In this document: positions 1 through 64,000 of the stretch, piece by piece
Layout: the number at the start of each line of letters is the position of its first letter
Position numbering within the stretch: the stretch's first letter is position 1
DNA from: Melioribacter sp.
GTDB lineage: Bacteria > Bacteroidota > Ignavibacteria > Ignavibacteriales > Melioribacteraceae
Direction of reading: 5' to 3'
NCBI GenBank assembly: GCA_023250955.1
Contig: JAHEZQ010000012.1
Span: 1 to 64,000 of the forward strand
DNA: 64,000 nucleotides
The notes under the pieces: generated by a model
The model's input: only the letters and a program-made list of their open reading frames with translations
Databases searched by the model: none
Told to the model about the DNA's origin: nothing
Made by a program: the position numbers and the translations under genes

Positions 1-1
1 A

Positions 2-634
2 ATTGATTTTAAACGTGATAAAAATGGAATACCGGCAAAAGTTTTTTCAATTGAATATGATCCTAATAGAACTTCAAGAATTGCACTTCTAAATTATGCT
101 GATGGAGAGAAAAGATATATCCTCGCTCCTGATGGTTTGAAAGTTGGTGATGCTGTTGTTTCCGGTAGCGGTTCAGAAATTAAAGTTGGTAATTCATTAC
201 CATTAAAAGAAATTCCTTTGGCAAGTTTTATTCATAACGTTGAATTAAAACCAGGCAAAGGCGGACAGCTTGGAAGATCTGCCGGTGCATCTATTCAATT
301 GATGGCAAGAGAAGGAAAGTTTGCTCAATTAAAAATGCCTTCCGGTGAAGTAAGGATGGTTAGTGTTGAGTGTATGGCTACTTACGGTGTAGTTGGAAAT
401 ATTGATCATGAAAATATTAGTCTGGGTAAAGCTGGAAGAAGCAGATGGTTAGGTATTCGCCCACACACGCGCGGTGTTGCAATGAATCCTGTTGATCACC
501 CGATGGGTGGTGGTGAAGGTAAAACATCAGGCGGCGGTCATCCAGTTTCACCATGGGGACAAAAGGCAAAAGGATTAAAGACAAGAAAGAAAAAAAATAG
601 AACTAACAAATACATAGTTAAAAGAAGAAAATAG
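2..634 (+). CDS. rplB: 50S ribosomal protein L2, 5' end cut by the window
   Basis: L2 binds 23S rRNA and is needed for subunit joining and the peptidyl-transferase centre. The reading frame is open from position 2, so about 210 C-terminal residues are present and the true start lies upstream of the window. The C-terminal segment [18 protein letters not shown] is the diagnostic L2 signature and includes the conserved histidine near the peptidyl-transferase centre. It is the first visible member of the S10/spc/alpha ribosomal operon, with rpsS starting 13 nt later. The identification is secure; only the 5' end is missing. Confidence 0.97.
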
Positions 635-647
635 GTTAGAATAAAAT

Positions 648-938
648 ATGCCAAGGTCAGTAAAAAAAGGTCCATACATCGACATCAAGTTGATGGAAAA
701 AGTTAAAAAGCTCAACGAAACAAATCAGAAAAAAATAATCAAAACCTGGTCTCGTACAAGTACTATTACTCCGGATTTTGTGGGACATACAATTGCTGTA
801 CATAACGGTAATAAAATGATTCCGGTTTATATTTCTGAAAATATGGTTGGACACAAACTCGGTGAATTTTCTCCTACAAGAATTTTCAGAGGTCATCCGG
901 GTACAAAAGCCGAAAAAGCATCTAAAGTTAAAGAGTAA
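648..938 (+). CDS. rpsS: 30S ribosomal protein S19
   Basis: S19 forms a complex with S13 in the head of the small subunit, near the A and P sites. The 96-residue protein begins [12 protein letters not shown] and contains the S19 core ([20 protein letters not shown], then LGEFSPTR and the FRGH segment), all standard for the family. The ATG start gives normal length. It lies between rplB and rplV as in the usual S10 operon order, 13 nt after the L2 stop. Confidence 0.97.
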
Positions 939-951
939 TAAGGATAGAATA

Positions 952-1296
952 ATGGAAGCTAAATCAATTCATAAATACATTGGAACTTCTCCGCGTAAGA
1001 TGAGATTGGTGGTTGATATAATCAGAGGTAAGTCTGTTGATCAAGCAATTGAGATACTTCACTTTTCGCCAAAACATTCTTCAAAGGATGCAGAAAAAGT
1101 TTTACGTTCCGCAGTTTCTAATTTGATGAACAAAGATGATAATACTAAGCATGAAGTCGCTGACTTATTTGTTAAGGAAGCTTTTGTAAATGTTGGACCA
1201 ACATTAAAAAGAATTTCTCCTGCACCAATGGGGAGAGCATATAGAATAAGAAAACGATCTAATCACGTAACAATTGTAGTTGCTACAAAAAAGTAA
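952..1296 (+). CDS. rplV: 50S ribosomal protein L22
   Basis: L22 lines the peptide exit tunnel and binds all domains of 23S rRNA. The 114-residue product starts MEAKSIHKYIGTSPRKMRLV and ends in the conserved basic segment GRAYRIRKRSNHVTIVV. The frame stays open upstream to 847, inside rpsS, but the ATG at 952 follows a GGA-containing ribosome site 13 nt after the S19 stop and gives the family's usual length, so the longer form is rejected. Confidence 0.96.
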   Translation: MEAKSIHKYIGTSPRKMRLVVDIIRGKSVDQAIEILHFSPKHSSKDAEKVLRSAVSNLMNKDDNTKHEVADLFVKEAFVNVGPTLKRISPAPMGRAYRIRKRSNHVTIVVATKK

Positions 1297-1311
1297 TCTG
1301 AGGAGGAAGTT

Positions 1312-1953
1312 TTGGGTCAAAAGGTAAATCCAATTGGTTTTAGGGTAGGTATCATTAGAGGATGGGATTCGAATTGGTACGAGAATAAAAGTTACGCTAC
1401 AAAACTTGTTGAAGATAAAAAACTTAGAACCTACGTTAGAAAAAGATTACAAAATGCAGGTATCTCATCTATTATAATAGATAGAACTTCCAAGAATATA
1501 ATTTTAACAATTCATACATCAAGACCCGGTGTAGTAATTGGCAAGAGCGGAAAAGAGATCGCACAGATTGAAGAAGAATTAAGAAAGTTAACCGACAAAG
1601 AAGTTAAGATTCAAATTACAGAAATTAAAAGACCTGAACTTGATGCAGCATTAGTTGCAGAAAATATTTCACGTCAGATCGAAGGAAGAGTTTCATTTAG
1701 AAGAGCTATGAAGCAATCAATTACATCTGCTATGAGAATGGGTGCTGAAGGAATAAGAATTATGTGCGCAGGAAGATTAGCAGGTTCTGAAATGGCCCGT
1801 ACTGAACAATATAAAGAAGGAAGAATTCCGTTGCACACAATCCGAGCTGATATAGATTACGCAACGGCAACCGCGCATACGATTTATGGCTCGATTGGTG
1901 TAAAAGTTTGGATTTGCCGCGGAGAAATTTTAGGTAAACGTTCATCCGAATAA
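1312..1953 (+). CDS. rpsC: 30S ribosomal protein S3
   Basis: S3 sits at the mRNA entry channel of the 30S subunit and contributes to mRNA helicase activity. The 213-aa protein starts [18 protein letters not shown] and contains a type-2 KH domain with the GXXG loop (VIGKSGKEI). The C-terminal domain keeps [12 protein letters not shown]. The start is TTG at 1312, preceded by a strong AGGAGG at 1301-1306, so this is a clear non-ATG start. Confidence 0.97.
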
Positions 1954-1974
1954 AGAGTTTGAGGAGTTTTTCTA

Positions 1975-2394
1975 ATGTTAATGCCCAAAAGAGTAAAGTT
2001 TCGTAAAGCACATAGAGGTAGAAGAGCCGGAAAAGCTACGCGCGGTAATCTTGTTAACTTTGGTGATTACGGATTGAAAGCATTGGAACCGGCTTGGATT
2101 ACAAGTCGTCAGATTGAAGCATGCCGTGTTGCTTTATCACGACATATGAAGAGAGATGGAAAAATGTGGATTAGAATTTTTCCGGATAAACCGGTTACTA
2201 AGAAACCTCTTGAAACAAGAATGGGTAAAGGAAAAGGCGCACCGGAATTTTGGGTTGCTGTAGTTAAACCCGGTAGAATTATGTTTGAGATTGGCGGCGT
2301 TGATAAAAAAACAGCTGTTGAGGCGTTAAACCTTGCATCTCATAAACTGCCGATCAAAACAAAAATTACTCAACGTCCGGACTTAGAATCATAA
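1975..2394 (+). CDS. rplP: 50S ribosomal protein L16
   Basis: L16 organises the A-site region of the 50S subunit and contacts the elbow of A-site tRNA. The 139-residue protein has the L16 pattern [16 protein letters not shown], then [20 protein letters not shown] and [17 protein letters not shown]. Two in-frame ATGs (1975 and 1981) both fit; 1975 is kept because MLMPKR starts are common in this family and GAGGAG lies just upstream. Confidence 0.96.
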
Positions 2395-2410
2395 AAGGAT
2401 TTAAGAGAAA

Positions 2411-2629
2411 ATGAAGATTTTTGAAATAAGAGAAATGTCTACTGATGAGATCAAGAAAAGAATTCTTGAAGATCAAAAAAATTTAGTAGATCTGAAATTT
2501 CAACAAGAATTAAAACAATTAACTAATACAGCAAAACTGCGTCTTGTCAGAAGAGATATTGCAAAGATGAAAACAATTCTAAAAGAACGAGAGATGCAGG
2601 AAACAAAAAACTCAAAGGCAAATAAATAA
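2411..2629 (+). CDS. rpmC: 50S ribosomal protein L29
   Basis: L29 is a small helical protein at the exit-tunnel rim, part of the docking site for trigger factor and SRP. The 72-aa product shows the typical helical hairpin with [19 protein letters not shown] in the second half. Its place between rplP and rpsQ is canonical. The lysine- and asparagine-rich tail is slightly longer than in E. coli. Confidence 0.94.
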
Positions 2630-2646
2630 GGAGTATTCGAGTTCCT

Positions 2647-2904
2647 ATGGAGAAAAGAAGTATTAGAAAGACAAGGATCGGTACTGTTGTTAGCAATAAG
2701 ATGCAGAAAAGTATTATTGTAGCAATTGAGAGACGCATTGCTCATCCGCTTTACAAAAAATATTTTAAGAAGACCACAAAACTAATGGCACACGATGAGA
2801 AAAATGAATGCACAATCGGTGATGTTGTTAAGATTATGGAAACCCGTCCTTTGAGTAAAAGAAAAAAATGGCGCTTGGTTGAAGTTGTTGAAAAAGCCAA
2901 GTAA
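2647..2904 (+). CDS. rpsQ: 30S ribosomal protein S17
   Basis: S17 is an early-assembling OB-fold protein that binds 16S rRNA helices 7 and 11. The 85-residue sequence has [20 protein letters not shown] at the start, then [19 protein letters not shown] and the family segment [22 protein letters not shown] start after an AGGAG site about 15 nt upstream. Normal length and operon position. Confidence 0.96.
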
Positions 2905-2931
2905 AAAAGTTTGATGAGGAGCAGATAGATC

Positions 2932-3300
2932 ATGGTACAAGAAGAAACAAATTTAGTAGTAGCTGATAATTCCGGAGCCAAGAAAGTAAGATGTATTAGA
3001 GTTCTTGGCGGAAGTAACCGTCGTTATGCTAGTGTTGGCGATGTTATTGTTGTTAGTGTTAGATCTGCTATTCCAGGCGGTGGCGTTAAAAAAGGGGAAG
3101 TATCCCGCGCCGTTGTTGTTAGAACTAAAAAAGAAGTTAGAAGAAAAGACGGTTCATATATTCGCTTTGATGAAAATGCAGCAGTACTGTTAAATCCCCA
3201 AGGTGAACCGAAAGGAACACGTATCTTTGGTCCCGTTGCAAGAGAACTGAGAGATAAAAAATTTATGAAAATAATTTCTCTAGCACCAGAAGTTTTATAA
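2932..3300 (+). CDS. rplN: 50S ribosomal protein L14
   Basis: L14 lies at the subunit interface and forms bridge B8 with 16S rRNA. The 122-aa protein shows [19 protein letters not shown], the glycine-rich segment [16 protein letters not shown], and [19 protein letters not shown], all L14 hallmarks. ATG start behind GATGAGGAG. Identification is certain from length, motifs and position. Confidence 0.97.
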
Positions 3301-3309
3301 GGATAGAAA

Positions 3310-3636
3310 ATGAAGATCAGAAAAAATGATAATGTAATTGTGATAGCCGGAAATAACAGAGGTAAAACCGGAAAAGTTTTAAAAGTATTTCCAAAGATTA
3401 ATAGAGTTATTATTGAAGGCGTTAATCTACGTAAACGTCATACAAAACCGACTCAGAAAAATCCACAAGGCGGAATTACTGAAAAAGAAGCTCCGATTAA
3501 TGTTTCTAATATTATGATTCTTGATCCTAAAACAAATGAAAAAACAAGAATCGGTTCAAAACTAATTATCGATGAAAAAACTGGTAAACAGAAAAGTGCA
3601 AGAGTCAGCAGATCAAGCGGCGAAATGCTTGGTTAA
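3310..3636 (+). CDS. rplX: 50S ribosomal protein L24
   Basis: L24 starts assembly of the 50S subunit and sits near the tunnel exit. The 108-residue product has an N-terminal KOW motif (KIRKNDNVIVIAGNNRGKTG) followed by VNLRKRHTKPTQKNPQGG, the standard L24 signature. Start ATG at 3310, nine nt after the rplN stop, with GGA just upstream. Confidence 0.96.
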   Translation: MKIRKNDNVIVIAGNNRGKTGKVLKVFPKINRVIIEGVNLRKRHTKPTQKNPQGGITEKEAPINVSNIMILDPKTNEKTRIGSKLIIDEKTGKQKSARVSRSSGEMLG

Positions 3637-3660
3637 TAATTTTAAGGATGCATAATAGCA

Positions 3661-4323
3661 ATGGCAAAAGAACAAAAAGAGAAAAAAGAGCAGAAAGAGC
3701 AGAAAGAAAAGAAAGGTAAAGAAGCAGAAGTTAAAAAACCTGCTGAACCTAAAGTTAAAGAACCTAAAATTCCTGCTCGGTTAAAAGAAAAATATTCTAA
3801 AGAAATTGTTCCCAAACTTAGAGAGCAATTTGCTTACAAAAGCATAATGGAAGTTCCTCGTTTGGATAAGATAGTTGTCAATATGGGAGTTGGTCAAGCT
3901 GTTCAAGACCCTAAAATATTAGATGAAGCAGTTAAAGATCTTGAAACAATAACAGGACAAAAAGCATCCGTACGGATTTCTAAAAAATCAATATCCAATT
4001 TCAAATTGCGTGAAGGAATGAAAATAGGTGCAAAGGTAACTTTACGAAGAGAAATAATGTACGAATTCTTAGATCGTTTCGTCTCCCTTGCATTACCCCG
4101 TGTTCGCGATTTCCGCGGTGTACCTGATAAATCATTTGACGGACGCGGTAATTATACATTGGGAATTAAAGAACAAATTATTTTTCCGGAAATTAATCCC
4201 GATAAGGTAACAAAGATATTAGGAATGGATATAACATTTGTAACAACTGCAAAAACTGATAAAGAAGCATTCGAACTTTTAACAGCTTTTGGATTACCGT
4301 TTAGAAAAAAGGAAATTAATTAA
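3661..4323 (+). CDS. rplE: 50S ribosomal protein L5 with N-terminal Lys/Glu-rich extension
   Basis: L5 binds 5S rRNA and forms the central protuberance with L18 and L25. The core begins near residue 38 ([20 protein letters not shown]) and is intact, including [19 protein letters not shown]5 is normally about 180 aa; this one is 220 because residues 1-37 form a tail made almost only of Lys, Glu, Gln and Pro. The ATG at 3661 follows an AAGGATG site, so the tail looks translated; an internal start is not obvious. The tail's role is unknown and is inferred to be disordered. Confidence 0.95.
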
Positions 4324-4332
4324 AGGTTAATA

Positions 4333-4602
4333 ATGGCAAGAAAAAGTTTGCTCGCGCGCGAAGATAAGAGAAAAGTACTGGTAGATAAATTCGCCGCAAA
4401 GAGAAAAGAACTAAAAGAAAAGGGTGATTATGAAGGATTACAACTTCTGCCAAGAAATTCTTCACCCACTCGTTTACATAATAGATGTAAAATGACCGGA
4501 AGACCGAGAGCATATTATAGAAAGTTTGGTGTTTCTCGTTTGGTACTTCGCGAAATGGCTTTGCGAGGTGAAATTCCTGGTCTAAAAAAAGCCAGTTGGT
4601 AA
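4333..4602 (+). CDS. rpsN: 30S ribosomal protein S14, zinc-independent form
   Basis: S14 is a late-assembly protein of the 30S head. The 89-aa length and the absence of CxxC pairs mark it as the long, zinc-free (C-minus) type. The segment [20 protein letters not shown] followed by [12 protein letters not shown] is the family signature. L36 and S4 in the same operon keep their zinc-type cysteines. It starts 9 nt after rplE. Confidence 0.96.
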
Positions 4603-4618
4603 TAAAGGAGATATGTAA

Positions 4619-5014
4619 ATGCATACTACCGATCCGATTGCGGATTTTTTGACTAGAATTAGAAATGCTGTTAAAGCAAAAAAGAAATTTGTAGATATTC
4701 CTTCTTCAAAAATGAAGATTAGCTTAGCAGAAATTTTGAAGAACAATAAATTTATTAGAGACTATAATGTAGTTGAAGATAATAAACAGAATGTTCTTAG
4801 AGTACATCTTCAATATGTTAATGGTACTCCATCAATAACCGGAATGAAAAGAATTTCTAAACCGGGATTGAAAAGTTATGTTGGTAAAGATGAACTTCCA
4901 CGAGTATTAAACGGACTTGGAATGGCAGTTCTTTCAACACCAAAAGGTTTATTAACAGGTAAACAAGCAAAAAAAGAAGCTGTTGGCGGAGAAATAATCT
5001 GCCACGTTTGGTAA
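4619..5014 (+). CDS. rpsH: 30S ribosomal protein S8
   Basis: S8 binds the central domain of 16S rRNA and, in E. coli, represses translation of the spc operon. The 131-residue protein starts [17 protein letters not shown] and ends GGEIICHVW, both conserved ends of the family, with [14 protein letters not shown] between. AAGGAG lies 7-12 nt before the ATG. Whether feedback regulation operates here cannot be read from the sequence. Confidence 0.97.
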
Positions 5015-5036
5015 AAATTTTAATAAGGAAAAGAAA

Positions 5037-5573
5037 TTGTCACGAATAGGTAAAAAACCAGTACCGATCCAAGGTGTAACAGTTACGAAGACCGACGGGA
5101 CCATAAAAGTAAAAGGTAAACTAGGTGAACTTCAAATGAAAATTCATCCTAATATGAAAGTTGATATTCAAAAGGATGAAGTTATTGTTACAAGACCGGA
5201 TGATCAAAAAGAAAATAGAGCGCTTCACGGTTTAACACGTGCACTTATTGCAAATATGGTTAAAGGTGTTACCGAAGGTTATTCAAAATCGCTTGATATA
5301 GTTGGGGTTGGTTATAAAGTTGAAGCAAAAGGAGAAGCAGCATTATTTAATTTGGGCTATTCTCACCCGATTCTTCTTATGCCTCCACCAGGAATTAAAT
5401 TTGAAATTCCTATTCCTACACAAATAAAAATATTTGGAAGCGATAAAGAGTTAGTGGGATTAATGGCAGCTAAAATAAGATCATTCAAGAAACCTGAACC
5501 TTACAAAGGTAAAGGTATTAAGTATACCGGAGAAGTTATTGTCCGCAAAGCTGGCAAAACTGCTGGTAAGTAA
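5037..5573 (+). CDS. rplF: 50S ribosomal protein L6
   Basis: L6 binds 23S rRNA near the sarcin-ricin loop. The 178-aa product begins MSRIGKKPVPI and carries two repeated L6 domains; the C-terminal signature EPYKGKGIKYTGEVIVRKAGK is present. The start is TTG at 5037 behind AAGGAAA, chosen because SRIGKKP is the universal N terminus of L6. Confidence 0.96.
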   Translation: MSRIGKKPVPIQGVTVTKTDGTIKVKGKLGELQMKIHPNMKVDIQKDEVIVTRPDDQKENRALHGLTRALIANMVKGVTEGYSKSLDIVGVGYKVEAKGEAALFNLGYSHPILLMPPPGIKFEIPIPTQIKIFGSDKELVGLMAAKIRSFKKPEPYKGKGIKYTGEVIVRKAGKTAGK

Positions 5574-5589
5574 TAGGAGAATTTGAAAA

Positions 5590-5955
5590 ATGTTTTTGAA
5601 AGACAATAAAAGAAGAATAAGAAAAAAAGTTAGAGTTCGTAAAAAACTTTCCGGGACAGCAGACCGTCCCCGTTTAACTGTGTTTAGAAGTTTGAACAAC
5701 ATGCATGCTCAGTTGGTTGATGATGTAAAAGGTACAACATTAGTTGCAGCTTCTTCACTTTCGAAAGAAATAGGAGAAGAAGTAAAAGGTTTAAAAGGAA
5801 AAATTTCAAGAAGTAAATTGGTTGGAAAATTAATAGCAAAGAAAGCATTGGAGAAGGGTATTACCACTGTTGTTTTCGATAGAAGTGGTTATGAGTACCA
5901 CGGCAGAGTTCAAGCTGTTGCCGAGGGAGCTCGCGAAGGCGGATTAAAATTATAG
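5590..5955 (+). CDS. rplR: 50S ribosomal protein L18
   Basis: L18 binds 5S rRNA and mediates its incorporation into the 50S subunit. The 121-residue protein has the basic N terminus [38 protein letters not shown], and the C-terminal [20 protein letters not shown], all typical. The gene is followed not by rpsE directly but by a tRNA gene only 4 nt past the stop, which is unusual for this operon. Confidence 0.96.
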
Positions 5956-5959
5956 AAAC

Positions 5960-6033
5960 TGCCGGGTCGTCTAATGGCAGGACAACGCCCTTTGGAGGCG
6001 TCTGTAGAGGTTCGACTCCTCTCCCGGCAGCCA
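5960..6033 (+). tRNA. tRNA-Gln (anticodon UUG) inside the spc operon
   Basis: A full cloverleaf can be folded by eye. The 7-bp acceptor stem is TGCCGGG with CCCGGCA, discriminator G at 6030 and an encoded CCA at 6031-6033. The D arm is GTC/GAC. The anticodon stem ACGCC/GGCGT closes the loop CTTTGGA, giving anticodon UUG (glutamine). The T stem is AGAGG/CCTCT with loop TTCGACT. The U1-A72 pair is normal for tRNA-Gln. It lies on the coding strand between rplR and rpsE, so it is probably released from the ribosomal-protein transcript by RNase P and 3' processing; that release is inferred. Confidence 0.97.
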
Positions 6034-6093
6034 GATATTAGACGGTTCAAAAAAAAAGTTGATTAACAAAGTCTGTAAACAAGGGAGTTAACA

Positions 6094-6606
6094 TTGAATT
6101 TTAAGTACAAAAAAGTATCTGGTCTTGAGAATTTAAAAGAAAAAATTGTTCACATTAACAGAGTTGCAAAAGTTGTTAAAGGCGGTAGAAGATTCAGCTT
6201 TAATGCAATTGTTGTTGTTGGAGACGGAAACGGTCATGTTGGCGTTGGTCTTGGTAAAGCAAATGAAGTTACCGATGCTATTTCTAAAGGCGTTGATGAT
6301 GCAAAGAAAAATGTTTACCGCGTCCATCTATTAAAAGGAACAATTCCACATACTATAATTGGCAAGTTTGGAGCCGGTTCAGTTCTATTAAAACCAGCTA
6401 CTCCGGGTACGGGATTAATAGCAGGCGGTGGTGTTCGTGCTGTTCTTGAAGCTGCAGGCGTGCAAGATATTTTGACAAAATCTCTCGGTTCAAGTAATCC
6501 GCACAATCAAGTAAAAGCAACTTTGAATGCTTTATTAAATCTTGTTGATGCTAGAGCAATGGCTCGTAAACGCGGATTGAAAGTTGCCGAGTTATTCAAT
6601 TTGTAA
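6094..6606 (+). CDS. rpsE: 30S ribosomal protein S5
   Basis: S5 sits at the mRNA entry site and affects decoding fidelity. The 170-aa product has the double-stranded RNA-binding segment [20 protein letters not shown] with [14 protein letters not shown], and the C-terminal domain with [13 protein letters not shown]. The start is TTG at 6094, preceded by AAGGGAG about 10 nt upstream. The 60 nt between the tRNA and this start hold only this ribosome site and an A-rich run. Confidence 0.96.
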
Positions 6607-6618
6607 TTGAGGATTAGA

Positions 6619-6807
6619 ATGGCAAAGAAAATAAAAATTACTCAAGTTGGAAGTGTTATTGACAGACCTGTTCCGCAGAAACTGACAATCAAAGCATTAG
6701 GTCTTAACAGACCAAATCATTTCGTTGTTCACAATGATACTCCTCAAATTAGAGGCATGGTAAAAAAAGTTCATCATCTTGTTAAAGTAGAAGAAATTGA
6801 AGCATAG
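6619..6807 (+). CDS. rpmD: 50S ribosomal protein L30
   Basis: L30 is a small 23S rRNA-binding protein. From ATG 6619 the product is 62 aa: [20 protein letters not shown], then [20 protein letters not shown], matching the family (IDRP and LGL segments). The frame also opens at a TTG at 6607, but GAGGA at 6609-6613 is correctly spaced for 6619 and the extra four residues are not conserved, so 6619 is chosen. Confidence 0.95.
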
Positions 6808-6815
6808 AGGAATAA

Positions 6816-7280
6816 ATGGATATTCTAAGTAATCTTAAACCTGCAACAGGTTCACATAGAAAAATAAAAAGAATAGGAAGAGGCGAAGGTTCCGGACATG
6901 GCGGTACTGCAACTCGTGGAGAAAACGGTCAGCGTTCGCGTTCAGGTGCAAAATTTCCTGCTTCTTTTGAAGGTGGTCAGATGCCGCTTCAAAGAAGAAT
7001 TCCTAAACGTGGATTTCACAGCCCTTTCAAAGTTGTTAATCAAGTTGTTAATCTTGCAAGATTACAAAAATTAGTTGACGACAAGAAAGTTCAGGACGGA
7101 GTAATCAACGCAGTTTCTTTATATAAGAATGGAGTTATTTCTAAAGCCGCAGCTCCTTTTAAAATTCTTGGTTTTGGAGAACTAAAATCAAAGTTAAATA
7201 TCGAAGCTCATTTTTTTAGTGTCTCTGCAAAAGAAAAAATTGAATCTGCCGGTGGAACTATTAAAGAGATTAAAGCTTAA
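6816..7280 (+). CDS. rplO: 50S ribosomal protein L15
   Basis: L15 is a late-assembly 50S protein with a long glycine-rich N-terminal extension. The 154-aa product has LKPATGSHRKIKRIGRGEGS followed by GQRSRSGAKFPASFEGGQMP and LQRRIPKRGF, the L15 signature. Its stop codon overlaps the secY start by one base (TAATG), suggesting translational coupling. Confidence 0.96.
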   Translation: MDILSNLKPATGSHRKIKRIGRGEGSGHGGTATRGENGQRSRSGAKFPASFEGGQMPLQRRIPKRGFHSPFKVVNQVVNLARLQKLVDDKKVQDGVINAVSLYKNGVISKAAAPFKILGFGELKSKLNIEAHFFSVSAKEKIESAGGTIKEIKA

Positions 7281-8620
7281 TGGCAAAAATTCAAGAAACA
7301 TTCCGGAATATTTTTAAGATTCATGAATTACGTCAGAGAATTCTTTACACACTTGCTCTGCTTGTAATTGTTAGAATCGGTACTCATATTACTTTACCGG
7401 GCATTGATACTTCATTGCTTACTGCTGCAAATCAAAATAAAACTTCGGATAATTTATTCGGTCTGTACGATTTATTTGTTGGCGGTGCATTTTCAAATGC
7501 AGCAATTTTAGCGCTTGGTATTATGCCTTACATATCTGCTTCAATTATTTTGCAGATTGCCGGTGCAGTAATTCCATATTTTCAGAAATTGCAAAGGGAA
7601 GGCGAAGAAGGAAGAAAAAAATTAACTCAGTTAACACGCTATGGAACTGTACTAATCTCTGCTATGCAAGCATGGGGAGTAACAATTCATTTGTTAAATA
7701 TTAGTGTTCCTTCCGGTGGTCCGATTGTACCTGAAGCCGTACGCGGTGTATTATGGAGTGTCTCCACAATAATAATTTTAGTAGCCGGTACTATGTTTAT
7801 AATGTGGATGGGAGAACAAATTACAGAAAAAGGAATTGGTAACGGAATTTCTTTGATAATCTTTATAGGTATTATAAACAGATTTCCTTTTGCATTACTT
7901 GATGAGTACAGGTTAATTGCTTCCGGGCAACGGAATTTAGTTATAGAGGTGGTTGTTATTTCTTTAATGGTGTTGATTATTGCAGGTGTTGTTCTGGTTA
8001 CACAAGGGACAAGACGAATTCCTGTACAATATGCTAAAAGAGTTGTTGGAAGAAAAGTTTATGGCGGTGTTACTCAATACATACCATTAAGAGTTAATAC
8101 AGCCGGTGTTATGCCGATTATTTTTGCTCAGTCAATAATGTTTATTCCAAGTACTTTGTTTTCGTTTTTTCCTGACAGCGAGTTTATTGGATACATTGCA
8201 AACTATTTCCATTATCAATCATTCACATATTCTTTTATTTATGCGTTGATGATTATCTTCTTTACATATTTCTATACTGCAATTGCATTCAACCCGCAAG
8301 ATGTTGCAGAGAATATGAAAAAGCAGGGCGGATTTATTCCCGGTATTAGACCAGGAAAACAAACAGCAGATTTTATTGATAATATTTTAACAAAAATTAC
8401 ATTACCCGGATCATTCTTCTTGGCAATCATTGCAATTCTTCCAGCTTTCATTTCTAAATTTGGTGTCAGCGGAAGCTTTGCGTCATTCTTTGGCGGTACT
8501 AGTTTGCTGATTATTGTTGGTGTTGCACTTGATACACTACAGCAAATTGAATCTCATTTGTTGATGAGACATTACGATGGTTTCATGAAATCCGGTAAGC
8601 TAAAAGGAAGAAGATTCTAA
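7280..8620 (+). CDS. secY: Preprotein translocase subunit SecY
   Basis: SecY forms the protein-conducting channel of the inner membrane together with SecE and SecG. The 446-residue protein has about ten hydrophobic segments and the SecY hallmarks GIMPYISASIILQ, the cytosolic loop GGFIPGIRPGKQTADFI, and QGTRRIPVQYAKR. Length is typical. Adenylate kinase, often found directly after secY, is absent here; map follows after 12 nt. Confidence 0.97.
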   Translation: MAKIQETFRNIFKIHELRQRILYTLALLVIVRIGTHITLPGIDTSLLTAANQNKTSDNLFGLYDLFVGGAFSNAAILALGIMPYISASIILQIAGAVIPYFQKLQREGEEGRKKLTQLTRYGTVLISAMQAWGVTIHLLNISVPSGGPIVPEAVRGVLWSVSTIIILVAGTMFIMWMGEQITEKGIGNGISLIIFIGIINRFPFALLDEYRLIASGQRNLVIEVVVISLMVLIIAGVVLVTQGTRRIPVQYAKRVVGRKVYGGVTQYIPLRVNTAGVMPIIFAQSIMFIPSTLFSFFPDSEFIGYIANYFHYQSFTYSFIYALMIIFFTYFYTAIAFNPQDVAENMKKQGGFIPGIRPGKQTADFIDNILTKITLPGSFFLAIIAILPAFISKFGVSGSFASFFGGTSLLIIVGVALDTLQQIESHLLMRHYDGFMKSGKLKGRRF

Positions 8621-8632
8621 TTAAGTTTTGAT

Positions 8633-9394
8633 GTGATCCTAATAAAAAGTAAAAAAGAAATTGATTTAATTTGTGAAAGCTGTGTTATAGTTGCTGAAGT
8701 TCTACAATTAGTGAAGCGTTATGTAAAACCAGGCATAGCGACCATCGAACTGGATAAAATTGCTGAAGATTATATTTTAAGTAATAATGGAAGACCGGCA
8801 TTTAAAGGATATTCTCAAGCAGGTTCTTTTGATTTTCCCGGTTCTATTTGTTCTTCAATTGATGATGAGGTTGTTCACGGGATTCCCGGCAACAGAGTTC
8901 TAAAAGAAGGTGAAATTCTTTCGATTGATGTTGGTGTTGAAAAGAATAAATACTTTGGAGATGCGGCTCTTTCTGTAGCAGTTGGAAAAATCTCTGATGA
9001 AAAACAAAAATTGATGGATGTAACGGAAAGATCATTGTATTTAGGTATTAAACAATTGAAAGAAGGCAACAGACTTGGTGATTATTCGTGTACTGTTCAA
9101 ACACTTGTTGAAGAAAACGGATTCTCAGTAGTACGGGATCTATGTGGTCATGGAGTTGGAAAACATCTTCATGAAGATCCGCAAATTTCCAACTACGGGA
9201 AAAAAGGAAATGGATCTTTAATTAAAAATGGTATGACACTTGCACTTGAACCGATGGTGAATATGGGATCCTATAAAGTAATTGTTGCTGAAGATGGTTG
9301 GACAGTATTAACGGCAGACGGAAAACCTTCTGCACATTTTGAGCATACTGTTGCAATTATTGATGGTAAACCAGAAATCTTAACAAAGTGCTGA
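8633..9394 (+). CDS. map: Methionine aminopeptidase type I
   Basis: Map removes the initiator methionine from nascent proteins using two divalent metals. The 253-aa protein has the pita-bread fold motifs: DEVVHGIPG, LSIDVGVEKNKYFGDAALS (metal aspartates), CGHGVGKHLHEDP (metal histidine), LALEPMVNMG and FEHTVAI. The start is GTG at 8633; an ATG two bases upstream is followed at once by a stop, so GTG is the only sensible choice. Confidence 0.95.
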   Translation: MILIKSKKEIDLICESCVIVAEVLQLVKRYVKPGIATIELDKIAEDYILSNNGRPAFKGYSQAGSFDFPGSICSSIDDEVVHGIPGNRVLKEGEILSIDVGVEKNKYFGDAALSVAVGKISDEKQKLMDVTERSLYLGIKQLKEGNRLGDYSCTVQTLVEENGFSVVRDLCGHGVGKHLHEDPQISNYGKKGNGSLIKNGMTLALEPMVNMGSYKVIVAEDGWTVLTADGKPSAHFEHTVAIIDGKPEILTKC

Positions 9395-9397
9395 TAA

Positions 9398-9616
9398 ATG
9401 GCTAAACAAGGACCGATAAAGGTTGACGGAATAGTTACTGAGACATTACCAAATGCACATTTTAAAGTCCGCCTCGATAACGGTCATGAAATACTTGCTC
9501 ATATTTCTGGTAAAATGAGAATGCATTTCATAAAAATTTTGGTTGGTGATAAAGTTGCAATTGAACTTTCACCTTACGATTTGAATAAAGGTAGAATTAC
9601 ATACAGATATAAATAA
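9398..9616 (+). CDS. infA: Translation initiation factor IF-1
   Basis: IF-1 is a 72-residue OB-fold protein that binds the 30S A site during initiation. The sequence [40 protein letters not shown] and the end [16 protein letters not shown] match the family throughout. It starts 3 nt after the map stop and precedes rpmJ, the standard map-infA-rpmJ-rpsM order. Confidence 0.97.
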
Positions 9617-9626
9617 CGGAGTAGCA

Positions 9627-9740
9627 ATGAAGGTTCGCTCATCAGTTCGCAAAATATGTGAGAACTGTAAGATAATTAAAAGAAAAGGGGTTGTACGAGT
9701 TATTTGTAAAAACCCTAAACATAAACAGAGACAAGGTTAA
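9627..9740 (+). CDS. rpmJ: 50S ribosomal protein L36, zinc-binding form
   Basis: L36 is the smallest 50S protein and stabilises 23S rRNA. The 37-residue product begins [20 protein letters not shown] and ends NPKHKQRQG. The zinc ligands C11, C14, C27 and H32 are all present, making this the C-plus type. ATG at 9627 follows GGAG 3-7 nt upstream. It lies in the infA-rpmJ-rpsM order. Confidence 0.96.
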
Positions 9741-9758
9741 ACTTAGGAGGTTATAGAT

Positions 9759-10142
9759 TTGGCTCGTTTAGCAGGTATTGATTTACCAAAAAATAAAAAA
9801 GCTTTCATCGGTCTTACTTACATCTTCGGTATCGGTGATAAATCGGCTATGGAAATTCTTACAAGAGCGAATGTTAATCCGAATAAAAAAGTTAGTGAAT
9901 TAACAGAAGAAGAAATTGCAAAGATTCGTTCTGTAATGACTGCTGATTATAAAGTTGAAGGTTCATTAAGAAGTGAAGTTCAACAGAATATTAAACGATT
10001 AATGGATATTGGTTCATACCGAGGTCTTCGTCACAGAAGAAGTTTACCTGTTCGCGGACAACGTACAAGGACTAACTCAAGAACACGTAAAGGAAAACGT
10101 AAAACAGTTGCCGGCAAAAAGAAAACACCGGCTAAGAAGTAA
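9759..10142 (+). CDS. rpsM: 30S ribosomal protein S13
   Basis: S13 binds the 30S head and contacts L5 and P-site tRNA across bridge B1. The 127-aa protein has [31 protein letters not shown] and the strongly conserved segment [19 protein letters not shown]. The last 25 residues are very basic and slightly longer than usual. The start is TTG at 9759 with AGGAGG about 9 nt upstream. Confidence 0.97.
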
Positions 10143-10169
10143 TTAATTATTTTTTATTGAGGAGTTAAA

Positions 10170-10556
10170 TTGGCAAAAGTTGTTAAAAAGACTAAAAAGA
10201 AAGTTCATGTTGATGCAGTTGGCGTTGCACATATTAAAGCCACTTTCAACAATGTGATTGTTACGATTACAGATATTTATGGAAATACTATTTCTTGGTC
10301 TTCAGCCGGTAAAAACGGTTTTAAGGGTTCAAGAAAAAATACTCCATTTGCTGCACAAGTAACCGCAGAAGCTGCCGGTAAAGAAGCACATGATTTAGGT
10401 CTTAGAAAAATTGATGTGCTTGTTAAAGGTCCCGGTTCAGGAAGAGAAGCAGCAATTAGAGCTTTAAATACAGCAGGATTGGATATTCTATCAATAAAAG
10501 ATCAAACGCCAATTCCTCATAATGGTTGCAGACCACCAAAACGCAGAAGAGTTTAA
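10170..10556 (+). CDS. rpsK: 30S ribosomal protein S11
   Basis: S11 lies on the platform of the 30S subunit near the mRNA exit. The 128-aa product shows [55 protein letters not shown], and the end [16 protein letters not shown], all diagnostic. The start is TTG at 10170 behind GAGGAG. Confidence 0.97.
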
Positions 10557-10572
10557 TCAGGAGAAACTTTAG

Positions 10573-11199
10573 ATGGCAAGATACACTGGCCCGAGTTGCA
10601 GATTATGCAGAAGGGAAAAAACAAAATTATTTTTAAAAGGATCTAAGTGCTTATCCGAAAAATGTCCGTTGGAACAGAAGAATTATGCACCTGGGCAGCA
10701 CGGATTAACAAGAAGAACTAAATTTTCTGAATATGGTGTTCAGCTTAGAGAAAAACAGAAAGTAAAAAGAATTTATGGATTGCAGGAAACTCAATTCCAT
10801 AATTATTTTGATAAAGCAATTCATCAAAAAGGTATTACCGGCGGTAACTTAATTAAACTTTTGGAAAAGAGATTGGATAATACAATTTTCCGTCTTGGAT
10901 TTGCACCTTCAAGAAAATCTGCCCGACAATTAATTCTTCACAGACATTTTACTGTTAACGGGCAAATAGTTGATATTCCTTCATTCTCACTTTCTTCCGG
11001 CGATGTAATTTCTGTTAGAGAAAAAAGTAAAAAGCTTGACGCTATTCACAATTCCTTGAGAAGAACAAAAGACAACGTTTACAGTTGGTTGTCAGTAGAT
11101 AAAGCTACTCTTTCCGGAACATTCTTAAATATTCCTGAAAGAGAAGATATTCCATTGAATGCAAACGAACAATTGATTGTAGAGTTGTATTCTAAGTAA
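10573..11199 (+). CDS. rpsD: 30S ribosomal protein S4, with zinc-type cysteines
   Basis: S4 starts 30S assembly and, in E. coli, represses the alpha operon. The 208-aa protein has an N-terminal four-cysteine cluster (C9, C12, C26, C31) typical of zinc-binding S4, the NYAPGQHG segment, and an S4 RNA-binding domain (LEKRLDNTIFRLGFAPSRKS, ARQLILHRHFTVNG). ATG start behind AGGAGA. It sits directly before rpoA as in other bacteria. Confidence 0.97.
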   Translation: MARYTGPSCRLCRREKTKLFLKGSKCLSEKCPLEQKNYAPGQHGLTRRTKFSEYGVQLREKQKVKRIYGLQETQFHNYFDKAIHQKGITGGNLIKLLEKRLDNTIFRLGFAPSRKSARQLILHRHFTVNGQIVDIPSFSLSSGDVISVREKSKKLDAIHNSLRRTKDNVYSWLSVDKATLSGTFLNIPEREDIPLNANEQLIVELYSK

Positions 11200-11225
11200 T
11201 TATAAAATTATAAAGAGGATACTAA

Positions 11226-12221
11226 ATGAGTTATCCATTCATAAAGATGCCCGATGGTGTCGTACTCGATGAATCTTCAAGTAAAGAAAATTTTGGAAGA
11301 TTTATGATCCAACCTCTTGAGAGAGGATTTGGAGTTACATTAGGCAATGCTTTAAGAAGAGTGTTGTTATCATCCCTTACCGGAGCCGCAGTTACTGCTA
11401 TTAAAATTGAGGGTGTGTTACATGAGTTTTCAACAATTCCCGGTGTAGTTGAAGACGTTACCGAACTTATTCTTAATTTGAAAAAAGTTAGAATGAGAAT
11501 CGTTAATAAGAAAGTTACCGGTTGTGAAATTTCTTTTACTGGGTCAAAGGAATTTAGAGCAGGAGATATTCAAAAAGCTTGTCCGGATATTGAAATATTA
11601 AACCCAGATCTTCACATTGCCCGCTTGAACTCTGATGCAAAGTTGAATATGGAATTAAAGTTCGGTGTTGGAAAAGGATATGTTCCTTCCAACGAACAAA
11701 AAATTCCGGAAATGACTATTGGATCAATCCCGATTGATTCTATATTTACACCGATCATTAATGTTCATTATAATGTTGAAAATGTTCGTATTGGTGAAAG
11801 AAATGATTTTGAAAAACTATCGGTTGATATTCAAACTGACGGATCAATTACACCTGAAGAAGCTCTTTCCTGTTCAGCTAAAATATTAAAAGATCATATT
11901 CAGATGTTCATCAATTTTGATGCAGAACCTGAAGAAGAAAAAGTCGAAAATGAAAAAGACGCTGAAGCAGAAAGAATTAAAAAAATTCTTTTAACAAGCG
12001 TTGATGATCTTGAGTTAAGTGTCCGTTCACATAATTGCTTAAAAGCCGCAAACATCAAAAATCTGTCCGATCTAGTTAAAAGAGATGAAAGCGAAATGCT
12101 TAAGTTCAGAAATTTCGGAAGAAAATCTTTGGCTGAGTTGATCGAGATCGTTGAAAATTACGGACTTGAGTTCGGTATGGATGTTGACAAGTATATAAAA
12201 GATAAACCAGAAAACAACTAG
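11226..12221 (+). CDS. rpoA: DNA-directed RNA polymerase subunit alpha
   Basis: RpoA dimerises to nucleate RNA polymerase and contacts promoter UP elements and activators. The 331-residue protein has the N-terminal assembly domain (FMIQPLERGFGVTLGNALRR, LSSLTGAAVTAIKIEGVLHE) and, after an acidic linker near residues 235-250, the C-terminal helix-hairpin-helix domain (SVDDLELSVRSHNCLKAANI, FGRKSLAEL). Length and operon position are normal. Confidence 0.98.
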   Translation: MSYPFIKMPDGVVLDESSSKENFGRFMIQPLERGFGVTLGNALRRVLLSSLTGAAVTAIKIEGVLHEFSTIPGVVEDVTELILNLKKVRMRIVNKKVTGCEISFTGSKEFRAGDIQKACPDIEILNPDLHIARLNSDAKLNMELKFGVGKGYVPSNEQKIPEMTIGSIPIDSIFTPIINVHYNVENVRIGERNDFEKLSVDIQTDGSITPEEALSCSAKILKDHIQMFINFDAEPEEEKVENEKDAEAERIKKILLTSVDDLELSVRSHNCLKAANIKNLSDLVKRDESEMLKFRNFGRKSLAELIEIVENYGLEFGMDVDKYIKDKPENN

Positions 12222-12241
12222 TATTTCCAGAAGGTTAAAGA

Positions 12242-12814
12242 ATGAGACATAGAGTTAAAGGAAGAAAATTAGGTAGAACAGCAAGTCACAGACTTGCGTT
12301 ATTAAGATCATTAGCAGCATCATTATTAAAACACAAAAAGATTACAACAACAACTGCTAAAGCTAAAGAACTACGCGGGTTTGTTGAACCTTTGATCACA
12401 AAAGCAAAAACTGATTCTGTTCATGCAAGAAGATATGTCTCTGCACAAATTAACGATAGAGAAATTGTATCAGGATTATTTTCTGATATTATTCCGAAAA
12501 TAGGTGATAGAGCTGGTGGTTATACACGCGTTGTTCGTTTAGGTCAGAGAAAAGGTGATGGCGCTGAAATGGCTATTATTGAATTAGTAGATTTTAGCGG
12601 ATTAATAAAACCAAAAACACCAAAGAAAACTAAGGATGAAGAGAAACCAACTGACACAAAAGTAGAAGAAACAAAGGCTGAAGAAAAGAAAGCTGAAAAA
12701 CCAAAAAAGAAAACAGCTCCAAAATCCAAAAGAGAAAAAACACCTAAAGAAAAACCGGGTGTAAAAGAGAAAAAAGTTAAGACTACTAAAACTCCGCAGA
12801 AAAAAGGCAGTTGA
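12242..12814 (+). CDS. rplQ: 50S ribosomal protein L17 with long Lys/Glu C-terminal tail
   Basis: L17 sits near the exit tunnel. Residues 1-120 are a standard L17 (MRHRVKGRKLGRTASHRLAL, KHKKITTTTAKAKELRGFVE, VVRLGQRKGDGAEMAIIELV). Residues from about 122 to 190 form a low-complexity tail of Lys, Glu, Thr and Pro, making the protein about 70 residues longer than the family's usual 115-130. There is no frame break, and the terminator follows 26 nt past the stop. The tail is probably disordered; its function is unknown. Confidence 0.96.
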   Translation: MRHRVKGRKLGRTASHRLALLRSLAASLLKHKKITTTTAKAKELRGFVEPLITKAKTDSVHARRYVSAQINDREIVSGLFSDIIPKIGDRAGGYTRVVRLGQRKGDGAEMAIIELVDFSGLIKPKTPKKTKDEEKPTDTKVEETKAEEKKAEKPKKKTAPKSKREKTPKEKPGVKEKKVKTTKTPQKKGS

Positions 12815-12840
12815 TAAAATAAATCATAAATTATTTTGAA

Positions 12841-12870
12841 AAGAGTAATCGGCTTCGGTTACTCTTTTTT
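12841..12870 (+). terminator. Intrinsic terminator ending the ribosomal operon
   Basis: AAGAGTAA pairs with TTACTCTT, extended by a G-U and two CG pairs around a GCTT loop, and runs into TTTTTTG. It is the first convincing terminator in the ribosomal cluster and lies 26 nt after rplQ. The stem ends 6 nt before the engB start, so engB would need read-through or a promoter that is not obvious here. Confidence 0.85.
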
Positions 12871-12876
12871 GTTTCT

Positions 12877-13458
12877 ATGAAAAAAATTGAATTCATCAAA
12901 CCAGTTTATAATCTAACAGAACTACCGAAACAAGATTTGCCTACTGTAGTTCTATGCGGCCGTTCAAATGTTGGAAAGTCTTCATTTATAAATTCCTTGT
13001 TTAATACAAAATTAGCTAAGACTTCCTCTCACCCGGGTAAAACCCGTTCCATAAATTATTATTTGATTGAGGATAAATTTTTTTTAGTTGACCTACCAGG
13101 TTTTGGTTATGCACGTGTATCAAAAAGTGAACGGGATGCATGGCAGCATTTGTTAGAGAAATATTTCTCACTTAATAAAAATATTGCTCTAGCAGTTCAT
13201 TTAATTGATAGTCGTCATGACCCAATGCAGTTGGATATCGAACTGAATGAATTCCTGCACAATCAGGAAATCCCGTATTTTGTTATTCTTAACAAATCAG
13301 ATAAACTAAAACAATCCGAGCTGGCTTCAGCACGAAAGCAAATCACTAAATTTTTCCCTGAGCTTATATATGCCGAGAATATGCTTTTCTATTCCACGAT
13401 AAAGGGTACAGGCAAAAAAGAAGTAGTGAAGTTGCTTTCCTCGCTTTTCCTTATATGA
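12877..13458 (+). CDS. engB: Ribosome biogenesis GTPase EngB (YsxC/YihA)
   Basis: EngB is an essential small GTPase required for late 50S assembly. The 193-aa protein has the G1 P-loop GRSNVGKSS (residues 28-36), the TRSINYY switch region, G3 DLPG (72-75), and G4 NKSD (139-142). Length fits the family (about 200 aa). Its place just after the ribosomal operon suits its role. The ATG start lies directly after the rplQ terminator hairpin. Confidence 0.95.
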   Translation: MKKIEFIKPVYNLTELPKQDLPTVVLCGRSNVGKSSFINSLFNTKLAKTSSHPGKTRSINYYLIEDKFFLVDLPGFGYARVSKSERDAWQHLLEKYFSLNKNIALAVHLIDSRHDPMQLDIELNEFLHNQEIPYFVILNKSDKLKQSELASARKQITKFFPELIYAENMLFYSTIKGTGKKEVVKLLSSLFLI

Positions 13459-13550
13459 AAATCTCTTAAATCTTTCTTATTATTGAATGTAAAGTTGTAG
13501 GTAATAACAATTTAGAGCATATTTCTTCCACTAGATCTTAAGAAGGGCGG

Positions 13551-15428
13551 ATGGGAATTACAGAAAAAATCAGAAAGAGAATTTTCATTTTCTTATTTAT
13601 TCCGATCCTCGTCGTAATTCCATTTTTTACCGATGATTTAACTCTCAAAATTATTTCCGGTGTTATACTTCTTGTTTACGCTGGCTTCATTATCTTTTTG
13701 CGCGATTCGATGAGAAGTAGTGCAGTTGATAATGATGTAGATTTGCAATCAGAACTTTTTGAAGAAGACGATGCAATTGTAAAAGACCGATATGAAACAG
13801 ATGCAGGTGAAGATTTCAAAATAATTTCTCCTACAAAAAATATTGAAGTAATTACAGCAGATAATTTCGCTACAAGCATTAACAGTGGTAATAAAAATCT
13901 TTTTAAACCTCCCGATTTTAAGCAGAATTTTGAAAAGATTGTTCACGAAGAGCTCCCGGAAGATGTTAATCATGATGAGCAATTCGGTTTTGTACTTGAA
14001 AAAATATTAAATGTAGTAAAAGATTCTTTTATGGCACACACTGCAGCTTTTTTCTGGTATAATAAAAACAGAAAACGGCTTACACTTGAACGTTATGTAA
14101 CAAGCTCATCACAAATAACACAACAAAAATTTGATCTCGAAGATGATATACTAGGAAAAATTGTTCAAAAAGAAGAACCTGAGTTGTTAACTGATATTTC
14201 TTCAAATGCTGAAATTGATGTAATAAGATATTACAGCGCTCCGCAAGGAATAAAGAGTTTTGTCGGTGTGCCATTATTCTATGGTAAATCATTAACAGGC
14301 ATTCTTGTTCTCGACTCTAAAGTAAATGATGCATTTGGAATTGAACAAGTGTATGCACTCGGCAGAATTGTCCGTGTCATTTCAATAATTATTACATTGT
14401 TTGAAGAAAAATTTTCCGAATCTCAAGCTGAGTTGAGATTAAATACTCTGCTCAATATGTTGAGTCACGATAAAAAGATTGAATCTGAGTCCGATCTTCA
14501 TAGAACTATTGAAAATGCTGTGCAGGGTTTAATGGATTGGGATTCATTTACCTTTGTTTCTTATTATCCGACGGAACAAAAATTCAAGACCTCAAAGATC
14601 ATAAACAAAACTTCGTTAAAGTATGTTGGTGAAAATTTAGAAGTTGATCTTTCCGGCACTTTGGTCGGCAAGGCTATATTAAGCGCTACTCCGGTAAAAA
14701 TTGATGATACTTCAATTTCGGAAATTCCGCGTTTTGCAAAAAGCGAAGATGTTAGTTTCGATGGCTCTTTTCTCGCAATTCCTTTAGTTCATGATGAACA
14801 AAACTTTGGAGTTCTATGTTTCGAAAGTTTGAAGAAAAATGTTTATTCGAATAATGAAGTTACTTTTATAAAGAATGCAACTAAAATATTTGCTTTCATA
14901 CTTCACTCATATTCAACAATAAGTGTTCTAAAAAGTTTGCTTTCGGTTGATGCCGAGACAAAAACTTTGAATTATGATTCGTTCCTCGAACGGTTTACGG
15001 TTGATCTTGTCCGCAGCAAGGAATTAGGAATTCAAGGTGCCATTGCAATGATTAAGATTGATGATTTCTTGGAACAAGATTCATTATTCGAAAGCGATCC
15101 GTTTCCAAAAATCGTTCGCGTAGTTTCACAAATCATCAAAGATGAAATGACACCATTAAATTTGATTGGGCGGTTAAGCCAAAAAGTTTTTGCTGTATAT
15201 TTTTTCAATATGTCTCCTAAAGATGTTTTTCTGTGGGCAGAAAAATTACGAATTAAAATTGCGCGCAAACCGATTGCCATAGTCTCAAAGCAAACAACAT
15301 TTACTGTTTCAATCGGAGTTGCTTCAACAACAAACAAAACCGATGTTCAAGAGATCTTAACTAATGCTGACCTTGCACTAAAAAAAGCCTTAGAAAAAGG
15401 CGGCAACACGGTAAAAAGTATCAACTAA
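13551..15428 (+). CDS. Membrane protein with two GAF domains and a degenerate GGDEF domain
   Basis: The 625-aa protein begins with two hydrophobic segments (about residues 12-50), then an acidic linker, a first GAF-like domain (about 155-285), a second (about 305-455), and a C-terminal GGDEF-family fold (about 465-625) that ends with the typical segment TVSIGVAS and NADLALKKALEKGGN. Where the catalytic GGDEF should stand the sequence reads RLSQKVF (R541 to F547), so diguanylate cyclase activity is unlikely. GAF domains bind small ligands or mediate dimerisation; a sensory or scaffolding role is inferred. It starts with ATG behind AAGGGCGG and precedes deoB by 16 nt. Confidence 0.8.
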   Translation: MGITEKIRKRIFIFLFIPILVVIPFFTDDLTLKIISGVILLVYAGFIIFLRDSMRSSAVDNDVDLQSELFEEDDAIVKDRYETDAGEDFKIISPTKNIEVITADNFATSINSGNKNLFKPPDFKQNFEKIVHEELPEDVNHDEQFGFVLEKILNVVKDSFMAHTAAFFWYNKNRKRLTLERYVTSSSQITQQKFDLEDDILGKIVQKEEPELLTDISSNAEIDVIRYYSAPQGIKSFVGVPLFYGKSLTGILVLDSKVNDAFGIEQVYALGRIVRVISIIITLFEEKFSESQAELRLNTLLNMLSHDKKIESESDLHRTIENAVQGLMDWDSFTFVSYYPTEQKFKTSKIINKTSLKYVGENLEVDLSGTLVGKAILSATPVKIDDTSISEIPRFAKSEDVSFDGSFLAIPLVHDEQNFGVLCFESLKKNVYSNNEVTFIKNATKIFAFILHSYSTISVLKSLLSVDAETKTLNYDSFLERFTVDLVRSKELGIQGAIAMIKIDDFLEQDSLFESDPFPKIVRVVSQIIKDEMTPLNLIGRLSQKVFAVYFFNMSPKDVFLWAEKLRIKIARKPIAIVSKQTTFTVSIGVASTTNKTDVQEILTNADLALKKALEKGGNTVKSIN

Positions 15429-15444
15429 CATTCGAAAGAATCCA

Positions 15445-16608
15445 GTGAACAATTTTTTTATTATAGTTCTCGATGGTGTCGGGATTGGTGAACTGCCCGA
15501 TGCAAAAAATTATTCGGACCAAGGTAGTAACACACTTGGCAATATGGCAAATCGTCTTGGCGGTTTGAATTTACCAACTCTTGAAAAATTTGGACTAGGA
15601 AATATTAATGCCATCCTTGGTATTAAAGCTCAAAATCAACCCTTAGCTTCATATGGAAAATTATCAGAGATTTCACCAGGAAAAGATTCTACTACCGGAC
15701 ATTGGGAATTGGGTGGACTAAAAGTAGAAATAGATTTTCCATTTTATCCGGATGGATTTCCGCAAGAACTTATCAATAGATTTTTAAATGCCACAAGTTT
15801 GAAAGGTATTCTCGGAAATTATGCTGCATCTGGCACTGAAATTATTAAAGACCTCGGTGCTGAACATGTAAAAACCGGCTATCCAATTGTTTATACTTCT
15901 GCCGATTCTGTTTTTCAAATTGCAGCGCACGAAGAAGTAATACCTCTGAATAAACTTTACGAAATTTGTACGATTGCACGTGAAAAAGTTTTAATTGGTA
16001 AAGACGCCGTTGGAAGAATTATTGCTAGACCATTCATTGGAAAGGAAGGAAATTTTACACGTACAACAAATCGAAAAGATTTTTCTCTTGATCCTCCTGC
16101 GCCAACAATATTGGATTTTTGCTTGAATGAAGGAATTGAAACTTATGCGATCGGGAAAGTGAATGACTTATTCAATTATCAAGGGATAAAGCATAAACTA
16201 AAAACAAAATCTAATCAAGAAGGAATTGAAAAAATAATTGAGACAGCAAAAAATGTAAAAGGATCATTCATTTTTACCAATCTTGTAGATTTTGATGTTT
16301 ACTACGGTCATCGAAACGATCCGGAAGGATTATACAACGCTCTAAAAGAATTTGATACACGGTTACCGGAGATCGTAAACTGTCTTGATGAAACAGATCG
16401 TTTAATACTAACAGCAGATCACGGAAATGACCCGACTGATATAAGTACGGATCATACGCGGGAATATGTGCCGCTACTCTATTATAGAAAAAATGTTCAT
16501 GGCAAGGATTTAGGTACACGAAAAACTTTTTCTGATGTTGCCCAAACTGTTGCACAATATTTTAAGATCAATAATGATTTGAAAGGGACAAGTTTTTTAA
16601 ATGAGTAA
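15445..16608 (+). CDS. deoB: Phosphopentomutase
   Basis: DeoB interconverts (deoxy)ribose 1-phosphate and 5-phosphate in nucleoside salvage. It belongs to the alkaline phosphatase superfamily with two Mn ions. The 387-aa protein has the N-terminal metal motif LDGVGIGELPDA (D10), the active-site segment PGKDSTTGHWE, and the C-terminal metal motifs TADHGNDP (D325, H326) and TDHTREYVPLL. Length is typical. The start is GTG at 15445. Its last 8 nt overlap the next ORF, so it appears to head the cluster that includes the BMC-P genes. Confidence 0.94.
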   Translation: MNNFFIIVLDGVGIGELPDAKNYSDQGSNTLGNMANRLGGLNLPTLEKFGLGNINAILGIKAQNQPLASYGKLSEISPGKDSTTGHWELGGLKVEIDFPFYPDGFPQELINRFLNATSLKGILGNYAASGTEIIKDLGAEHVKTGYPIVYTSADSVFQIAAHEEVIPLNKLYEICTIAREKVLIGKDAVGRIIARPFIGKEGNFTRTTNRKDFSLDPPAPTILDFCLNEGIETYAIGKVNDLFNYQGIKHKLKTKSNQEGIEKIIETAKNVKGSFIFTNLVDFDVYYGHRNDPEGLYNALKEFDTRLPEIVNCLDETDRLILTADHGNDPTDISTDHTREYVPLLYYRKNVHGKDLGTRKTFSDVAQTVAQYFKINNDLKGTSFLNE

Positions 16609-16795
16609 AGAAGAAATTAAAAAAAACACTACTACTGATTTAGCCAATGAAATCAAGAACAAAACACTATTCGTAAAAATTAAACTGTTACAATCATTAC
16701 CTGATGAAATAATTTACGACTTCTTAAATGGCAAAAGTGTTTTAAGTACAACAAATTTTAAAAATAAATTTCTCCCACATGCCGAACAAAATTGA
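16601..16795 (+). CDS. Small hypothetical protein, possible antitoxin partner of the PIN protein
   Basis: This 64-residue ORF overlaps the deoB stop by 8 nt and the following PIN-domain gene by 17 nt. It is Lys/Asn-rich and charged, with a predicted helical N-terminal half (KEEIKKNTTTDLANEIKNKT) and the segment VKIKLLQSLPDEIIYDFLNG. No family was recognised. Its size and overlap with a VapC-like gene are what one expects of an antitoxin, but it shows no clear VapB/AbrB or ribbon-helix-helix signature. The function is an inference from position only. Confidence 0.6.
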   Translation: MSKEEIKKNTTTDLANEIKNKTLFVKIKLLQSLPDEIIYDFLNGKSVLSTTNFKNKFLPHAEQN

Positions 16796-17171
16796 ATACT
16801 TGATTGACACAGATATATTTGTAGATCATCTTACCCAAAAAGATAATTCTGCTTTATCTGATCTTGAAATTGCGATGTCAACCGGAATGTGTTTCACTTC
16901 AGTAATACAAGCATCCGAATTATATTTTTATGCATCAGACCAGATAGAGAAAAAAGGTGTTGATTCAGTAATGCGTGCAATGAAAGTTTTAGGCATTCAT
17001 CCGAGATATAGTTTGACCATTTCAGTTTTTTTTAATAAAGTTGCGACCACACGTGACGCAATTGTTTGTTCTGTTGCAAAGAATAATAAACTTCCTATTT
17101 TTACAAACGATCGTTACAGATATAAAGAGAGCGGAATTAAAATAATTACATCATTAGAATTGAGAGGATGA
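16779..17171 (+). CDS. PIN-domain protein (VapC-like ribonuclease)
   Basis: PIN domains are Mg-dependent ribonucleases; many are toxins of VapBC systems. The 130-aa protein keeps the acidic catalytic set: D10/D12 in LIDTDIFVD, E47 in QASELYFYA, D93 in TTRDAIVCSVA, and D111 in FTNDRYRY. Length matches VapC. The start ATG at 16779 lies inside the preceding 64-aa ORF. The gene is followed after one base by a microcompartment pentamer gene, an unusual neighbour. It could be a toxin or a regulatory RNase; the catalytic residues suggest it is active. Confidence 0.82.
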   Translation: MPNKIEYLIDTDIFVDHLTQKDNSALSDLEIAMSTGMCFTSVIQASELYFYASDQIEKKGVDSVMRAMKVLGIHPRYSLTISVFFNKVATTRDAIVCSVAKNNKLPIFTNDRYRYKESGIKIITSLELRG

Positions 17172-17172
17172 A

Positions 17173-17472
17173 TTGATACTTGGTAAAGTTATTGGAACTG
17201 TATGGTCAACGCGTAAAGACGAAAATCTTGTAGGAGCCAAATTTTTAATTGTTCGTCACATTGATCTGGAATATAAACCGAAAGATGCAACTGTTATCGC
17301 AGTTGATTCTGTTGGTGCCGGAGTTGGTGAAATAGTAATTGTTGCACAAGGCAGTTCCGCCCGTCAAACAACATTTACCAAAAACAAACCAATAGATGCT
17401 GTGATTATGGCCATTGTTGATAAACTTGATATCTCAGTTAAAGAAAAACAAAAAGAAACCGTAGTTGTCTAA
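17173..17472 (+). CDS. Bacterial microcompartment pentamer-type shell protein 1 (EutN/CcmL family)
   Basis: BMC-P proteins form pentamers that cap the vertices of microcompartment shells. The 99-aa sequence starts MILGKVIGTVWSTRKDENLV and contains the family's key segment DSVGAGVGEIVIVAQGSSAR (residues 45-64). The start is TTG at 17173. The last nine residues are a charged tail absent from the second copy. It overlaps the next paralog by one base (TAATG). No BMC-H (hexamer) gene or encapsulated enzyme is seen in the window, so either the main shell operon is elsewhere or these proteins act alone. Confidence 0.9.
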   Translation: MILGKVIGTVWSTRKDENLVGAKFLIVRHIDLEYKPKDATVIAVDSVGAGVGEIVIVAQGSSARQTTFTKNKPIDAVIMAIVDKLDISVKEKQKETVVV

Positions 17473-17741
17473 TGCAGCTTGGAAAAATCATCGGAACAAT
17501 TTGGGCAACAAGAAAATACGAAGCTGTTACAGGTTATAAAATGCAATTTGTCCAGCCAATTAATTCTGAGGGCAAGAATATTGGAGAGCCGATCATAGCG
17601 TTAGATACAGTTGGAGCCGGTCCTGGAGAAATAATTTATTTTGTTACAGCAAGCGAAGCTGTTATTCCTCTTGATGTGGATATGGCTCCGGTTGATGCTT
17701 CAATCGTTGGAATAGTTGATTCAATTAATATAGAGTCCTAG
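17472..17741 (+). CDS. Bacterial microcompartment pentamer-type shell protein 2 (EutN/CcmL family)
   Basis: This second BMC-P paralog has 89 residues, with [20 protein letters not shown] at the N terminus and [20 protein letters not shown] (residues 44-63) in the core. It lacks the SSAR sequence of its neighbour at the position that normally follows the glycine-rich loop, so the two are diverged and probably not interchangeable. It is translationally coupled to the first copy and lies 14 nt before rpoD. A shell-vertex role is known for the family; the substrate and compartment are unknown. Confidence 0.9.
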
Positions 17742-17755
17742 CGGGAGATTTAATT

Positions 17756-18610
17756 TTGAAAATCACAAAACAATACACCAATAGAGAAAGTCAATCATTA
17801 GATAAATATCTTCAAGAAATTGGTAAAGTAGATCTATTAACACCGGATGAAGAAATTGAATTAGCAATAAGAATAAGAAAAAATGATTCGTTAGCATTGG
17901 AAAAATTAGTAAAAGCAAATTTACGTTTTGTTGTTTCGGTTGCTAAACAATATCAGAATCAAGGACTCTCGCTTGGCGATTTGATCAATGAAGGAAATTT
18001 AGGGTTGATCAAAGCCGCAAAAAGATTTGATGAAACACGCGGATTCAAATTTATTTCCTATGCTGTTTGGTGGATACGTCAATCTATTCTTCAAGCATTG
18101 GCTGAACAATCACGTATTGTTCGTCTACCATTAAATAGAGTTGGTGCATTGAACAAGATTGGTAAAGCTTATAGCAATCTTGAGCAAGAATATGAACGTG
18201 AACCGAATGCACACGAACTTGCACAAGAACTTGATATGGATATAAGTGAAGTTTCAGATACATTAAAAATTGCGGGACGTGCAGTCTCAATGGATGCTCC
18301 ATTTAATCAAGGTGAAGAAAACCGGCTTCTTGATATTCTTGAAAATGATGAACAGCCGTCGCCGGATTTCACTTTAATGTCGGAATCTCTTAGAAATGAA
18401 ATTGAACGGGCGCTTTCAACCCTTTCAGAAAGAGAAGCAGAAGTAATTAAGCTTTACTTTGGACTTAATAAAGAACATTCACTTACACTCGAAGAGATTG
18501 GTGAAAAATTTAATCTTACGCGCGAGCGCGTTCGTCAGATAAAAGAAAAAGCAATTAGAAGATTACGCCACGCATCTCGCAGTAAAAATCTAAGATCTTA
18601 CCTAGGTTGA
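17756..18610 (+). CDS. rpoD: Primary sigma-70 factor RpoD, short form
   Basis: RpoD directs RNA polymerase to housekeeping promoters. The 284-aa protein has region 1.2 ([20 protein letters not shown]), region 2 ([20 protein letters not shown], then [16 protein letters not shown]), region 3, and region 4.2 ([20 protein letters not shown]). Region 1.1 is missing, as is usual for Bacteroidota/Chlorobi primary sigma factors. The start is TTG at 17756 behind GGGAGA. It lies 14 nt after the BMC-P pair and overlaps the reading frame of the next gene. Confidence 0.94.
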
Positions 18611-18618
18611 TATTGCCT

Positions 18619-19329
18619 ATGAATATATTTTACAGATTTTTCAAAAAAATAATTTGTACAATTCTTGTATTTATGATCTTCAGCGGTTGTTCTTCCTCCT
18701 CAAGTTCACAAAGATTTAAGCAAAGTAAAGGTGAGAGAAACAGTAATTCAAATCCAAGATTCGAATCTACCGACACAACAAAACGATCTTCGCGTACGAA
18801 ACCTAAAAACGAAAGAATTGTTTTTAATGATTTACCTGCAGATACTTCAGAAGAATTTGATGAAATACCGGTTGAAGAAAACCCCGTTGATAAAACAAAT
18901 TTTGTAGCTCATTTTGAAAAATTAAAAACATTCAATGTTGCTCTTACACCACGTGAAAAAGTTTTGTTCGAAGTAATTAAATATTTAGAAACTCCTTACA
19001 AATACGGCGGCAACACACAAAAGGGAATGGATTGCTCAGCATTTACCTTACTGGTTTATCAAAATTCTCTTGCAATCGAAATTCCACGTTCTGCCCGTGA
19101 ACAATATTCTACTGGAGAAAAAGTTTCTCAGGATGAATTGAAATTTGGTGATCTGGTTTTCTTCAATACAACAAAACGCTCATTCCCCGGCCATGTTGGT
19201 ATTTATCTTGGTGAGAATCAATTTGTGCATGCAAGCCGGTCTTTGGGTGTTACGGTTTCCTCTCTTGAAGATGCTTATTACAAGAAACGATTTGTGGGTG
19301 CAAGACGTGTTGAAACAATAGCAGAATAA
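18619..19329 (+). CDS. NlpC/P60 family lipoprotein, putative cell-wall endopeptidase
   Basis: NlpC/P60 enzymes are papain-like cysteine peptidases that cut peptidoglycan stems. From ATG 18619 the protein is 236 aa with a lipoprotein signal ending MIFSGC (lipid Cys24), a Ser-rich charged linker to about residue 110, and a C-terminal NlpC/P60 domain with Cys139 (GMDCSAF) and His192 (PGHVGIYLG). The frame also opens at a TTG overlapping the rpoD stop (18607), but the ATG fits the signal peptide better. It probably acts on the periplasmic face of the outer or inner membrane. Confidence 0.88.
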   Translation: MNIFYRFFKKIICTILVFMIFSGCSSSSSSQRFKQSKGERNSNSNPRFESTDTTKRSSRTKPKNERIVFNDLPADTSEEFDEIPVEENPVDKTNFVAHFEKLKTFNVALTPREKVLFEVIKYLETPYKYGGNTQKGMDCSAFTLLVYQNSLAIEIPRSAREQYSTGEKVSQDELKFGDLVFFNTTKRSFPGHVGIYLGENQFVHASRSLGVTVSSLEDAYYKKRFVGARRVETIAE

Positions 19330-19443
19330 TAACACCATTATTTAGACCATTCTTTACCACTCAAATCTCACTAATAACTTCGTTGATAATAAAACCATAT
19401 TCTCTTAATTTGACAATGCAAACAAAAATCTATTGGAGTTAAA

Positions 19444-20835
19444 ATGGAATACAGAATTGAAACTGATACTATGGGAGAAATGAAAGTCCCGGTTGATAAG
19501 TATTATGGTGCACAGACTGCAAGATCGTTAATGAATTTTAAAATTGGAGGAGAGAGATTTCCTGCTGAGATGATACGGGCAATTGGTATTGTAAAAAAAG
19601 CTGCAGCAATCACAAACAATGAATTAGGTGCTTTACCTAAAGACAAACTTGATTTGATTGTAAAGGCAGCCGATGAAGTTATTGAAGGAAAATTGAATGA
19701 TCATTTTCCGTTGGTTGTTTGGCAAACCGGAAGCGGTACTCAGACAAACATGAATGCAAACGAAGTTATTTCCAACCGTGCTATTGAAATGGCGGGAGGA
19801 GTTATGGGAAGTAAAAAACCGATCCATCCTAATGATGATGTGAATAAAGCACAATCCACTAATGATGCTTTCCCGACATCAATCCATGTTGCAGCGGTTG
19901 AAGAAATTCACCGTAGATTAATTCCGATGGTAACAAAATTGCGCGATTCATTAGATGCAAAAGCAAAAGAGTTTAAAGACATAATTAAAATCGGCAGAAC
20001 ACATTTAATGGACGCAACTCCTCTTACCCTTGGTCATGAATTCTCCGGCTATGCGCAGCAATTAACAAACGGATTAGCACGCATCAGTGATTCATTAAAA
20101 AGATTATATGAAATTCCTCTAGGCGGAACTGCTGTCGGTACAGGATTAAATGCTCATCCGGATTATGCTGTAAAAGTTGCTGAAACAATTTCTAAGTTGA
20201 CCGGAAAACAATTCAAAACTGCACCGAATAAATTTGAAGCAATGGCTGCAAAAGATGCTTTAGTTGAAATAAGCGGAGTGTTAAAAACACTTGGTGCTTC
20301 GTTACTAAAAATATCAAATGATATCCGCTGGCTTGGTTCCGGACCAAGATGCGGAATTGGTGAAATCTCTTTACCTGAAAACGAACCCGGCAGTTCAATA
20401 ATGCCAGGGAAAGTAAATCCAACACAATCTGAAGCGATGACAATGGTTTGTGCGCAAGTATTTGGAAATGATGTAACTATAAACATTGCAGGTTCAAGTG
20501 GAAATTTTGAATTGAATGTATTTATGCCGGTTATAGCATTCAACGTTCTTCAATCCATAAAATTAATTGCTGATGCTTGTGAAAGTTTTAGTGAACACTG
20601 CGTTGAAGGTATTACAGCCAATGAAATCAATATCAAGAGACACCTCGAAAATTCATTAATGCTGGTTACTTCCTTAAATCCGGTAATTGGTTACGATAAT
20701 GCGGCAAAAGTTGCAAAGAAAGCTCACAAAGAAAACAAAACTTTGAAAGAAGCTGTACTTGAACTGGGTCTTTTATCAGCAGAAAAATTTGATGAAGTTG
20801 TTCGCCCAGAAAAAATGATTGGTACAAAAAAATAA
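19444..20835 (+). CDS. fumC: Class II fumarate hydratase
   Basis: FumC interconverts fumarate and malate in the TCA cycle without an iron-sulfur cluster. The 463-aa protein has the superfamily signature [17 protein letters not shown] (from about residue 316), [19 protein letters not shown], and [20 protein letters not shown], which together separate FumC from aspartase and argininosuccinate lyase. ATG start behind TTGGAG. It is monocistronic by spacing, with a palindrome just downstream. Confidence 0.94.
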
Positions 20836-20843
20836 TATTTTAA

Positions 20844-20871
20844 GTAGGGGCAACTCGCGAGTTGTCCCTAC
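20844..20871 (+). repeat. 28-bp near-perfect palindrome (REP-like or terminator)
   Basis: GTAGGGGCAACTCG is followed directly by CGAGTTGTCCCTAC, its reverse complement apart from one G-U-compatible position. It lies 9 nt after fumC. No T tract follows, so it is not a classical intrinsic terminator. GC content is much higher than in the flanks, which suggests a dispersed palindromic repeat; copies elsewhere in this window were not seen. Confidence 0.6.
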
Positions 20872-20881
20872 GAATTAAACA

Positions 20882-21181
20882 ATGAAACATTTGAATAAAA
20901 ATATTTTCTTATTGTTTATTTTTTTCATCTTATCAATATCATGCTCATCACTAGAATCCGAAGTTAAGGTTACAACTGGAACAGTAAAATATATTTCTCT
21001 TGAAGACGGATTTTACGGAATCACAACGGAGGATAATAAAAATCTTGACCCGCTTAACCTTTCAAAAGAATTTCAAGTTGACGGTAAACGAATCTCCTTT
21101 AAGTATGTTGAAAAAAAAGAAATGGCAAGCTTTCATATGTGGGGAATAATTGTAGAAATTATTGAAATTAGAACTCTGTAG
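20882..21181 (+). CDS. Small hypothetical lipoprotein
   Basis: The 99-residue product has a lipoprotein signal with a hydrophobic core and lipobox ending SISC (Cys21). The mature part is short and beta-rich: TGTVKYISLEDGFYGITTED, a DPLNL segment, and MASFHMWGIIVEIIEI at the C terminus. The domain looks like a small conserved beta-barrel of unknown function. It is likely anchored in the outer or inner membrane facing the periplasm. No function is claimed. Confidence 0.7.
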   Translation: MKHLNKNIFLLFIFFILSISCSSLESEVKVTTGTVKYISLEDGFYGITTEDNKNLDPLNLSKEFQVDGKRISFKYVEKKEMASFHMWGIIVEIIEIRTL

Positions 21182-21228
21182 AAATTATATATTCAATTCA
21201 AGAAATTAAATCCTATTCCGGACCAAAA

Positions 21229-22053
21229 ATGAAAATTGCATTAATCCAGCAGAGAACATCAAACGGTAAAGACAATAATATTCAAAAAGGAGTTAATGCG
21301 CTTAGAGAAGCCGCATCACTTGGTGCAAAAATAATTTGTTTTTCAGAATTAGCATTTACGGCATTCTTCCCACAAAAATCATCAAACACAAAAGCAAAAG
21401 ATGAAGCGGAATCTATTCCGGGGTTCACAACAGAAATATTTTCACGTCTTGCTAAAGAACTAGAAGTTGTTGTTATTCTAAATATATATGAAAAGGATGG
21501 CGTTAATAAATATGATTCATCTCCTGTAATTGATGCGGACGGAAAAATATTAGGTACAACACGAATGATTCACATAACCGACTACGCATGTTTTCATGAG
21601 AAAGAATATTACACTCCGGGAAATTCAGGTGCACCGGTGTATAAAACTAAGTATGGTAATATTGGTGTAGCAATTTGTTATGACCGGCATTATCCCGAAT
21701 ACATGAGAGCATTAGCTTTGAATGGCGCTGAGATTGTATTTATTCCGCAAGCCGGATCTGTTGGCGAATGGCCTGAAGGGTTATATGAAGCTGAGATGAG
21801 AGTTGCCGCTTTTCAGAACGGATATTTTACCGCATTATGTAATCGTGTCGGCGAAGAAGAATGTTTAACTTTCTCAGGTGAATCATTTGTATGTAATCCG
21901 GAAGGAGAGGTTATTGCTCGTGCAGGTTTGGAGTCGGAAGAGATTTTGATTTGCGATATTGATTTGAATGAATGTGAAAAGTCTCATGCAAAAAGATTAT
22001 TCATAAGGGATCGAAGACCGGAATTATATGTTGAATGGTTTAACAAAAAATAA
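21229..22053 (+). CDS. Carbon-nitrogen hydrolase (nitrilase superfamily amidase)
   Basis: This family hydrolyses amide or carbamoyl C-N bonds with a Glu-Lys-Cys triad. The 274-aa protein shows Glu40 (CFSELAF), Lys125 (FHEKEYYTPG) and Cys150 (GVAICYDRHYPE), so it should be active. The length and the RHYPE segment resemble N-carbamoylputrescine amidase and beta-ureidopropionase-like members, but the substrate cannot be fixed from sequence alone. No polyamine genes are nearby. Confidence 0.85.
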   Translation: MKIALIQQRTSNGKDNNIQKGVNALREAASLGAKIICFSELAFTAFFPQKSSNTKAKDEAESIPGFTTEIFSRLAKELEVVVILNIYEKDGVNKYDSSPVIDADGKILGTTRMIHITDYACFHEKEYYTPGNSGAPVYKTKYGNIGVAICYDRHYPEYMRALALNGAEIVFIPQAGSVGEWPEGLYEAEMRVAAFQNGYFTALCNRVGEEECLTFSGESFVCNPEGEVIARAGLESEEILICDIDLNECEKSHAKRLFIRDRRPELYVEWFNKK

Positions 22054-22077
22054 ATTCTAAAAACTAAGAGTCACATT

Positions 22078-22737
22078 ATGAATCTAGACGGCATAATTTC
22101 TTTATTGATAGCGTGTATTGAGTTACTCTACATTATTAATCTTCTGATTTTTGCTGAGAAGAATCTGATTAACAAACTTGTCATCGGGATAATTTCTCTT
22201 TTATTTGGTTATCAGTTCATCGAGTTCTTGATTTGTTTTGTTGGTTTGCAGAACCAAATATTTATCTATCTCGCTTTCTTGGATATATCACTTCTTCCGC
22301 CGCTTGGATTGTACATTGTAATTAAATTCTCTGCAAAAGAATCTCAGTACACTAAACTTATTTTCATTCCGGCATTATTTTTCATCATTTATTATCCTTT
22401 TGTTATTGATCAATTCGCAGTAACAAAATGCACGGTGCTCTATGCATCCTATCATTATCCGCTTGGAGAGTTGTATGGAATTTTTTATTACCTGCCGATT
22501 ATTTTCTCAATGATCATTCTAAACAAGAAGTGGGGAGCCGAAACCGATCCGCTCCAGAAAACTCTCACTCGTACTTTTCTGTTCGGATATCTTTTCACAT
22601 TCATTCCGTCAATGATTCTTGCGATCGCGATCCCTACATTCTTAACAGCTGTTGATAGTCTATTATGTAAGCTTGCGTTTATTTTTGCATCATTTTTAAT
22701 GATCTTTGTACTGAAAAATAAAACTATAACTAAATAG
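22078..22737 (+). CDS. Hypothetical integral membrane protein, about seven TM segments
   Basis: The 219-residue protein consists almost entirely of about seven hydrophobic helices separated by short loops; the N-terminal segment runs LDGIISLLIACIELLYIINL. No soluble domain and no recognised motif is present. It begins with ATG 24 nt after the amidase gene and ends 6 nt before the next ORF, so the three may be cotranscribed. Seven-helix membrane sensor domains have a similar layout, but no output domain is attached. Function unknown. Confidence 0.65.
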   Translation: MNLDGIISLLIACIELLYIINLLIFAEKNLINKLVIGIISLLFGYQFIEFLICFVGLQNQIFIYLAFLDISLLPPLGLYIVIKFSAKESQYTKLIFIPALFFIIYYPFVIDQFAVTKCTVLYASYHYPLGELYGIFYYLPIIFSMIILNKKWGAETDPLQKTLTRTFLFGYLFTFIPSMILAIAIPTFLTAVDSLLCKLAFIFASFLMIFVLKNKTITK

Positions 22738-22743
22738 GTTTTT

Positions 22744-23070
22744 TTGGAAACCATACTAAATATTTATCTAATCATCGATAGTAATTTCGTTACAGCTTTC
22801 AAAGCTAAGTCATATCAAATGGAAGGAAGTGACGAAGAAAAAATTAAATTTCTAAAAGAACGTGCCAAGGAAGATCTAGGTACTTCATTTCATTTTAATG
22901 CACCTCAAAATAAGAATGGCGGATTCATGCCATACAAAAAATTTTCCAAGATCGAATCGCAAGGATTACAATACAAATTGTTCGAGGAGATATTTGAAAA
23001 ATTCCGCGTACCGGAGAAACCACTTATCTGTGTAACTCCTGTTGTTAATGGAGAAGTTTGGGCAAAATAG
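22744..23070 (+). CDS. Hypothetical 108-aa protein
   Basis: No family was recognised. The start is uncertain: TTG at 22744 gives 108 aa, while an internal ATG at the MEGSDEEKIKF segment would give about 83 aa. The protein is soluble, charged, and has a helical middle (KIKFLKERAKEDLGTSFHFN), an aromatic segment with GGFMPYKKFSKIESQGLQYK, and a proline-containing end (RVPEKPLICVTPVV). It follows the membrane protein by 6 nt. Confidence 0.5.
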   Translation: METILNIYLIIDSNFVTAFKAKSYQMEGSDEEKIKFLKERAKEDLGTSFHFNAPQNKNGGFMPYKKFSKIESQGLQYKLFEEIFEKFRVPEKPLICVTPVVNGEVWAK

Positions 23071-23189
23071 GTAAACTAAAATAGACCGCTTATCCTTAAA
23101 TCATATCATAATTAATCTTAATCATAAATCTTTATTGCATTTTAAGTGACCTCAAATTATTTTGAACTGCAACTTAATAGGAGAGATCA

Positions 23190-25013
23190 ATGCCAATTTA
23201 TAAAGACTTCAAAACTATTTCGCAACTTTTTCAAATCATTACTCAAGACCTTGGAAAAGGCAAGGAAAGACCTTTATTAAAATATAAAGCTAACGATCAG
23301 TGGTTGGGAATTAAGTATGATGAAGTTTACAGAGACACAGAAAATTTTGCGTTAGGTTTAGCTTCCCTTGGAGTTAAACGAAATGATAAAGTAGCAATTA
23401 TTGCTGAGAACCGTCCCGAGTGGGTTTATTCCGATATGGCAATTCTTGGCCTTGGCGGTTGTGATGTTCCTCTATATCCAATCTCAACTTCGGAAACAAT
23501 AGAGTTTTGTCTAAACAATTCTGAATCAGTGGGAATTGTTGTATCAAATAAGTTTCAGTTGAATAAAGTTTTGAAAGTGAGGAATGAATGTAAAACTCTT
23601 CGGTTCATTGTTGTAATGAATAATGAAGAGAAAGGAACCGAAAGAGATGTTTCTAGTTTTTCAGATGTTCAATCAAAAGGGATGGAGTTCGGAAAAAGCC
23701 ATCCAAATTATTTTAGAGAAAGTTGTAAACTAACTCAAGAGAATGAACTCTGTACAATTATTTACACATCCGGCACAACCGGTGTACCGAAAGGCGTAAT
23801 GCTTACTCATAAAAATATTGTATCTAACATTAAAGCAGCACACGAAATTTTTGATATTGGTGAAAGCGATATATTCTTATCATTCCTTCCGCTTTGCCAC
23901 ATCTTTGAAAGAATGGGCGGATACTATACTGCCTTCTCTTGCGGCGCTACAATTGCCTATGCTGAAAGTATTGAAAAAATAGCGAGCAACATGGAAGATA
24001 TTCATCCTACGATAATGACTGCGGTTCCGCGTCTTTTTGAACGAATGTACAGCAAGATTAAACGTAATGTTGAAACACAGCCGGAGAAAAAACAAAAAAT
24101 ATTTAATTGGGCAATCGAAATTGGAAAAGAATTTTGTGTTGCTAAAAAATCCGGTCATCCGGTTCCGATCTTCCTTTCTCTTAAAAGAAAACTGGCCGAT
24201 AAACTTGTCTTTCATAAATTAAGAGCTAAGACAGGTGGACAATTGCGTTTCTTTATTTCAGGAGGGGCTGCACTTGCCCGAGAGTTAGGATTATTTTTTG
24301 AATCTGCCGGTATTTTAATTATCGAAGGATTCGGTTTGACTGAGTCGTCTCCTGTAATTGCTGCAAACAGAGTAAACGATTATAAATTTGGAACTGTTGG
24401 CAAACCAATGCCGGGTGTAGAAATAAAAATTGCAAAGGATGGTGAGATTCTTGCGTACGGTCCTAACATTATGCAAGGTTATTATAAGAACAAAAAAGAA
24501 ACAGAGGAAACAATCAAAGACGGCTGGCTCTACACAGGTGATATAGGTGTATTTGATGCCGAAGGATTTTTAATTATTACTGATAGAAAAAAACATTTGT
24601 TCAAAACATCGGGTGGAAAATATATTGCACCAACACCAATTGAGAACATGTTCTTAGCCAGCAAATATATTGATCAATTTATTTTGATCGGCGACCGCAG
24701 AATGTTTTTAAGCGCATTAATTGTACCGGATTATGATGCATTAAAAGAATATGCAGATGCAAATAGAATTCAATACAAATCAATTAATGATCTGGTAGAG
24801 ATGAAACAGATCTATGAACTGCTTGATAAAGAACTCGATGTATTCCAAAAGAAACTTGCCAACTTTGAACGCGTTCGCAAGTTTGCAATTCTTGATAAAC
24901 CGTTTACGATCGAAACCGGTGAGCTTACACCTTCGCTTAAAATAAAACGTAAAGTTGTTGAAGAACGTTACAAGGATTTGATTGAAGATATGTACAAAGG
25001 TTTGGAAGGATAA
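23190..25013 (+). CDS. AMP-dependent acyl-CoA synthetase (long-chain fatty acid CoA ligase type)
   Basis: This enzyme family activates fatty acids with ATP and CoA. The 607-residue protein has the AMP-binding P-loop TIIYTSGTTGVPKGVMLTHK, the FISGGAAL and GFGLTESSP adenylate motifs, GWLYTGDIG, and the hinge TDRKKHLFKTSGGKYIAP. Length and the KTSGGKY hinge match FadD15-like long-chain ligases. ATG start behind AGGAGAGA. A long hairpin follows the stop, so it is likely monocistronic. Confidence 0.9.
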   Translation: MPIYKDFKTISQLFQIITQDLGKGKERPLLKYKANDQWLGIKYDEVYRDTENFALGLASLGVKRNDKVAIIAENRPEWVYSDMAILGLGGCDVPLYPISTSETIEFCLNNSESVGIVVSNKFQLNKVLKVRNECKTLRFIVVMNNEEKGTERDVSSFSDVQSKGMEFGKSHPNYFRESCKLTQENELCTIIYTSGTTGVPKGVMLTHKNIVSNIKAAHEIFDIGESDIFLSFLPLCHIFERMGGYYTAFSCGATIAYAESIEKIASNMEDIHPTIMTAVPRLFERMYSKIKRNVETQPEKKQKIFNWAIEIGKEFCVAKKSGHPVPIFLSLKRKLADKLVFHKLRAKTGGQLRFFISGGAALARELGLFFESAGILIIEGFGLTESSPVIAANRVNDYKFGTVGKPMPGVEIKIAKDGEILAYGPNIMQGYYKNKKETEETIKDGWLYTGDIGVFDAEGFLIITDRKKHLFKTSGGKYIAPTPIENMFLASKYIDQFILIGDRRMFLSALIVPDYDALKEYADANRIQYKSINDLVEMKQIYELLDKELDVFQKKLANFERVRKFAILDKPFTIETGELTPSLKIKRKVVEERYKDLIEDMYKGLEG

Positions 25014-25021
25014 AATTATGC

Positions 25022-25069
25022 TATTCTTGCTCTCGGTCTTGTATTCATTATGGATTGAGAGCAAGAATA
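25022..25069 (+). terminator. Long inverted repeat after the acyl-CoA synthetase, terminator-like
   Basis: TATTCTTGCTCTC (25022-25034) is the exact reverse complement of GAGAGCAAGAATA (25057-25069), giving a 13-bp stem that can be extended inward by wobble pairs around a loop of about 12-22 nt. It begins 9 nt after the stop codon. The downstream T run is interrupted (TTTCATTC), so it may end or stabilise the transcript rather than act as a classical terminator. Confidence 0.5.
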
Positions 25070-25142
25070 TTTCATTCTGCAAATCCTTTCTCTTATTTTT
25101 CTTATATTTACCCGCAAATAAACCACAATGTTGAGTTAAATC

Positions 25143-27185
25143 TTGGCTAAGGAAAAAGTTTTAGTTACTTCAGCACTACCGTATGCAAATGGAAATATTC
25201 ATCTTGGGCACTTAAGCGGTGCTTATCTGCCGGCTGATATTTACGTACGTTATAAAAGATTGAACGGCGATGATATTCTTTACATTTGCGGTTCCGATGA
25301 ACATGGTGTGCCAATTACAATTACAGCAGATAAAGAAAAGGTTACTCCAAAAGAAGTTATTGACAGATTTCATAATGCCAACAAATCCGCCTTCGAAAAA
25401 TTTGGAATGAGTTTTGACATTTACTCTCGTACGAGTTTGCCAATTCACCATGAAACTGCTCAATCTTTTTTCAAATCATTCTATGATCAAGGAATTCTTG
25501 TAGAGAAGAAAACGATGCAATTCTACGATGAAAAAGTAAAAATGTTTTTACCGGATCGTTACGTAGAAGGAACTTGTCCGCGTTGTGGAAATGAAGAAGC
25601 CCGAAGCGATGAATGTGAAAAATGCGGTTCACTTTATGATCCGTCTGAATTGAAAAATCCAAAGAGTAAGATCAGCGGAGAAACACCTGTATTGAAAGAA
25701 ACATCACATTATTTTTTCCCTTTAGGAAAATATCAGGATCGGTTAAAAAAATATATTGATGAGATGAATGAAAAATATGGATGGAAAGACAACGTTCTTA
25801 ATTATTGTCGAGGATGGTTCAACGATGGTTTGAAAGACCGCGCAATAACCCGTGACCTTGACTGGGGTGTTAAAGTTCCGTTGGACGGAGTGGATAACAA
25901 AGTTCTTTATGTTTGGTTTGAAGCCGTTCTTGGTTATATCTCTGCTACAAAAGAATTATCGCATCAGCGTAGTGAACCGGATTTGTGGAAAGAATACTGG
26001 CAAGGTAAAGACACAAAGTATATTGCGTTCATCGGAAAAGATAATGTAGTATTTCACACTATCATTTTTCCAGCAATACTAATGGCATGGAACGATGCTA
26101 ATAAAGACAAATTTATTTTACCACAGAATGTTCCCGCAAATGAATTCCTAAATTTTGAAGGGAAGAAATTTTCTAAAAGTCGCGGATGGGGGATTGATCT
26201 TGATGAATTTTTACAATTATTTCCTGCCGATCTTCTTCGTTATACTCTTGCTGCTAATCTTCCGGAAAATAAGGACACAGACTTTTTCTGGAAAGAATTT
26301 CAATCGCGTACTAATGGTGAACTAGCGGATATTCTCGGAAACTTTGTGAACCGGACATTTACTTTTGCCCACAAACATTTTGATGGTAAGGTTCCTGAAA
26401 GAAATAAACTGCAAAAAATTGACGAAGAGATGCTTGATTATCTAAAATCTCAACCTCAAAAGATCGCAGATTTAATTGAACGCTTTAAGATTAAAGACGC
26501 TGTTTTCGAAATGATGAACCTAGCCCGTGCAGGCAACAAATATTTTAACGATTCAGAGCCATGGGTAACTTCAAAGAGAAATAAAGAGCAATGCGCAACA
26601 ACAATCAATATTTGCTTGAACACAATTTATACTCTCGGAGTAATTTTTGAACCGGTAATTCCCAATACTAGTGTGAAGATTTTGAAAATGCTGAATGCAC
26701 GGCCGACGGAATGGTCAAAATCCGGAAATTCAATTTTACATCAGGGACAAAAAATTAATGAAGCTGAAATTTTATTCACAAAAATTGAAGATAAAGTGAT
26801 TGAAGAACAGATTAATAAACTCGAACCAATGGCAGATAAGCCAATAGAATCAATAGAGGAAATTACTATTGATGAATTCAAACGGTTAAAATTAAAAGTG
26901 GCAAAAATTATTGCTGCCGAAAACGTCAAGAAAAGTGATAAGCTTCTTAAACTTCAGATTGATTTAGGCAGTGAACAGCGTCAATTAGTTGCCGGAATTG
27001 CTAAAAGCTATAAACCTGAAGAGCTTATTGGTAAAAAAGTTTTAATTGTTGCTAATCTTAAAGCTGCAAAATTATTCGGAATAGAATCACAAGGAATGAT
27101 CTTAGCAGTTGATACTCCGGAAGAGGGAAAAGTAAAGATCATTGAAATTGACGAAGCGATCGAACTTGGCAAAACAGCTAAATAA
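25143..27185 (+). CDS. metG: Methionyl-tRNA synthetase
   Basis: MetG charges tRNA-Met. The 680-aa protein has the class I signature HLGH (residues 20-23), a zinc knuckle with C145, C148, C158 and C161, and the KMSKS equivalent KFSKS (342-346). A C-terminal tRNA-binding OB-fold domain (about 577-680, FKRLKLKVAKIIAAENVKKS) is fused, as in many bacteria. The start is TTG at 25143 because AKEKVLVTSALPYANG is the conserved N terminus. Confidence 0.95.
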   Translation: MAKEKVLVTSALPYANGNIHLGHLSGAYLPADIYVRYKRLNGDDILYICGSDEHGVPITITADKEKVTPKEVIDRFHNANKSAFEKFGMSFDIYSRTSLPIHHETAQSFFKSFYDQGILVEKKTMQFYDEKVKMFLPDRYVEGTCPRCGNEEARSDECEKCGSLYDPSELKNPKSKISGETPVLKETSHYFFPLGKYQDRLKKYIDEMNEKYGWKDNVLNYCRGWFNDGLKDRAITRDLDWGVKVPLDGVDNKVLYVWFEAVLGYISATKELSHQRSEPDLWKEYWQGKDTKYIAFIGKDNVVFHTIIFPAILMAWNDANKDKFILPQNVPANEFLNFEGKKFSKSRGWGIDLDEFLQLFPADLLRYTLAANLPENKDTDFFWKEFQSRTNGELADILGNFVNRTFTFAHKHFDGKVPERNKLQKIDEEMLDYLKSQPQKIADLIERFKIKDAVFEMMNLARAGNKYFNDSEPWVTSKRNKEQCATTINICLNTIYTLGVIFEPVIPNTSVKILKMLNARPTEWSKSGNSILHQGQKINEAEILFTKIEDKVIEEQINKLEPMADKPIESIEEITIDEFKRLKLKVAKIIAAENVKKSDKLLKLQIDLGSEQRQLVAGIAKSYKPEELIGKKVLIVANLKAAKLFGIESQGMILAVDTPEEGKVKIIEIDEAIELGKTAK

Positions 27186-27253
27186 TTTTCATGAATGATT
27201 TGAAGATTATTCTGGCTCAGTATTTTATTAATATCAACTTATGAAGAATTACC

Positions 27254-28213
27254 TTGGTAAAACAAAAATCACCGCGAAATAAAACCATCTCATTAAGCAG
27301 TAAAGAAATATCTGATTATTCTAAACGATTAATAAAACTAAATGATAAAACCTCATTAACAGAAATTATTAATAAAACTATCAACCAAAGCTTATTTGAT
27401 GTTTTAGACTTGTTACCGAAAAAATTTGTTGACTTGATAATTATTGATCCGCCGTATAATCTTACTAAAACTTTCAACAAAACTTCTTTTAAGGAAAAAT
27501 CAATTCATGAATACGCTGAATGGATTGAAAGTTTTGTATCAAAACTAAAACGGATTTTGAAACCTAATGCATCAATTTATTTTTGCGGGGATTGGCATAC
27601 TTCAATTTCAATCCCACTTATTCTTGAAAAATATTTTATAGTTAGAAACCGGATTACATGGGAAAGAGAAAAAGGAAGAGGAGCTCAAAAAAATTGGAAG
27701 AACAATTCTGAGGATATTTGGTTCTGCACAAACTCAAATAAATATACTTTTAATGCCGATACTGTTAAACTGAACAGAAGAGTTCTTGCCCCGTATCGTG
27801 ATGCAAATGGAAAACCAAAGGATTGGAGTTCAATAAAGAATGGCGATTACCGCTTAACTTTTCCCTCTAATATTTGGAATGATATTTCAGTTCCGTTCTG
27901 GTCTATGAGTGAGAATACTCCTCATCCCACTCAAAAGCCTGAAAAGTTAATTGCTAAATTGATTCTTGCCGGGTCTGACAAAGGTGATTTGGTCTTTGAT
28001 CCTTTCCTTGGTTCGGGGACTTCATCAGTTGTTGCTAAGAAGTTGGACCGTAAATATGTTGGTATCGAATTAGACAGATTTTATGCTTGTATTGCTGAAA
28101 AGCGGCTTGAGGAAGCAGAAAAAAATAAATCAATTCAAGGTTATGAATTTGGTGCTTTCTGGGAACGCAATACGGCGCCAATCAGTATAAAAACTCAGCG
28201 AAAGAAGCATTAG
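27254..28213 (+). CDS. Site-specific DNA methyltransferase, beta-class N6-adenine/N4-cytosine type
   Basis: The 319-aa protein has the catalytic motif IV DPPY (residues 65-68) before the AdoMet motif I DPFLGSGT (249-256), the order of the beta class, which includes HinfI- and CcrM-like enzymes. HPTQKPEKL, also typical of the class, is present. No restriction endonuclease gene lies on either side, so it looks like an orphan methyltransferase, perhaps regulatory. The start is TTG at 27254; an upstream ATG at 27241 is out of frame. Target sequence cannot be predicted here. Confidence 0.88.
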   Translation: MVKQKSPRNKTISLSSKEISDYSKRLIKLNDKTSLTEIINKTINQSLFDVLDLLPKKFVDLIIIDPPYNLTKTFNKTSFKEKSIHEYAEWIESFVSKLKRILKPNASIYFCGDWHTSISIPLILEKYFIVRNRITWEREKGRGAQKNWKNNSEDIWFCTNSNKYTFNADTVKLNRRVLAPYRDANGKPKDWSSIKNGDYRLTFPSNIWNDISVPFWSMSENTPHPTQKPEKLIAKLILAGSDKGDLVFDPFLGSGTSSVVAKKLDRKYVGIELDRFYACIAEKRLEEAEKNKSIQGYEFGAFWERNTAPISIKTQRKKH

Positions 28214-28303
28214 TACTTGAAGAACAACAGCTTCCTTCCTTGATTTTCTAACCATCAATGGGTAAAATAACAAACTAAAATTTACACTAATGGAGGTTTC
28301 CTA

Positions 28304-30286
28304 ATGTATAAGGCAAGAATAATTCTACTTATTCTACCGTTAATTATTTTTATCTCGTGTTCTCAGCAAGGTCAACGCTCTGTTGTCGGTGAATATGGAG
28401 ATTACAAAATTTATTTGGATGATTTTGAAAAAGCTTATGCACGAAATTCTGGTGGAATTGAAAAAGCTAAAACAGATTCGTTGAGTTCTTACCAAAAATT
28501 TCTTGATCTCTACCTTAATTATAAATTGAAATTACGTGATGCAGAAGTCCGCGGTTATACTAAAGACTCCGATATGCAAAAAGAGTTGCACGATTATAAG
28601 ATGAACATTGGTTCAACATTATATTTGAACGACAAATTATATGAACCAAATATGCATAAGCTTTATGAAAATAGAAAAACTGAGTTTAGAGCAAGTCATA
28701 TTTTCCTTACAACGGATTCAGTTATGAACGCTGATAAAATAAAAGAACTGGGTAATGAGTTGATAAAGCGTATTCAAAACGGAGAGGATTTTTCAACACT
28801 TGCTAAACAATATTCCAAAGATCCTTATACAAAAAATATAGGCGGTGATGTTTATTATTTTACCGCTGGCTTAGTAAATAATATAGCCATTGAAGATGCA
28901 GTCTATGGAACCGAATTAGGAAAAATTTATCCCGAATTGGTTTATTCAGGTGCAGGTTATCATATTATAAAGGTAACTGAAAAGCATCCACGCCGGGTAT
29001 CTATTTCAGTTGAACATATATTAATTCCTTTTGCTGATTCAACCGGTAAAGCAGATACTGTACAAGCATTAAAAACAATTCAAGATATTGAATCAAAAAT
29101 TAAAAACGGTGCTGATTTTGGTGAGATGGCTTTTAAATATTCTAAAGATAAAGGAAGCGCGGTACAACGGGGCTCTATAGGATCAATTACGCGCGGACGT
29201 ACTGTTAAAGAATTTGACGAAGCAGCATTTAAATTAAAAAAAGGTGAAGTCTCTCCAATTGTTAAAACACAATTCGGTTTTCACTTAATAAAATTAGTTG
29301 ATGAATCTCCTTATCCAACGTACGAACAAGAGAAAGAAAATCTTAAAGAGATTTACGACAGAATGCGTTATAAAAAAGATTATGATCAACTCGTAGAAAA
29401 ATTAAGAAAAGAATTGAAGTATTCCTTAATCAGTGAAACATTTGCTAAAATAATGGCTAACAGTGATACTACAAAAATTGCTGAGAGTTACTGGAAAAGT
29501 AAATTGCAAAAAGCTGTAGGAAATCAAAAACTTTTTAGTGTTAATGATAAATCTTATCCATGTGATAGTTTGTTTGCATATATGATTAGCCATAATATTA
29601 GTTTAAATATGGTTATCAACTCAGCAATTCTTGAAGAATCGTTGAAAGCATATTCCGGCGACGTGTTAATAAGAGAAAAAGCATTAACATATGATAATGA
29701 GAATCTCGAATTTGCAAAGTTAGTTGACGAATACGAAAAAGGAATTTATTTATTCCAAATTCTTGAAGAAGAAGTTTGGTCTAAAATTTCTATTGATAGT
29801 GCAAAAATTTATTCTTTTTGGGAACAAAATAAACAAAACTATAAATGGAATAACCGAGTTGAGTTTAAAGAAATCTATTGCCATACAGATTCTTTAGCTA
29901 AAGCGTGTTATTCATTAGCGTCTTCAAATTCCAACTTTGATTCTCTATTCACAAAATATAATCAAAGAACAGGATATGATAATACACCGGGTTATCACGG
30001 TTTAGTTGATGTTGGTTTCAATGAATTAGCAAGTCAATCTAACTCATTGAAGAACATTGGTAATATTTCCCAACCTTTCCAGTTTGATAAAGGCTGGTCT
30101 ATTGTAAAACTAATCAAACGCGATCCAGCTCGCTTAAAAACTTTTGAAGAAGCAAAAGCTGAAGCTAACAGTCAACTGCAAGAAAGCGAAAGTAAACGTC
30201 TGGAAACTGAGTATTTGAATAAACTAAAAAATATTTATAAGCCAAAACTCTATTATGATGAACTTAGTAAGGCATATAAGAATTAA
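28304..30286 (+). CDS. Lipoprotein with repeated PpiC (parvulin) domains
   Basis: Parvulin-type peptidyl-prolyl isomerases assist folding of outer-membrane and secreted proteins. The 660-aa protein has a lipobox ending FISC (Cys19), then an N-terminal helical SurA-like chaperone part, two PpiC domains (about residues 125-220 and 230-335, each with SHIFL or EHILI and a GYHIIKV or GFHLIKL end), and a third diverged PpiC-like segment near 540-630 (VEFKEIYCHTD to KGWSIVKLIKR). AUG behind GGAGG. It overlaps the next chaperone gene by 32 nt, so translation is probably coupled. Confidence 0.85.
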   Translation: MYKARIILLILPLIIFISCSQQGQRSVVGEYGDYKIYLDDFEKAYARNSGGIEKAKTDSLSSYQKFLDLYLNYKLKLRDAEVRGYTKDSDMQKELHDYKMNIGSTLYLNDKLYEPNMHKLYENRKTEFRASHIFLTTDSVMNADKIKELGNELIKRIQNGEDFSTLAKQYSKDPYTKNIGGDVYYFTAGLVNNIAIEDAVYGTELGKIYPELVYSGAGYHIIKVTEKHPRRVSISVEHILIPFADSTGKADTVQALKTIQDIESKIKNGADFGEMAFKYSKDKGSAVQRGSIGSITRGRTVKEFDEAAFKLKKGEVSPIVKTQFGFHLIKLVDESPYPTYEQEKENLKEIYDRMRYKKDYDQLVEKLRKELKYSLISETFAKIMANSDTTKIAESYWKSKLQKAVGNQKLFSVNDKSYPCDSLFAYMISHNISLNMVINSAILEESLKAYSGDVLIREKALTYDNENLEFAKLVDEYEKGIYLFQILEEEVWSKISIDSAKIYSFWEQNKQNYKWNNRVEFKEIYCHTDSLAKACYSLASSNSNFDSLFTKYNQRTGYDNTPGYHGLVDVGFNELASQSNSLKNIGNISQPFQFDKGWSIVKLIKRDPARLKTFEEAKAEANSQLQESESKRLETEYLNKLKNIYKPKLYYDELSKAYKN

Positions 30287-31094
30287 TAATTATTTAATTA
30301 TAATAATTTTTGCTTTTGCATTAACACTATTTGGTTGTTCAAAAGAAGAGAAACCATCAAAGTATGTTGCAAAAATAAATAAGTCTGTTTTAACAGAGGA
30401 GGATCTAAAATCAGCTCTAAAAGATGAACGTAATAAAGGAATTTATAGAGAAGAGTATATAAACAATTGGATAAAATCTGAAATATTATACGAAGAGGCG
30501 GCTGATAAAGGATTATTAAATGATGCTGAGTTCAAATCATTGTTGGACCGTACTAAAAAAGAACTAGCTTCCGCTTTGCTCGTGAGAAAAATAGCAGATG
30601 AGAATAAAATCGAACCAACTGATGACGAAATAAAAAAATATTTTGATAGCAATAAAGATGATTTCAAACTGGTTGACGATGCATACATTTTTAATGAAAT
30701 TAATTTTAACGACTATAATAAAGCGGTAGAATTCAGGAATTCTTTGCTGGAAACAGAATGGAATAGGGCATTAAATCAATATCGTAATGATCAATCTGTC
30801 ATCGAATTACAATCAAAAAAAATGTTATTGAAATATCAGATTCAACCGACTACATTGCTTCGCGTTATTACAACTTTAGACGTAAATGAAGTAAGTGTGG
30901 TTTTAGAAACGGAACAGAAGGAATTTACTGTTGTTCAACTTCTAGAAAAGTTTGGTAAAGATCTTATCCCTTCGCTTGATATGGTGAAAACCGAAGTGAA
31001 GGAACGACTATCAATTATTAAAAGAAATCAGTATATAAAAGAGTATATAGACAAATTAATTGCAGATCATAATTTGGAAATCGAGAGGTATTAA
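30255..31094 (+). CDS. SurA/PrsA-like lipoprotein with degenerate parvulin region
   Basis: The 279-residue protein has a lipobox ending LFGC (Cys28), then an N-terminal helical region like SurA and PrsA (AKINKSVLTEEDLKSALKDE, ASALLVRKIADENKIEPTDD). The part where a PpiC domain should sit (about 135-230) keeps the general layout but not the histidine-containing HIL and GYHII signatures, so isomerase activity is doubtful and a pure chaperone role is inferred. Its start overlaps the preceding gene; surA-like follows after 2 nt. Confidence 0.75.
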   Translation: MMNLVRHIRINNYLIIIIFAFALTLFGCSKEEKPSKYVAKINKSVLTEEDLKSALKDERNKGIYREEYINNWIKSEILYEEAADKGLLNDAEFKSLLDRTKKELASALLVRKIADENKIEPTDDEIKKYFDSNKDDFKLVDDAYIFNEINFNDYNKAVEFRNSLLETEWNRALNQYRNDQSVIELQSKKMLLKYQIQPTTLLRVITTLDVNEVSVVLETEQKEFTVVQLLEKFGKDLIPSLDMVKTEVKERLSIIKRNQYIKEYIDKLIADHNLEIERY

Positions 31095-31096
31095 GA

Positions 31097-32365
31097 ATGA
31101 AGAAAATATTTTTAATATTATTTGTAATTGTGGGAATAATAAATGCCCAGCAGGTAATAGATAAAATTGTCGCTGTTGTAGATAATGAGGTCCTTTTACA
31201 ATCGGAGCTTGATTTTAGAATTAATATGGAAGCTGCACAAAAGAATTTAAATCCTGCAGATGTAAATTTACACCGCCAAATTCTAAATGCAATGATTGAA
31301 GAAAAACTGCTTTATGCACAGGCTGAACTTGATTCAATAACCGTTACTGATGATCAAGTGAAACAACGTCTTGAAGACCAGATGAATTATTTTATTCAGC
31401 AATACGGTTCACGCGATCGGCTTGAACAAATTTACGGTATGCCGTATGAAAAAATAAAACGATCACTACAGGAGGATACCCGTAAAGGATTGATGTCTTA
31501 TATGCTTCAGCAAAAAAAGTTCGGCCAACTTGATGCAACTAGAAAAGAAGTAGAAGATTTTTTTGGAACTTTCCGAGATTCTTTACCTGATGTTCAGGAG
31601 AAATTTGTTATACAGCATATTTTCCAAAATCCCAAAACAGGAGAACGAATAAAAAAGAAAGCAAAAGATTTTGCTTTGTCATTATTAGATTCACTAAAAA
31701 AAGGTACTGATTTTGCATCACTTGCAAAAAAATATTCCGATGATGCCGGAAATGCATCACAAGGCGGAGATCTTGGTTCCGTTAAAAGAGGTGCATTGGT
31801 ACCTGAGTTTGAAGCAGCTGCATTTGCGTTAGCACCAAATCAATTATCCGGTGTTGTAGAAACTGTTTTTGGTTTTCATATAATTCAGCTTTTAGAAAGA
31901 CGCGGAGAATCAATTCATTGCAGGCATATCCTTATTAAAGTTAAGAGCGATGAAGAATCCGATCTTAAGGCTATTGAATTTCTAAATGACTTAAGAGACA
32001 GTGTTGTTCGAGGTAAAAATACTTTTGAGCACTTTGCTCATCTATATAGTGACGATAAAGAATCTGCCAAGTTAGGCGGAGAACTTGGAACATTTGAAGC
32101 CAGTCAGCTTGATAAATCTCTTCTTGATGTAATTTATAAATTAAAAGAAGGAGAAATAAGTTTTCCAAAACGACTTGAAGTAGATAGAAGTGTTTACGGC
32201 TATCATATTGTTAAATTGGTAAAAAGAATTCCAGCTCATAAAGCGAACTTAGATATTGACTACCCGGAAATAAAACGGATTGCAGAGTATTACAAAAAGA
32301 AAAAATTGTATGATAAATGGATGAGTGAGATAAAAAATAAAATATATTGGGAAGTAAAAATATAA
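31097..32365 (+). CDS. SurA-like periplasmic peptidyl-prolyl isomerase and chaperone
   Basis: SurA delivers unfolded outer-membrane proteins to the Bam machinery. The 422-aa protein has a cleavable signal peptide (MKKIFLILFVIVGIINA, residues 1-17), the SurA N-terminal domain (IDKIVAVVDNEVLLQSELDF), and two PpiC domains (QHIFQNPKTGERI to GFHIIQLLE and CRHILIKVKSDEES to GYHIVKLVK), ending with a C-terminal helix. Domain order is that of SurA. It is third in a run of three related genes. Confidence 0.9.
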   Translation: MKKIFLILFVIVGIINAQQVIDKIVAVVDNEVLLQSELDFRINMEAAQKNLNPADVNLHRQILNAMIEEKLLYAQAELDSITVTDDQVKQRLEDQMNYFIQQYGSRDRLEQIYGMPYEKIKRSLQEDTRKGLMSYMLQQKKFGQLDATRKEVEDFFGTFRDSLPDVQEKFVIQHIFQNPKTGERIKKKAKDFALSLLDSLKKGTDFASLAKKYSDDAGNASQGGDLGSVKRGALVPEFEAAAFALAPNQLSGVVETVFGFHIIQLLERRGESIHCRHILIKVKSDEESDLKAIEFLNDLRDSVVRGKNTFEHFAHLYSDDKESAKLGGELGTFEASQLDKSLLDVIYKLKEGEISFPKRLEVDRSVYGYHIVKLVKRIPAHKANLDIDYPEIKRIAEYYKKKKLYDKWMSEIKNKIYWEVKI

Positions 32366-32410
32366 TTTCGAAAACATTTTCGTTCGTTAAAGTTTGACTA
32401 AGGAAATATA

Positions 32411-33397
32411 TTGACAGATCAAAAGAGCACAAATGATGTACAGATTGTAGAGCAGTTAGCTAAATCAGTAAAACAGATTAAACAAGAAATTGCAAAAGTG
32501 ATTATTGGACAGGATCAAGTTGTTAACGATCTTCTTGTTAGTCTTCTTTCTCGAGGTCATTGTTTGCTCGTGGGTGTTCCAGGTCTAGCTAAAACTTTAT
32601 TAATAAAAACACTTTCAGAAGTCCTCGATCTAAAATTCAGCCGGATACAGTTTACACCGGATTTGATGCCAAGTGATATTACAGGAACAGAAATTATTGA
32701 TGAAGATCCTGTAACAAAGAAACGTATATTCAGATTTATTCAAGGCCCCGTTTTTGCAAATATTATTTTAGCAGATGAAATCAATCGTACTCCGCCAAAA
32801 ACTCAGAGTGCACTTCTTGAAGCAATGCAGGAACACAAAGTTACTGCAGCCGGAGTAACACGAACACTCGAAGAGCCGTTCTTCGTTCTGGCAACACAAA
32901 ATCCAATCGAACAAGAAGGAACTTATCCTTTGCCCGAAGCTCAGCTTGACCGGTTCATGTTCAATTTGTGGTTAGATTATCCAAGCTTTAAGGAAGAAAT
33001 TGAAATTATTAAATCTACGACAAGTGATTATAAAGCCGAATTAAAAAAAGTATTAAGCTCAAATGAACTGATCAATTTTCAGAATTTAATTAAAAGAGTT
33101 CCTGTTGCTGAAAACGTAATTGAATTCGCTGTTAATTTTGTGAACAACACACGGCCAACTATAAACAACCAGCATAGTTTTATAAAAGAACACGTTGCTT
33201 GGGGAGCCGGTCCGCGAGCATCTCAATATTTAATCCTTGCTGCTAAAACTAAAGCTGTTATGGAAGGACGATTTACACCCGCTATTGATGATGTTAAAAC
33301 ATTTCTAATTCCAGTTCTTCGTCACCGCATTATTCCAAACTTCTCGGCAGAAGCAGAAGGCATTAATTCTGTTGAGATTATTAAAAAATTGATCTGA
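32411..33397 (+). CDS. MoxR-family AAA+ ATPase
   Basis: MoxR ATPases act as chaperones, often with von Willebrand factor A domain partners, in maturation of other proteins or in envelope stress. The 328-aa protein has Walker A GVPGLAKT (residues 55-62), Walker B ILADEINR, and the MoxR segment LATQNPIEQEGTYPLPEAQL. The start is TTG at 32411 behind AAGGAAA. The usual DUF58/VWA partners are not seen; instead an M23 peptidase gene overlaps its stop by one base. Confidence 0.9.
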   Translation: MTDQKSTNDVQIVEQLAKSVKQIKQEIAKVIIGQDQVVNDLLVSLLSRGHCLLVGVPGLAKTLLIKTLSEVLDLKFSRIQFTPDLMPSDITGTEIIDEDPVTKKRIFRFIQGPVFANIILADEINRTPPKTQSALLEAMQEHKVTAAGVTRTLEEPFFVLATQNPIEQEGTYPLPEAQLDRFMFNLWLDYPSFKEEIEIIKSTTSDYKAELKKVLSSNELINFQNLIKRVPVAENVIEFAVNFVNNTRPTINNQHSFIKEHVAWGAGPRASQYLILAAKTKAVMEGRFTPAIDDVKTFLIPVLRHRIIPNFSAEAEGINSVEIIKKLI

Positions 33398-34653
33398 TGC
33401 CAAGAAAAACCCATCTATACAAAAATATATTTTTTTTAATTTCACTAGTTTTATTTTTCACCTCATGTAAAAGTGAAAAGAAAACAACAAAGAGTGAAGA
33501 ATTAAAACCAAATCAATTTGGATTAAGCGTTGCAAATCTTATTGAAGTACGCGATACAATAGATACAGATCAAACTCTTTCCGATATTTTAATCCCTCAT
33601 GGTGTTACTCAACAAAAAATTAATCAAATAGAAAAAGAGGCTAGAAATATATTTCCACTTCGCAGTTTTAGAGCCGAAGATGAATTGTATATTTATGCTA
33701 AGTGGGATTCCGTAGAAACCGTTAAATATTTTGTATATGTACAGGACCCGGTGAATTATGTGGTTTTTGATATTTCTGATAATGTAAATATTTATAAGAA
33801 ACAAAAACCGGTTACAATTAGAGAAAGAACGATTTCGGGAGTAATCAATAATTCTTTATACGAAACATTACAAGAAAAAAAGATTGAATTGCAAATTGCA
33901 GCAAGACTGGAAGATATTTATGCATGGCAAATTGATTTTTTTAGAATTCAGCCTACAGACAGTTTCAAAGTTATATATGAACAAATATTAGTTGATAACG
34001 TTCCCGTAGATGTTGGAAAAATCTATGCAGCTAATTTTTATTCTAATAACGAAAATCATTTTGCTTTCTACTTTGATAAAGAAAAAAATGAAAGCTATTT
34101 CGATGAAAAAGGAAATAGTCTTAAAAGACTATTCTTAAAAGCGCCATTAAAATATTCCCGTATATCATCAAAATTTTCATTAAACAGGTATCATCCTATT
34201 CTGCATAGGAATAAAGCACATCTTGGAACAGACTATGCCGCTCCTACAGGAACACCAATTATGACTGTCGGAAACGGAGTTATTCTTGAAGCGGGTTATT
34301 CAAGTGGGAACGGAAATTATGTTAAAGTGAAACACAATGCTACTTACACAACACAATATTTGCATATGTTGCGGTTTGCAAAAGGAATACACAGAGGGGT
34401 TTCAGTTTCTCAAGGTCAAATTATTGGTTTTGTAGGAAGTACCGGACTTGCTACTGGTCCACACGTATGTTTCCGTTTTTGGAAAAACGGCAAGCAAGTA
34501 AATCCGTTAAGAGAAAAATATCAATCATCGGGTCCAGTTGAGAAAAAATATAAACATGATTTTGAGTTAGTTAAAAATGAATGGATGATAAAGTTGAATG
34601 ACACTATCGGTCAAGCTGAAGAATTGAATCCTCAATCAAAAACAAAAAACTGA
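33397..34653 (+). CDS. M23 family metallopeptidase lipoprotein
   Basis: M23 peptidases cut peptidoglycan cross-links or, when degenerate, activate amidases. The 418-aa protein has a lipobox ending FTSC (Cys24), an N-terminal LysM/OapA-like segment (TLSDILIPHGVTQQKINQIE), and a C-terminal LytM domain. Zinc ligands His275 and Asp279 are present (HLGTDYAAP). The second motif reads GPHVCFRF, so the usual HxH is H356-V-C358; cysteine may take the place of the third ligand. Coupled to the MoxR gene by a one-base overlap. Confidence 0.88.
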   Translation: MPRKTHLYKNIFFLISLVLFFTSCKSEKKTTKSEELKPNQFGLSVANLIEVRDTIDTDQTLSDILIPHGVTQQKINQIEKEARNIFPLRSFRAEDELYIYAKWDSVETVKYFVYVQDPVNYVVFDISDNVNIYKKQKPVTIRERTISGVINNSLYETLQEKKIELQIAARLEDIYAWQIDFFRIQPTDSFKVIYEQILVDNVPVDVGKIYAANFYSNNENHFAFYFDKEKNESYFDEKGNSLKRLFLKAPLKYSRISSKFSLNRYHPILHRNKAHLGTDYAAPTGTPIMTVGNGVILEAGYSSGNGNYVKVKHNATYTTQYLHMLRFAKGIHRGVSVSQGQIIGFVGSTGLATGPHVCFRFWKNGKQVNPLREKYQSSGPVEKKYKHDFELVKNEWMIKLNDTIGQAEELNPQSKTKN

Positions 34654-34779
34654 TTGTCGACCGCCGAAAACCGTTTTGCATCTTCTTGCACCATTATGAA
34701 TAATTATTCACGGAACTTTTTTGCCGTAATTTACCACTCAAGCGTCCCAATTAATTTTTTTTAATCTCAGGTAAAATCA

Positions 34780-34810
34780 TTGCATTGAAAAAATTAGTTT
34801 CATAGTTTTG
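34780..34810 (+). promoter_or_regulatory. Candidate Bacteroidota-type promoter for the lysW cluster
   Basis: A TTG at 34780-34782 and TAGTTTTG at 34803-34810 are separated by 20 nt, matching the -33 TTTG and -7 TAnnTTTG pattern known for Bacteroidota primary sigma factors. It ends 29 nt before the lysW start codon in a 186-nt intergenic gap. The call rests on pattern matching alone in AT-rich DNA, so chance is a real alternative. Confidence 0.35.
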
Positions 34811-34839
34811 CAACACTTTATAAACTGAAGGATGTAAAA

Positions 34840-35007
34840 ATGAAAACAGAATGCCCCGTATGCGGTGCACAGATCGAACTGGCTTCCGATGCTGTTCAAG
34901 GTGAATTAATTGAATGCCCCGATTGCGGAACAGAATTGGAAATTGTTTCCGTGAATCCGCCTCAAGTGAAAGAGGCGCCCCAAGAAGAAGAAGACTGGGG
35001 TGAGTGA
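34840..35007 (+). CDS. lysW: Amino-group carrier protein LysW
   Basis: LysW is a small acidic carrier whose C-terminal glutamate is joined to alpha-aminoadipate, which protects the amino group during lysine synthesis. The 55-aa protein has a zinc site (C5, C8, C26, C29) and ends EEEDWGE, the family's obligatory tail. The GTG start of the next gene overlaps its last eight bases. It heads the lysine cluster. Confidence 0.96.
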   Translation: MKTECPVCGAQIELASDAVQGELIECPDCGTELEIVSVNPPQVKEAPQEEEDWGE

Positions 35008-36166
35008 GTTGATCTGGGTATTAGACTCAACATTACGAGAAGGCGAACAAACTCCAGGTGTTTATTTCGATAAACATATAAAACTTGCGATTGCAAGTTT
35101 ACTGGAAGAAATTGGCATTGATATCATTGAATCCGGCCACCCGATGGTTACACCTGAAATTCATGCTGCTGTAAAATCAATCGCACAAAAAGGATACAAA
35201 GCTATAGTTGGTGCTCATTCCCGCTCACTTCAGACTGATGTTGATCTTGCTCTTGAATGCGGTGTAGGATTCCTCGGAATATTTTATTGTGTTTCAGATG
35301 AAAGATTATCAACAGTTTTTAAAAAGGATCTTGATTCAGCAATCAAACAAATTACAGATGTTATTAAATATGCAAAATCACAGAAACCAAATTTGTTAAT
35401 TCGTTACACTCCTGAAGATACAGTTCGCTCTCAATTTGAAAATGTTGTTAAAGCCGCAGCTGCTGCAGTTGAAGCTGGAGCGGACATTATTAGTGTTGCT
35501 GATACAACGGGTTATATGGTTCCGGGAACTTCAAGAAGTATGTACGATTATATATCGCGGTTAATCCAAGAATTAGATACATTAAATTTACATCCGAGAA
35601 TTGCTGTTCACTGCCACAACGATCGCGGTTTGGCACTTGCAAATGCACTTGATGCATATAGAGCCGGTGCAAGTATAATTGATGCTGCTGCATTAGGTCT
35701 TGGTGAAAGAGCAGGTATAGTTGATCTTGCTTCGCTTCTCGTTGTGCTTAATGTTGATTATAATGAAACAAGATGGAATCTTTCAAAATTAGTTGAGCTG
35801 TACGATTTAGTAAGTAAACATTCCGGGATTCCAATTCCGGCAAACTTTCCTGTTACAGGAAAAAATGCTTTCACTCATTGTGCAGGCGTTCATACACATG
35901 CGGCTTCAATAAATCCAATGCACTATGAAAGTTTGAATCCGGAAATTCTTGGACGCACAAGAACATTTTCACTAGATCATATGTCAGGCATTGCTTCGTT
36001 GAGATATGCATTAAAATTGATTGATGAGATCTCACTAGATGAACCTCATCAGATGGATGTTCTTAAAGAAGTAAAATCCGTTGGACAGCGCGGTCGTACA
36101 GTTGATCTTGCCGAACTTAAACATATCGTTGATGCAGTTAAACATCACAAGACATTCAATAGCTGA
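35000..36166 (+). CDS. Homocitrate synthase (alpha-aminoadipate lysine pathway)
   Basis: The enzyme condenses 2-oxoglutarate with acetyl-CoA, the first step of the alpha-aminoadipate pathway. The 388-aa protein belongs to the homocitrate/isopropylmalate synthase family: WVLDSTLREGEQTPGVYFDK at the N terminus, the metal motif HCHNDRGLA, and THCAGVHTHAAS. The STLREGEQ form and its place inside a LysW cluster favour homocitrate over 2-isopropylmalate. The start is GTG at 35000, overlapping lysW. An HCS of NifV type would have similar sequence, but no nif genes are present. Confidence 0.88.
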   Translation: MSELIWVLDSTLREGEQTPGVYFDKHIKLAIASLLEEIGIDIIESGHPMVTPEIHAAVKSIAQKGYKAIVGAHSRSLQTDVDLALECGVGFLGIFYCVSDERLSTVFKKDLDSAIKQITDVIKYAKSQKPNLLIRYTPEDTVRSQFENVVKAAAAAVEAGADIISVADTTGYMVPGTSRSMYDYISRLIQELDTLNLHPRIAVHCHNDRGLALANALDAYRAGASIIDAAALGLGERAGIVDLASLLVVLNVDYNETRWNLSKLVELYDLVSKHSGIPIPANFPVTGKNAFTHCAGVHTHAASINPMHYESLNPEILGRTRTFSLDHMSGIASLRYALKLIDEISLDEPHQMDVLKEVKSVGQRGRTVDLAELKHIVDAVKHHKTFNS

Positions 36167-36182
36167 GATAATTTTCTCAGCT
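36161..36182 (+). terminator. Stem-loop at the end of the homocitrate synthase gene
   Basis: AGCTGAGA and TCTCAGCT form a perfect 8-bp stem around TAATTT, overlapping the stop codon, and a short T run follows after CTACC. It could cause partial termination or mark an mRNA end between the first two and the later lys genes. The T run is offset from the stem, so this is only terminator-like. Confidence 0.45.
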
Positions 36183-36219
36183 CTACCTTTTTAAATTTAT
36201 TTGAACTAGGAGAGTAAAA

Positions 36220-37068
36220 ATGAAAATCGGGTTGCTTCATTCGTTGATTAGAAAAGATGAAAAATTCCTTATTGATGAATTTAATAAGATAAAGGGAATT
36301 GAACTTGTAATGATTGATGATCGTGAAATTAAATTTAATATCGGTAAAGATAAATTTGATCTTGATATTGTAGTTGAACGTTGTATCAACCACTCAAGGG
36401 CGTTACATGGTTTAAAATTATATGAATCAGCCGGAATTAAATGCGTAAACACTTATAGTGTAGCAACTATTTGCGGTGATAAACTTTTAACATCATGTGC
36501 TTTAGCAGATCACAATGTTCCTCAACCTGAAGTACGTGTAGCATTCACAGAAGAATCCGCACTTAAAACTATTGAAGAAATGGGCTACCCTGTTGTATTA
36601 AAACCTGCAGTAGGATCTTGGGGAAGATTACTTTCAAAAGTAAATGACCGCGATGCAGCAGAAGCAATCTTGGAACATAAAGCAGTTCTTGGTTCATATC
36701 ATCATTCTATTTTCTATATTCAAAAGTATGTCGAGAAAAAAGGAAAAGATATCCGTTCATTTGTTGTTGGTGATAAATGTATAGCTGCAATTTATAGATC
36801 TTCTGCTCACTGGATAACAAATACCGCACGTGGTGGTGTTGCAACTAATTGTCCCGTTACCGACGAATTAAATGAAATATCAGTAAGTGCTGCAAAAGCT
36901 GTAGGCGGAGGAATTGTTGCAATAGATGTTTTTGAAACTGCACAAGGATTGATGGTTAACGAAGTGAACTATACTATGGAATATAAAAACAGTATCACAA
37001 CAACAGGAGTAAATATTCCACAGAAAATGGTAGAATATATTTTGCAAGTTGCTGAAGGTAGAAAATGA
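36220..37068 (+). CDS. lysX: LysW--alpha-aminoadipate ligase
   Basis: LysX is an ATP-grasp enzyme that ligates alpha-aminoadipate (or glutamate) to the C-terminal Glu of LysW. The 282-aa protein has the ATP-grasp core [33 protein letters not shown], and the conserved C-terminal metal segment [12 protein letters not shown] typical of LysX/ArgX. Glutamate-specific ArgX cannot be ruled out by eye, and bifunctional versions are known in archaea. It overlaps lysY by 4 nt. Confidence 0.93.
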
Positions 37069-38108
37069 AATTAAAAGTTTCAATCATTGGCGCTTCAGGT
37101 TATACAGGAGGAGAATTACTTAGACTTTTACTATTTCATCCTAATGTTGAAGTGAATCAAGTTACATCTGAAAGCTACACAGGAAAATTTGTATACAAGA
37201 TTCATCCGAATTTACGTAAATCAACAATGCTAAAATTCAGTTCTGCAAACGAACTGCAGCCGTGCGATCTTTTATTTTTATGTTTGCCTCATAACAGATC
37301 CCAGAATAAAATTGATGAATTTAAAAAGTTGGCACCAAAGATTATTGATCTTAGTGCTGACTTCCGATTGAAAGACGATAATGAATATGAAAAATGGTAC
37401 GGACATAAACATGAGCGTCCGGATTTACTGAACGAATTCGTTTATGGCATTCCTGAACTTCACCGCGAAGAAATGAAGAAAGCAAATTACATTTCTAGTG
37501 CGGGCTGCAATGCAACTGCAACTATACTTGGTTTGTATCCACTCTATAAAAATAATTTAGTTGAATTAGATAGAACGGTTATTGAGGTTAAAGTTGGATC
37601 AAGTGAAGGCGGTAATAAAGGAAACGAAGGATCACATCATCCGGAGAGAGCCAATGTTGTGCGTTCCTATCAACCCACTCAACACAGACATACTGCTGAG
37701 ATGCTTCAGGAACTTTCGTTCGGACAAAAACTTGCAATTCATTTTTCTGCAACTGCGATAGATATGGTTCGCGGGTTGCTCGCTACTTGTCATGTTTTCT
37801 TGAAAGGTGATCTTCAAGAAAAAGATATTTGGAAAGTTTACCGCGATGCATATGGCAATGAGCAATTCATAAGAATTGTTAAAGAGAGTGAAGGCATTTA
37901 CCGTTATCCCGAACCGAAATTATTAATCGGCACAAATTATTGCGATATAGGATTTAAGAAAGATGAGTTTTCAAATCGTCTTGTTGTTATAAGTGCGATT
38001 GATAATTTAATGAAAGGCGCGGCAGGACAAGCACTACAAGCGTTTAATTTAATGAATGGTTTTGATGAACGAACCGGGCTAGAATTTCCGGGACTTCATC
38101 CAATTTGA
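37065..38108 (+). CDS. lysY: LysW-aminoadipate 6-phosphate reductase
   Basis: LysY reduces the LysW-bound aminoadipyl phosphate to the semialdehyde; it is related to ArgC. The 347-residue protein has the N-terminal nucleotide-binding motif [20 protein letters not shown], the active-site Cys148 in [11 protein letters not shown], and [10 protein letters not shown], followed by [20 protein letters not shown]. Its ATG overlaps the lysX stop. It would work with LysX and LysZ on the same carrier. Confidence 0.93.
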
Positions 38109-38120
38109 CAAGAGAAAAAC

Positions 38121-38765
38121 GTGTGCCGACTACTATATGTTAATTCAAAAAATAAATTCCCATGTGCAGAGTATCTCAAAAAATTTGCAGAGATTTCCAA
38201 GAACAGTAAAGAATTTCAAGGACATGGCTGGGGATGTGTATATTTTCAAAACGGAAAATGGAAATATTATAAAAATATTAAACCGATTTGGGAAGATGAT
38301 CTTTTGCAATTCGGTGATTCAAACCGCTTAATTGCACATGCCAGAAGTGCATTCAAAGATGAAGGAATTGTTGTTGAAAATAATATGCCGTTTTATGATG
38401 ACAAATATATTTTTATTTTCAACGGCGAACTTAAAGGTGTAAAGATTAAAGAAGAAGGAAAGATTGGTGCAGAAAAAATATTCAATTACATTAAAAGATT
38501 TGATAAGGGAAACATTAAAGCTGCTTTAAGCAAAGGTACCGAGATCATAAAAAATAAATCAAATTATATTCGTGCTATGAATATTATTATGACTGACGAA
38601 AGATCGGCTTATGTCTATTCTCATTTCAACAAAGATGAAGATTACTTTACAATGAAGCTTAAAAAAAACGATAACATGCTAATTGTTTGTTCTGAAGAAC
38701 TATCAAATGAAAATGATTGGACACCAATTCAAAATAATTCGTTAACGGAGATACCATGCTTTTAA
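38121..38765 (+). CDS. Class II glutamine amidotransferase (YafJ-like), within the lysine cluster
   Basis: Class II amidotransferases use an N-terminal Cys to release ammonia from glutamine. The 214-aa protein starts MCRLLYVNSK, so Cys2 would be the nucleophile once Met1 is removed; GHGWGCVYF, AHARSAF and FNGEL follow as in the family. The start is GTG at 38121. No synthetase domain is attached, and it overlaps lysZ by 10 nt. It is not part of the known LysW pathway, so its job here is unclear: it could serve an amide-forming side reaction or just be co-transcribed. Confidence 0.82.
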   Translation: MCRLLYVNSKNKFPCAEYLKKFAEISKNSKEFQGHGWGCVYFQNGKWKYYKNIKPIWEDDLLQFGDSNRLIAHARSAFKDEGIVVENNMPFYDDKYIFIFNGELKGVKIKEEGKIGAEKIFNYIKRFDKGNIKAALSKGTEIIKNKSNYIRAMNIIMTDERSAYVYSHFNKDEDYFTMKLKKNDNMLIVCSEELSNENDWTPIQNNSLTEIPCF

Positions 38766-39547
38766 TTAAGATTGGCGGTGGGAAGGATTTGAATCTTGTT
38801 GGGATTATAAAAGATTTAGCTACACTAAATGAAAAATTTATTATAGTTCACGGTGCAAATGCTTTGCGAGATGATCTTGCAAAAAAACTTGGTATTGAAA
38901 AGAAAGTCGTTACTTCGCTCTCCGGCTATGACTCCGTTTTTAGCGATGAGAACACAATTGATCTAGCTATGATGGCTTATGCGGGCTTAAGAAATAAAAG
39001 AATCGTAGAATTATTTCAGCAGAACGGAATTAATGCAGTCGGGCTTTCCGGTGTTGATGGAAAAGTGATTCAAGGTAAACGAAATAGTGGTATAAAAGTC
39101 CGTGAAGGCGGAAAGACATTATTGTTAAGAGACTTTTCCGGTAAACCGAAAGCAATTAACAAACAACTTTTAGATCTATTACTTGATAACGGATACACGC
39201 CCGTTCTTAGTGTCCCATTGATTGACGAAAATAATTTTGCTATTAATTCCGAGAACGATGATATCATTGCATTGCTTCAGAACGAATTCAAAGCAGAAAA
39301 AATAATTTCACTGATTGAAGCGCCGGGATTTTTATTAGATAAAAACGATTCGTCATCACTTGTTCCTAACATTTCAAAAACAGAGTTGGATGCAATGGAA
39401 CAAAAAGTTGATGGAAGAATGAAAAGAAAAATTCTTGCGTTAAGAAAATTGTTCGAGTCTGGAGAAACAACTGTTATTCTATCAGACGGCAGAACTGAAA
39501 ATCCAATTAAAGATGCATTAGAAGGCAAAGGCACGACTATTTCGTAA
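38756..39547 (+). CDS. lysZ: LysW-aminoadipate kinase
   Basis: LysZ phosphorylates the side-chain carboxyl of LysW-bound aminoadipate; it belongs to the amino-acid kinase family with acetylglutamate kinase. The 263-aa protein has the N-terminal IKIGGGKDL, the substrate segment VHGANALRDDLAKKLG, GLSGVDGKVIQ, and SENDDIIALLQNEFKAEKII. It is followed by a methyltransferase gene 35 nt downstream. Confidence 0.92.
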   Translation: MLLIKIGGGKDLNLVGIIKDLATLNEKFIIVHGANALRDDLAKKLGIEKKVVTSLSGYDSVFSDENTIDLAMMAYAGLRNKRIVELFQQNGINAVGLSGVDGKVIQGKRNSGIKVREGGKTLLLRDFSGKPKAINKQLLDLLLDNGYTPVLSVPLIDENNFAINSENDDIIALLQNEFKAEKIISLIEAPGFLLDKNDSSSLVPNISKTELDAMEQKVDGRMKRKILALRKLFESGETTVILSDGRTENPIKDALEGKGTTIS

Positions 39548-39582
39548 AAAAAACTAGAAGTCAACTTTAATAAGATTAATAA

Positions 39583-40320
39583 ATGGAAAATAGTACACAC
39601 ATTAATTTTACAAATGTTTATGAGGATATCAAACGTTCAGAAGCTTATGCAACGTTGGAATTTCCCGGTACATATTATTTAGCCTATCGTGATCTTCCAG
39701 AAATGATCTCCAAACATGTTAAAGGAAAAAATGCTCTCGACTTCGGATGTGGTACTGGCAGATCAACAAGATTTTTGAAAAGACACGGCTATGAAGTTCT
39801 CGGGACTGATATTTCCTCCAATATGATTAGAAAGGCAAAAGAATTCGATCCGGCCGGAGATTATCGAGTGATTAATGATGGGGATTTTTATCAACTTTCT
39901 AAAAATTATTTCGATCTAATTCTATCGGCATTTACTTTTGATAATATCCCTGGTATGGAGAAAAGAATAAAATTACTTTCGGGATTATACGGGTTGTTAA
40001 ACGAGAATGGTATTATAGTATTACTTGATTCCACGCCTGATATTTATATGAATGAATGGGCGTTATTTTCTACGAAAGATTTTCCCGAGAACAAAAATGC
40101 TCAGAGCGGAGACAAAGTAAAAATAATTATGAAGGATGTTGAAGATCGACGTCCGGTTGAAGATATAATCTGGTTTGAAAAAGATTATTCGGAATTATTC
40201 GATAAATGCAATTTGAAGTTAATAGATTCAAAGAAACCTTTGGCAAGGGTAGAGGAGCCGTATAACTGGATTAGTGAAACCAAAATTGCACCTTGGATAA
40301 TTTACGTGTTAAAAAAATAG
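39583..40320 (+). CDS. Class I SAM-dependent methyltransferase
   Basis: The 245-aa protein has the AdoMet-binding motif I ALDFGCGTGRSTRFLKRHGY, motif II-like VLGTDISSNMIRKAKEF, and the post-motif segment LILSAFTFDNI. It is a stand-alone Rossmann methyltransferase with no substrate domain that can be recognised. It lies between lysZ and lysJ, so it may act on a pathway product or just be a passenger. No function is claimed beyond methyl transfer. Confidence 0.8.
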   Translation: MENSTHINFTNVYEDIKRSEAYATLEFPGTYYLAYRDLPEMISKHVKGKNALDFGCGTGRSTRFLKRHGYEVLGTDISSNMIRKAKEFDPAGDYRVINDGDFYQLSKNYFDLILSAFTFDNIPGMEKRIKLLSGLYGLLNENGIIVLLDSTPDIYMNEWALFSTKDFPENKNAQSGDKVKIIMKDVEDRRPVEDIIWFEKDYSELFDKCNLKLIDSKKPLARVEEPYNWISETKIAPWIIYVLKK

Positions 40321-40347
40321 GTTCATCTTCTATAATTTGGAGTAACA

Positions 40348-41502
40348 ATGATTGATTACAAAGCAATCACCCAGAAATATGAAATTGATGTTTACCCTCG
40401 TCGCGATGTTGTTTTGGTAAAGGGAAAAGGTGCGCGCGTTTGGGACGATCAAGGTAATGAATATATTGATATGGCTGCGGGAATTAGTGTGGCAAATGTC
40501 GGGCATGCTAACGATAAAGTTGTGGAAGCGATTTCAAAACAAGCGGCAACTCTTATTACTTGTCCCAATACTTTTTACAACGATACTAAAGCAATCTTTC
40601 TAGAAAAACTTTTCAGCATCGTACCTAAGAATTTAACCAAAGCATTTTTAACGAACAGCGGAACAGAAGCGATTGAAGCAGCTATAAAGTTTGCACGTTT
40701 GAATACTAAGAAAACAAAATTCATTGCAGCAATGAAAGGCTTTCACGGAAGAACAATGGGTGCGTTAAGTGCTACATATAAAACAGAATACCGCGAAGGA
40801 TTTGGTCCGTTAGTTCCGGGTTTTTCCTTTGTTCCATATAATAATTTTGAAAAACTTTCTGCGGCTGTTGATGATGATACCGCAGGAATAATCCTCGAAC
40901 CCATTCAAGGCGAAGGCGGAATTAATATTGGGCAAAAAGAATATTTCCAAAAAGTAAGACAACTTTGCGATGAAAAAAATATTCTTCTGATCATTGATGA
41001 GATACAAACCGGCTTCTGCAGAACAGGGAAAATGTTTGCGATAGAGTATCTTGGAATCGAAGCAGATATGATGACGCTTGCAAAATCAATTGCAGGGGGA
41101 TTTCCCATGGGTGCGTTACTTTGTTCAGATAAAATAACTGTTGAAAAAAGTAAACACGGCTCAACATTTGGAGGCAACCCGCTTGCATGCGCAGCGGGAA
41201 TAGCTGCAATAGATTTTATGCTCGAAAATAAATTATGGGAACAAGCAGAAGCTAAAGGAAAATATTTCAAAGAAAAACTAGAAAAGCATCAGCTCGCTAA
41301 AGTTCGTGAAATTAGAATTATCGGACTAATGATCGGCATAGAATTAAAAGATAAGTCTCAGCCAGTAATACTTGAACTACTTAAACATAAAATACTTTCT
41401 TTACCCGCTGGAACTACTGTACTACGTATGCTTCCACCATTGGTAATTAACTATGAAGACTTGGATACAGTTATTGAAAAACTGGTTGAAATTCTTGCTT
41501 AA
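40348..41502 (+). CDS. lysJ: LysW-aminoadipate semialdehyde aminotransferase
   Basis: LysJ is a PLP-dependent class III aminotransferase that makes LysW-bound lysine; it is related to ArgD. The 384-aa protein has AFLTNSGTEAIEAAIKFARL, KGFHGRTMGAL, LIIDEIQTGFCRTGKMFA, and the PLP lysine K246 in TLAKSIAGGFPMG. In this cluster the lysine assignment is preferred over acetylornithine aminotransferase, but dual use is possible. The deacylase LysK is not in the window. Confidence 0.9.
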   Translation: MIDYKAITQKYEIDVYPRRDVVLVKGKGARVWDDQGNEYIDMAAGISVANVGHANDKVVEAISKQAATLITCPNTFYNDTKAIFLEKLFSIVPKNLTKAFLTNSGTEAIEAAIKFARLNTKKTKFIAAMKGFHGRTMGALSATYKTEYREGFGPLVPGFSFVPYNNFEKLSAAVDDDTAGIILEPIQGEGGINIGQKEYFQKVRQLCDEKNILLIIDEIQTGFCRTGKMFAIEYLGIEADMMTLAKSIAGGFPMGALLCSDKITVEKSKHGSTFGGNPLACAAGIAAIDFMLENKLWEQAEAKGKYFKEKLEKHQLAKVREIRIIGLMIGIELKDKSQPVILELLKHKILSLPAGTTVLRMLPPLVINYEDLDTVIEKLVEILA

Positions 41503-41518
41503 AATTACAGAGTTCAGA

Positions 41519-41552
41519 GTGTAGAGTAAGAATACTGTAATTTACTCTACAC
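41519..41552 (+). repeat. Perfect 11-bp inverted repeat between lysJ and nuoA
   Basis: GTGTAGAGTAA (41519-41529) is the exact reverse complement of TTACTCTACAC (41542-41552) with a 12-nt loop. A further related copy, CTTCACTCTACG, follows about 12 nt downstream, so three versions of the ACTCTAC unit occur in about 55 nt. It may terminate lysJ transcription (loose T-rich flank) or be a small dispersed repeat. It lies in a 133-nt intergenic gap. Confidence 0.55.
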
Positions 41553-41635
41553 TTATTCATTCTTCACTCTACGTTCTGCTTTGCTTTCTAACCTCAATTC
41601 GTTTATTTTTCCCGTGCAAAAAATGAAAATTTCTT

Positions 41636-42004
41636 ATGATTCTTGATTACATACCCATTATTCTAGTAATAATCGTTGCCGCTGCTTTCGGCGGGATCGT
41701 TGTTTTTTCATCAACTCTTTTTGGACCTCAACGCCCGACAAAAATCAAAACAATGACTTATGAAAGCGGTAAAGATCCGGTCGGTACAACTCACGAAAGA
41801 ATTTCGATTAAGTATTATCTCGTTACAATGATGTTCATCATTTTTGATATCGAAGTAATTTATGTTTATCCATGGGCGGTACAATTCAAAAAATTATTTG
41901 CCGATCTAGGAATTTTTGCTTTTATGCCGATGTTTATTTTTTTAATAGTGCTTGAATTAGGATTTCTTTATGTCTATATGAAAGGCGGATTGAAATGGGA
42001 TTAG
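41636..42004 (+). CDS. nuoA: NADH-quinone oxidoreductase subunit A
   Basis: NuoA is a small membrane subunit of complex I near the quinone site. The 122-aa protein has three predicted transmembrane helices and the family segment [20 protein letters not shown] followed by [15 protein letters not shown] start at 41636. It overlaps nuoB by 10 nt, the usual tight start of the nuo operon. Confidence 0.94.
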
Positions 42005-42513
42005 AAGCAGTACTTCAAAAAGAAGGGTTTTTAACAACAACAATAGATGCTGTCGTTGGGTGGGCGCGCAAGAGCTCTGTATGGCCAATGCCAATGGGAA
42101 TTTCCTGCTGCGCAATTGAAATGATCGCTGCTGCAGATCCGAAATATGATATAGCAAGATTTGGTTCTGAAGTAATGCGTTTTAGTCCGCGTCAATCCGA
42201 TCTTATGATTGTAGCCGGAACAGTAACATATAAAATGGCTCAAGTTGTTAGAAGAATTTATGATCAAATGCCGGAACCAAAATGGGTAATTGCAATGGGC
42301 GCTTGTACCTCTTCGGGCGGAATGTACCGTTCATATAGCGTTGTGCAAGGGATAGATCAATTTCTACCCGTTGATGTCTACACTGCCGGCTGTCCACCTC
42401 GTCCGGAAAATTTATTAAATGCATTAATGACTATTCAAGAAAAAATTGGAAAAACCAGAGCACGCGATTTTCAGAACAGATCACTTGCTGAACTTGAACA
42501 CTCTCAAAACTAA
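41995..42513 (+). CDS. nuoB: NADH-quinone oxidoreductase subunit B (iron-sulfur cluster N2)
   Basis: NuoB carries the terminal [4Fe-4S] cluster N2 that passes electrons to quinone. The 172-aa protein has the adjacent cysteines C38 and C39 (GISCCAIEM), C104 ([11 protein letters not shown]) and C133 (TAGCPPRPE), the full ligand set. It is coupled to nuoA by a 10-nt overlap and ends 3 nt before nuoC. Confidence 0.96.
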
Positions 42514-42516
42514 TCC

Positions 42517-43011
42517 ATGAATACCAAAGAACTAATTATTGAAAGAGTAAAAGAAAAATTTAGCGAATCTATTGAAGAGATTTCGGATTTTAGAGATGAC
42601 TTATGTTTTACAATTAAGAAAGATCAAATTGTAAACCTTGGTAAATTTTTGAAAGAAGAACCCGATCTTCAATTTATTATGTGTAAAGATGTAACTGCAA
42701 TTGATTGGGCAACCCGCAAAAAAAGATTTACAACCGTTTACCACATTTATTCTTTCAAACTAAATTACACATTAAGATTAAAATCAAATATTGATGACGA
42801 TCCTCCAACTATAGAAACTGTTTCGGCTGTTTGGCAAAGTGCAAATTGGTACGAACGCGAAACATGGGATATGTACGGAATAAAATTTATTAACCATCCC
42901 GACCTTAGAAGAATATATATGCCCGAAGGATTTGAACATCATCCATTGAAAAAAGATTTTCCTGTTTTAGGAATTCCAGGCTCATTACCTCTTCCCAATA
43001 AAGCAGATTAA
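42517..43011 (+). CDS. nuoC: NADH-quinone oxidoreductase subunit C
   Basis: NuoC (30-kDa homolog) is a hydrophilic subunit of the complex I connecting arm. The 164-aa protein has the C-terminal signature ANWYERETWDMYGIKF and HPDLRRIYMPEGFEHHPLKK, which is diagnostic. It is separate from nuoD here rather than fused as in E. coli. The next start is 1 nt beyond the stop. Confidence 0.95.
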   Translation: MNTKELIIERVKEKFSESIEEISDFRDDLCFTIKKDQIVNLGKFLKEEPDLQFIMCKDVTAIDWATRKKRFTTVYHIYSFKLNYTLRLKSNIDDDPPTIETVSAVWQSANWYERETWDMYGIKFINHPDLRRIYMPEGFEHHPLKKDFPVLGIPGSLPLPNKAD

Positions 43012-43012
43012 G

Positions 43013-44263
43013 ATGGATAGAATTAAACAAATATATAACGACGAAAAACTTCTTAAGAAACTTCAGGAAGATCAAAACCTCACTATCGAAGATGTTCTTG
43101 AAAACGAAATGGTAATCAACATGGGTCCACAGCACCCGGCAACTCATGGTGTGCTTCGACTTGTATTGCGTCTTGATGGTGAAACTGTTGTTGGAATTGT
43201 ACCTGAACTTGGCTATCTGCACCGCGGTTATGAAAAAATGGCTGAGAACATGAGCTACATCGAATTTATTCCTCATACAGACCGTCTTGATTACACCGGA
43301 ACAATGTGCAATAATGTTGGTTACGTTCTCGCAGTAGAAAAACTTGCAGGAATCGAAGCGCCAAAACGTGCACAATATATTCGAATGATTGTTGCCGAAC
43401 TTTCAAGAATTGCAGCGCACATGGTTGCAATCGGTACTTATGCAATGGATGTTGGCGCAGTTACAATGGTTATGTGGACATTCCGTGAACGAGAAAAGAT
43501 AAATAGTATTTTCGATAGAATTGCCGGTGCGAGATTCACAACAAGTTATACGCGTATAGGAGGAGTTGCCTCAGATATTGATGATCAGTCAATAGCAGAA
43601 ATTGTAAAGTTTTTATCCGAGTTAGAACCGGCATTGGTTGAGATGGATAAGTTGATGCTTTCAAATAGAATTTTTATTGGCCGCCTTGAAGGAATTGGAA
43701 TTCTTCCTAAAGAAGATGCTATTGCACTTGGCGTTACCGGTCCAAACTTACGAGCAAGCGGAGTCGAATACGATGTTCGTCGCGCTAAACCTTATTTATT
43801 TTACAATGAAATAGATTTTAAAATTCCAACTTTCTCACAAGGTGACTGTCTTGCAAGATATTTCCAGAGAGGCGATGAAGTAAGAGAAAGTATAAAAATA
43901 TTACGTCAATGCTTGGATAAAATTCCTAATGGTGAAGTGATTGCAAATTCACCCAAAAAAGTTCTTCCGCATAAAACAGAAATTTATTCCAAGATGGAAG
44001 AACTTATTCATGATTTTATGATTATTAATTTTGGAATTAATCCTCCGGTAGGCGATACGTTTCTTTCTGTTGAGAATCCGAAAGGTGAATTAGGATTTTA
44101 TATTGTAAGTAACGGAAGCGGACAACCGTGGAAATTGAAAATTCACTCACCATCATTTTGCAATCTTCAAGCACTATCACAACTTTGCAAAGGAGCCATG
44201 GTTTCTGATGTTATCGCAATTATTGGAAGTCTTGATCCTGTGATGGGAGAAGCTGATAAATAA
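43013..44263 (+). CDS. nuoD: NADH-quinone oxidoreductase subunit D
   Basis: NuoD (49-kDa homolog) builds the quinone-binding cavity with NuoB. The 416-aa protein has NMGPQHPATHGVLRLVLRLD, GYLHRGYEKMAENMSYIEFI, and the C-terminal end with HSPSFCNLQALSQLCKG and IIGSLDPVMGEADK. Length and motifs are standard. It is followed by a 49-nt gap before nuoE. Confidence 0.96.
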   Translation: MDRIKQIYNDEKLLKKLQEDQNLTIEDVLENEMVINMGPQHPATHGVLRLVLRLDGETVVGIVPELGYLHRGYEKMAENMSYIEFIPHTDRLDYTGTMCNNVGYVLAVEKLAGIEAPKRAQYIRMIVAELSRIAAHMVAIGTYAMDVGAVTMVMWTFREREKINSIFDRIAGARFTTSYTRIGGVASDIDDQSIAEIVKFLSELEPALVEMDKLMLSNRIFIGRLEGIGILPKEDAIALGVTGPNLRASGVEYDVRRAKPYLFYNEIDFKIPTFSQGDCLARYFQRGDEVRESIKILRQCLDKIPNGEVIANSPKKVLPHKTEIYSKMEELIHDFMIINFGINPPVGDTFLSVENPKGELGFYIVSNGSGQPWKLKIHSPSFCNLQALSQLCKGAMVSDVIAIIGSLDPVMGEADK

Positions 44264-44312
44264 ATTAAGAGTAAGATTAAAAGAAAGAGTAAGAACAAAG
44301 GTCTAGATTTAT

Positions 44313-44786
44313 ATGCCATTTAAGTTTACTGAAGAAAGTATTAGTCGAATTGAAGTAGCAAGAAAAAAATATCCTACCGCACTTGCTGCTGTGATGGATA
44401 CAGTTTATATCGCTCAAGAACAGAATGGATTTATCAGCAATGAAGTAATGGAAGAAATTGCAAATGTTCTTGGCATTGATAAAGTAAATGTTCTAAGTGT
44501 TGTTACCTTCTACACAATGTATCACACCAAACCGATGGGTAAATACCATGTTCAAGTCTGCACAAATGTTTCGTGTATGCTTCGCGGCGCTTATGAAATT
44601 TGGGATGGTGTAAAGGATAAGTTAGGACTTGATCACATGAAAGTTTCTCTGGATGGAAAATATTCTCTCGAGGAAGTTGAATGTATGGGCGCTTGCGGTT
44701 ATGCGCCTATGATCGCAGTTAACGAAGATTATTTTGAAAATCTAAATAAAGAAAAAGTTTTTGAAATTTTGGATTCGCTCAAATAA
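44313..44786 (+). CDS. nuoE: NADH-quinone oxidoreductase subunit E (2Fe-2S)
   Basis: NuoE holds the [2Fe-2S] cluster N1a of the NADH-input module. The 157-residue protein keeps C83 and C88 (VQVCTNVSCMLRGA) and C124 and C128 (VECMGACGYAP). It overlaps nuoF by one base (TAATGG), so the two are coupled. The family is thioredoxin-like. Confidence 0.95.
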   Translation: MPFKFTEESISRIEVARKKYPTALAAVMDTVYIAQEQNGFISNEVMEEIANVLGIDKVNVLSVVTFYTMYHTKPMGKYHVQVCTNVSCMLRGAYEIWDGVKDKLGLDHMKVSLDGKYSLEEVECMGACGYAPMIAVNEDYFENLNKEKVFEILDSLK

Positions 44787-46108
44787 TGGAAAGAATAGTT
44801 CTTCCTCAAATAGAAAATTTCAATCAGATAGAAGTTTATCTTGCTAATGGTGGATTTGAATCTGCAAAAAAAGCGTTTGCAAAAACTCCCGATCAAATTA
44901 TTGATGAGGTTAAGAAGTCCGGATTACGCGGTAGAGGCGGGGCTGCATTCTCTGCCGGATTGAAGTGGAGTTTCATGCCGAAGACTACGGATAAGCCAAA
45001 GTATCTCTGCATCAATGGTGATGAAAGCGAACCAGGTTCTTTTAAAGACAGACAAGTTTTTGAAGACAATCCTTTTCAACTTATAGAAGGTGCAATTATA
45101 ACTTGCTATGCAATTGGTGCTAAGGTTGCATATCTGTACATCCGCGGTGAATATCACAAATGGATTAAGATGATGCAGAAAGCCGTTGATGAAGCTTATG
45201 CTCGTGGATTTGTTGGCGAAAAGATGAAAGAAACATTTGGAATAGATTTTAGTTGTGATCTTTACATCCATAAAGGTGCCGGTGCTTACATTTGCGGCGA
45301 AGAATCTTCCTTAATGAATTCAATCGAAGGACTTCGCGGTTATCCGCGTGTTAAACCGCCATTTCCTGCACAAAGAGGATTATGGGGCTGTCCAACTACG
45401 ATCAATAATGTTGAAACAATTACAAACGTTCCGGCGATCATGAAAAACGGTTGGGAATGGTTTTCAAAAATTGGTGCGCCGAAACATCCCGGAACAATTT
45501 TATTTGGTATCAGCGGACATGTAAACAAACCCGGAGTTTATGAATTACCTTCAGGAGTTCTTCTAACAGATTTAATTTTTAATGTTGCTGGTGGTGTCCC
45601 GAATAACAAAAAAATTAAATGTGTAATTCCTGGTGGATCATCTATGCCACCGTTACGCGGAGATCAGCTTGAAGGTGTGCGAATGGATGCTGAATCATTG
45701 AAAGAAGTTGGTTCTGCAATCGGTACCGGCGGAGTAATGGTAATGGATGAAGATACAAATCTTCTAAAAGTATTAATCCGGATCGCTCATTTCTATCATC
45801 ATGAAAGTTGTGGGCAATGTACTCCTTGTCGTGAAGGCACAGGCTGGATGGAAAAAACTTTGCTCAGAATAGATGAAGGCAATGGAACAACAGCAGATTT
45901 GGATTTATTGATTAGCGTTGCAAACAATATAGAAGGCAATACAATTTGTGCTTTAGGAGATGCAGCAGCTTGGCCTGTTAAGTTTATGATAGCACGTTTC
46001 CGAGATGAATTTGAAAAATATGTAAATAAAAGTATATCCATTCCAGTTCCCAACAAAGTTCACTCAATGCGTGGAACGGCAATCCCTCTAGAAGAAATTC
46101 AAAAGTAA
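44786..46108 (+). CDS. nuoF: NADH-quinone oxidoreductase subunit F (NADH-binding)
   Basis: NuoF binds NADH and FMN and carries a [4Fe-4S] cluster. The 440-aa protein has LRGRGGAAFSAGLKWSFMP, the NADH/FMN loop NGDESEPGSFKDR, GAGAYICGEESSLMNSIEG, and the cluster motif SCGQCTPCREG with a later Cys in NTICALGDAAAWP. It is last in this nuo run; a hairpin follows and nuoG is not present. Confidence 0.96.
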   Translation: MERIVLPQIENFNQIEVYLANGGFESAKKAFAKTPDQIIDEVKKSGLRGRGGAAFSAGLKWSFMPKTTDKPKYLCINGDESEPGSFKDRQVFEDNPFQLIEGAIITCYAIGAKVAYLYIRGEYHKWIKMMQKAVDEAYARGFVGEKMKETFGIDFSCDLYIHKGAGAYICGEESSLMNSIEGLRGYPRVKPPFPAQRGLWGCPTTINNVETITNVPAIMKNGWEWFSKIGAPKHPGTILFGISGHVNKPGVYELPSGVLLTDLIFNVAGGVPNNKKIKCVIPGGSSMPPLRGDQLEGVRMDAESLKEVGSAIGTGGVMVMDEDTNLLKVLIRIAHFYHHESCGQCTPCREGTGWMEKTLLRIDEGNGTTADLDLLISVANNIEGNTICALGDAAAWPVKFMIARFRDEFEKYVNKSISIPVPNKVHSMRGTAIPLEEIQK

Positions 46109-46118
46109 TTGAGAATGC

Positions 46119-46139
46119 AGGCGAATCTTTGGTTCGCCT
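46119..46139 (+). terminator. Hairpin after nuoF
   Basis: AGGCGAA and TTCGCCT form a 7-bp stem around TCTTTGG, 10 nt after the nuoF stop, followed by the T-rich TATTATTTTA. It probably ends the nuo transcript, which matters because the operon stops here without nuoG-N. Confidence 0.65.
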
Positions 46140-46180
46140 TTATTATTTTATAGCAGTTAAATCAATCACAATCAGAATAG

Positions 46181-46723
46181 ATGACAAGAATTAGAAATAT
46201 CATGTTTCTTTTAGTTGCTTTAATATTTGTATTCAATTCGTTTGGATTCATTTTTTATTTTTTGATTGAAAGAAAACATGCAAAAGAAGAAGCATTTAAG
46301 GAAATAGCTATCTTAAAATCACAAGAGAAGATTGAAATTCTCTCTATTCCTAAATCCGTGATTAATGACAGCAAAGTCTTTCAGCGCATTAATAAGAAAG
46401 AGTTTAGATATGAAGGGAAGATGTTTGATATATTTAAGGAAGAGAAACAAGCCGAGAAAACAATTTTTTATTGTATTCATGATGAAAAAGAAGATAAGCT
46501 GGAAAAAGATTTTTCAAAAACAGTAAATAAAAACCTTAATCAAAAAGCCATAGCGGGTTCTTCCATCAATTTTAATCATTTGATACAATTTGCTGAATAT
46601 GGAATGAAGTGGGAAAATAATTCACCTATTAGCAAAATAAAGTATTCAAACTACTTGAATAGTAATTACATGCTTAACACACCGAAAATATTAACTCCGC
46701 CTCCGAAGAATTCACTCATCTAA
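46181..46723 (+). CDS. Hypothetical single-pass membrane protein
   Basis: The 180-residue protein has one N-terminal hydrophobic segment (about residues 7-29, IMFLLVALIFVFNSFGFIFY) and a Lys/Glu-rich soluble remainder that is probably periplasmic. No domain was recognised. The C terminus is Pro/Asn-rich. It sits alone between the nuo operon and the TonB receptor. Only the membrane anchor can be supported. Confidence 0.6.
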   Translation: MTRIRNIMFLLVALIFVFNSFGFIFYFLIERKHAKEEAFKEIAILKSQEKIEILSIPKSVINDSKVFQRINKKEFRYEGKMFDIFKEEKQAEKTIFYCIHDEKEDKLEKDFSKTVNKNLNQKAIAGSSINFNHLIQFAEYGMKWENNSPISKIKYSNYLNSNYMLNTPKILTPPPKNSLI

Positions 46724-46833
46724 TTAAATCGTTACAATTCTATCTAACAAGGAGGAAGTATTTTTTTAAACCTCAACTTGGTAATTGGATATAATTAAAA
46801 TCAGAAAATAATTTATAGATTGGTGGAGTTCAT

Positions 46834-48966
46834 ATGAAAAGAATTATTCTTTTTATTCTTATTACTATTTCATTTGTACAAGCACAGCAAAAAAACCAAA
46901 CAGACACGTTAACTTATGAGATGAAACAAATTTCTATTACTGCAACACGCTGTGTTGAAAATCTTTTAGAAATTCCTTACGCAGTTACTGTACTTCAATC
47001 GCAACAATTAAAAAACTTACGCGGTTACGGATTAGATGAAGCTCTTTCAACTATTCCAGGAGTTTTAGCACAGTCGAGATCTGGTAATCAAGATGTCCGG
47101 CTTGTAATCCGTGGATTTGGAGCGCGTGGTGCCGGTGATAGATCTAATTCAGGTACATCAAGGGGAATCCGTGTTATGATTGATGGAATTCCCGAAACGG
47201 AACCAGATGGCAGAACATCATTCGATCAAATTGATTTGAGTATTGCAGATAATATAGAAGTAATACGTTCTAACGCTTCTGCGGTTTGGGGCAATGCAGC
47301 CGGTGGTGTTGTAAATCTTTCTACAGTGCCATCAGGAACAGATCAAGGAATTTCATTGCGCACTATTGCAGGAAGTTTTGGATTTAATCAACTTCAAGTT
47401 AGAGCTAATTCTACTTTTCAAAATGGAAAACTTTTTACATCACTCTCAAATAACAATTTTGACGGTTGGAGAAATCATTCTTCCAGTTTTAGAACTTTAT
47501 TCAATTTAGGATTCATTTCAAAATTGGATGAAGCAACTAAACTTGGAATTTTCCTTTCGGGAGTTTCAAATACTTTTCATATTCCAGGACCTTTAACACA
47601 GAAACAATTCGATGCCGATCCTACACAATCAAATCCGACTTATTTACAAAGAGATGAGAGAAGATTTAATCGTTTAGGCAAAGTTGGAATTACGATGAAT
47701 CATGAGTTTGATAATGCGAACGGAATTTCCGGAATGGTGTTTGTAAATCCAAAATATCTTCAAAGGTCCGAACGCGGAACGTTTCGCGATTTTACCCGGT
47801 ACCATGTAGGCGGAAACTTGATGTATAGTAACAATTCTGAATTTTCTTCTTCAGTTATGAACAAATTTGTAATTGGTATAGATGAAGCTTACCAAGACGG
47901 CGCAATTTTATTTTATAGTTTGTCTTCAACAAATGCACGAGGAGATGTATTAAAAGATAATAAAAGGGAAGGTGCTAATACGTTAGGTGCTTTTGTCCAG
48001 GATGAAATTCTATTTAATGAAAAGTTTAGTCTAATTGTGGGTGCGCGCTATGACAACATTGCCTACTTCAGTGAAAGTTTCATAACAAGCGGATACGGCT
48101 TGCAGAAAAAAATCTTTGAACGTCTAACACCAAAAGCTGGGTTTACATATAGAATTTCTTCAACACACAGCGTGTACGCAAATTTAGGAGGCGGCACTGA
48201 GGTTCCTGCTGGTAATGAAACTGATCCAGCCGGAACTTACGGCCAAGATCTTGTGTATTTGATCAATCCTTTACTTGATCCTATCATCTCAACTACATAT
48301 GAAATTGGAACGAAACAACTAATTGCATTTCAGAAAAACGATCTGTTGAAAAATCTATCGTATGATTTAGCCCTTTACTACATTGATATTAAAAATGATA
48401 TCATTCCTTACCGCGGAGGAAGATTTTATTTCACAGCGGGTAAGACTCAGCGCATTGGTGCAGAACTTGGGACTTCAGTTCAATTCACTCATGGATTTTC
48501 GGTCAACGCAGCATTTACTTTTTCAAATAATAAGTATCAAGAATACCTTATAGATTCAGTCCATTACGATTTGAGTAAAGCTGGTAAGTTTGCTAATTAC
48601 AAAGACAATAGAGTTGCAGGCATACCGGATTTCTTTTACAATGTTGGTTTAACTTGCGCACCTGTCGAATTGAATGGAGCTTTTGTTTCTGTAAGTATGA
48701 ATGGAATTGGAAAGTACTTTGTTGATGACGCTAATATTTTATCAGTCCCATCATTCAACGTTTTAAATGCAACAATAGGATTGAACAAACCTGTGAAGTT
48801 AATCGGAGACCTTTCGTTTACCGGATTTTTGACAATTAACAATCTATTTAATTTGAAATACGCTGCGTCTGCGTTTATTAATCCGGATATAGTGAACAAT
48901 GAAGCAGTTTATCTTGAACCAGGAATGCCTAGAAATTTTGTCTTGTCGATTTCGTTTAGTTATTAA
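46834..48966 (+). CDS. TonB-dependent outer-membrane receptor (FecA-like)
   Basis: These receptors import iron chelates or other ligands through a 22-strand barrel powered by TonB. The 710-aa protein has a signal peptide (MKRIILFILITISFVQAQ), a plug domain with ISITATRCVENLLEIPYAVT, VLAQSRSGNQDVRLVIRGFG and NASAVWGNAAGGVVNLST, and a C-terminal barrel ending in an aromatic residue pattern (NFVLSISFSY). Iron transport is a reasonable guess because fur-feoAB lies 3-5 kb away, but the ligand is unknown. Confidence 0.88.
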   Translation: MKRIILFILITISFVQAQQKNQTDTLTYEMKQISITATRCVENLLEIPYAVTVLQSQQLKNLRGYGLDEALSTIPGVLAQSRSGNQDVRLVIRGFGARGAGDRSNSGTSRGIRVMIDGIPETEPDGRTSFDQIDLSIADNIEVIRSNASAVWGNAAGGVVNLSTVPSGTDQGISLRTIAGSFGFNQLQVRANSTFQNGKLFTSLSNNNFDGWRNHSSSFRTLFNLGFISKLDEATKLGIFLSGVSNTFHIPGPLTQKQFDADPTQSNPTYLQRDERRFNRLGKVGITMNHEFDNANGISGMVFVNPKYLQRSERGTFRDFTRYHVGGNLMYSNNSEFSSSVMNKFVIGIDEAYQDGAILFYSLSSTNARGDVLKDNKREGANTLGAFVQDEILFNEKFSLIVGARYDNIAYFSESFITSGYGLQKKIFERLTPKAGFTYRISSTHSVYANLGGGTEVPAGNETDPAGTYGQDLVYLINPLLDPIISTTYEIGTKQLIAFQKNDLLKNLSYDLALYYIDIKNDIIPYRGGRFYFTAGKTQRIGAELGTSVQFTHGFSVNAAFTFSNNKYQEYLIDSVHYDLSKAGKFANYKDNRVAGIPDFFYNVGLTCAPVELNGAFVSVSMNGIGKYFVDDANILSVPSFNVLNATIGLNKPVKLIGDLSFTGFLTINNLFNLKYAASAFINPDIVNNEAVYLEPGMPRNFVLSISFSY

Positions 48967-48989
48967 TAATTATTTAGCTGCATAAATGA

Positions 48990-49018
48990 AAAAGGCGAAC
49001 TGATTTAGTTCGCCTTTT
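48990..49018. terminator. Bidirectional terminator between converging genes
   Basis: AAAAGGCGAACT and AGTTCGCCTTTT make a 12-bp perfect stem around GATTT, with T runs on the plus strand (TTTTGTATTTTTTT) and A-rich sequence that gives T runs on the minus strand. It lies between the TonB receptor (plus) and the M28 peptidase (minus), so it likely serves both. Confidence 0.85.
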
Positions 49019-49057
49019 GTATTTTTTTGCTAAATGCTAATGACTTTACATTGACAG

Positions 49058-50863
49058 CTATCTTGCAATCAACTCTACATTAAATATTATTTCTTTTCCA
49101 TCTCTTTGAACTACTACATCAACTTTGTCACCGGCTTTGTAATCCTGAACGGCATACATAAAATCATAAATATTGCTAACTGTTTTAGGGCCAAATTTTA
49201 CGATGATATCACCAGTTTTCATTCCGGATTTAGCTGCAGGACTGCCTTCAGTTACACCCGAGAGTTTATAACCAGATCCGTTAAAACCGAATTCCGGGAT
49301 AGTACCAACGGTCACGCGAGTTTTTCCACCGTCTCCACCTCTTTGTGCAGGTTCTTCAACCTTAACATAATCAGGCCTTTTTTCTAAATTATCAACAACT
49401 AGAGCAATATCGAAAACATAATTAGCAACCTTTGCTTCGCCTTCACAATTTATTTTTTCAGGATCGTCAGATGGTTTATGATAATCCGGATGTGTACCGG
49501 TAAAAAAGAAAAGTACCGGAATATTTTTATTTGAAAATGCTTGATGATCACTACCGCCTGATCCGCCCTCGCTCATTCCTAATTTAAAACTGTAAATATT
49601 TTTTTGATTTAACAATTCCTTCCATTTAGAAGAAGTACCTGAACCAATTATGGTTAAACTGTTATCTTCATTCAGACGTCCGATCATATCCATGTTTAAC
49701 ATTGCAACCACATTTTTAATATCAACGGGAAAATTATTAGCCATAAATGTTGAACCGAGTATTCCAAGTTCTTCACCGGAGAAAGCTACAAAGATTATGC
49801 TGCGTTTCAATAATCCCTGCATGGAGGCAAATTTCTCGGCTACTTCCAATACTCCAGTTGTTCCTGAAGCATTGTCATCAGCTCCGTTATGAATTTGTTT
49901 GTCTTGACCTTTATACATTGAAGATTCTTTTAGCTGATCAATACCAAGATGATCATAATGTGCACCGATTACAATAAATTCATTTTTCAAAACCGGGTCG
50001 CTTCCTTCAATCATTCCTGCAACATTTCTTCCTTTCTTCTCAATTTCTTTCACTTCTGTAGAAAGGGCAACTTTGACATTCTTAAATGAAAATGAAAATG
50101 GTTTTTTTGAAGCATCAATTTGTTTTTGGATTTCGACAAAGTTTTGTCCATCAGCTTTAAAAAATTCATCAACGAAACTTCTTTTTACATTTTGAACGGA
50201 AATATTTTTCATAGCAGGTGCACCATCGTAGTGAAGTTCCATCAACTGATCATCATCATTCTTGGGTGTATAACCGTTGACGAAGATGATAGCAAGGGCG
50301 CCCTTCTCTTTTGCAACAGTAGCTTTATTTCTAAAGGAAGCATATTTATCAAACTCTGATCTTGAACTGTCGTGTTCAGGATGATACTGCAGAACAACAA
50401 CAGTTTTCCCTTTAACATCAATGCCAGAATAGTCATCGTAATTTAATTTTGGAGCGGAAATTCCATATCCGGCAAAAACTAAATCGCCGCTAACTTTTCC
50501 TTTTCCTGAATAGGAAACTGTTGTATAATCAATTCCGGTTTTAAGATTTTGCCTTTTTCCTTTCACATCAAAAGTAAGAGAATTAGCTTTTGTCATTTCA
50601 ACTTTTTCGATAAAAGGAAATTCTTGGAACCAATTTCCGTTGAATGCAGGTTCTAATCCGTAAAGTTGAAATTCACTTTTAATATAATCTCCTGCTATTC
50701 TTTCTTCAGGACTTCCAGTGAATCTTCCTTTCATTGCATCTGATGCGAGATAGAAGACGTTAGCTTTTACTTCTTCGGCTGTTATTTCTGGTCGGTGAAT
50801 TTTGTTCTGTGCTTGAATTGAAACGATAAATAGAATTGTTAATAGGATAGTAATTCTCTTCAT
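49058..50863 (-). CDS. M28 family metallopeptidase with PA and PDZ domains
   Basis: The 601-aa protein has a signal peptide (MKRITILLTILFIVSIQAQ), a protease-associated domain (VFAGYGISAPKLNYDDYSGI, about 130-260), an M28 aminopeptidase domain with zinc motifs GAHYDHLG, GADDNASG, SGEELG, DMIGR and SDHQAF, and a C-terminal PDZ domain (about 510-600, GVTEGSPAAKSGMKTGDIIV). It is a secreted or periplasmic exopeptidase; the PDZ may help bind substrate. It reads leftward, with its own start after a 42-nt gap from the MBL gene. Confidence 0.88.
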   Translation of the reverse strand: MKRITILLTILFIVSIQAQNKIHRPEITAEEVKANVFYLASDAMKGRFTGSPEERIAGDYIKSEFQLYGLEPAFNGNWFQEFPFIEKVEMTKANSLTFDVKGKRQNLKTGIDYTTVSYSGKGKVSGDLVFAGYGISAPKLNYDDYSGIDVKGKTVVVLQYHPEHDSSRSEFDKYASFRNKATVAKEKGALAIIFVNGYTPKNDDDQLMELHYDGAPAMKNISVQNVKRSFVDEFFKADGQNFVEIQKQIDASKKPFSFSFKNVKVALSTEVKEIEKKGRNVAGMIEGSDPVLKNEFIVIGAHYDHLGIDQLKESSMYKGQDKQIHNGADDNASGTTGVLEVAEKFASMQGLLKRSIIFVAFSGEELGILGSTFMANNFPVDIKNVVAMLNMDMIGRLNEDNSLTIIGSGTSSKWKELLNQKNIYSFKLGMSEGGSGGSDHQAFSNKNIPVLFFFTGTHPDYHKPSDDPEKINCEGEAKVANYVFDIALVVDNLEKRPDYVKVEEPAQRGGDGGKTRVTVGTIPEFGFNGSGYKLSGVTEGSPAAKSGMKTGDIIVKFGPKTVSNIYDFMYAVQDYKAGDKVDVVVQRDGKEIIFNVELIAR

Positions 50864-50905
50864 GATTTTCCTCTGCGGTATAATATTGTGGTTGCCAAAA
50901 TAATA

Positions 50906-51628
50906 TTATTCGGGTACATGAACCAAAAAATATTCCTTAGCAGTTTTTCCTATTAGGGTTGCTTGTTTGATGGTCATATGAAGATCAGAAATTATATCAT
51001 CTTTTGCGCCCGCTTCAATAATTGCCAGATTTGAATCTTTCGCATTTTTAACAAGTGCATTGCAATAAGCAGTATCACCACCATAGCAAATTGATTTGCC
51101 ATCATAGATGAATTTAAATCCAAGGGAAGGAATTAATTCTGATGAATTACCATCTTCTGATGGTTCTCTATGATTTACTTTGAATGGCTTGATTGTAACG
51201 GAATCGCGTTTGAAACTTTTCACCGAATCAATCGGTTTTAAATTTATTTGATAAGATACTTCTTTGCTATAAACTTTGATAAATGCGCGATAAATACTTT
51301 CGATCTCTTTGCAGCCTTTCGGATAAAAAATGTTGAGCGGACTTTTCTTCCTCAGAACAGATAAATATGTAAGAAGTGACCAAACGCCGCCAACATGATC
51401 GTGATGGCCATGGCTGATAAAAATATCTGAAACTTTTAGAATTGTAACAGCGCCAACATCTTTATTAAGATCGCGCAATATTCCATCGCCAGGATCTACA
51501 ATAAATGTTGCCCTATCGGTTGTGATTAGTATTCCTGTTGCGATGTTTGGAATTGAACAATAAATTTTTATAAAGAAATCTTCTTTACGCCAAATGATAG
51601 GATATTTTTGATACTCGTTTTTTTTCAT
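50906..51628 (-). CDS. Metallo-beta-lactamase fold hydrolase
   Basis: The 240-residue protein has the MBL metal motif HGHHDH (H73 to H78) and later GGDTAYC, with VDPGDG before the metal motif. It is a two-metal hydrolase of the RNase Z/phosphodiesterase-like side of the fold rather than a true beta-lactamase. It begins 1 nt after the feoB stop on the minus strand, so it is probably cotranscribed with feoAB and fur. Its substrate is unknown. Confidence 0.82.
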   Translation of the reverse strand: MKKNEYQKYPIIWRKEDFFIKIYCSIPNIATGILITTDRATFIVDPGDGILRDLNKDVGAVTILKVSDIFISHGHHDHVGGVWSLLTYLSVLRKKSPLNIFYPKGCKEIESIYRAFIKVYSKEVSYQINLKPIDSVKSFKRDSVTIKPFKVNHREPSEDGNSSELIPSLGFKFIYDGKSICYGGDTAYCNALVKNAKDSNLAIIEAGAKDDIISDLHMTIKQATLIGKTAKEYFLVHVPE

Positions 51629-51629
51629 A

Positions 51630-53663
51630 TCAGATTACAATTTGCGCAACAATTCCGCCTACTAAAAAAGCGGCAATCCAAGTTCCGAACCAAATCATCA
51701 TTCCTTCTTTCCATCCTCTTTCTTTAAGCATAACAACAAAGGAAGCAATACACGGAACAAATAAAGTAATAGTTATAATTGAAACAGTTTTTTGCATAAT
51801 GGATAGATTCATATGAAAAAGTCCTGCTGCACCAAAATCTCTGCGGACCATTCCCATTACAAAAGCATTTGCTGCTTCTTTAGGAAGTTTTAACCATGTT
51901 GTGGTAAATGGTGCTAAGACATCTTGCCAGACTAAAAGTATTCCACTTACTTCCATTATACCAACTGCAAGTGCTCCAATGAAAAACCAAAAACTTGCCT
52001 CTTTCATAAAACCAAAACTTCTAAAAAAAGTTTTTTTGAAAACGTTACTCATTCTAGGAAAACGAATCATCGGAAGATCTATTAATAGGGGAGAGCTTTC
52101 CCCAGGAAGCATTTTATTTAAGACTGTTGAAAGAACTAAAAGTACAGTTAAGATAACAGAGATATAAAGTATCATTGGTGCAAATCCGGCTCCGCTTAAA
52201 AGAGCTGCGATTACAGCTAATTGCGCCGAACACGGAATTACAAATTGAAGGATGGCTGTAACAATTGATTTTTCCCTTTCAGATCCAAGCATACGTGTAG
52301 TGATATTCGCCATTGTAATACAACCGAACCCGAGCATGATAGGAATTACAGCTTTACCATTTAAACCAATTTTATTAAACGAACGGTCAAGCATAGTTGC
52401 AAGGCGCGGCAGGTAACCGCTATCTTCTAATAAAGCCATTACGAAATAAAATCCAATCACCAATGGAAGAAGCAGAAACAGTAAGTAAGTTACGGTCATT
52501 GTTATAACACCAAACTCACCAAAGAATATTTTTACAAAAGGATTTTGAAAATTAAAATTTGATTGTGCACCATTTTGTTTCGAGAATTCAGAAAATTCTT
52601 TTTGAAGTGTAGGATTAGCGTTTATACCGGAAGGGAAGTTGAAAGTTTTATTATTAATCACACTACCATTATTATCAAGAACCTTTACATCTACATAAAC
52701 AGGAGTATAATTGCCCGTAAATGATTTAATATTGTACTCAAATAAATCCTTACCAATTTTATTCTCCGTAAAATTTACAACTCTTTGAGAAACTAAATCG
52801 CCGATGAAAAAGTACATTAGAACGAGCATAAACAGTAAGATGGGTATACCCGTCACAGGATTTAAACATAGCCTGCCGAGATGATTAAAAATCTCTCCCT
52901 TTTTTGAATCCTCATATTCCACAAGGTCAACAATCTCATTTACGCGATTTCTTCTATTGATGTAAATTCTTTCGCGTTCATCTGCAGTGCCACATAATAC
53001 ATTATTTTTTTGTGCAATTGCTTCGTCGCCTTCCAATATTAATAGCGCATCTGATTGAGGAACAGATTTTTCCATAACCTGATTCAGTAAAAAATGGAGA
53101 TCAAGTTCTTGTTTACCAACTCTTGCTGAATTTACTGCCTCACCAATTTGATCAAATCCTAATTTATCAACTGCAGCCGTTTGGTAAACCTCAACTCCAA
53201 GAAGATCAGAAAGTTTTTTTGTGTCAATTTTAATTTTTCTTTTCTTGAGTTCATCACTGAAATTTAAAAGTACTGAAACCTTTTTACCCATATCAATTAA
53301 TTGAAGAGTGAGGAAAAGATCGCGATCGAGATTAAGTGCATTAACTACATTTAAAATTACATCAGCTGATAAGATTATATCGCGTGCAACTTTTTCTTCA
53401 TCATTAAATGAACCGACTCCGTATATTCCCGGTGTATCGTAAACATCATTTCCCTGGAAATGACTTTTTGTAATAGATACTGTTGTGCCGGGGAAGTTGG
53501 AAACATCAACATACATTCCACTCATGAAATTAAAGAAACATGATTTGCCCACATTTGGATTACCAACTAGAACAACTTTTTGGAGTTCTTTTGGTTTAAT
53601 AAGAGTTGTGTATGGTGTGATTATTTTATCTTTATCAAGGCTAACTAAATTATCTGTTTTCAT
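51630..53663 (-). CDS. feoB: Ferrous iron transporter FeoB
   Basis: FeoB moves Fe(II) across the inner membrane with an N-terminal G-protein domain. The 677-aa protein has G1 GNPNVGKS (34-41), G3 DTPG (76-79), G4 NFSD (134-137), and about eight TM helices with the core segments LLEDSGYLPRLATMLD and MLGFGCITMANITTRML. Between TM1 (about 270-292) and TM2 (about 385-410) lies a roughly 90-residue hydrophilic, beta-like segment longer than in E. coli FeoB. It follows feoA by 9 nt. Confidence 0.94.
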   Translation of the reverse strand: MKTDNLVSLDKDKIITPYTTLIKPKELQKVVLVGNPNVGKSCFFNFMSGMYVDVSNFPGTTVSITKSHFQGNDVYDTPGIYGVGSFNDEEKVARDIILSADVILNVVNALNLDRDLFLTLQLIDMGKKVSVLLNFSDELKKRKIKIDTKKLSDLLGVEVYQTAAVDKLGFDQIGEAVNSARVGKQELDLHFLLNQVMEKSVPQSDALLILEGDEAIAQKNNVLCGTADERERIYINRRNRVNEIVDLVEYEDSKKGEIFNHLGRLCLNPVTGIPILLFMLVLMYFFIGDLVSQRVVNFTENKIGKDLFEYNIKSFTGNYTPVYVDVKVLDNNGSVINNKTFNFPSGINANPTLQKEFSEFSKQNGAQSNFNFQNPFVKIFFGEFGVITMTVTYLLFLLLPLVIGFYFVMALLEDSGYLPRLATMLDRSFNKIGLNGKAVIPIMLGFGCITMANITTRMLGSEREKSIVTAILQFVIPCSAQLAVIAALLSGAGFAPMILYISVILTVLLVLSTVLNKMLPGESSPLLIDLPMIRFPRMSNVFKKTFFRSFGFMKEASFWFFIGALAVGIMEVSGILLVWQDVLAPFTTTWLKLPKEAANAFVMGMVRRDFGAAGLFHMNLSIMQKTVSIITITLFVPCIASFVVMLKERGWKEGMMIWFGTWIAAFLVGGIVAQIVI

Positions 53664-53672
53664 AAACCTTAC

Positions 53673-53900
53673 TTACTGAATAATTACATGAATTTTTTTT
53701 GCGAGATCAAATCCTACTGCAATTTCTTGCCTATTTTTTTGAACTACAATCGTTCCACCGGGAAGTCGCTGTATACATTTTAGCGTATCGCCTTCGGCTA
53801 TACCGAGTCGTATAAGTTGGGATTTTATATTTCCTGAAGGTAATTTAACGACAATAAAAGGATTTCCTTTTTTCGCTTTATCTAAAGTGCTATTTGGCAT
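53673..53900 (-). CDS. feoA: Ferrous iron transport protein FeoA
   Basis: FeoA is a small SH3-like protein that assists FeoB at the membrane. From ATG (minus) at 53900 the product is 75 aa: MPNSTLDKAKKGNPFIVVKL, LIRLGIAEGDTLKCIQRLPG and GGTIVVQKNRQEIAVGFDLA are typical. The frame runs 47 codons further upstream into fur, but that extension is not FeoA-like; the short form overlaps fur by 11 nt and precedes feoB, the normal order. Confidence 0.9.
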   Translation of the reverse strand: MPNSTLDKAKKGNPFIVVKLPSGNIKSQLIRLGIAEGDTLKCIQRLPGGTIVVQKNRQEIAVGFDLAKKIHVIIQ

Positions 53901-54345
53901 TTTTATTTTGACCGCAATTAGGATTAGTACATTTTCCAAAAATATTAAACGAATAACCTGTGGAATCAAAACCGATTTCCGAAGAAATTTCTTTAACAAT
54001 TTTTTGAATTTTTGGTTCTGAAAATTCCTTGATAGCCCCACAGTTAGTACAAATTAAATGATCATGGCTTGTCTTTCCTACATTAGATTCATAACGGGTT
54101 TTATTTTCTCCGAAATTTCTTTTTGAGAGAAGCTCACATTGTGCTAAAAGCTCAAGTGTATTATAAACAGTTGCTCTGGAAATATTACTGTCACTACTTT
54201 TCATTTTTATATACAATTCATCAGCACCAAAATGTCCTTCATATTCCATTACAAAGTCCAAGACTTCAAAGCGTTCCGGCGTTATCCGGTTGTCTCCTCT
54301 TTTTAGAAATCGTCTAAATTGTTCGTGTGCTTGCTCTCGTTCCAC
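53890..54345 (-). CDS. fur: Fur-family metal-dependent repressor
   Basis: Fur represses iron-uptake genes when iron is plentiful. The 151-aa protein has the winged-helix segment NRITPERFEVLDFVMEYEGH, the DNA-reading helix SNISRATVYNTLELL, the metal site HDH (94-96), and two CxxC-type pairs (C99/C102, and C139/C144 spaced slightly wider). It overlaps feoA, so it likely controls its own operon with feoAB. PerR-like function cannot be excluded by eye because peroxiredoxin genes are close by on the other side. Confidence 0.88.
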   Translation of the reverse strand: MEREQAHEQFRRFLKRGDNRITPERFEVLDFVMEYEGHFGADELYIKMKSSDSNISRATVYNTLELLAQCELLSKRNFGENKTRYESNVGKTSHDHLICTNCGAIKEFSEPKIQKIVKEISSEIGFDSTGYSFNIFGKCTNPNCGQNKNAK

Positions 54346-54362
54346 TTAAATCAACCATTATT

Positions 54363-54375
54363 TAGATTTAGTCTA
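54363..54375. promoter_or_regulatory. Candidate operator dyad upstream of fur
   Basis: TAGATTTAGTCTA has TAGA/TCTA arms around five bases and lies 18 nt upstream of the fur start codon, in the 199-nt divergent gap between fur (minus) and dodecin (plus). It could be a Fur operator or a chance dyad in AT-rich DNA. It does not match the E. coli Fur box closely, so confidence is low. The same gap also holds a 7-bp hairpin at 54415-54433 (ATGATGT, loop AGAAA, ACATCAT). Confidence 0.25.
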
Positions 54376-54544
54376 CATAAACATAGAAACTACTGCTATA
54401 AAAAGCAAAAAAACATGATGTAGAAAACATCATCTTTATTGAAAATCCCATTCTTTAATCTTACTCCTTAATAAGCTATCTTAATCTCAATAATAATTCA
54501 CTAATTAATTGAATTGAACTTTTTATTTAATAAATGAGGTTAAT

Positions 54545-54748
54545 ATGTCAAAGACATTCGAAGTAGTAGAAAGAGTTGGAATTTCAACTGAAGGGGTTAC
54601 AGAAGCGGTTAAAGAAGTTATTCTTGAAGCAAACAATGAAAAAAAAGTTGGTTGGTTTGAGGTTATTGAACAAAGAGGCAGGGTAACGTCAGATGGAAAA
54701 GTTGAATTCCAAGTTAAAGTTCGAATTGGTAGAAAACTTAAAGAGTAA
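54545..54748 (+). CDS. Dodecin family flavin-binding protein
   Basis: Dodecin is a small dodecamer that stores riboflavin or FMN. The 67-aa sequence MSKTFEVVERVGISTEGVTE, with VGWFEVIEQRGRV and VEFQVKVRIGRKL, matches the family in size and pattern, including the conserved Trp (W38) that stacks flavin. ATG start behind GAGGT. It stands 20 nt before a peroxiredoxin gene and may be cotranscribed with it, perhaps in oxidative stress. Confidence 0.9.
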   Translation: MSKTFEVVERVGISTEGVTEAVKEVILEANNEKKVGWFEVIEQRGRVTSDGKVEFQVKVRIGRKLKE

Positions 54749-54768
54749 TCTCACAAAAGGAGAATAAT

Positions 54769-55251
54769 ATGTCATTGAAAGTAGGGGATTTGGCTCCAGT
54801 CTTTACACTTAAAAATACAAGTAACGAATCTGTTTCGTTATCTGATTTCAAAGGGAAGAAAAATGTTGTAATTCTTTTTTTCCCTGCTGTTGGATCATCA
54901 GTTTGCGAAAAAGAACTTTGCTCTACCAGAGATGGAATGAAAGATTATGAAAATCTTGATGCACAAGTTTTAGCTATCAGTGTTGATGGTCCATTCGCAC
55001 AAAAACTTTGGACAGATAAAAATCAATTTAATTTTCCGGTTCTTAGTGATTTTAATAAAGAAGTATCGCCAGCTTACGGTTCATTTTATGATGTGTGGCT
55101 CCCCGGCAAATGGGATTTGAAAGGTGTCTCGAAGAGATCAGCATTTGTTGTTGATAAAAATGGATTGATTCAATATGCTGAAGTCTTAGAAGTTGCAGGT
55201 AATGAACCGAACTATGCAGCGATTCAAGATACTCTGAAAAAAATATCTTAA
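54769..55251 (+). CDS. Peroxiredoxin (AhpE/Prx5-like)
   Basis: This thiol peroxidase reduces hydroperoxides. The 160-aa protein has the fold start LKVGDLAPVFTLKNTSNESV and the active-site motif P39-AVG-S43-SV-C46, a serine replacing the usual threonine of PxxxTxxC; a second cysteine, C51, is close by. A stem-loop follows the stop. ATG behind AAAGGAG. It is distinct from the Bcp-type gene downstream. Confidence 0.88.
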   Translation: MSLKVGDLAPVFTLKNTSNESVSLSDFKGKKNVVILFFPAVGSSVCEKELCSTRDGMKDYENLDAQVLAISVDGPFAQKLWTDKNQFNFPVLSDFNKEVSPAYGSFYDVWLPGKWDLKGVSKRSAFVVDKNGLIQYAEVLEVAGNEPNYAAIQDTLKKIS

Positions 55252-55270
55252 TTTTGTTTTGATTCTTTTT

Positions 55271-55295
55271 AAGGGACGGAATTAATTCGTCCCTT
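55271..55295 (+). terminator. Intrinsic terminator after the first peroxiredoxin
   Basis: AAGGGACG pairs with CGTCCCTT around a GAATTAATT loop that can itself pair, and a CTTATT stretch follows. It lies 19 nt after the stop codon, suggesting that the dodecin-peroxiredoxin pair is one unit. Confidence 0.75.
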
Positions 55296-55358
55296 TCTTA
55301 TTAAAAATGATTTAGAAACAAATCATAACTAGATAATTTTATTGATGGAGAATCTGTA

Positions 55359-55820
55359 ATGCTAGAAATAGGGAAGAAAGCACCCTCGTTTTTATTAATG
55401 GATACAAATGGTGTAAAGGTTTCTCTCAATGATTTCAAAGGCTGGAAAGTTGTTCTCTATTTTTATCCGAAAGATATGACATCAGGCTGCACTAAAGAAG
55501 CTTGTGATTTTAGGGATATTTTCCCAAACTTTAAAAAGGTAAAAACAGTTGTAATTGGAATCAGTGCAGATTCTGTTGAATCACACAAAAAAATTGAGAG
55601 TAAGTATAAACTTCCCTTTACACTTTTAAGTGATGAAAAAAAAGAAGTTGTTACCAAATATGGAGTATGGAAAGAAAAAAGCATGTACGGCAGAAAATAT
55701 ATGGGGATTGAACGTACTACATTTATTATTGATGAAAATGGTTTGATTAAGAAAATATTTCCAAGAGTTAAAGTAGTAGGACATGTTGAAGAAGTATTAA
55801 AAGTACTCAAAGGACAATGA
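55359..55820 (+). CDS. bcp: Thiol peroxidase Bcp (PrxQ type)
   Basis: Bcp reduces hydrogen peroxide and organic hydroperoxides. The 153-aa protein has the motif P37-KDM-T41-SG-C44 and the resolving Cys49 five residues later, the PrxQ arrangement. ATG at 55359. It precedes the pterin genes by 1 nt, so all four genes (bcp, PTPS, folE, SDR) may be one operon. Confidence 0.9.
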   Translation: MLEIGKKAPSFLLMDTNGVKVSLNDFKGWKVVLYFYPKDMTSGCTKEACDFRDIFPNFKKVKTVVIGISADSVESHKKIESKYKLPFTLLSDEKKEVVTKYGVWKEKSMYGRKYMGIERTTFIIDENGLIKKIFPRVKVVGHVEEVLKVLKGQ

Positions 55821-55821
55821 A

Positions 55822-56238
55822 ATGATATATGTAACAAGGCGTGAAGTTTTTAGTGCTTCTCACCGTTTATTTAATCCAAATTTTTCCAATGAAGAAAATG
55901 ATCGCTTTTTCGGGAAGTGTAACAACTTAAATGGTCATGGGCATAATTATATTCTTGAAGTAATAGTCGCTGGTGAAGTTGACCTGAATACAGGGTATGT
56001 AATAGATCTAAAAGTTCTAAAAGAAATAATTAAAAAAAATGTAATAAATAAAGTTGACCATAAAAATTTGAATCTTGATGTTGATTTCTTAAAAGATATG
56101 ATACCAACTGCTGAAAACATTGCGATCGGCATTTGGAATCAATTAAATGATAAACTGCCATCAGGTAAACTTTATTCGATTAAACTTTATGAAACTGAAA
56201 ATAATTATGTTGAATATAGAGGGAAGGCTATCAATTGA
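55822..56238 (+). CDS. 6-pyruvoyl-tetrahydropterin synthase family protein (PTPS/QueD)
   Basis: PTPS converts 7,8-dihydroneopterin triphosphate to 6-pyruvoyl tetrahydropterin; the related QueD acts in queuosine synthesis. The 138-aa protein shows zinc histidines H14 (SASHRLF), H39 and H41 (LNGHGHNY), the catalytic Cys33 ([11 protein letters not shown]) and DHKNLN. The Cys in the [12 protein letters not shown] segment and the adjacent GTP cyclohydrolase and SDR genes favour a biopterin role over QueD. Overlaps folE by 4 nt. Confidence 0.87.
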
Positions 56239-56798
56239 ATTATGAAATAATTGAAAAATATGTGAAAAATCTTCTTGATGAAATTGGAGAAAATTCTGAG
56301 AGAGAAGGATTAAAAAAAACTCCGCATCGTGTTGCAAAAGCATATGAATTCTTAACTCAAGGTTATAACAAAGACATTAAAAAAATTCTCAATGGTGCAA
56401 TTTTCAATGAGAAATATGATGAGATGGTAATTGTTAAGGACGTTGATTTTTACAGTATGTGCGAGCATCATTTACTTCCATTCTTTGGAAAGATCCATAT
56501 TGCTTATATACCAAATGGGAAGATTGTAGGATTGAGCAAAATACCAAGAATTGTTGATGTATTTGCTCAACGGCTGCAGGTGCAAGAACGAATGACCCAG
56601 GAAATTGCAGATACTATTGATCAGTACTTAAGTCCACGCGGTGTTGCTGTTGTTGCTGAAGGTTATCATATGTGTATGATGATGCGCGGTGTACAAAAAC
56701 AAAACTCCATAACTACTACAAGTGCTATGCACGGAATTTTTACCGAAGATGCACGGACACGTAGTGAATTTTTGAATTTAATTTCTAAAAAGATTTAA
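56235..56798 (+). CDS. folE: GTP cyclohydrolase I
   Basis: FolE makes 7,8-dihydroneopterin triphosphate from GTP, the start of folate and biopterin synthesis. The 187-aa protein has [40 protein letters not shown], and [17 protein letters not shown], with zinc Cys/His in the first and third. The start is TTG at 56235 inside the preceding gene. It shares one base with the SDR gene that follows. Confidence 0.94.
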
Positions 56799-57511
56799 TG
56801 GCTGATAAAAAGAATGTAGTTTGGATTACAGGGACTAGTTCGGGAATTGGTAAAGCGCTTGCTATTGAGTTTGCTAAAAATAATATTTTTGTTATCGGTA
56901 CTGCCAGAAGGTTAGAATTACTATTCAAATTAAAAAAAGATCTAGGCGAACACGAAAATAATTTTGAACCACATCAATTGGATATAACAGATTATTCTGC
57001 AATAGATCAATTCCACAAAAAAGTTCTTTCGAATTATAGAGTTGATTGCCTGATTAATAATGCCGGGATAACATCATTCAAAAAAGCAATTGATGATTCA
57101 ATCGAAGATATTGAAAATATTTTACGAGTAAATTTATTCGGTGGTATATACGCAATCAAAACTGTTTTACCTGATATGCTAGAAAAGCAGTCTGGAACAA
57201 TAATTAATATTTTATCTATGGTGACTAAAAAAGTATTTACTTCCAGCAGTGCTTACACAGCTTCAAAATCTGGATTAATGGGATACACAAAAGTTTTGAG
57301 AGAAGAAGTTCGTGATAAAAATATAAGAATAATAAATGTTTCGCCTGGTGCAACTTCTACGGAAATATGGTCGAAAGAAATAAGAAATAAACATAATGAT
57401 TCAATGATGAATTCTGACGATATAGCCAGAATTGTATTTAAGATCAATTCAGAAAAAAGCAATATGGTAGTCGAGGATATAATTTTACGCCCGGTTAAAG
57501 GTGATTTGTGA
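56798..57511 (+). CDS. Short-chain dehydrogenase/reductase, candidate sepiapterin reductase
   Basis: The 237-aa SDR has the NADP(H) motif TGTSSGIG (residues 11-18), NNAG (LINNAGITSF), and the catalytic YxxxK at Y153 and K157 (SAYTASKSG). Coupled to folE and PTPS by overlaps, it is well placed to reduce 6-pyruvoyl tetrahydropterin to a biopterin. Sepiapterin reductases are SDRs, and green sulfur bacteria are known to use this three-step route. The reaction is an inference from context; sequence alone gives only the SDR family. Confidence 0.82.
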   Translation: MADKKNVVWITGTSSGIGKALAIEFAKNNIFVIGTARRLELLFKLKKDLGEHENNFEPHQLDITDYSAIDQFHKKVLSNYRVDCLINNAGITSFKKAIDDSIEDIENILRVNLFGGIYAIKTVLPDMLEKQSGTIINILSMVTKKVFTSSSAYTASKSGLMGYTKVLREEVRDKNIRIINVSPGATSTEIWSKEIRNKHNDSMMNSDDIARIVFKINSEKSNMVVEDIILRPVKGDL

Positions 57512-57536
57512 AGGACAGGTCAATTCTTAAAATAAG

Positions 57537-57557
57537 AAACCCCGCAATGCGGGGTTT
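57537..57557. terminator. Bidirectional terminator between SDR and Spy-like gene
   Basis: AAACCCCGC pairs with GCGGGGTTT around AAT, a 9-bp GC-rich stem, followed on the plus strand by TTTGTC and on the minus strand by TTTC. It separates the pterin operon (plus) from the Spy-like gene (minus), whose stop codon lies 8 nt away. Confidence 0.85.
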
Positions 57558-57564
57558 GTCATTC

Positions 57565-58071
57565 TTAGAACTCGCGATTCATCCGCATCGGTTTTCGATT
57601 CATCATAAAATTTTTAATCTTACCTTGAATTCTACCCCTTACTCTTTCTCTCATTCCTTGGTTGCCTGCCATTTGTAACATATGTTTTGACCAAATAGCT
57701 TTCTGATCGTCGTTAAGTATTTTGTAAATCTCAAGCCAATTTTTAACAGCAGAGTTTTTCATATTTCCCTGAAGTTTGCTGTTTTCGTCCGTTAATTGGA
57801 AAAGTTTTTTCTCATCAATCTTATTGTCATTAACCATTTTTTCCAACTCAAGACGATTTTTTTGTATTTTGGAATGTATATCAACTGCATCTTGTTTATG
57901 CTGATAAACAAGATCGTCGAACTTTTTCTCTTGTTCCACAGTTAATTTTAACTGTTTTTTAATGCCGCCTTCTCTTGGTCCCATTGGTGGACCATCTTGC
58001 ATTGGCTGGGAAAAGAGTGAGAAATTTGTTAGAAGAAAAAAACTGAATATTGAAAACCATAGCTTTTTCAT
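57565..58071 (-). CDS. Spy/CpxP-like periplasmic protein
   Basis: The 168-residue protein has a signal peptide (MKKLWFSIFSFFLLTNFSLFS) and a helical, charged mature part with LTxxQ-like motifs (LTVEQEKKFDDL, LNDDQKAIWSKHM), as in Spy/CpxP, which are envelope chaperones and stress sensors. It ends in an Arg/Met-rich tail. It is transcribed away from the ECF sigma gene; a perfect inverted repeat lies between them. Weak similarity only; called from motif and layout. Confidence 0.72.
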   Translation of the reverse strand: MKKLWFSIFSFFLLTNFSLFSQPMQDGPPMGPREGGIKKQLKLTVEQEKKFDDLVYQHKQDAVDIHSKIQKNRLELEKMVNDNKIDEKKLFQLTDENSKLQGNMKNSAVKNWLEIYKILNDDQKAIWSKHMLQMAGNQGMRERVRGRIQGKIKNFMMNRKPMRMNREF

Positions 58072-58133
58072 TGTAACCTCTACTTTTGTTATGAATTATT
58101 TCTTTTGCAATTTTGACAGTAGTTTTACTCATT

Positions 58134-58159
58134 TGGTTTAATAAATTCTTATTAAACCA
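58134..58159. promoter_or_regulatory. Perfect 11-bp inverted repeat in the Spy-ECF divergent gap
   Basis: TGGTTTAATAA (58134-58144) is the exact reverse complement of TTATTAAACCA (58149-58159), with a 4-nt ATTC spacer. It lies 37 nt before the GTG start of the ECF gene and 62 nt before the Spy-like start on the other strand. Its symmetry and place suggest an operator for a dimeric regulator, or less likely a hairpin in an RNA leader. Confidence 0.5.
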
Positions 58160-58195
58160 CATTTAAGTAACGGGTGTCTATTATAAGAAACATGT

Positions 58196-58750
58196 GTGGG
58201 AACAGTGCAGGATAACGACTTTGATTTAATTAAAAGATTTCTGTCAGGAGAAGAAGTCGCATTTAATCTGATAGTTAAAAAGTATCAGAAAAAAATTTAT
58301 TGGCACGCGCGGCAAATGATGGGAAACCATCTTGATGCAGATGAAGTGACTCAAGAAGTTCTGATTGTTATTTTTAATAAACTGAAAAATTTTAATTTCA
58401 ACAGTTCTTTATATACTTGGATCTATAAAATTGTTACAACGAGAAGCTTAAATCAAATAAGAAAGAAACAAATAAAAAGATTTTTTTCTATTGACGATAA
58501 TGACGGAGATGAATTACAAGACAAACATGATATTGTTGAAGAATTAGATTCAAAAGAAAAATTGGAAAAAGTTAAAAAAGTATTGCAAAAAATTCCGCCG
58601 AAGCAAAGACAAATATTTATCATGAGAAATTTTGAAGATCTATCTTATGAGGAAATTTCGGAGATCACAGGTAAAAGTGTTGGTGGTTTGAAAGCAAATT
58701 ATTTTCATGCTTTGAAAAAGGTATTGGAGTTAACAAATGAAAACAAATGA
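58196..58750 (+). CDS. ECF-type RNA polymerase sigma factor
   Basis: ECF sigma factors redirect RNA polymerase in response to envelope or other stress. The 184-aa protein has region 2 (VKKYQKKIYWHARQMMGNHL, DADEVTQEVLIVIFNKLKNF) and region 4 (LQKIPPKQRQIFIMRNFEDL, SYEEISEITGKSVGGLKANY). The start is GTG at 58196; an ATG at 58192 opens a different frame and stops quickly. It overlaps the membrane gene that follows by 14 nt, the usual sigma/anti-sigma arrangement. Confidence 0.9.
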   Translation: MGTVQDNDFDLIKRFLSGEEVAFNLIVKKYQKKIYWHARQMMGNHLDADEVTQEVLIVIFNKLKNFNFNSSLYTWIYKIVTTRSLNQIRKKQIKRFFSIDDNDGDELQDKHDIVEELDSKEKLEKVKKVLQKIPPKQRQIFIMRNFEDLSYEEISEITGKSVGGLKANYFHALKKVLELTNENK

Positions 58751-59357
58751 AGAAAAAATTCTAAAGTATATTTCCGGTCAACTTACTAAGGAAGAACTGT
58801 TCGTATTTGAAGAGGACCTTAAAAAATCAGATCAGCTCAAGAAAGATTATGATAATATAAAATTACAACTTGATGATCTTTCAATTGGTAGTGAGTTAGA
58901 GACGAACGAGATTTATTTTACAAATTTACTACCGAAAGTTTATCAAAAAATTGATAAGAAAAAGAAATTCTGGAAGTTCGGTCCTATTTATTATTTAGTT
59001 CCAACAGTTTCAGCGGTTGTAGTTTTATTCCTATTCTTATTTAACAATAAGACTACTAATGATACCGGATATAAGGATTTAGCAAATGAAGTTGTCAATA
59101 ATATATCTGACCAAGAAGTATCTGATAAATATTTAGTTGAATTAGAAACTGATCCGGCAAATTATCTATCAAATCAGAATAACGATGAACTTAGCATTCA
59201 AATACCATCTGATTTAGAAGTGAATAGTGACTCTTATACAAGATTAATAGGCAATCCTTTGGCAAATGAATTTTCAACTCTTAGAAATCTTTCTGATAAT
59301 GATTTAGAAACTATTTATGAAAAATTAAATTCAACAACCTCTCAAAAGGTGCAATAA
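58737..59357 (+). CDS. Putative membrane anti-sigma factor
   Basis: The 206-aa protein has a cytosolic N-terminal region (about 1-80, MKTNEEKILKYISGQLTKEE) of the type that binds ECF sigma factors, one transmembrane segment (about 83-103), and a periplasmic C-terminal part. It lacks the HCxxC zinc motif of ZAS anti-sigma domains. The call rests on its overlap with the sigma gene and this topology, so it is inferred. It shares one base with the Spy-like gene that follows. Confidence 0.72.
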   Translation: MKTNEEKILKYISGQLTKEELFVFEEDLKKSDQLKKDYDNIKLQLDDLSIGSELETNEIYFTNLLPKVYQKIDKKKKFWKFGPIYYLVPTVSAVVVLFLFLFNNKTTNDTGYKDLANEVVNNISDQEVSDKYLVELETDPANYLSNQNNDELSIQIPSDLEVNSDSYTRLIGNPLANEFSTLRNLSDNDLETIYEKLNSTTSQKVQ

Positions 59358-59836
59358 TGAAGAAAATGTTTTTACCGGTTATTATAATTTTCATTTTATT
59401 TTCCTCAAGCTATTCTCAACAAAGAATGAGGCAAGGACAAGATCAAAGACCTCTTCAAAGAATTGAACAATGGGAAAGATTAAAATTGATTGATGCGTTA
59501 AATCTGAACGAAGAAACTGCGATAAGATTTTTTGCAAGAAGACACGAGAATCAAAAAAAGATGAAAGAGATTCTTGATCTAAGAGATGATGCAATAAGAG
59601 AACTTGAAGATGATATCCGGAGTGCAAACCAAAACGATGCATCATATAAAGATAAAGTTAATGCTTTGCTCTCATTGGAAAACAATATTAGCAAAGAAAG
59701 AGAAAATTTTCTTAGGTCATTAAGCGATCTTCTTTCTCCAATGCAAATTGCAAAATTGGTTGTATTTGAAAGTAGATTTAGAAAAGAAGTCCGCGAAACT
59801 TTGATGGGAAAGGGAAGACCACCTGGAAATAATTAA
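59357..59836 (+). CDS. Spy/CpxP-like periplasmic protein in the sigma operon
   Basis: The 159-residue protein has a signal peptide (MKKMFLPVIIIFILFSSSYS) and a helical charged domain with LNLNEETAIRFFARRHENQK and LLSPMQIAKLVVFESRFRKE, the layout of Spy/CpxP-like or LTxxQ proteins. It overlaps the anti-sigma gene by one base, so it may sense envelope damage for the sigma/anti-sigma pair. A similar protein is encoded on the other side of the divergent promoter region. Confidence 0.72.
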   Translation: MKKMFLPVIIIFILFSSSYSQQRMRQGQDQRPLQRIEQWERLKLIDALNLNEETAIRFFARRHENQKKMKEILDLRDDAIRELEDDIRSANQNDASYKDKVNALLSLENNISKERENFLRSLSDLLSPMQIAKLVVFESRFRKEVRETLMGKGRPPGNN

Positions 59837-59909
59837 TAACAATAACAAATCTTCAGTAAATACTGTTGCGTTTTGTTTTGTTCTCTAATATTTTTCGCTC
59901 AGTTTTTTT

Positions 59910-59993
59910 GCGGAAGTGGTGAAATTGGCAGACACGCTACTTTGAGGGGGTAGTGCCCGTAAGGGCGTAGGGGTTCAAGTCCCCTCTTCCGCA
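59910..59993 (+). tRNA. tRNA-Leu (anticodon GAG)
   Basis: The acceptor stem GCGGAAG pairs with CTTCCGC, discriminator A at 59993. The D arm is GTG/CAC, the anticodon stem CTACT/GGTAG encloses TTGAGGG (anticodon GAG), and a long variable arm (about TGCCCGTAAGGGCGT) marks a class II leucine tRNA. The T stem is AGGGG/CCCCT. CCA is not encoded, unlike the tRNA-Gln in the same window, so it must be added after transcription. Confidence 0.97.
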
Positions 59994-60150
59994 CTAAATT
60001 CATTTGTGCATATTATTTGATCTCACCTTTTATTCTCAATTTATACACAAGATTATAAACTTAAGTATAACCTTTTAGATAAAACCCCATTTGTTTATAT
60101 TCGTAAAAAATTTCAAGAAATTATTGTAATTAACTAACCTGCAGTTCAAG

Positions 60151-60972
60151 ATGATTTTAAACGCAAGTGAAATATCAGTTAGCACAGTTTTGATCGGAAT
60201 TTTATTTGCAGCATTGATTTCCGGAATTTCCTTCCGGGTTAAGTTCTTAACACTTAGCGGATCAATAGCTACATTTATTTTAGCAAGTTTTATTTTTGGA
60301 TTGGGTGGGATAAAATGGTCTGTTCCAATTTTAACTTTTTTCATTTTATCAAGCATACTTTCAAAGCTTAGAAAGAAGAAAAATGAAAATGTTGAAATCT
60401 ATTTTGAAAAAAGCGGAGTTAGAGATTACTTACAAGTAATTGCAAACGGTGGATTGGGAGGTGTGCTTGTTGTTATTAATGCAATCCACCCCAATGAAAT
60501 ATATTATATGATTTATTTAGCGACTCTTTCTGCGGTATGTGCCGATACTTGGGCAACTGAAATTGGAACTTGGAAAAAAACTGCTACGTATAATATTCTG
60601 AATTTCAAATCAGTAGAACAGGGTGTCTCAGGTGGAATTTCCGCAATTGGAACCATCGGTGCAGTCCTTGGATCAATAGCGATTTTGTTTTCAGGTATTT
60701 TATGGATAGATATTTCTTACATTCATTATACAATTTTAATTATTACAACCGGACTTTTCGGCAGTATGATTGATAGTATTCTCGGTGCTACGATACAGGC
60801 ACAAAATAAATGTTCTGTTTGCAATAAAGTGACTGAAAAAAACGTTCACTGCGGTAATGAAGCAAATCATTTTAGCGGTTATAAATGGATTAACAATGAT
60901 GTAGTTAATTTTTTCTCGGGGATTGCGGGAGCTCTTTTTTTGTTATTTCTAAAAGCAACAATTAAAATCTAA
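60151..60972 (+). CDS. DUF92 family integral membrane protein
   Basis: DUF92 (TIGR00297) proteins are multi-pass membrane proteins related to plant phytyl-phosphate kinase VTE6; bacterial roles are mostly untested. The 273-aa protein has about seven TM segments, the family pattern LSAVCADTWATEIGTW, FGSMIDSILGATIQAQNKC, and a short Cys/His loop (CSVCNKVTEKNVHC) before the last helices. It is followed 6 nt later by the TPR gene. The 157 nt between the tRNA and this start show no clear promoter or ORF. Confidence 0.85.
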   Translation: MILNASEISVSTVLIGILFAALISGISFRVKFLTLSGSIATFILASFIFGLGGIKWSVPILTFFILSSILSKLRKKKNENVEIYFEKSGVRDYLQVIANGGLGGVLVVINAIHPNEIYYMIYLATLSAVCADTWATEIGTWKKTATYNILNFKSVEQGVSGGISAIGTIGAVLGSIAILFSGILWIDISYIHYTILIITTGLFGSMIDSILGATIQAQNKCSVCNKVTEKNVHCGNEANHFSGYKWINNDVVNFFSGIAGALFLLFLKATIKI

Positions 60973-60978
60973 CTGATT

Positions 60979-63945
60979 ATGAAAAAGATTATTCTCTTCT
61001 TACTTGTATATATTTTTTCTGTTTCTGCCCAAGATCTTCCAGATAATTTTACAAACGGGTTAAATGCATATAACAGCCGCGATTTTGGAACAGCTTACAA
61101 GCTTTTCATGACAGCAATTAATCAAAAAGAGCTTAATGAACTTCAACTTATAACGGCAAAATTTTACTCGGCTAATTGCCTGTTAAATTTGGATCAACTG
61201 GATGGAGCGGCTTCAGAATTTGAATCTTTCATAGATCAAAATAAATTTTCTAATTATCGCGAATCTGCTTTATATACTCTCGGAACTATTTATTATAAAA
61301 AGGGTGAATACAGAAAAGCTCGTGAACGGTTATCCTCTCTAATTTATGAATATCCATCCAATGAATTTACTGGTACCTCATATTATTGGCTTGGTGAATC
61401 ATACTTGGCAGAAGAGAAATATATTGATGCCGAAGAAAATTTTAAAAATGCAATAACTCAAAAAAGGACAAATAAATTTATAGTTAATTCTATCTACTCT
61501 CTTGCTCAAGTTTATGAAAAATCCAATAATTATAAGAAAGCAGTAGAAGAATATGATGAACTGCTTGCCTATTACAAAGATCATGAGTTAGGTCCCAAAT
61601 CCCAGATGAGAATTGGAATTTGTTATTTCATTCTAAAAGAATATGATAATGCTATTCTTGAATTAAATGATCCATTGATTAAACAACTTCCAAAACAAGA
61701 GTTGGTAGAATCAAAATATTTTCTGGCAAGTTCTTTCGTACGGTTGAAAGAATATAATGAAGCTTCGCAGGTTTACAATGAATTGCTCACTTCTGTGAAC
61801 GATAAATCCAACAAAGATAAAATTAATTACAGTTTAGCTTGGATTAATTTTCAACAAGAAAAATATGATGATGCTTACAAATTATTTAAGGAACTTGCTG
61901 ATACAGGATTAGATTCACTAAAAGCCGATGCATTATTCTGGAGCGGAGAGAGTAAGAGATATTTGGGTGATACTAAAACTGCAAATGAAATCTTCAAAGA
62001 TTTATTAGTTCAATATCCGGGTCATCGTCTTGCATCAAGAGCTCAATTAGGGATTGGTTCAACATTAATTGGTCAGAGCGAAGGGCCTGATGCTGAAAAA
62101 GCTTTACTGAATGCTACAATTTCAAATGATAAACAAACACGGAGCAAAGCATATACTTTGCTGGGTGAATCAAGACTAAATAAAAAAAATTATAACGATG
62201 CAAAAAAATATTTTTCAGAAGCATTAAAATTAACACAAGAGCAATCTGAGCTGAAAAATAGAGCATTGTTGGGTTTATCGGTCTCAGAATATTATTTAAA
62301 CAACTATGATGCTTCAATTAAAAATTTAGAAGAGCTAAGATCGCGCTCTAAAGAATTTGAGCCTGATAAAGTAAATTTTTATTTAGCTGAGTCCTATTTC
62401 CAACAGACAAAATTTTCTGCCGCTCTAAAAAGTTATAATTCCATTAATCCTAATTCCGAATCGTTAAAGCCGCAAACTATTATAGGAAAAGCATATACAT
62501 ATTTTAATCTCAAAGACTTTACAAACTCGATCTACTATTTCAATGAGTTTTTATCAAAGTATAAAAACGATCCGAACACAAACGAATACACACTCCGCCT
62601 TGCTGATAGTTATTTCGGTATGAAAAATTTTGCAAAAGCCAGTACTATTTACCGGGAATTATTTTCAAAAGAAAAAACTGTTTTGAATAACGATCTGGCT
62701 TATTATCAGTACGGACAATCACTTTTTAAGTCAGGTAAAGCAAATGAAGCAATGGATGCTTTTGAAAAACTGCAGGAGAAATATCCCAGTTCAAAATACA
62801 CAGATCAATCACAGTATATAATCGGGTGGATTCATTTTCAACAAAACGATTTTAATAATGCAATCAGCTCGTACAAATTACTACTTAATAAATATCCCCG
62901 GTCTTCAATGAGACCGATCGTTTATAATTCGATTGGCGATTCCTATTATAATTCCAGTCAATACGATTCTTCAATTGTTTTTTATTTAAAAGTTTTATCT
63001 GATTACCCTGCTACACAATATATTTTTGATGCTGTTAGCGGAATTCAATATGCCTACGTTGCAAAAGAACAACCCGATGAAGCGATTAAATTTATTGATC
63101 AATTCATAACATCAAACCCTAATTCGAAATACAGCGATCAAATATTTTTTAAGAAGGGTGATCTTTACTATAGCATACAGGATTATAATTCTGCAATAAG
63201 ATCATACAAGGAATTTATAACTAACTATCCGAATAGTTCACTTGTGCCCAACGCATATTATTGGATTGGTAAAAGTGCTGCTAGTATTAAAGACGAAACT
63301 GAGGCAATTAATAATTTTAATTTTGCTAAAGCTCGCTCATTAAAATCAGAAATTGGTATTTCTTCGGTTTTAGAATTAGCTCGAATTTATTCTGATAAAA
63401 AACAATACTCATCAGCTGTAAACGTATTGAAAGAAGCTTCAGACGCAGTCCCGACTTCAAATCGTGTACCCGAATTGTTATATCAGCAAGGTGTTAATCA
63501 AGTGAAGGATAATAAAATTGCTGAGGCATCTTCATCTTTTGATCAGATCATAAATTATTATGAGGGCTCGATCTTTGCATCTAAAGCGAAAGTAGAATTA
63601 GGTGTAATTGAATTGCAGAAAAACAATTATGAAAATGCACAAACATTGTTAAAGGAAGTCAGTGAAAAAAGAACTGATGATATTGGTGCAGAAGCGCAAT
63701 ATTATTACGGAGTATTATTGTATAATCAAAATAAAATTGAAGATGCAATTACTTCTCTTGTCCGTGTACGTTCTGTTTTTGCAGCTTATGATGAATGGTA
63801 CACAAAATCGTTATTAAAACTTGGCGATTGCTACGTGAAGCTAAAAGACAAGAAGCAGGCAAGGGAAATGTACCGTGCTGTTCTAAGTAGGCATGATTCA
63901 GGGGAATTTGCAGACGAAGCAAAAAAGAAAATCAAACAATTATGA
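60979..63945 (+). CDS. Large secreted TPR-repeat protein
   Basis: The 988-residue protein has a signal peptide (MKKIILFLLVYIFSVSAQ) and is then almost wholly made of tetratricopeptide repeats of about 34-37 residues, seen as recurring ALYTLGTIYYKKGEYRKARE and YYWLGESYLAEEKYIDAEEN patterns through to the C terminus. Such proteins act as scaffolds for envelope complexes or gliding/secretion machines. No enzymatic domain is present. The stop overlaps the next gene's start by 4 nt (ATGA). Confidence 0.85.
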   Translation: MKKIILFLLVYIFSVSAQDLPDNFTNGLNAYNSRDFGTAYKLFMTAINQKELNELQLITAKFYSANCLLNLDQLDGAASEFESFIDQNKFSNYRESALYTLGTIYYKKGEYRKARERLSSLIYEYPSNEFTGTSYYWLGESYLAEEKYIDAEENFKNAITQKRTNKFIVNSIYSLAQVYEKSNNYKKAVEEYDELLAYYKDHELGPKSQMRIGICYFILKEYDNAILELNDPLIKQLPKQELVESKYFLASSFVRLKEYNEASQVYNELLTSVNDKSNKDKINYSLAWINFQQEKYDDAYKLFKELADTGLDSLKADALFWSGESKRYLGDTKTANEIFKDLLVQYPGHRLASRAQLGIGSTLIGQSEGPDAEKALLNATISNDKQTRSKAYTLLGESRLNKKNYNDAKKYFSEALKLTQEQSELKNRALLGLSVSEYYLNNYDASIKNLEELRSRSKEFEPDKVNFYLAESYFQQTKFSAALKSYNSINPNSESLKPQTIIGKAYTYFNLKDFTNSIYYFNEFLSKYKNDPNTNEYTLRLADSYFGMKNFAKASTIYRELFSKEKTVLNNDLAYYQYGQSLFKSGKANEAMDAFEKLQEKYPSSKYTDQSQYIIGWIHFQQNDFNNAISSYKLLLNKYPRSSMRPIVYNSIGDSYYNSSQYDSSIVFYLKVLSDYPATQYIFDAVSGIQYAYVAKEQPDEAIKFIDQFITSNPNSKYSDQIFFKKGDLYYSIQDYNSAIRSYKEFITNYPNSSLVPNAYYWIGKSAASIKDETEAINNFNFAKARSLKSEIGISSVLELARIYSDKKQYSSAVNVLKEASDAVPTSNRVPELLYQQGVNQVKDNKIAEASSSFDQIINYYEGSIFASKAKVELGVIELQKNNYENAQTLLKEVSEKRTDDIGAEAQYYYGVLLYNQNKIEDAITSLVRVRSVFAAYDEWYTKSLLKLGDCYVKLKDKKQAREMYRAVLSRHDSGEFADEAKKKIKQL

Positions 63946-64000
63946 AAAAATATTTTATTCTTATAATATTATTCTTTAGCACATTTCTGTTTGCTCAAAC
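63942..64000 (+). CDS. Start of a secreted protein, 3' end cut by the window
   Basis: Nineteen codons are visible from ATG 63942: a signal peptide with Lys-Lys and a hydrophobic core followed by FLFAQ, a likely cleavage site. It overlaps the TPR gene's stop, so it is probably in the same operon. The protein itself cannot be identified from this fragment. Confidence 0.7.
   Translation, partial: MKKYFILIILFFSTFLFAQ

What the first reader, a model, noticed from the sequence alone, without database searches (positions are those of the whole stretch)
17173..17741. Two microcompartment vertex proteins next to a PIN RNase and rpoD, with no other shell genes
Both genes carry the DSVGAG/DTVGAG-type BMC-P core and are coupled by overlap. 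BMC-P genes normally sit with BMC-H hexamer genes and the enzymes they enclose; none of these is in the window. They instead lie between a VapC-like gene and rpoD, downstream of deoB, which feeds deoxyribose phosphate metabolism. Either this is a satellite of a shell operon elsewhere, or BMC-P pentamers are used without a standard shell. The two copies also differ near the SSAR segment.
Basis: partly seen in the sequence, partly recalled or inferred. Interest (0 to 1): 0.62.

Follow-up and report, generated by a model that had tools for sequence, protein, structure and literature searches.

The report
Vertex proteins of a scattered microcompartment
Two genes for the corner proteins of a bacterial protein-shelled compartment sit beside the main sigma-factor gene because, in these bacteria, the compartment's genes are scattered over several fixed housekeeping sites; this is a member of an already described kind of scattered compartment, not a shell-less use of corner proteins.

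Summary
Window 17173-17472 (P1) and 17472-17741 (P2) are genuine BMC-P genes overlapping by one base, 14 nt before an rpoD-type sigma gene, with no other shell gene in the window. They are not orphans. The same genome encodes BMC-H x2 (C41), a PduT-like BMC-T beside a PduS/RnfC-like gene (C36), a third BMC-P before dprA (C54), a further BMC-P triplet (C42), and a CoA-acylating aldehyde dehydrogenase (C54) ending in a conserved encapsulation-peptide-like motif. Every fragment keeps its neighbours in relatives: P1-P2-rpoD in 78 of the 80 best named loci, P3-dprA, PduS-BMC-T and tandem BMC-H in 20/20 each. Across 149 class genomes, all 56 with BMC-P also have BMC-H/T; all 47 with close P1 orthologues have the dehydrogenase. 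This matches the 'FRAG' compartments reported in Ignavibacteriae by Sutter et al. 2021. Not found in the searchable literature: the deep lock of vertex genes to rpoD, and a Rho_N-like tail on the second BMC-H. Substrate unknown.

The parts
15445..16608 (+). deoB, phosphopentomutase; neighbour, not judged part of the compartment
   Evidence: NCBIfam deoB/PRK05362 above cut-off; deoB-rpoD adjacency exists without BMC-P
16601..16795 (+). 64-aa ORF overlapping deoB and PIN; possible antitoxin-like partner of PIN
   Evidence: ORF; no family match; 70% identical in the nearest relative, weak elsewhere
16779..17171 (+). PIN-domain (VapC-like) gene; optional neighbour
   Evidence: PF01850 E 2.3e-7; detected in 44 of 80 loci
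17173..17472 (+). BMC-P paralogue P1 (GSSAR type), shell vertex protein
   Evidence: PF03319 E 1.6e-32; PDB 5V74 E 2.6e-24; Foldseek to CcmL/GrpN
17472..17741 (+). BMC-P paralogue P2, shell vertex protein; start overlaps P1 stop by 1 nt
   Evidence: PF03319 E 1.4e-26; PDB 5V74 E 2.6e-12; Foldseek
17756..18610 (+). rpoD-type sigma-70 gene (regions 1.2-4, 284 aa), 14 nt downstream of P2
   Evidence: Pfam Sigma70 r1.2, r2, r3, r4; P1-P2-rpoD order in 78 of 80 loci

Best explanation
P1 and P2 are two of the three conserved vertex (BMC-P) paralogues of one fragmented ('FRAG'-type) metabolosome. The shell genes are dispersed over separate, vertically inherited housekeeping neighbourhoods: P1-P2 with rpoD, P3 with dprA, two BMC-H between ruvX and ybbR, a PduT-like BMC-T after a PduS/RnfC-like gene. 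Pentamers of P1, P2 and P3 would cap the vertices of facets made of BMC-H and BMC-T. A CoA-acylating aldehyde dehydrogenase would be recruited by its C-terminal motif and oxidise an aldehyde inside. The PduS-like flavo/FeS protein and the Cys-bearing BMC-T would pass electrons out to recycle NAD+. Because P1-P2 are packed into the rpoD transcription unit, vertex supply is probably constitutive or growth-linked rather than induced by substrate. Shown by sequence: family membership, co-occurrence, gene order, the conserved C-terminal motif. Inferred: assembly into one shell, cargo entry, electron route, constitutive expression. Unknown: the aldehyde and its source.
For: Genome inventory: 6 BMC-P, 2 BMC-H and one two-domain BMC-T. 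Co-occurrence over 149 class genomes: 56/56 BMC-P genomes have PF00936, and P-less genomes have only three weak hits (Fisher p 7e-38, not corrected for phylogeny). 47/47 close-P1 genomes have the dehydrogenase, against 5 of the other 102, four of which carry other BMC-P. The C-terminus G[ST]GI[ST]E.EI.KII.EF is conserved in nearly all of 30 dehydrogenases after a variable linker. Synteny: P1-P2 before rpoD in all 30 best class loci and 78 of 80 named loci, with a P2-rpoD gap of at most 26 nt in 76 of 78; P3-dprA 20/20, PduS-BMC-T 20/20, tandem BMC-H 20/20. BMC-T is PduT-like (PDB 3NWG E 2e-53) and keeps the Cys that aligns with the PduT Cys in all 21 sequences. Sutter 2021 (PMC8217296) describes FRAG BMCs in Ignavibacteriae, in up to six locations, with a BMC-P triplet.
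Against: No expression, proteomic or microscopy data. No PduL in the genome and no signature enzyme identified, so the pathway is incomplete on paper. A second BMC-P triplet (C42) means P1-P3 might not be the only vertices used. Outside the class the rpoD link is not universal: in 11 of 20 loci from other classes P1-P2 stay paired but rpoD is not beside them. Shared descent inflates the co-occurrence p-values. The synteny sample consists of the best matches to P1, not a random draw.
Confidence: 0.86

Rival explanations
1. BMC-P pentamers used on their own, without a hexamer shell, as free pentameric proteins with another role.
For: No other shell gene on this contig; an unusual neighbourhood.
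Against: All 56 BMC-P genomes in 149 also have BMC-H/T; the genome has BMC-H, BMC-T and a dehydrogenase with an encapsulation-peptide-like end.
Confidence: 0.03
2. A deoxyribose-phosphate compartment (like SPU types): deoB supplies deoxyribose 5-phosphate, an aldolase makes acetaldehyde, the dehydrogenase oxidises it.
For: deoB lies upstream of P1-P2 in 79/80 loci and stays near P1-P2 in 9 of 20 loci of other classes where rpoD is not adjacent; the dehydrogenase is nearest the acetylating acetaldehyde type (TIGR02518, 612.6 against a cut-off of 620.1).
Against: deoB directly precedes rpoD in genomes without the BMC-P pair there; other loci have no deoB next to P1-P2; a DeoC-family gene is found in 145/149 genomes regardless of BMC, with only one weak match in this genome.
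Confidence: 0.08
3. A class II aldolase compartment (PVM-like, fucose/rhamnose type): the aldolase 3.8 kb from P3 makes an aldehyde for the encapsulated dehydrogenase.
For: The aldolase lies in the P3-dprA-ddl neighbourhood in several families; PVM-like loci with a class II aldolase were reported in Melioribacter roseus (PMC4207490).
Against: Aldolase homologues occur in 79/149 genomes, many without BMC, and the FRAG genome G033 has none at that threshold; no encapsulation-peptide-like end seen on this genome's copy; the P3-dprA block of several families lacks it.
Confidence: 0.18
4. The pair is functionally tied to its neighbours: a PIN RNase/BMC-P/sigma regulatory unit in which BMC-P modulates rpoD or the RNase.
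For: Very tight packing with rpoD, including 4-nt overlaps in six loci.
Against: PIN not detected in 36/80 loci; rpoD not adjacent in 11/20 loci of other classes; P3, BMC-H and BMC-T lie next to unrelated housekeeping genes.
Confidence: 0.03

Closest known systems
FRAG BMCs (Sutter et al. 2021, PMC8217296)
   Same: Shell genes at several genomic locations, a BMC-P triplet in the consolidated set, mostly remote from enzyme genes, reported in Ignavibacteriae
   Different: Nothing in the anatomy contradicts it; the fixed anchoring to rpoD, dprA, ruvX-ybbR and PduS, and an unlinked dehydrogenase with a conserved C-terminal motif, were not found in the text searched (its supplements could not be read)
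Satellite / satellite-like BMC loci (Axen et al. 2014, PMC4207490)
   Same: Contiguous BMC-P genes alone; Melioribacter roseus was noted there with seven BMC-P genes over five loci
   Different: No main locus holding both BMC-H and BMC-P exists in this genome, so the strict definition of a satellite is not met
EutN/CcmL/GrpN vertex proteins (PF03319)
   Same: Full-length domain and fold
   Different: Scores are below the equivalog cut-offs of CcmL, EutN and CsoS4
Pdu metabolosome
   Same: PduS-like protein next to a PduT-like BMC-T with the aligned Cys; acylating aldehyde dehydrogenase
   Different: No PduL; no diol dehydratase seen beside the shell fragments (its absence genome-wide was not searched); genes dispersed

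Membership tests
BMC-P (PF03319) | Full-length EutN_CcmL domain above the curated cut-off | tested here: met
   112 and 93 bits against 25
BMC-P (PF03319) | Pentamer-type subunit fold | tested here: met
   Foldseek top hits are all pentamer subunits; models of moderate confidence
BMC-P (PF03319) | Assembles as a pentamer | not testable with these tools
   No oligomer modelled
FRAG BMC | Shell genes in several genomic locations without a defined locus | tested here: met
   C27, C36, C41, C42, C54; in the single-contig relative G113, P1-P2, BMC-H and P3 lie at 2.42, 2.32 and 0.88 Mb
FRAG BMC | BMC-P triplet of three different clades | tested here: inconclusive
   P1, P2 and P3 fall in three groups in a tree of 92 columns, P1 with support, P2 and P3 less cleanly because a long-branched C42 protein falls among each; Sutter's own colour-clade models were not available
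FRAG BMC | Taxon: Ignavibacteriae and relatives | tested here: met
   Nearest named matches are Melioribacter / Ignavibacteriales genomes
[quoted passage not shown]
   BMC-H only on C41, BMC-T only on C36, BMC-P only on C27, C42, C54
SPU BMC | DeoC/RpiB-type sugar phosphate enzymes in the BMC locus | tested here: not met
   None among the annotated neighbours of the shell fragments; DeoC-family genes are BMC-independent
PVM / PVM-like BMC | Class II aldolase in the BMC locus | tested here: inconclusive
   Aldolase 3.8 kb from P3 and another 4.7 kb from the C42 triplet, but not a strict companion of the shell
Metabolosome | CoA-acylating aldehyde dehydrogenase with an encapsulation peptide | tested here: met
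   (peptide judged by conservation and position; targeting not tested)
Metabolosome | Phosphotransacylase | tested here: inconclusive
   PduL type (PF06130) absent; the Pta type was not searched

The most novel reading that the evidence does not exclude
A 'housekeeping' microcompartment: constitutively made, its vertex supply locked to synthesis of the main sigma factor over a deep ancestry, and tethered to nucleic acid by a Rho_N-like tail on one of its two BMC-H proteins, which could position or partition it on the nucleoid.
Probability: 0.15. Interest if true: 0.66.

Novelty: new member of a known kind. Interest (0 to 1): 0.4.

Why it matters
FRAG compartments have no assigned function, partly because their genes are scattered. 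Fixing the parts list for the Ignavibacteria version (three BMC-P, two BMC-H, one PduT-like BMC-T, a PduS-like partner and one unlinked dehydrogenase with a conserved C-terminal motif) gives a cargo enzyme to assay and strains to test. The lock of vertex genes to rpoD suggests a compartment made all the time, unlike the usual substrate-induced ones.

Tried and rejected
Orphan pentamers: rejected by co-occurrence. deoB as functional partner: rejected as the main reading because deoB-rpoD adjacency exists without BMC-P and DeoC-family genes are near-universal. Class II aldolase as strict partner: not supported. Search of the own genome with the encapsulation-peptide consensus for further cargo found only the dehydrogenase itself; a 22-aa query is weak, so other cargo is not excluded. 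The tail of BMC-H2 against PDB sequences gave only chance fumarase hits. The viral contig scan found no relative. The promoter scan of 15200-19500 found no more sites than shuffled sequence, so it says nothing on promoters. Literature searches for rpoD-BMC-P linkage gave nothing relevant.

Full report
What is there. The window carries two BMC-P genes at 17173-17472 and 17472-17741 on the + strand, overlapping by one base, preceded directly by a PIN-domain gene (16779-17171) and followed after 14 nt by an RpoD-type sigma gene (17756-18610). Both proteins match PF03319 over its whole length, 112 and 93 bits against a cut-off of 25. Their nearest solved relative by sequence is the Haliangium ochraceum shell pentamer, and predicted models, though of moderate confidence, match pentamer subunits at the top of a fold search. 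No other shell gene lies in the window or on its contig.

The rest of the shell is in the genome. A search of the whole assembly (67 contigs, 100% complete) found six BMC-P genes: the pair, a triplet on C42, and one on C54 before dprA. It found two BMC-H genes between ruvX and ybbR on C41 and one two-domain BMC-T on C36, directly after a PduS/RnfC-like gene. The assembly is a draft, but in relative G113, a single contig, P1-P2 lie at 2.42 Mb, the BMC-H pair at 2.32 Mb and the third BMC-P at 0.88 Mb, so the scattering is not an assembly effect.

Co-occurrence. Over the same 149 genomes of the class, 56 have a BMC-P match and all 56 have PF00936; among the other 93 only three have weak PF00936 hits. 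The C54 aldehyde dehydrogenase is present in all 47 genomes with a close P1 orthologue and in five of the remaining 102, of which four carry some other BMC-P; the fifth, G042, has only a 44%-identical relative (Fisher tests, not corrected for shared descent). Nearly all of 30 such dehydrogenases end in the same short motif G[ST]GI[ST]E.EI.KII.EF after a linker that varies in length and sequence. That is what a C-terminal encapsulation peptide looks like; targeting itself is untested. The enzyme is closest to the acetylating acetaldehyde type, just under that model's cut-off.

Gene order. P1-P2 precede rpoD in all 30 best class loci and in 78 of the 80 best-matching loci from named genomes, which are Melioribacter, Stygiobacter and other Ignavibacteria; 335 candidate stretches encoded a relative in that collection and the best 80 were kept. 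The two exceptions are L198, whose contig ends before rpoD could be read, and L235, which has P1 and rpoD but no detectable P2. P1 and P2 abut or overlap in 43 of 79, and the P2-rpoD gap is at most 26 nt in 76 of 78, with 4-nt overlaps in six. The other fragments are just as fixed: P3 before dprA in 20 of 20, PduS-like before BMC-T in 20 of 20, the two BMC-H in tandem in 20 of 20, usually before ybbR. In 20 loci from other classes of the phylum P1-P2 are always paired; rpoD follows in 9, deoB lies upstream in 9 others, and neither in 2.

The neighbours are not partners. In rpoD loci without the BMC-P pair, deoB directly precedes rpoD (for example G130, G013, G096) and PIN genes also occur there. 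PIN was not detected in 36 of 80 loci with the pair. DeoC-family genes are found in 145 of 149 genomes. So the deoxyribose reading rests on a neighbour that does not follow the compartment.

How it likely works. Three BMC-P types, one plain BMC-H, one tailed BMC-H and a PduT-like BMC-T make a plausible complete shell. The BMC-T keeps the Cys that aligns with the PduT sequences; from general knowledge of PduT that residue holds an iron-sulphur cluster, and PduS is its redox partner. I infer aldehyde oxidation inside, with electrons leaving through BMC-T. The PduL-type phosphotransacylase is absent, so the fate of the acyl-CoA is open. The signature enzyme is unknown: a class II aldolase near P3 is a candidate, but homologues occur in many genomes without a BMC. 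Because the vertex genes are embedded in the rpoD unit, I infer constitutive or growth-linked expression; no expression data were available.

What is known. Sutter et al. 2021 (PMC8217296) named FRAG BMCs: shell genes in up to six locations, a BMC-P triplet, mostly remote from enzymes, found in Ignavibacteriae. Axen et al. 2014 (PMC4207490) had noted seven BMC-P genes over five loci in Melioribacter roseus. The find is therefore a member of a described kind. Not found in the held literature, whose supplements I could not read: the rpoD lock, the unlinked dehydrogenase as constant companion, and the tail on the second BMC-H. That tail ends in about 45 conserved residues, of which 7 of 15 members match Rho_N (best E 7.9e-6), the RNA-binding N-terminal region of Rho by general knowledge; its function here is unproven.

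Limits. All evidence is comparative. The synteny samples are best matches, not random draws. The tree of P1, P2 and P3 rests on 92 columns and places the C42 proteins poorly.

Noticed in passing
L011:9502-10406 (G000:C42): A second, adjacent BMC-P triplet with a class II aldolase 4.7 kb away (L011:3981-4754) but no hexamer gene of its own; seen in the same genus (G093, and likely G403) but not in most relatives. Possibly the remnant or the split part of a PVM-like compartment.
   Followed up: partly
L012:4112-4810 and orthologues in L165-L184: The second BMC-H carries a variable, mostly acidic linker and a conserved C-terminal domain of about 45 residues matching Rho_N in 7 of 15 members.
   Followed up: partly
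L020:1468-3060 (G000:C54): Acylating aldehyde dehydrogenase with a conserved encapsulation-peptide-like C-terminus, about 14 kb from the third BMC-P.
   Followed up: yes
window 16601-17171: A 64-aa ORF overlapping a PIN-domain gene, an arrangement reminiscent of VapBC toxin-antitoxin pairs; present only in part of the family.
   Followed up: partly
G085:C4:27635-29707: A relative with a compact BMC-P / aldehyde dehydrogenase / BMC-H cluster, by coordinates; possibly a different compartment type.
   Followed up: no
L235:4001-4453: A P1-rpoD locus in which P2 was not found, with about 177 nt between P1 and rpoD; P2 seems lost or broken.
   Followed up: no
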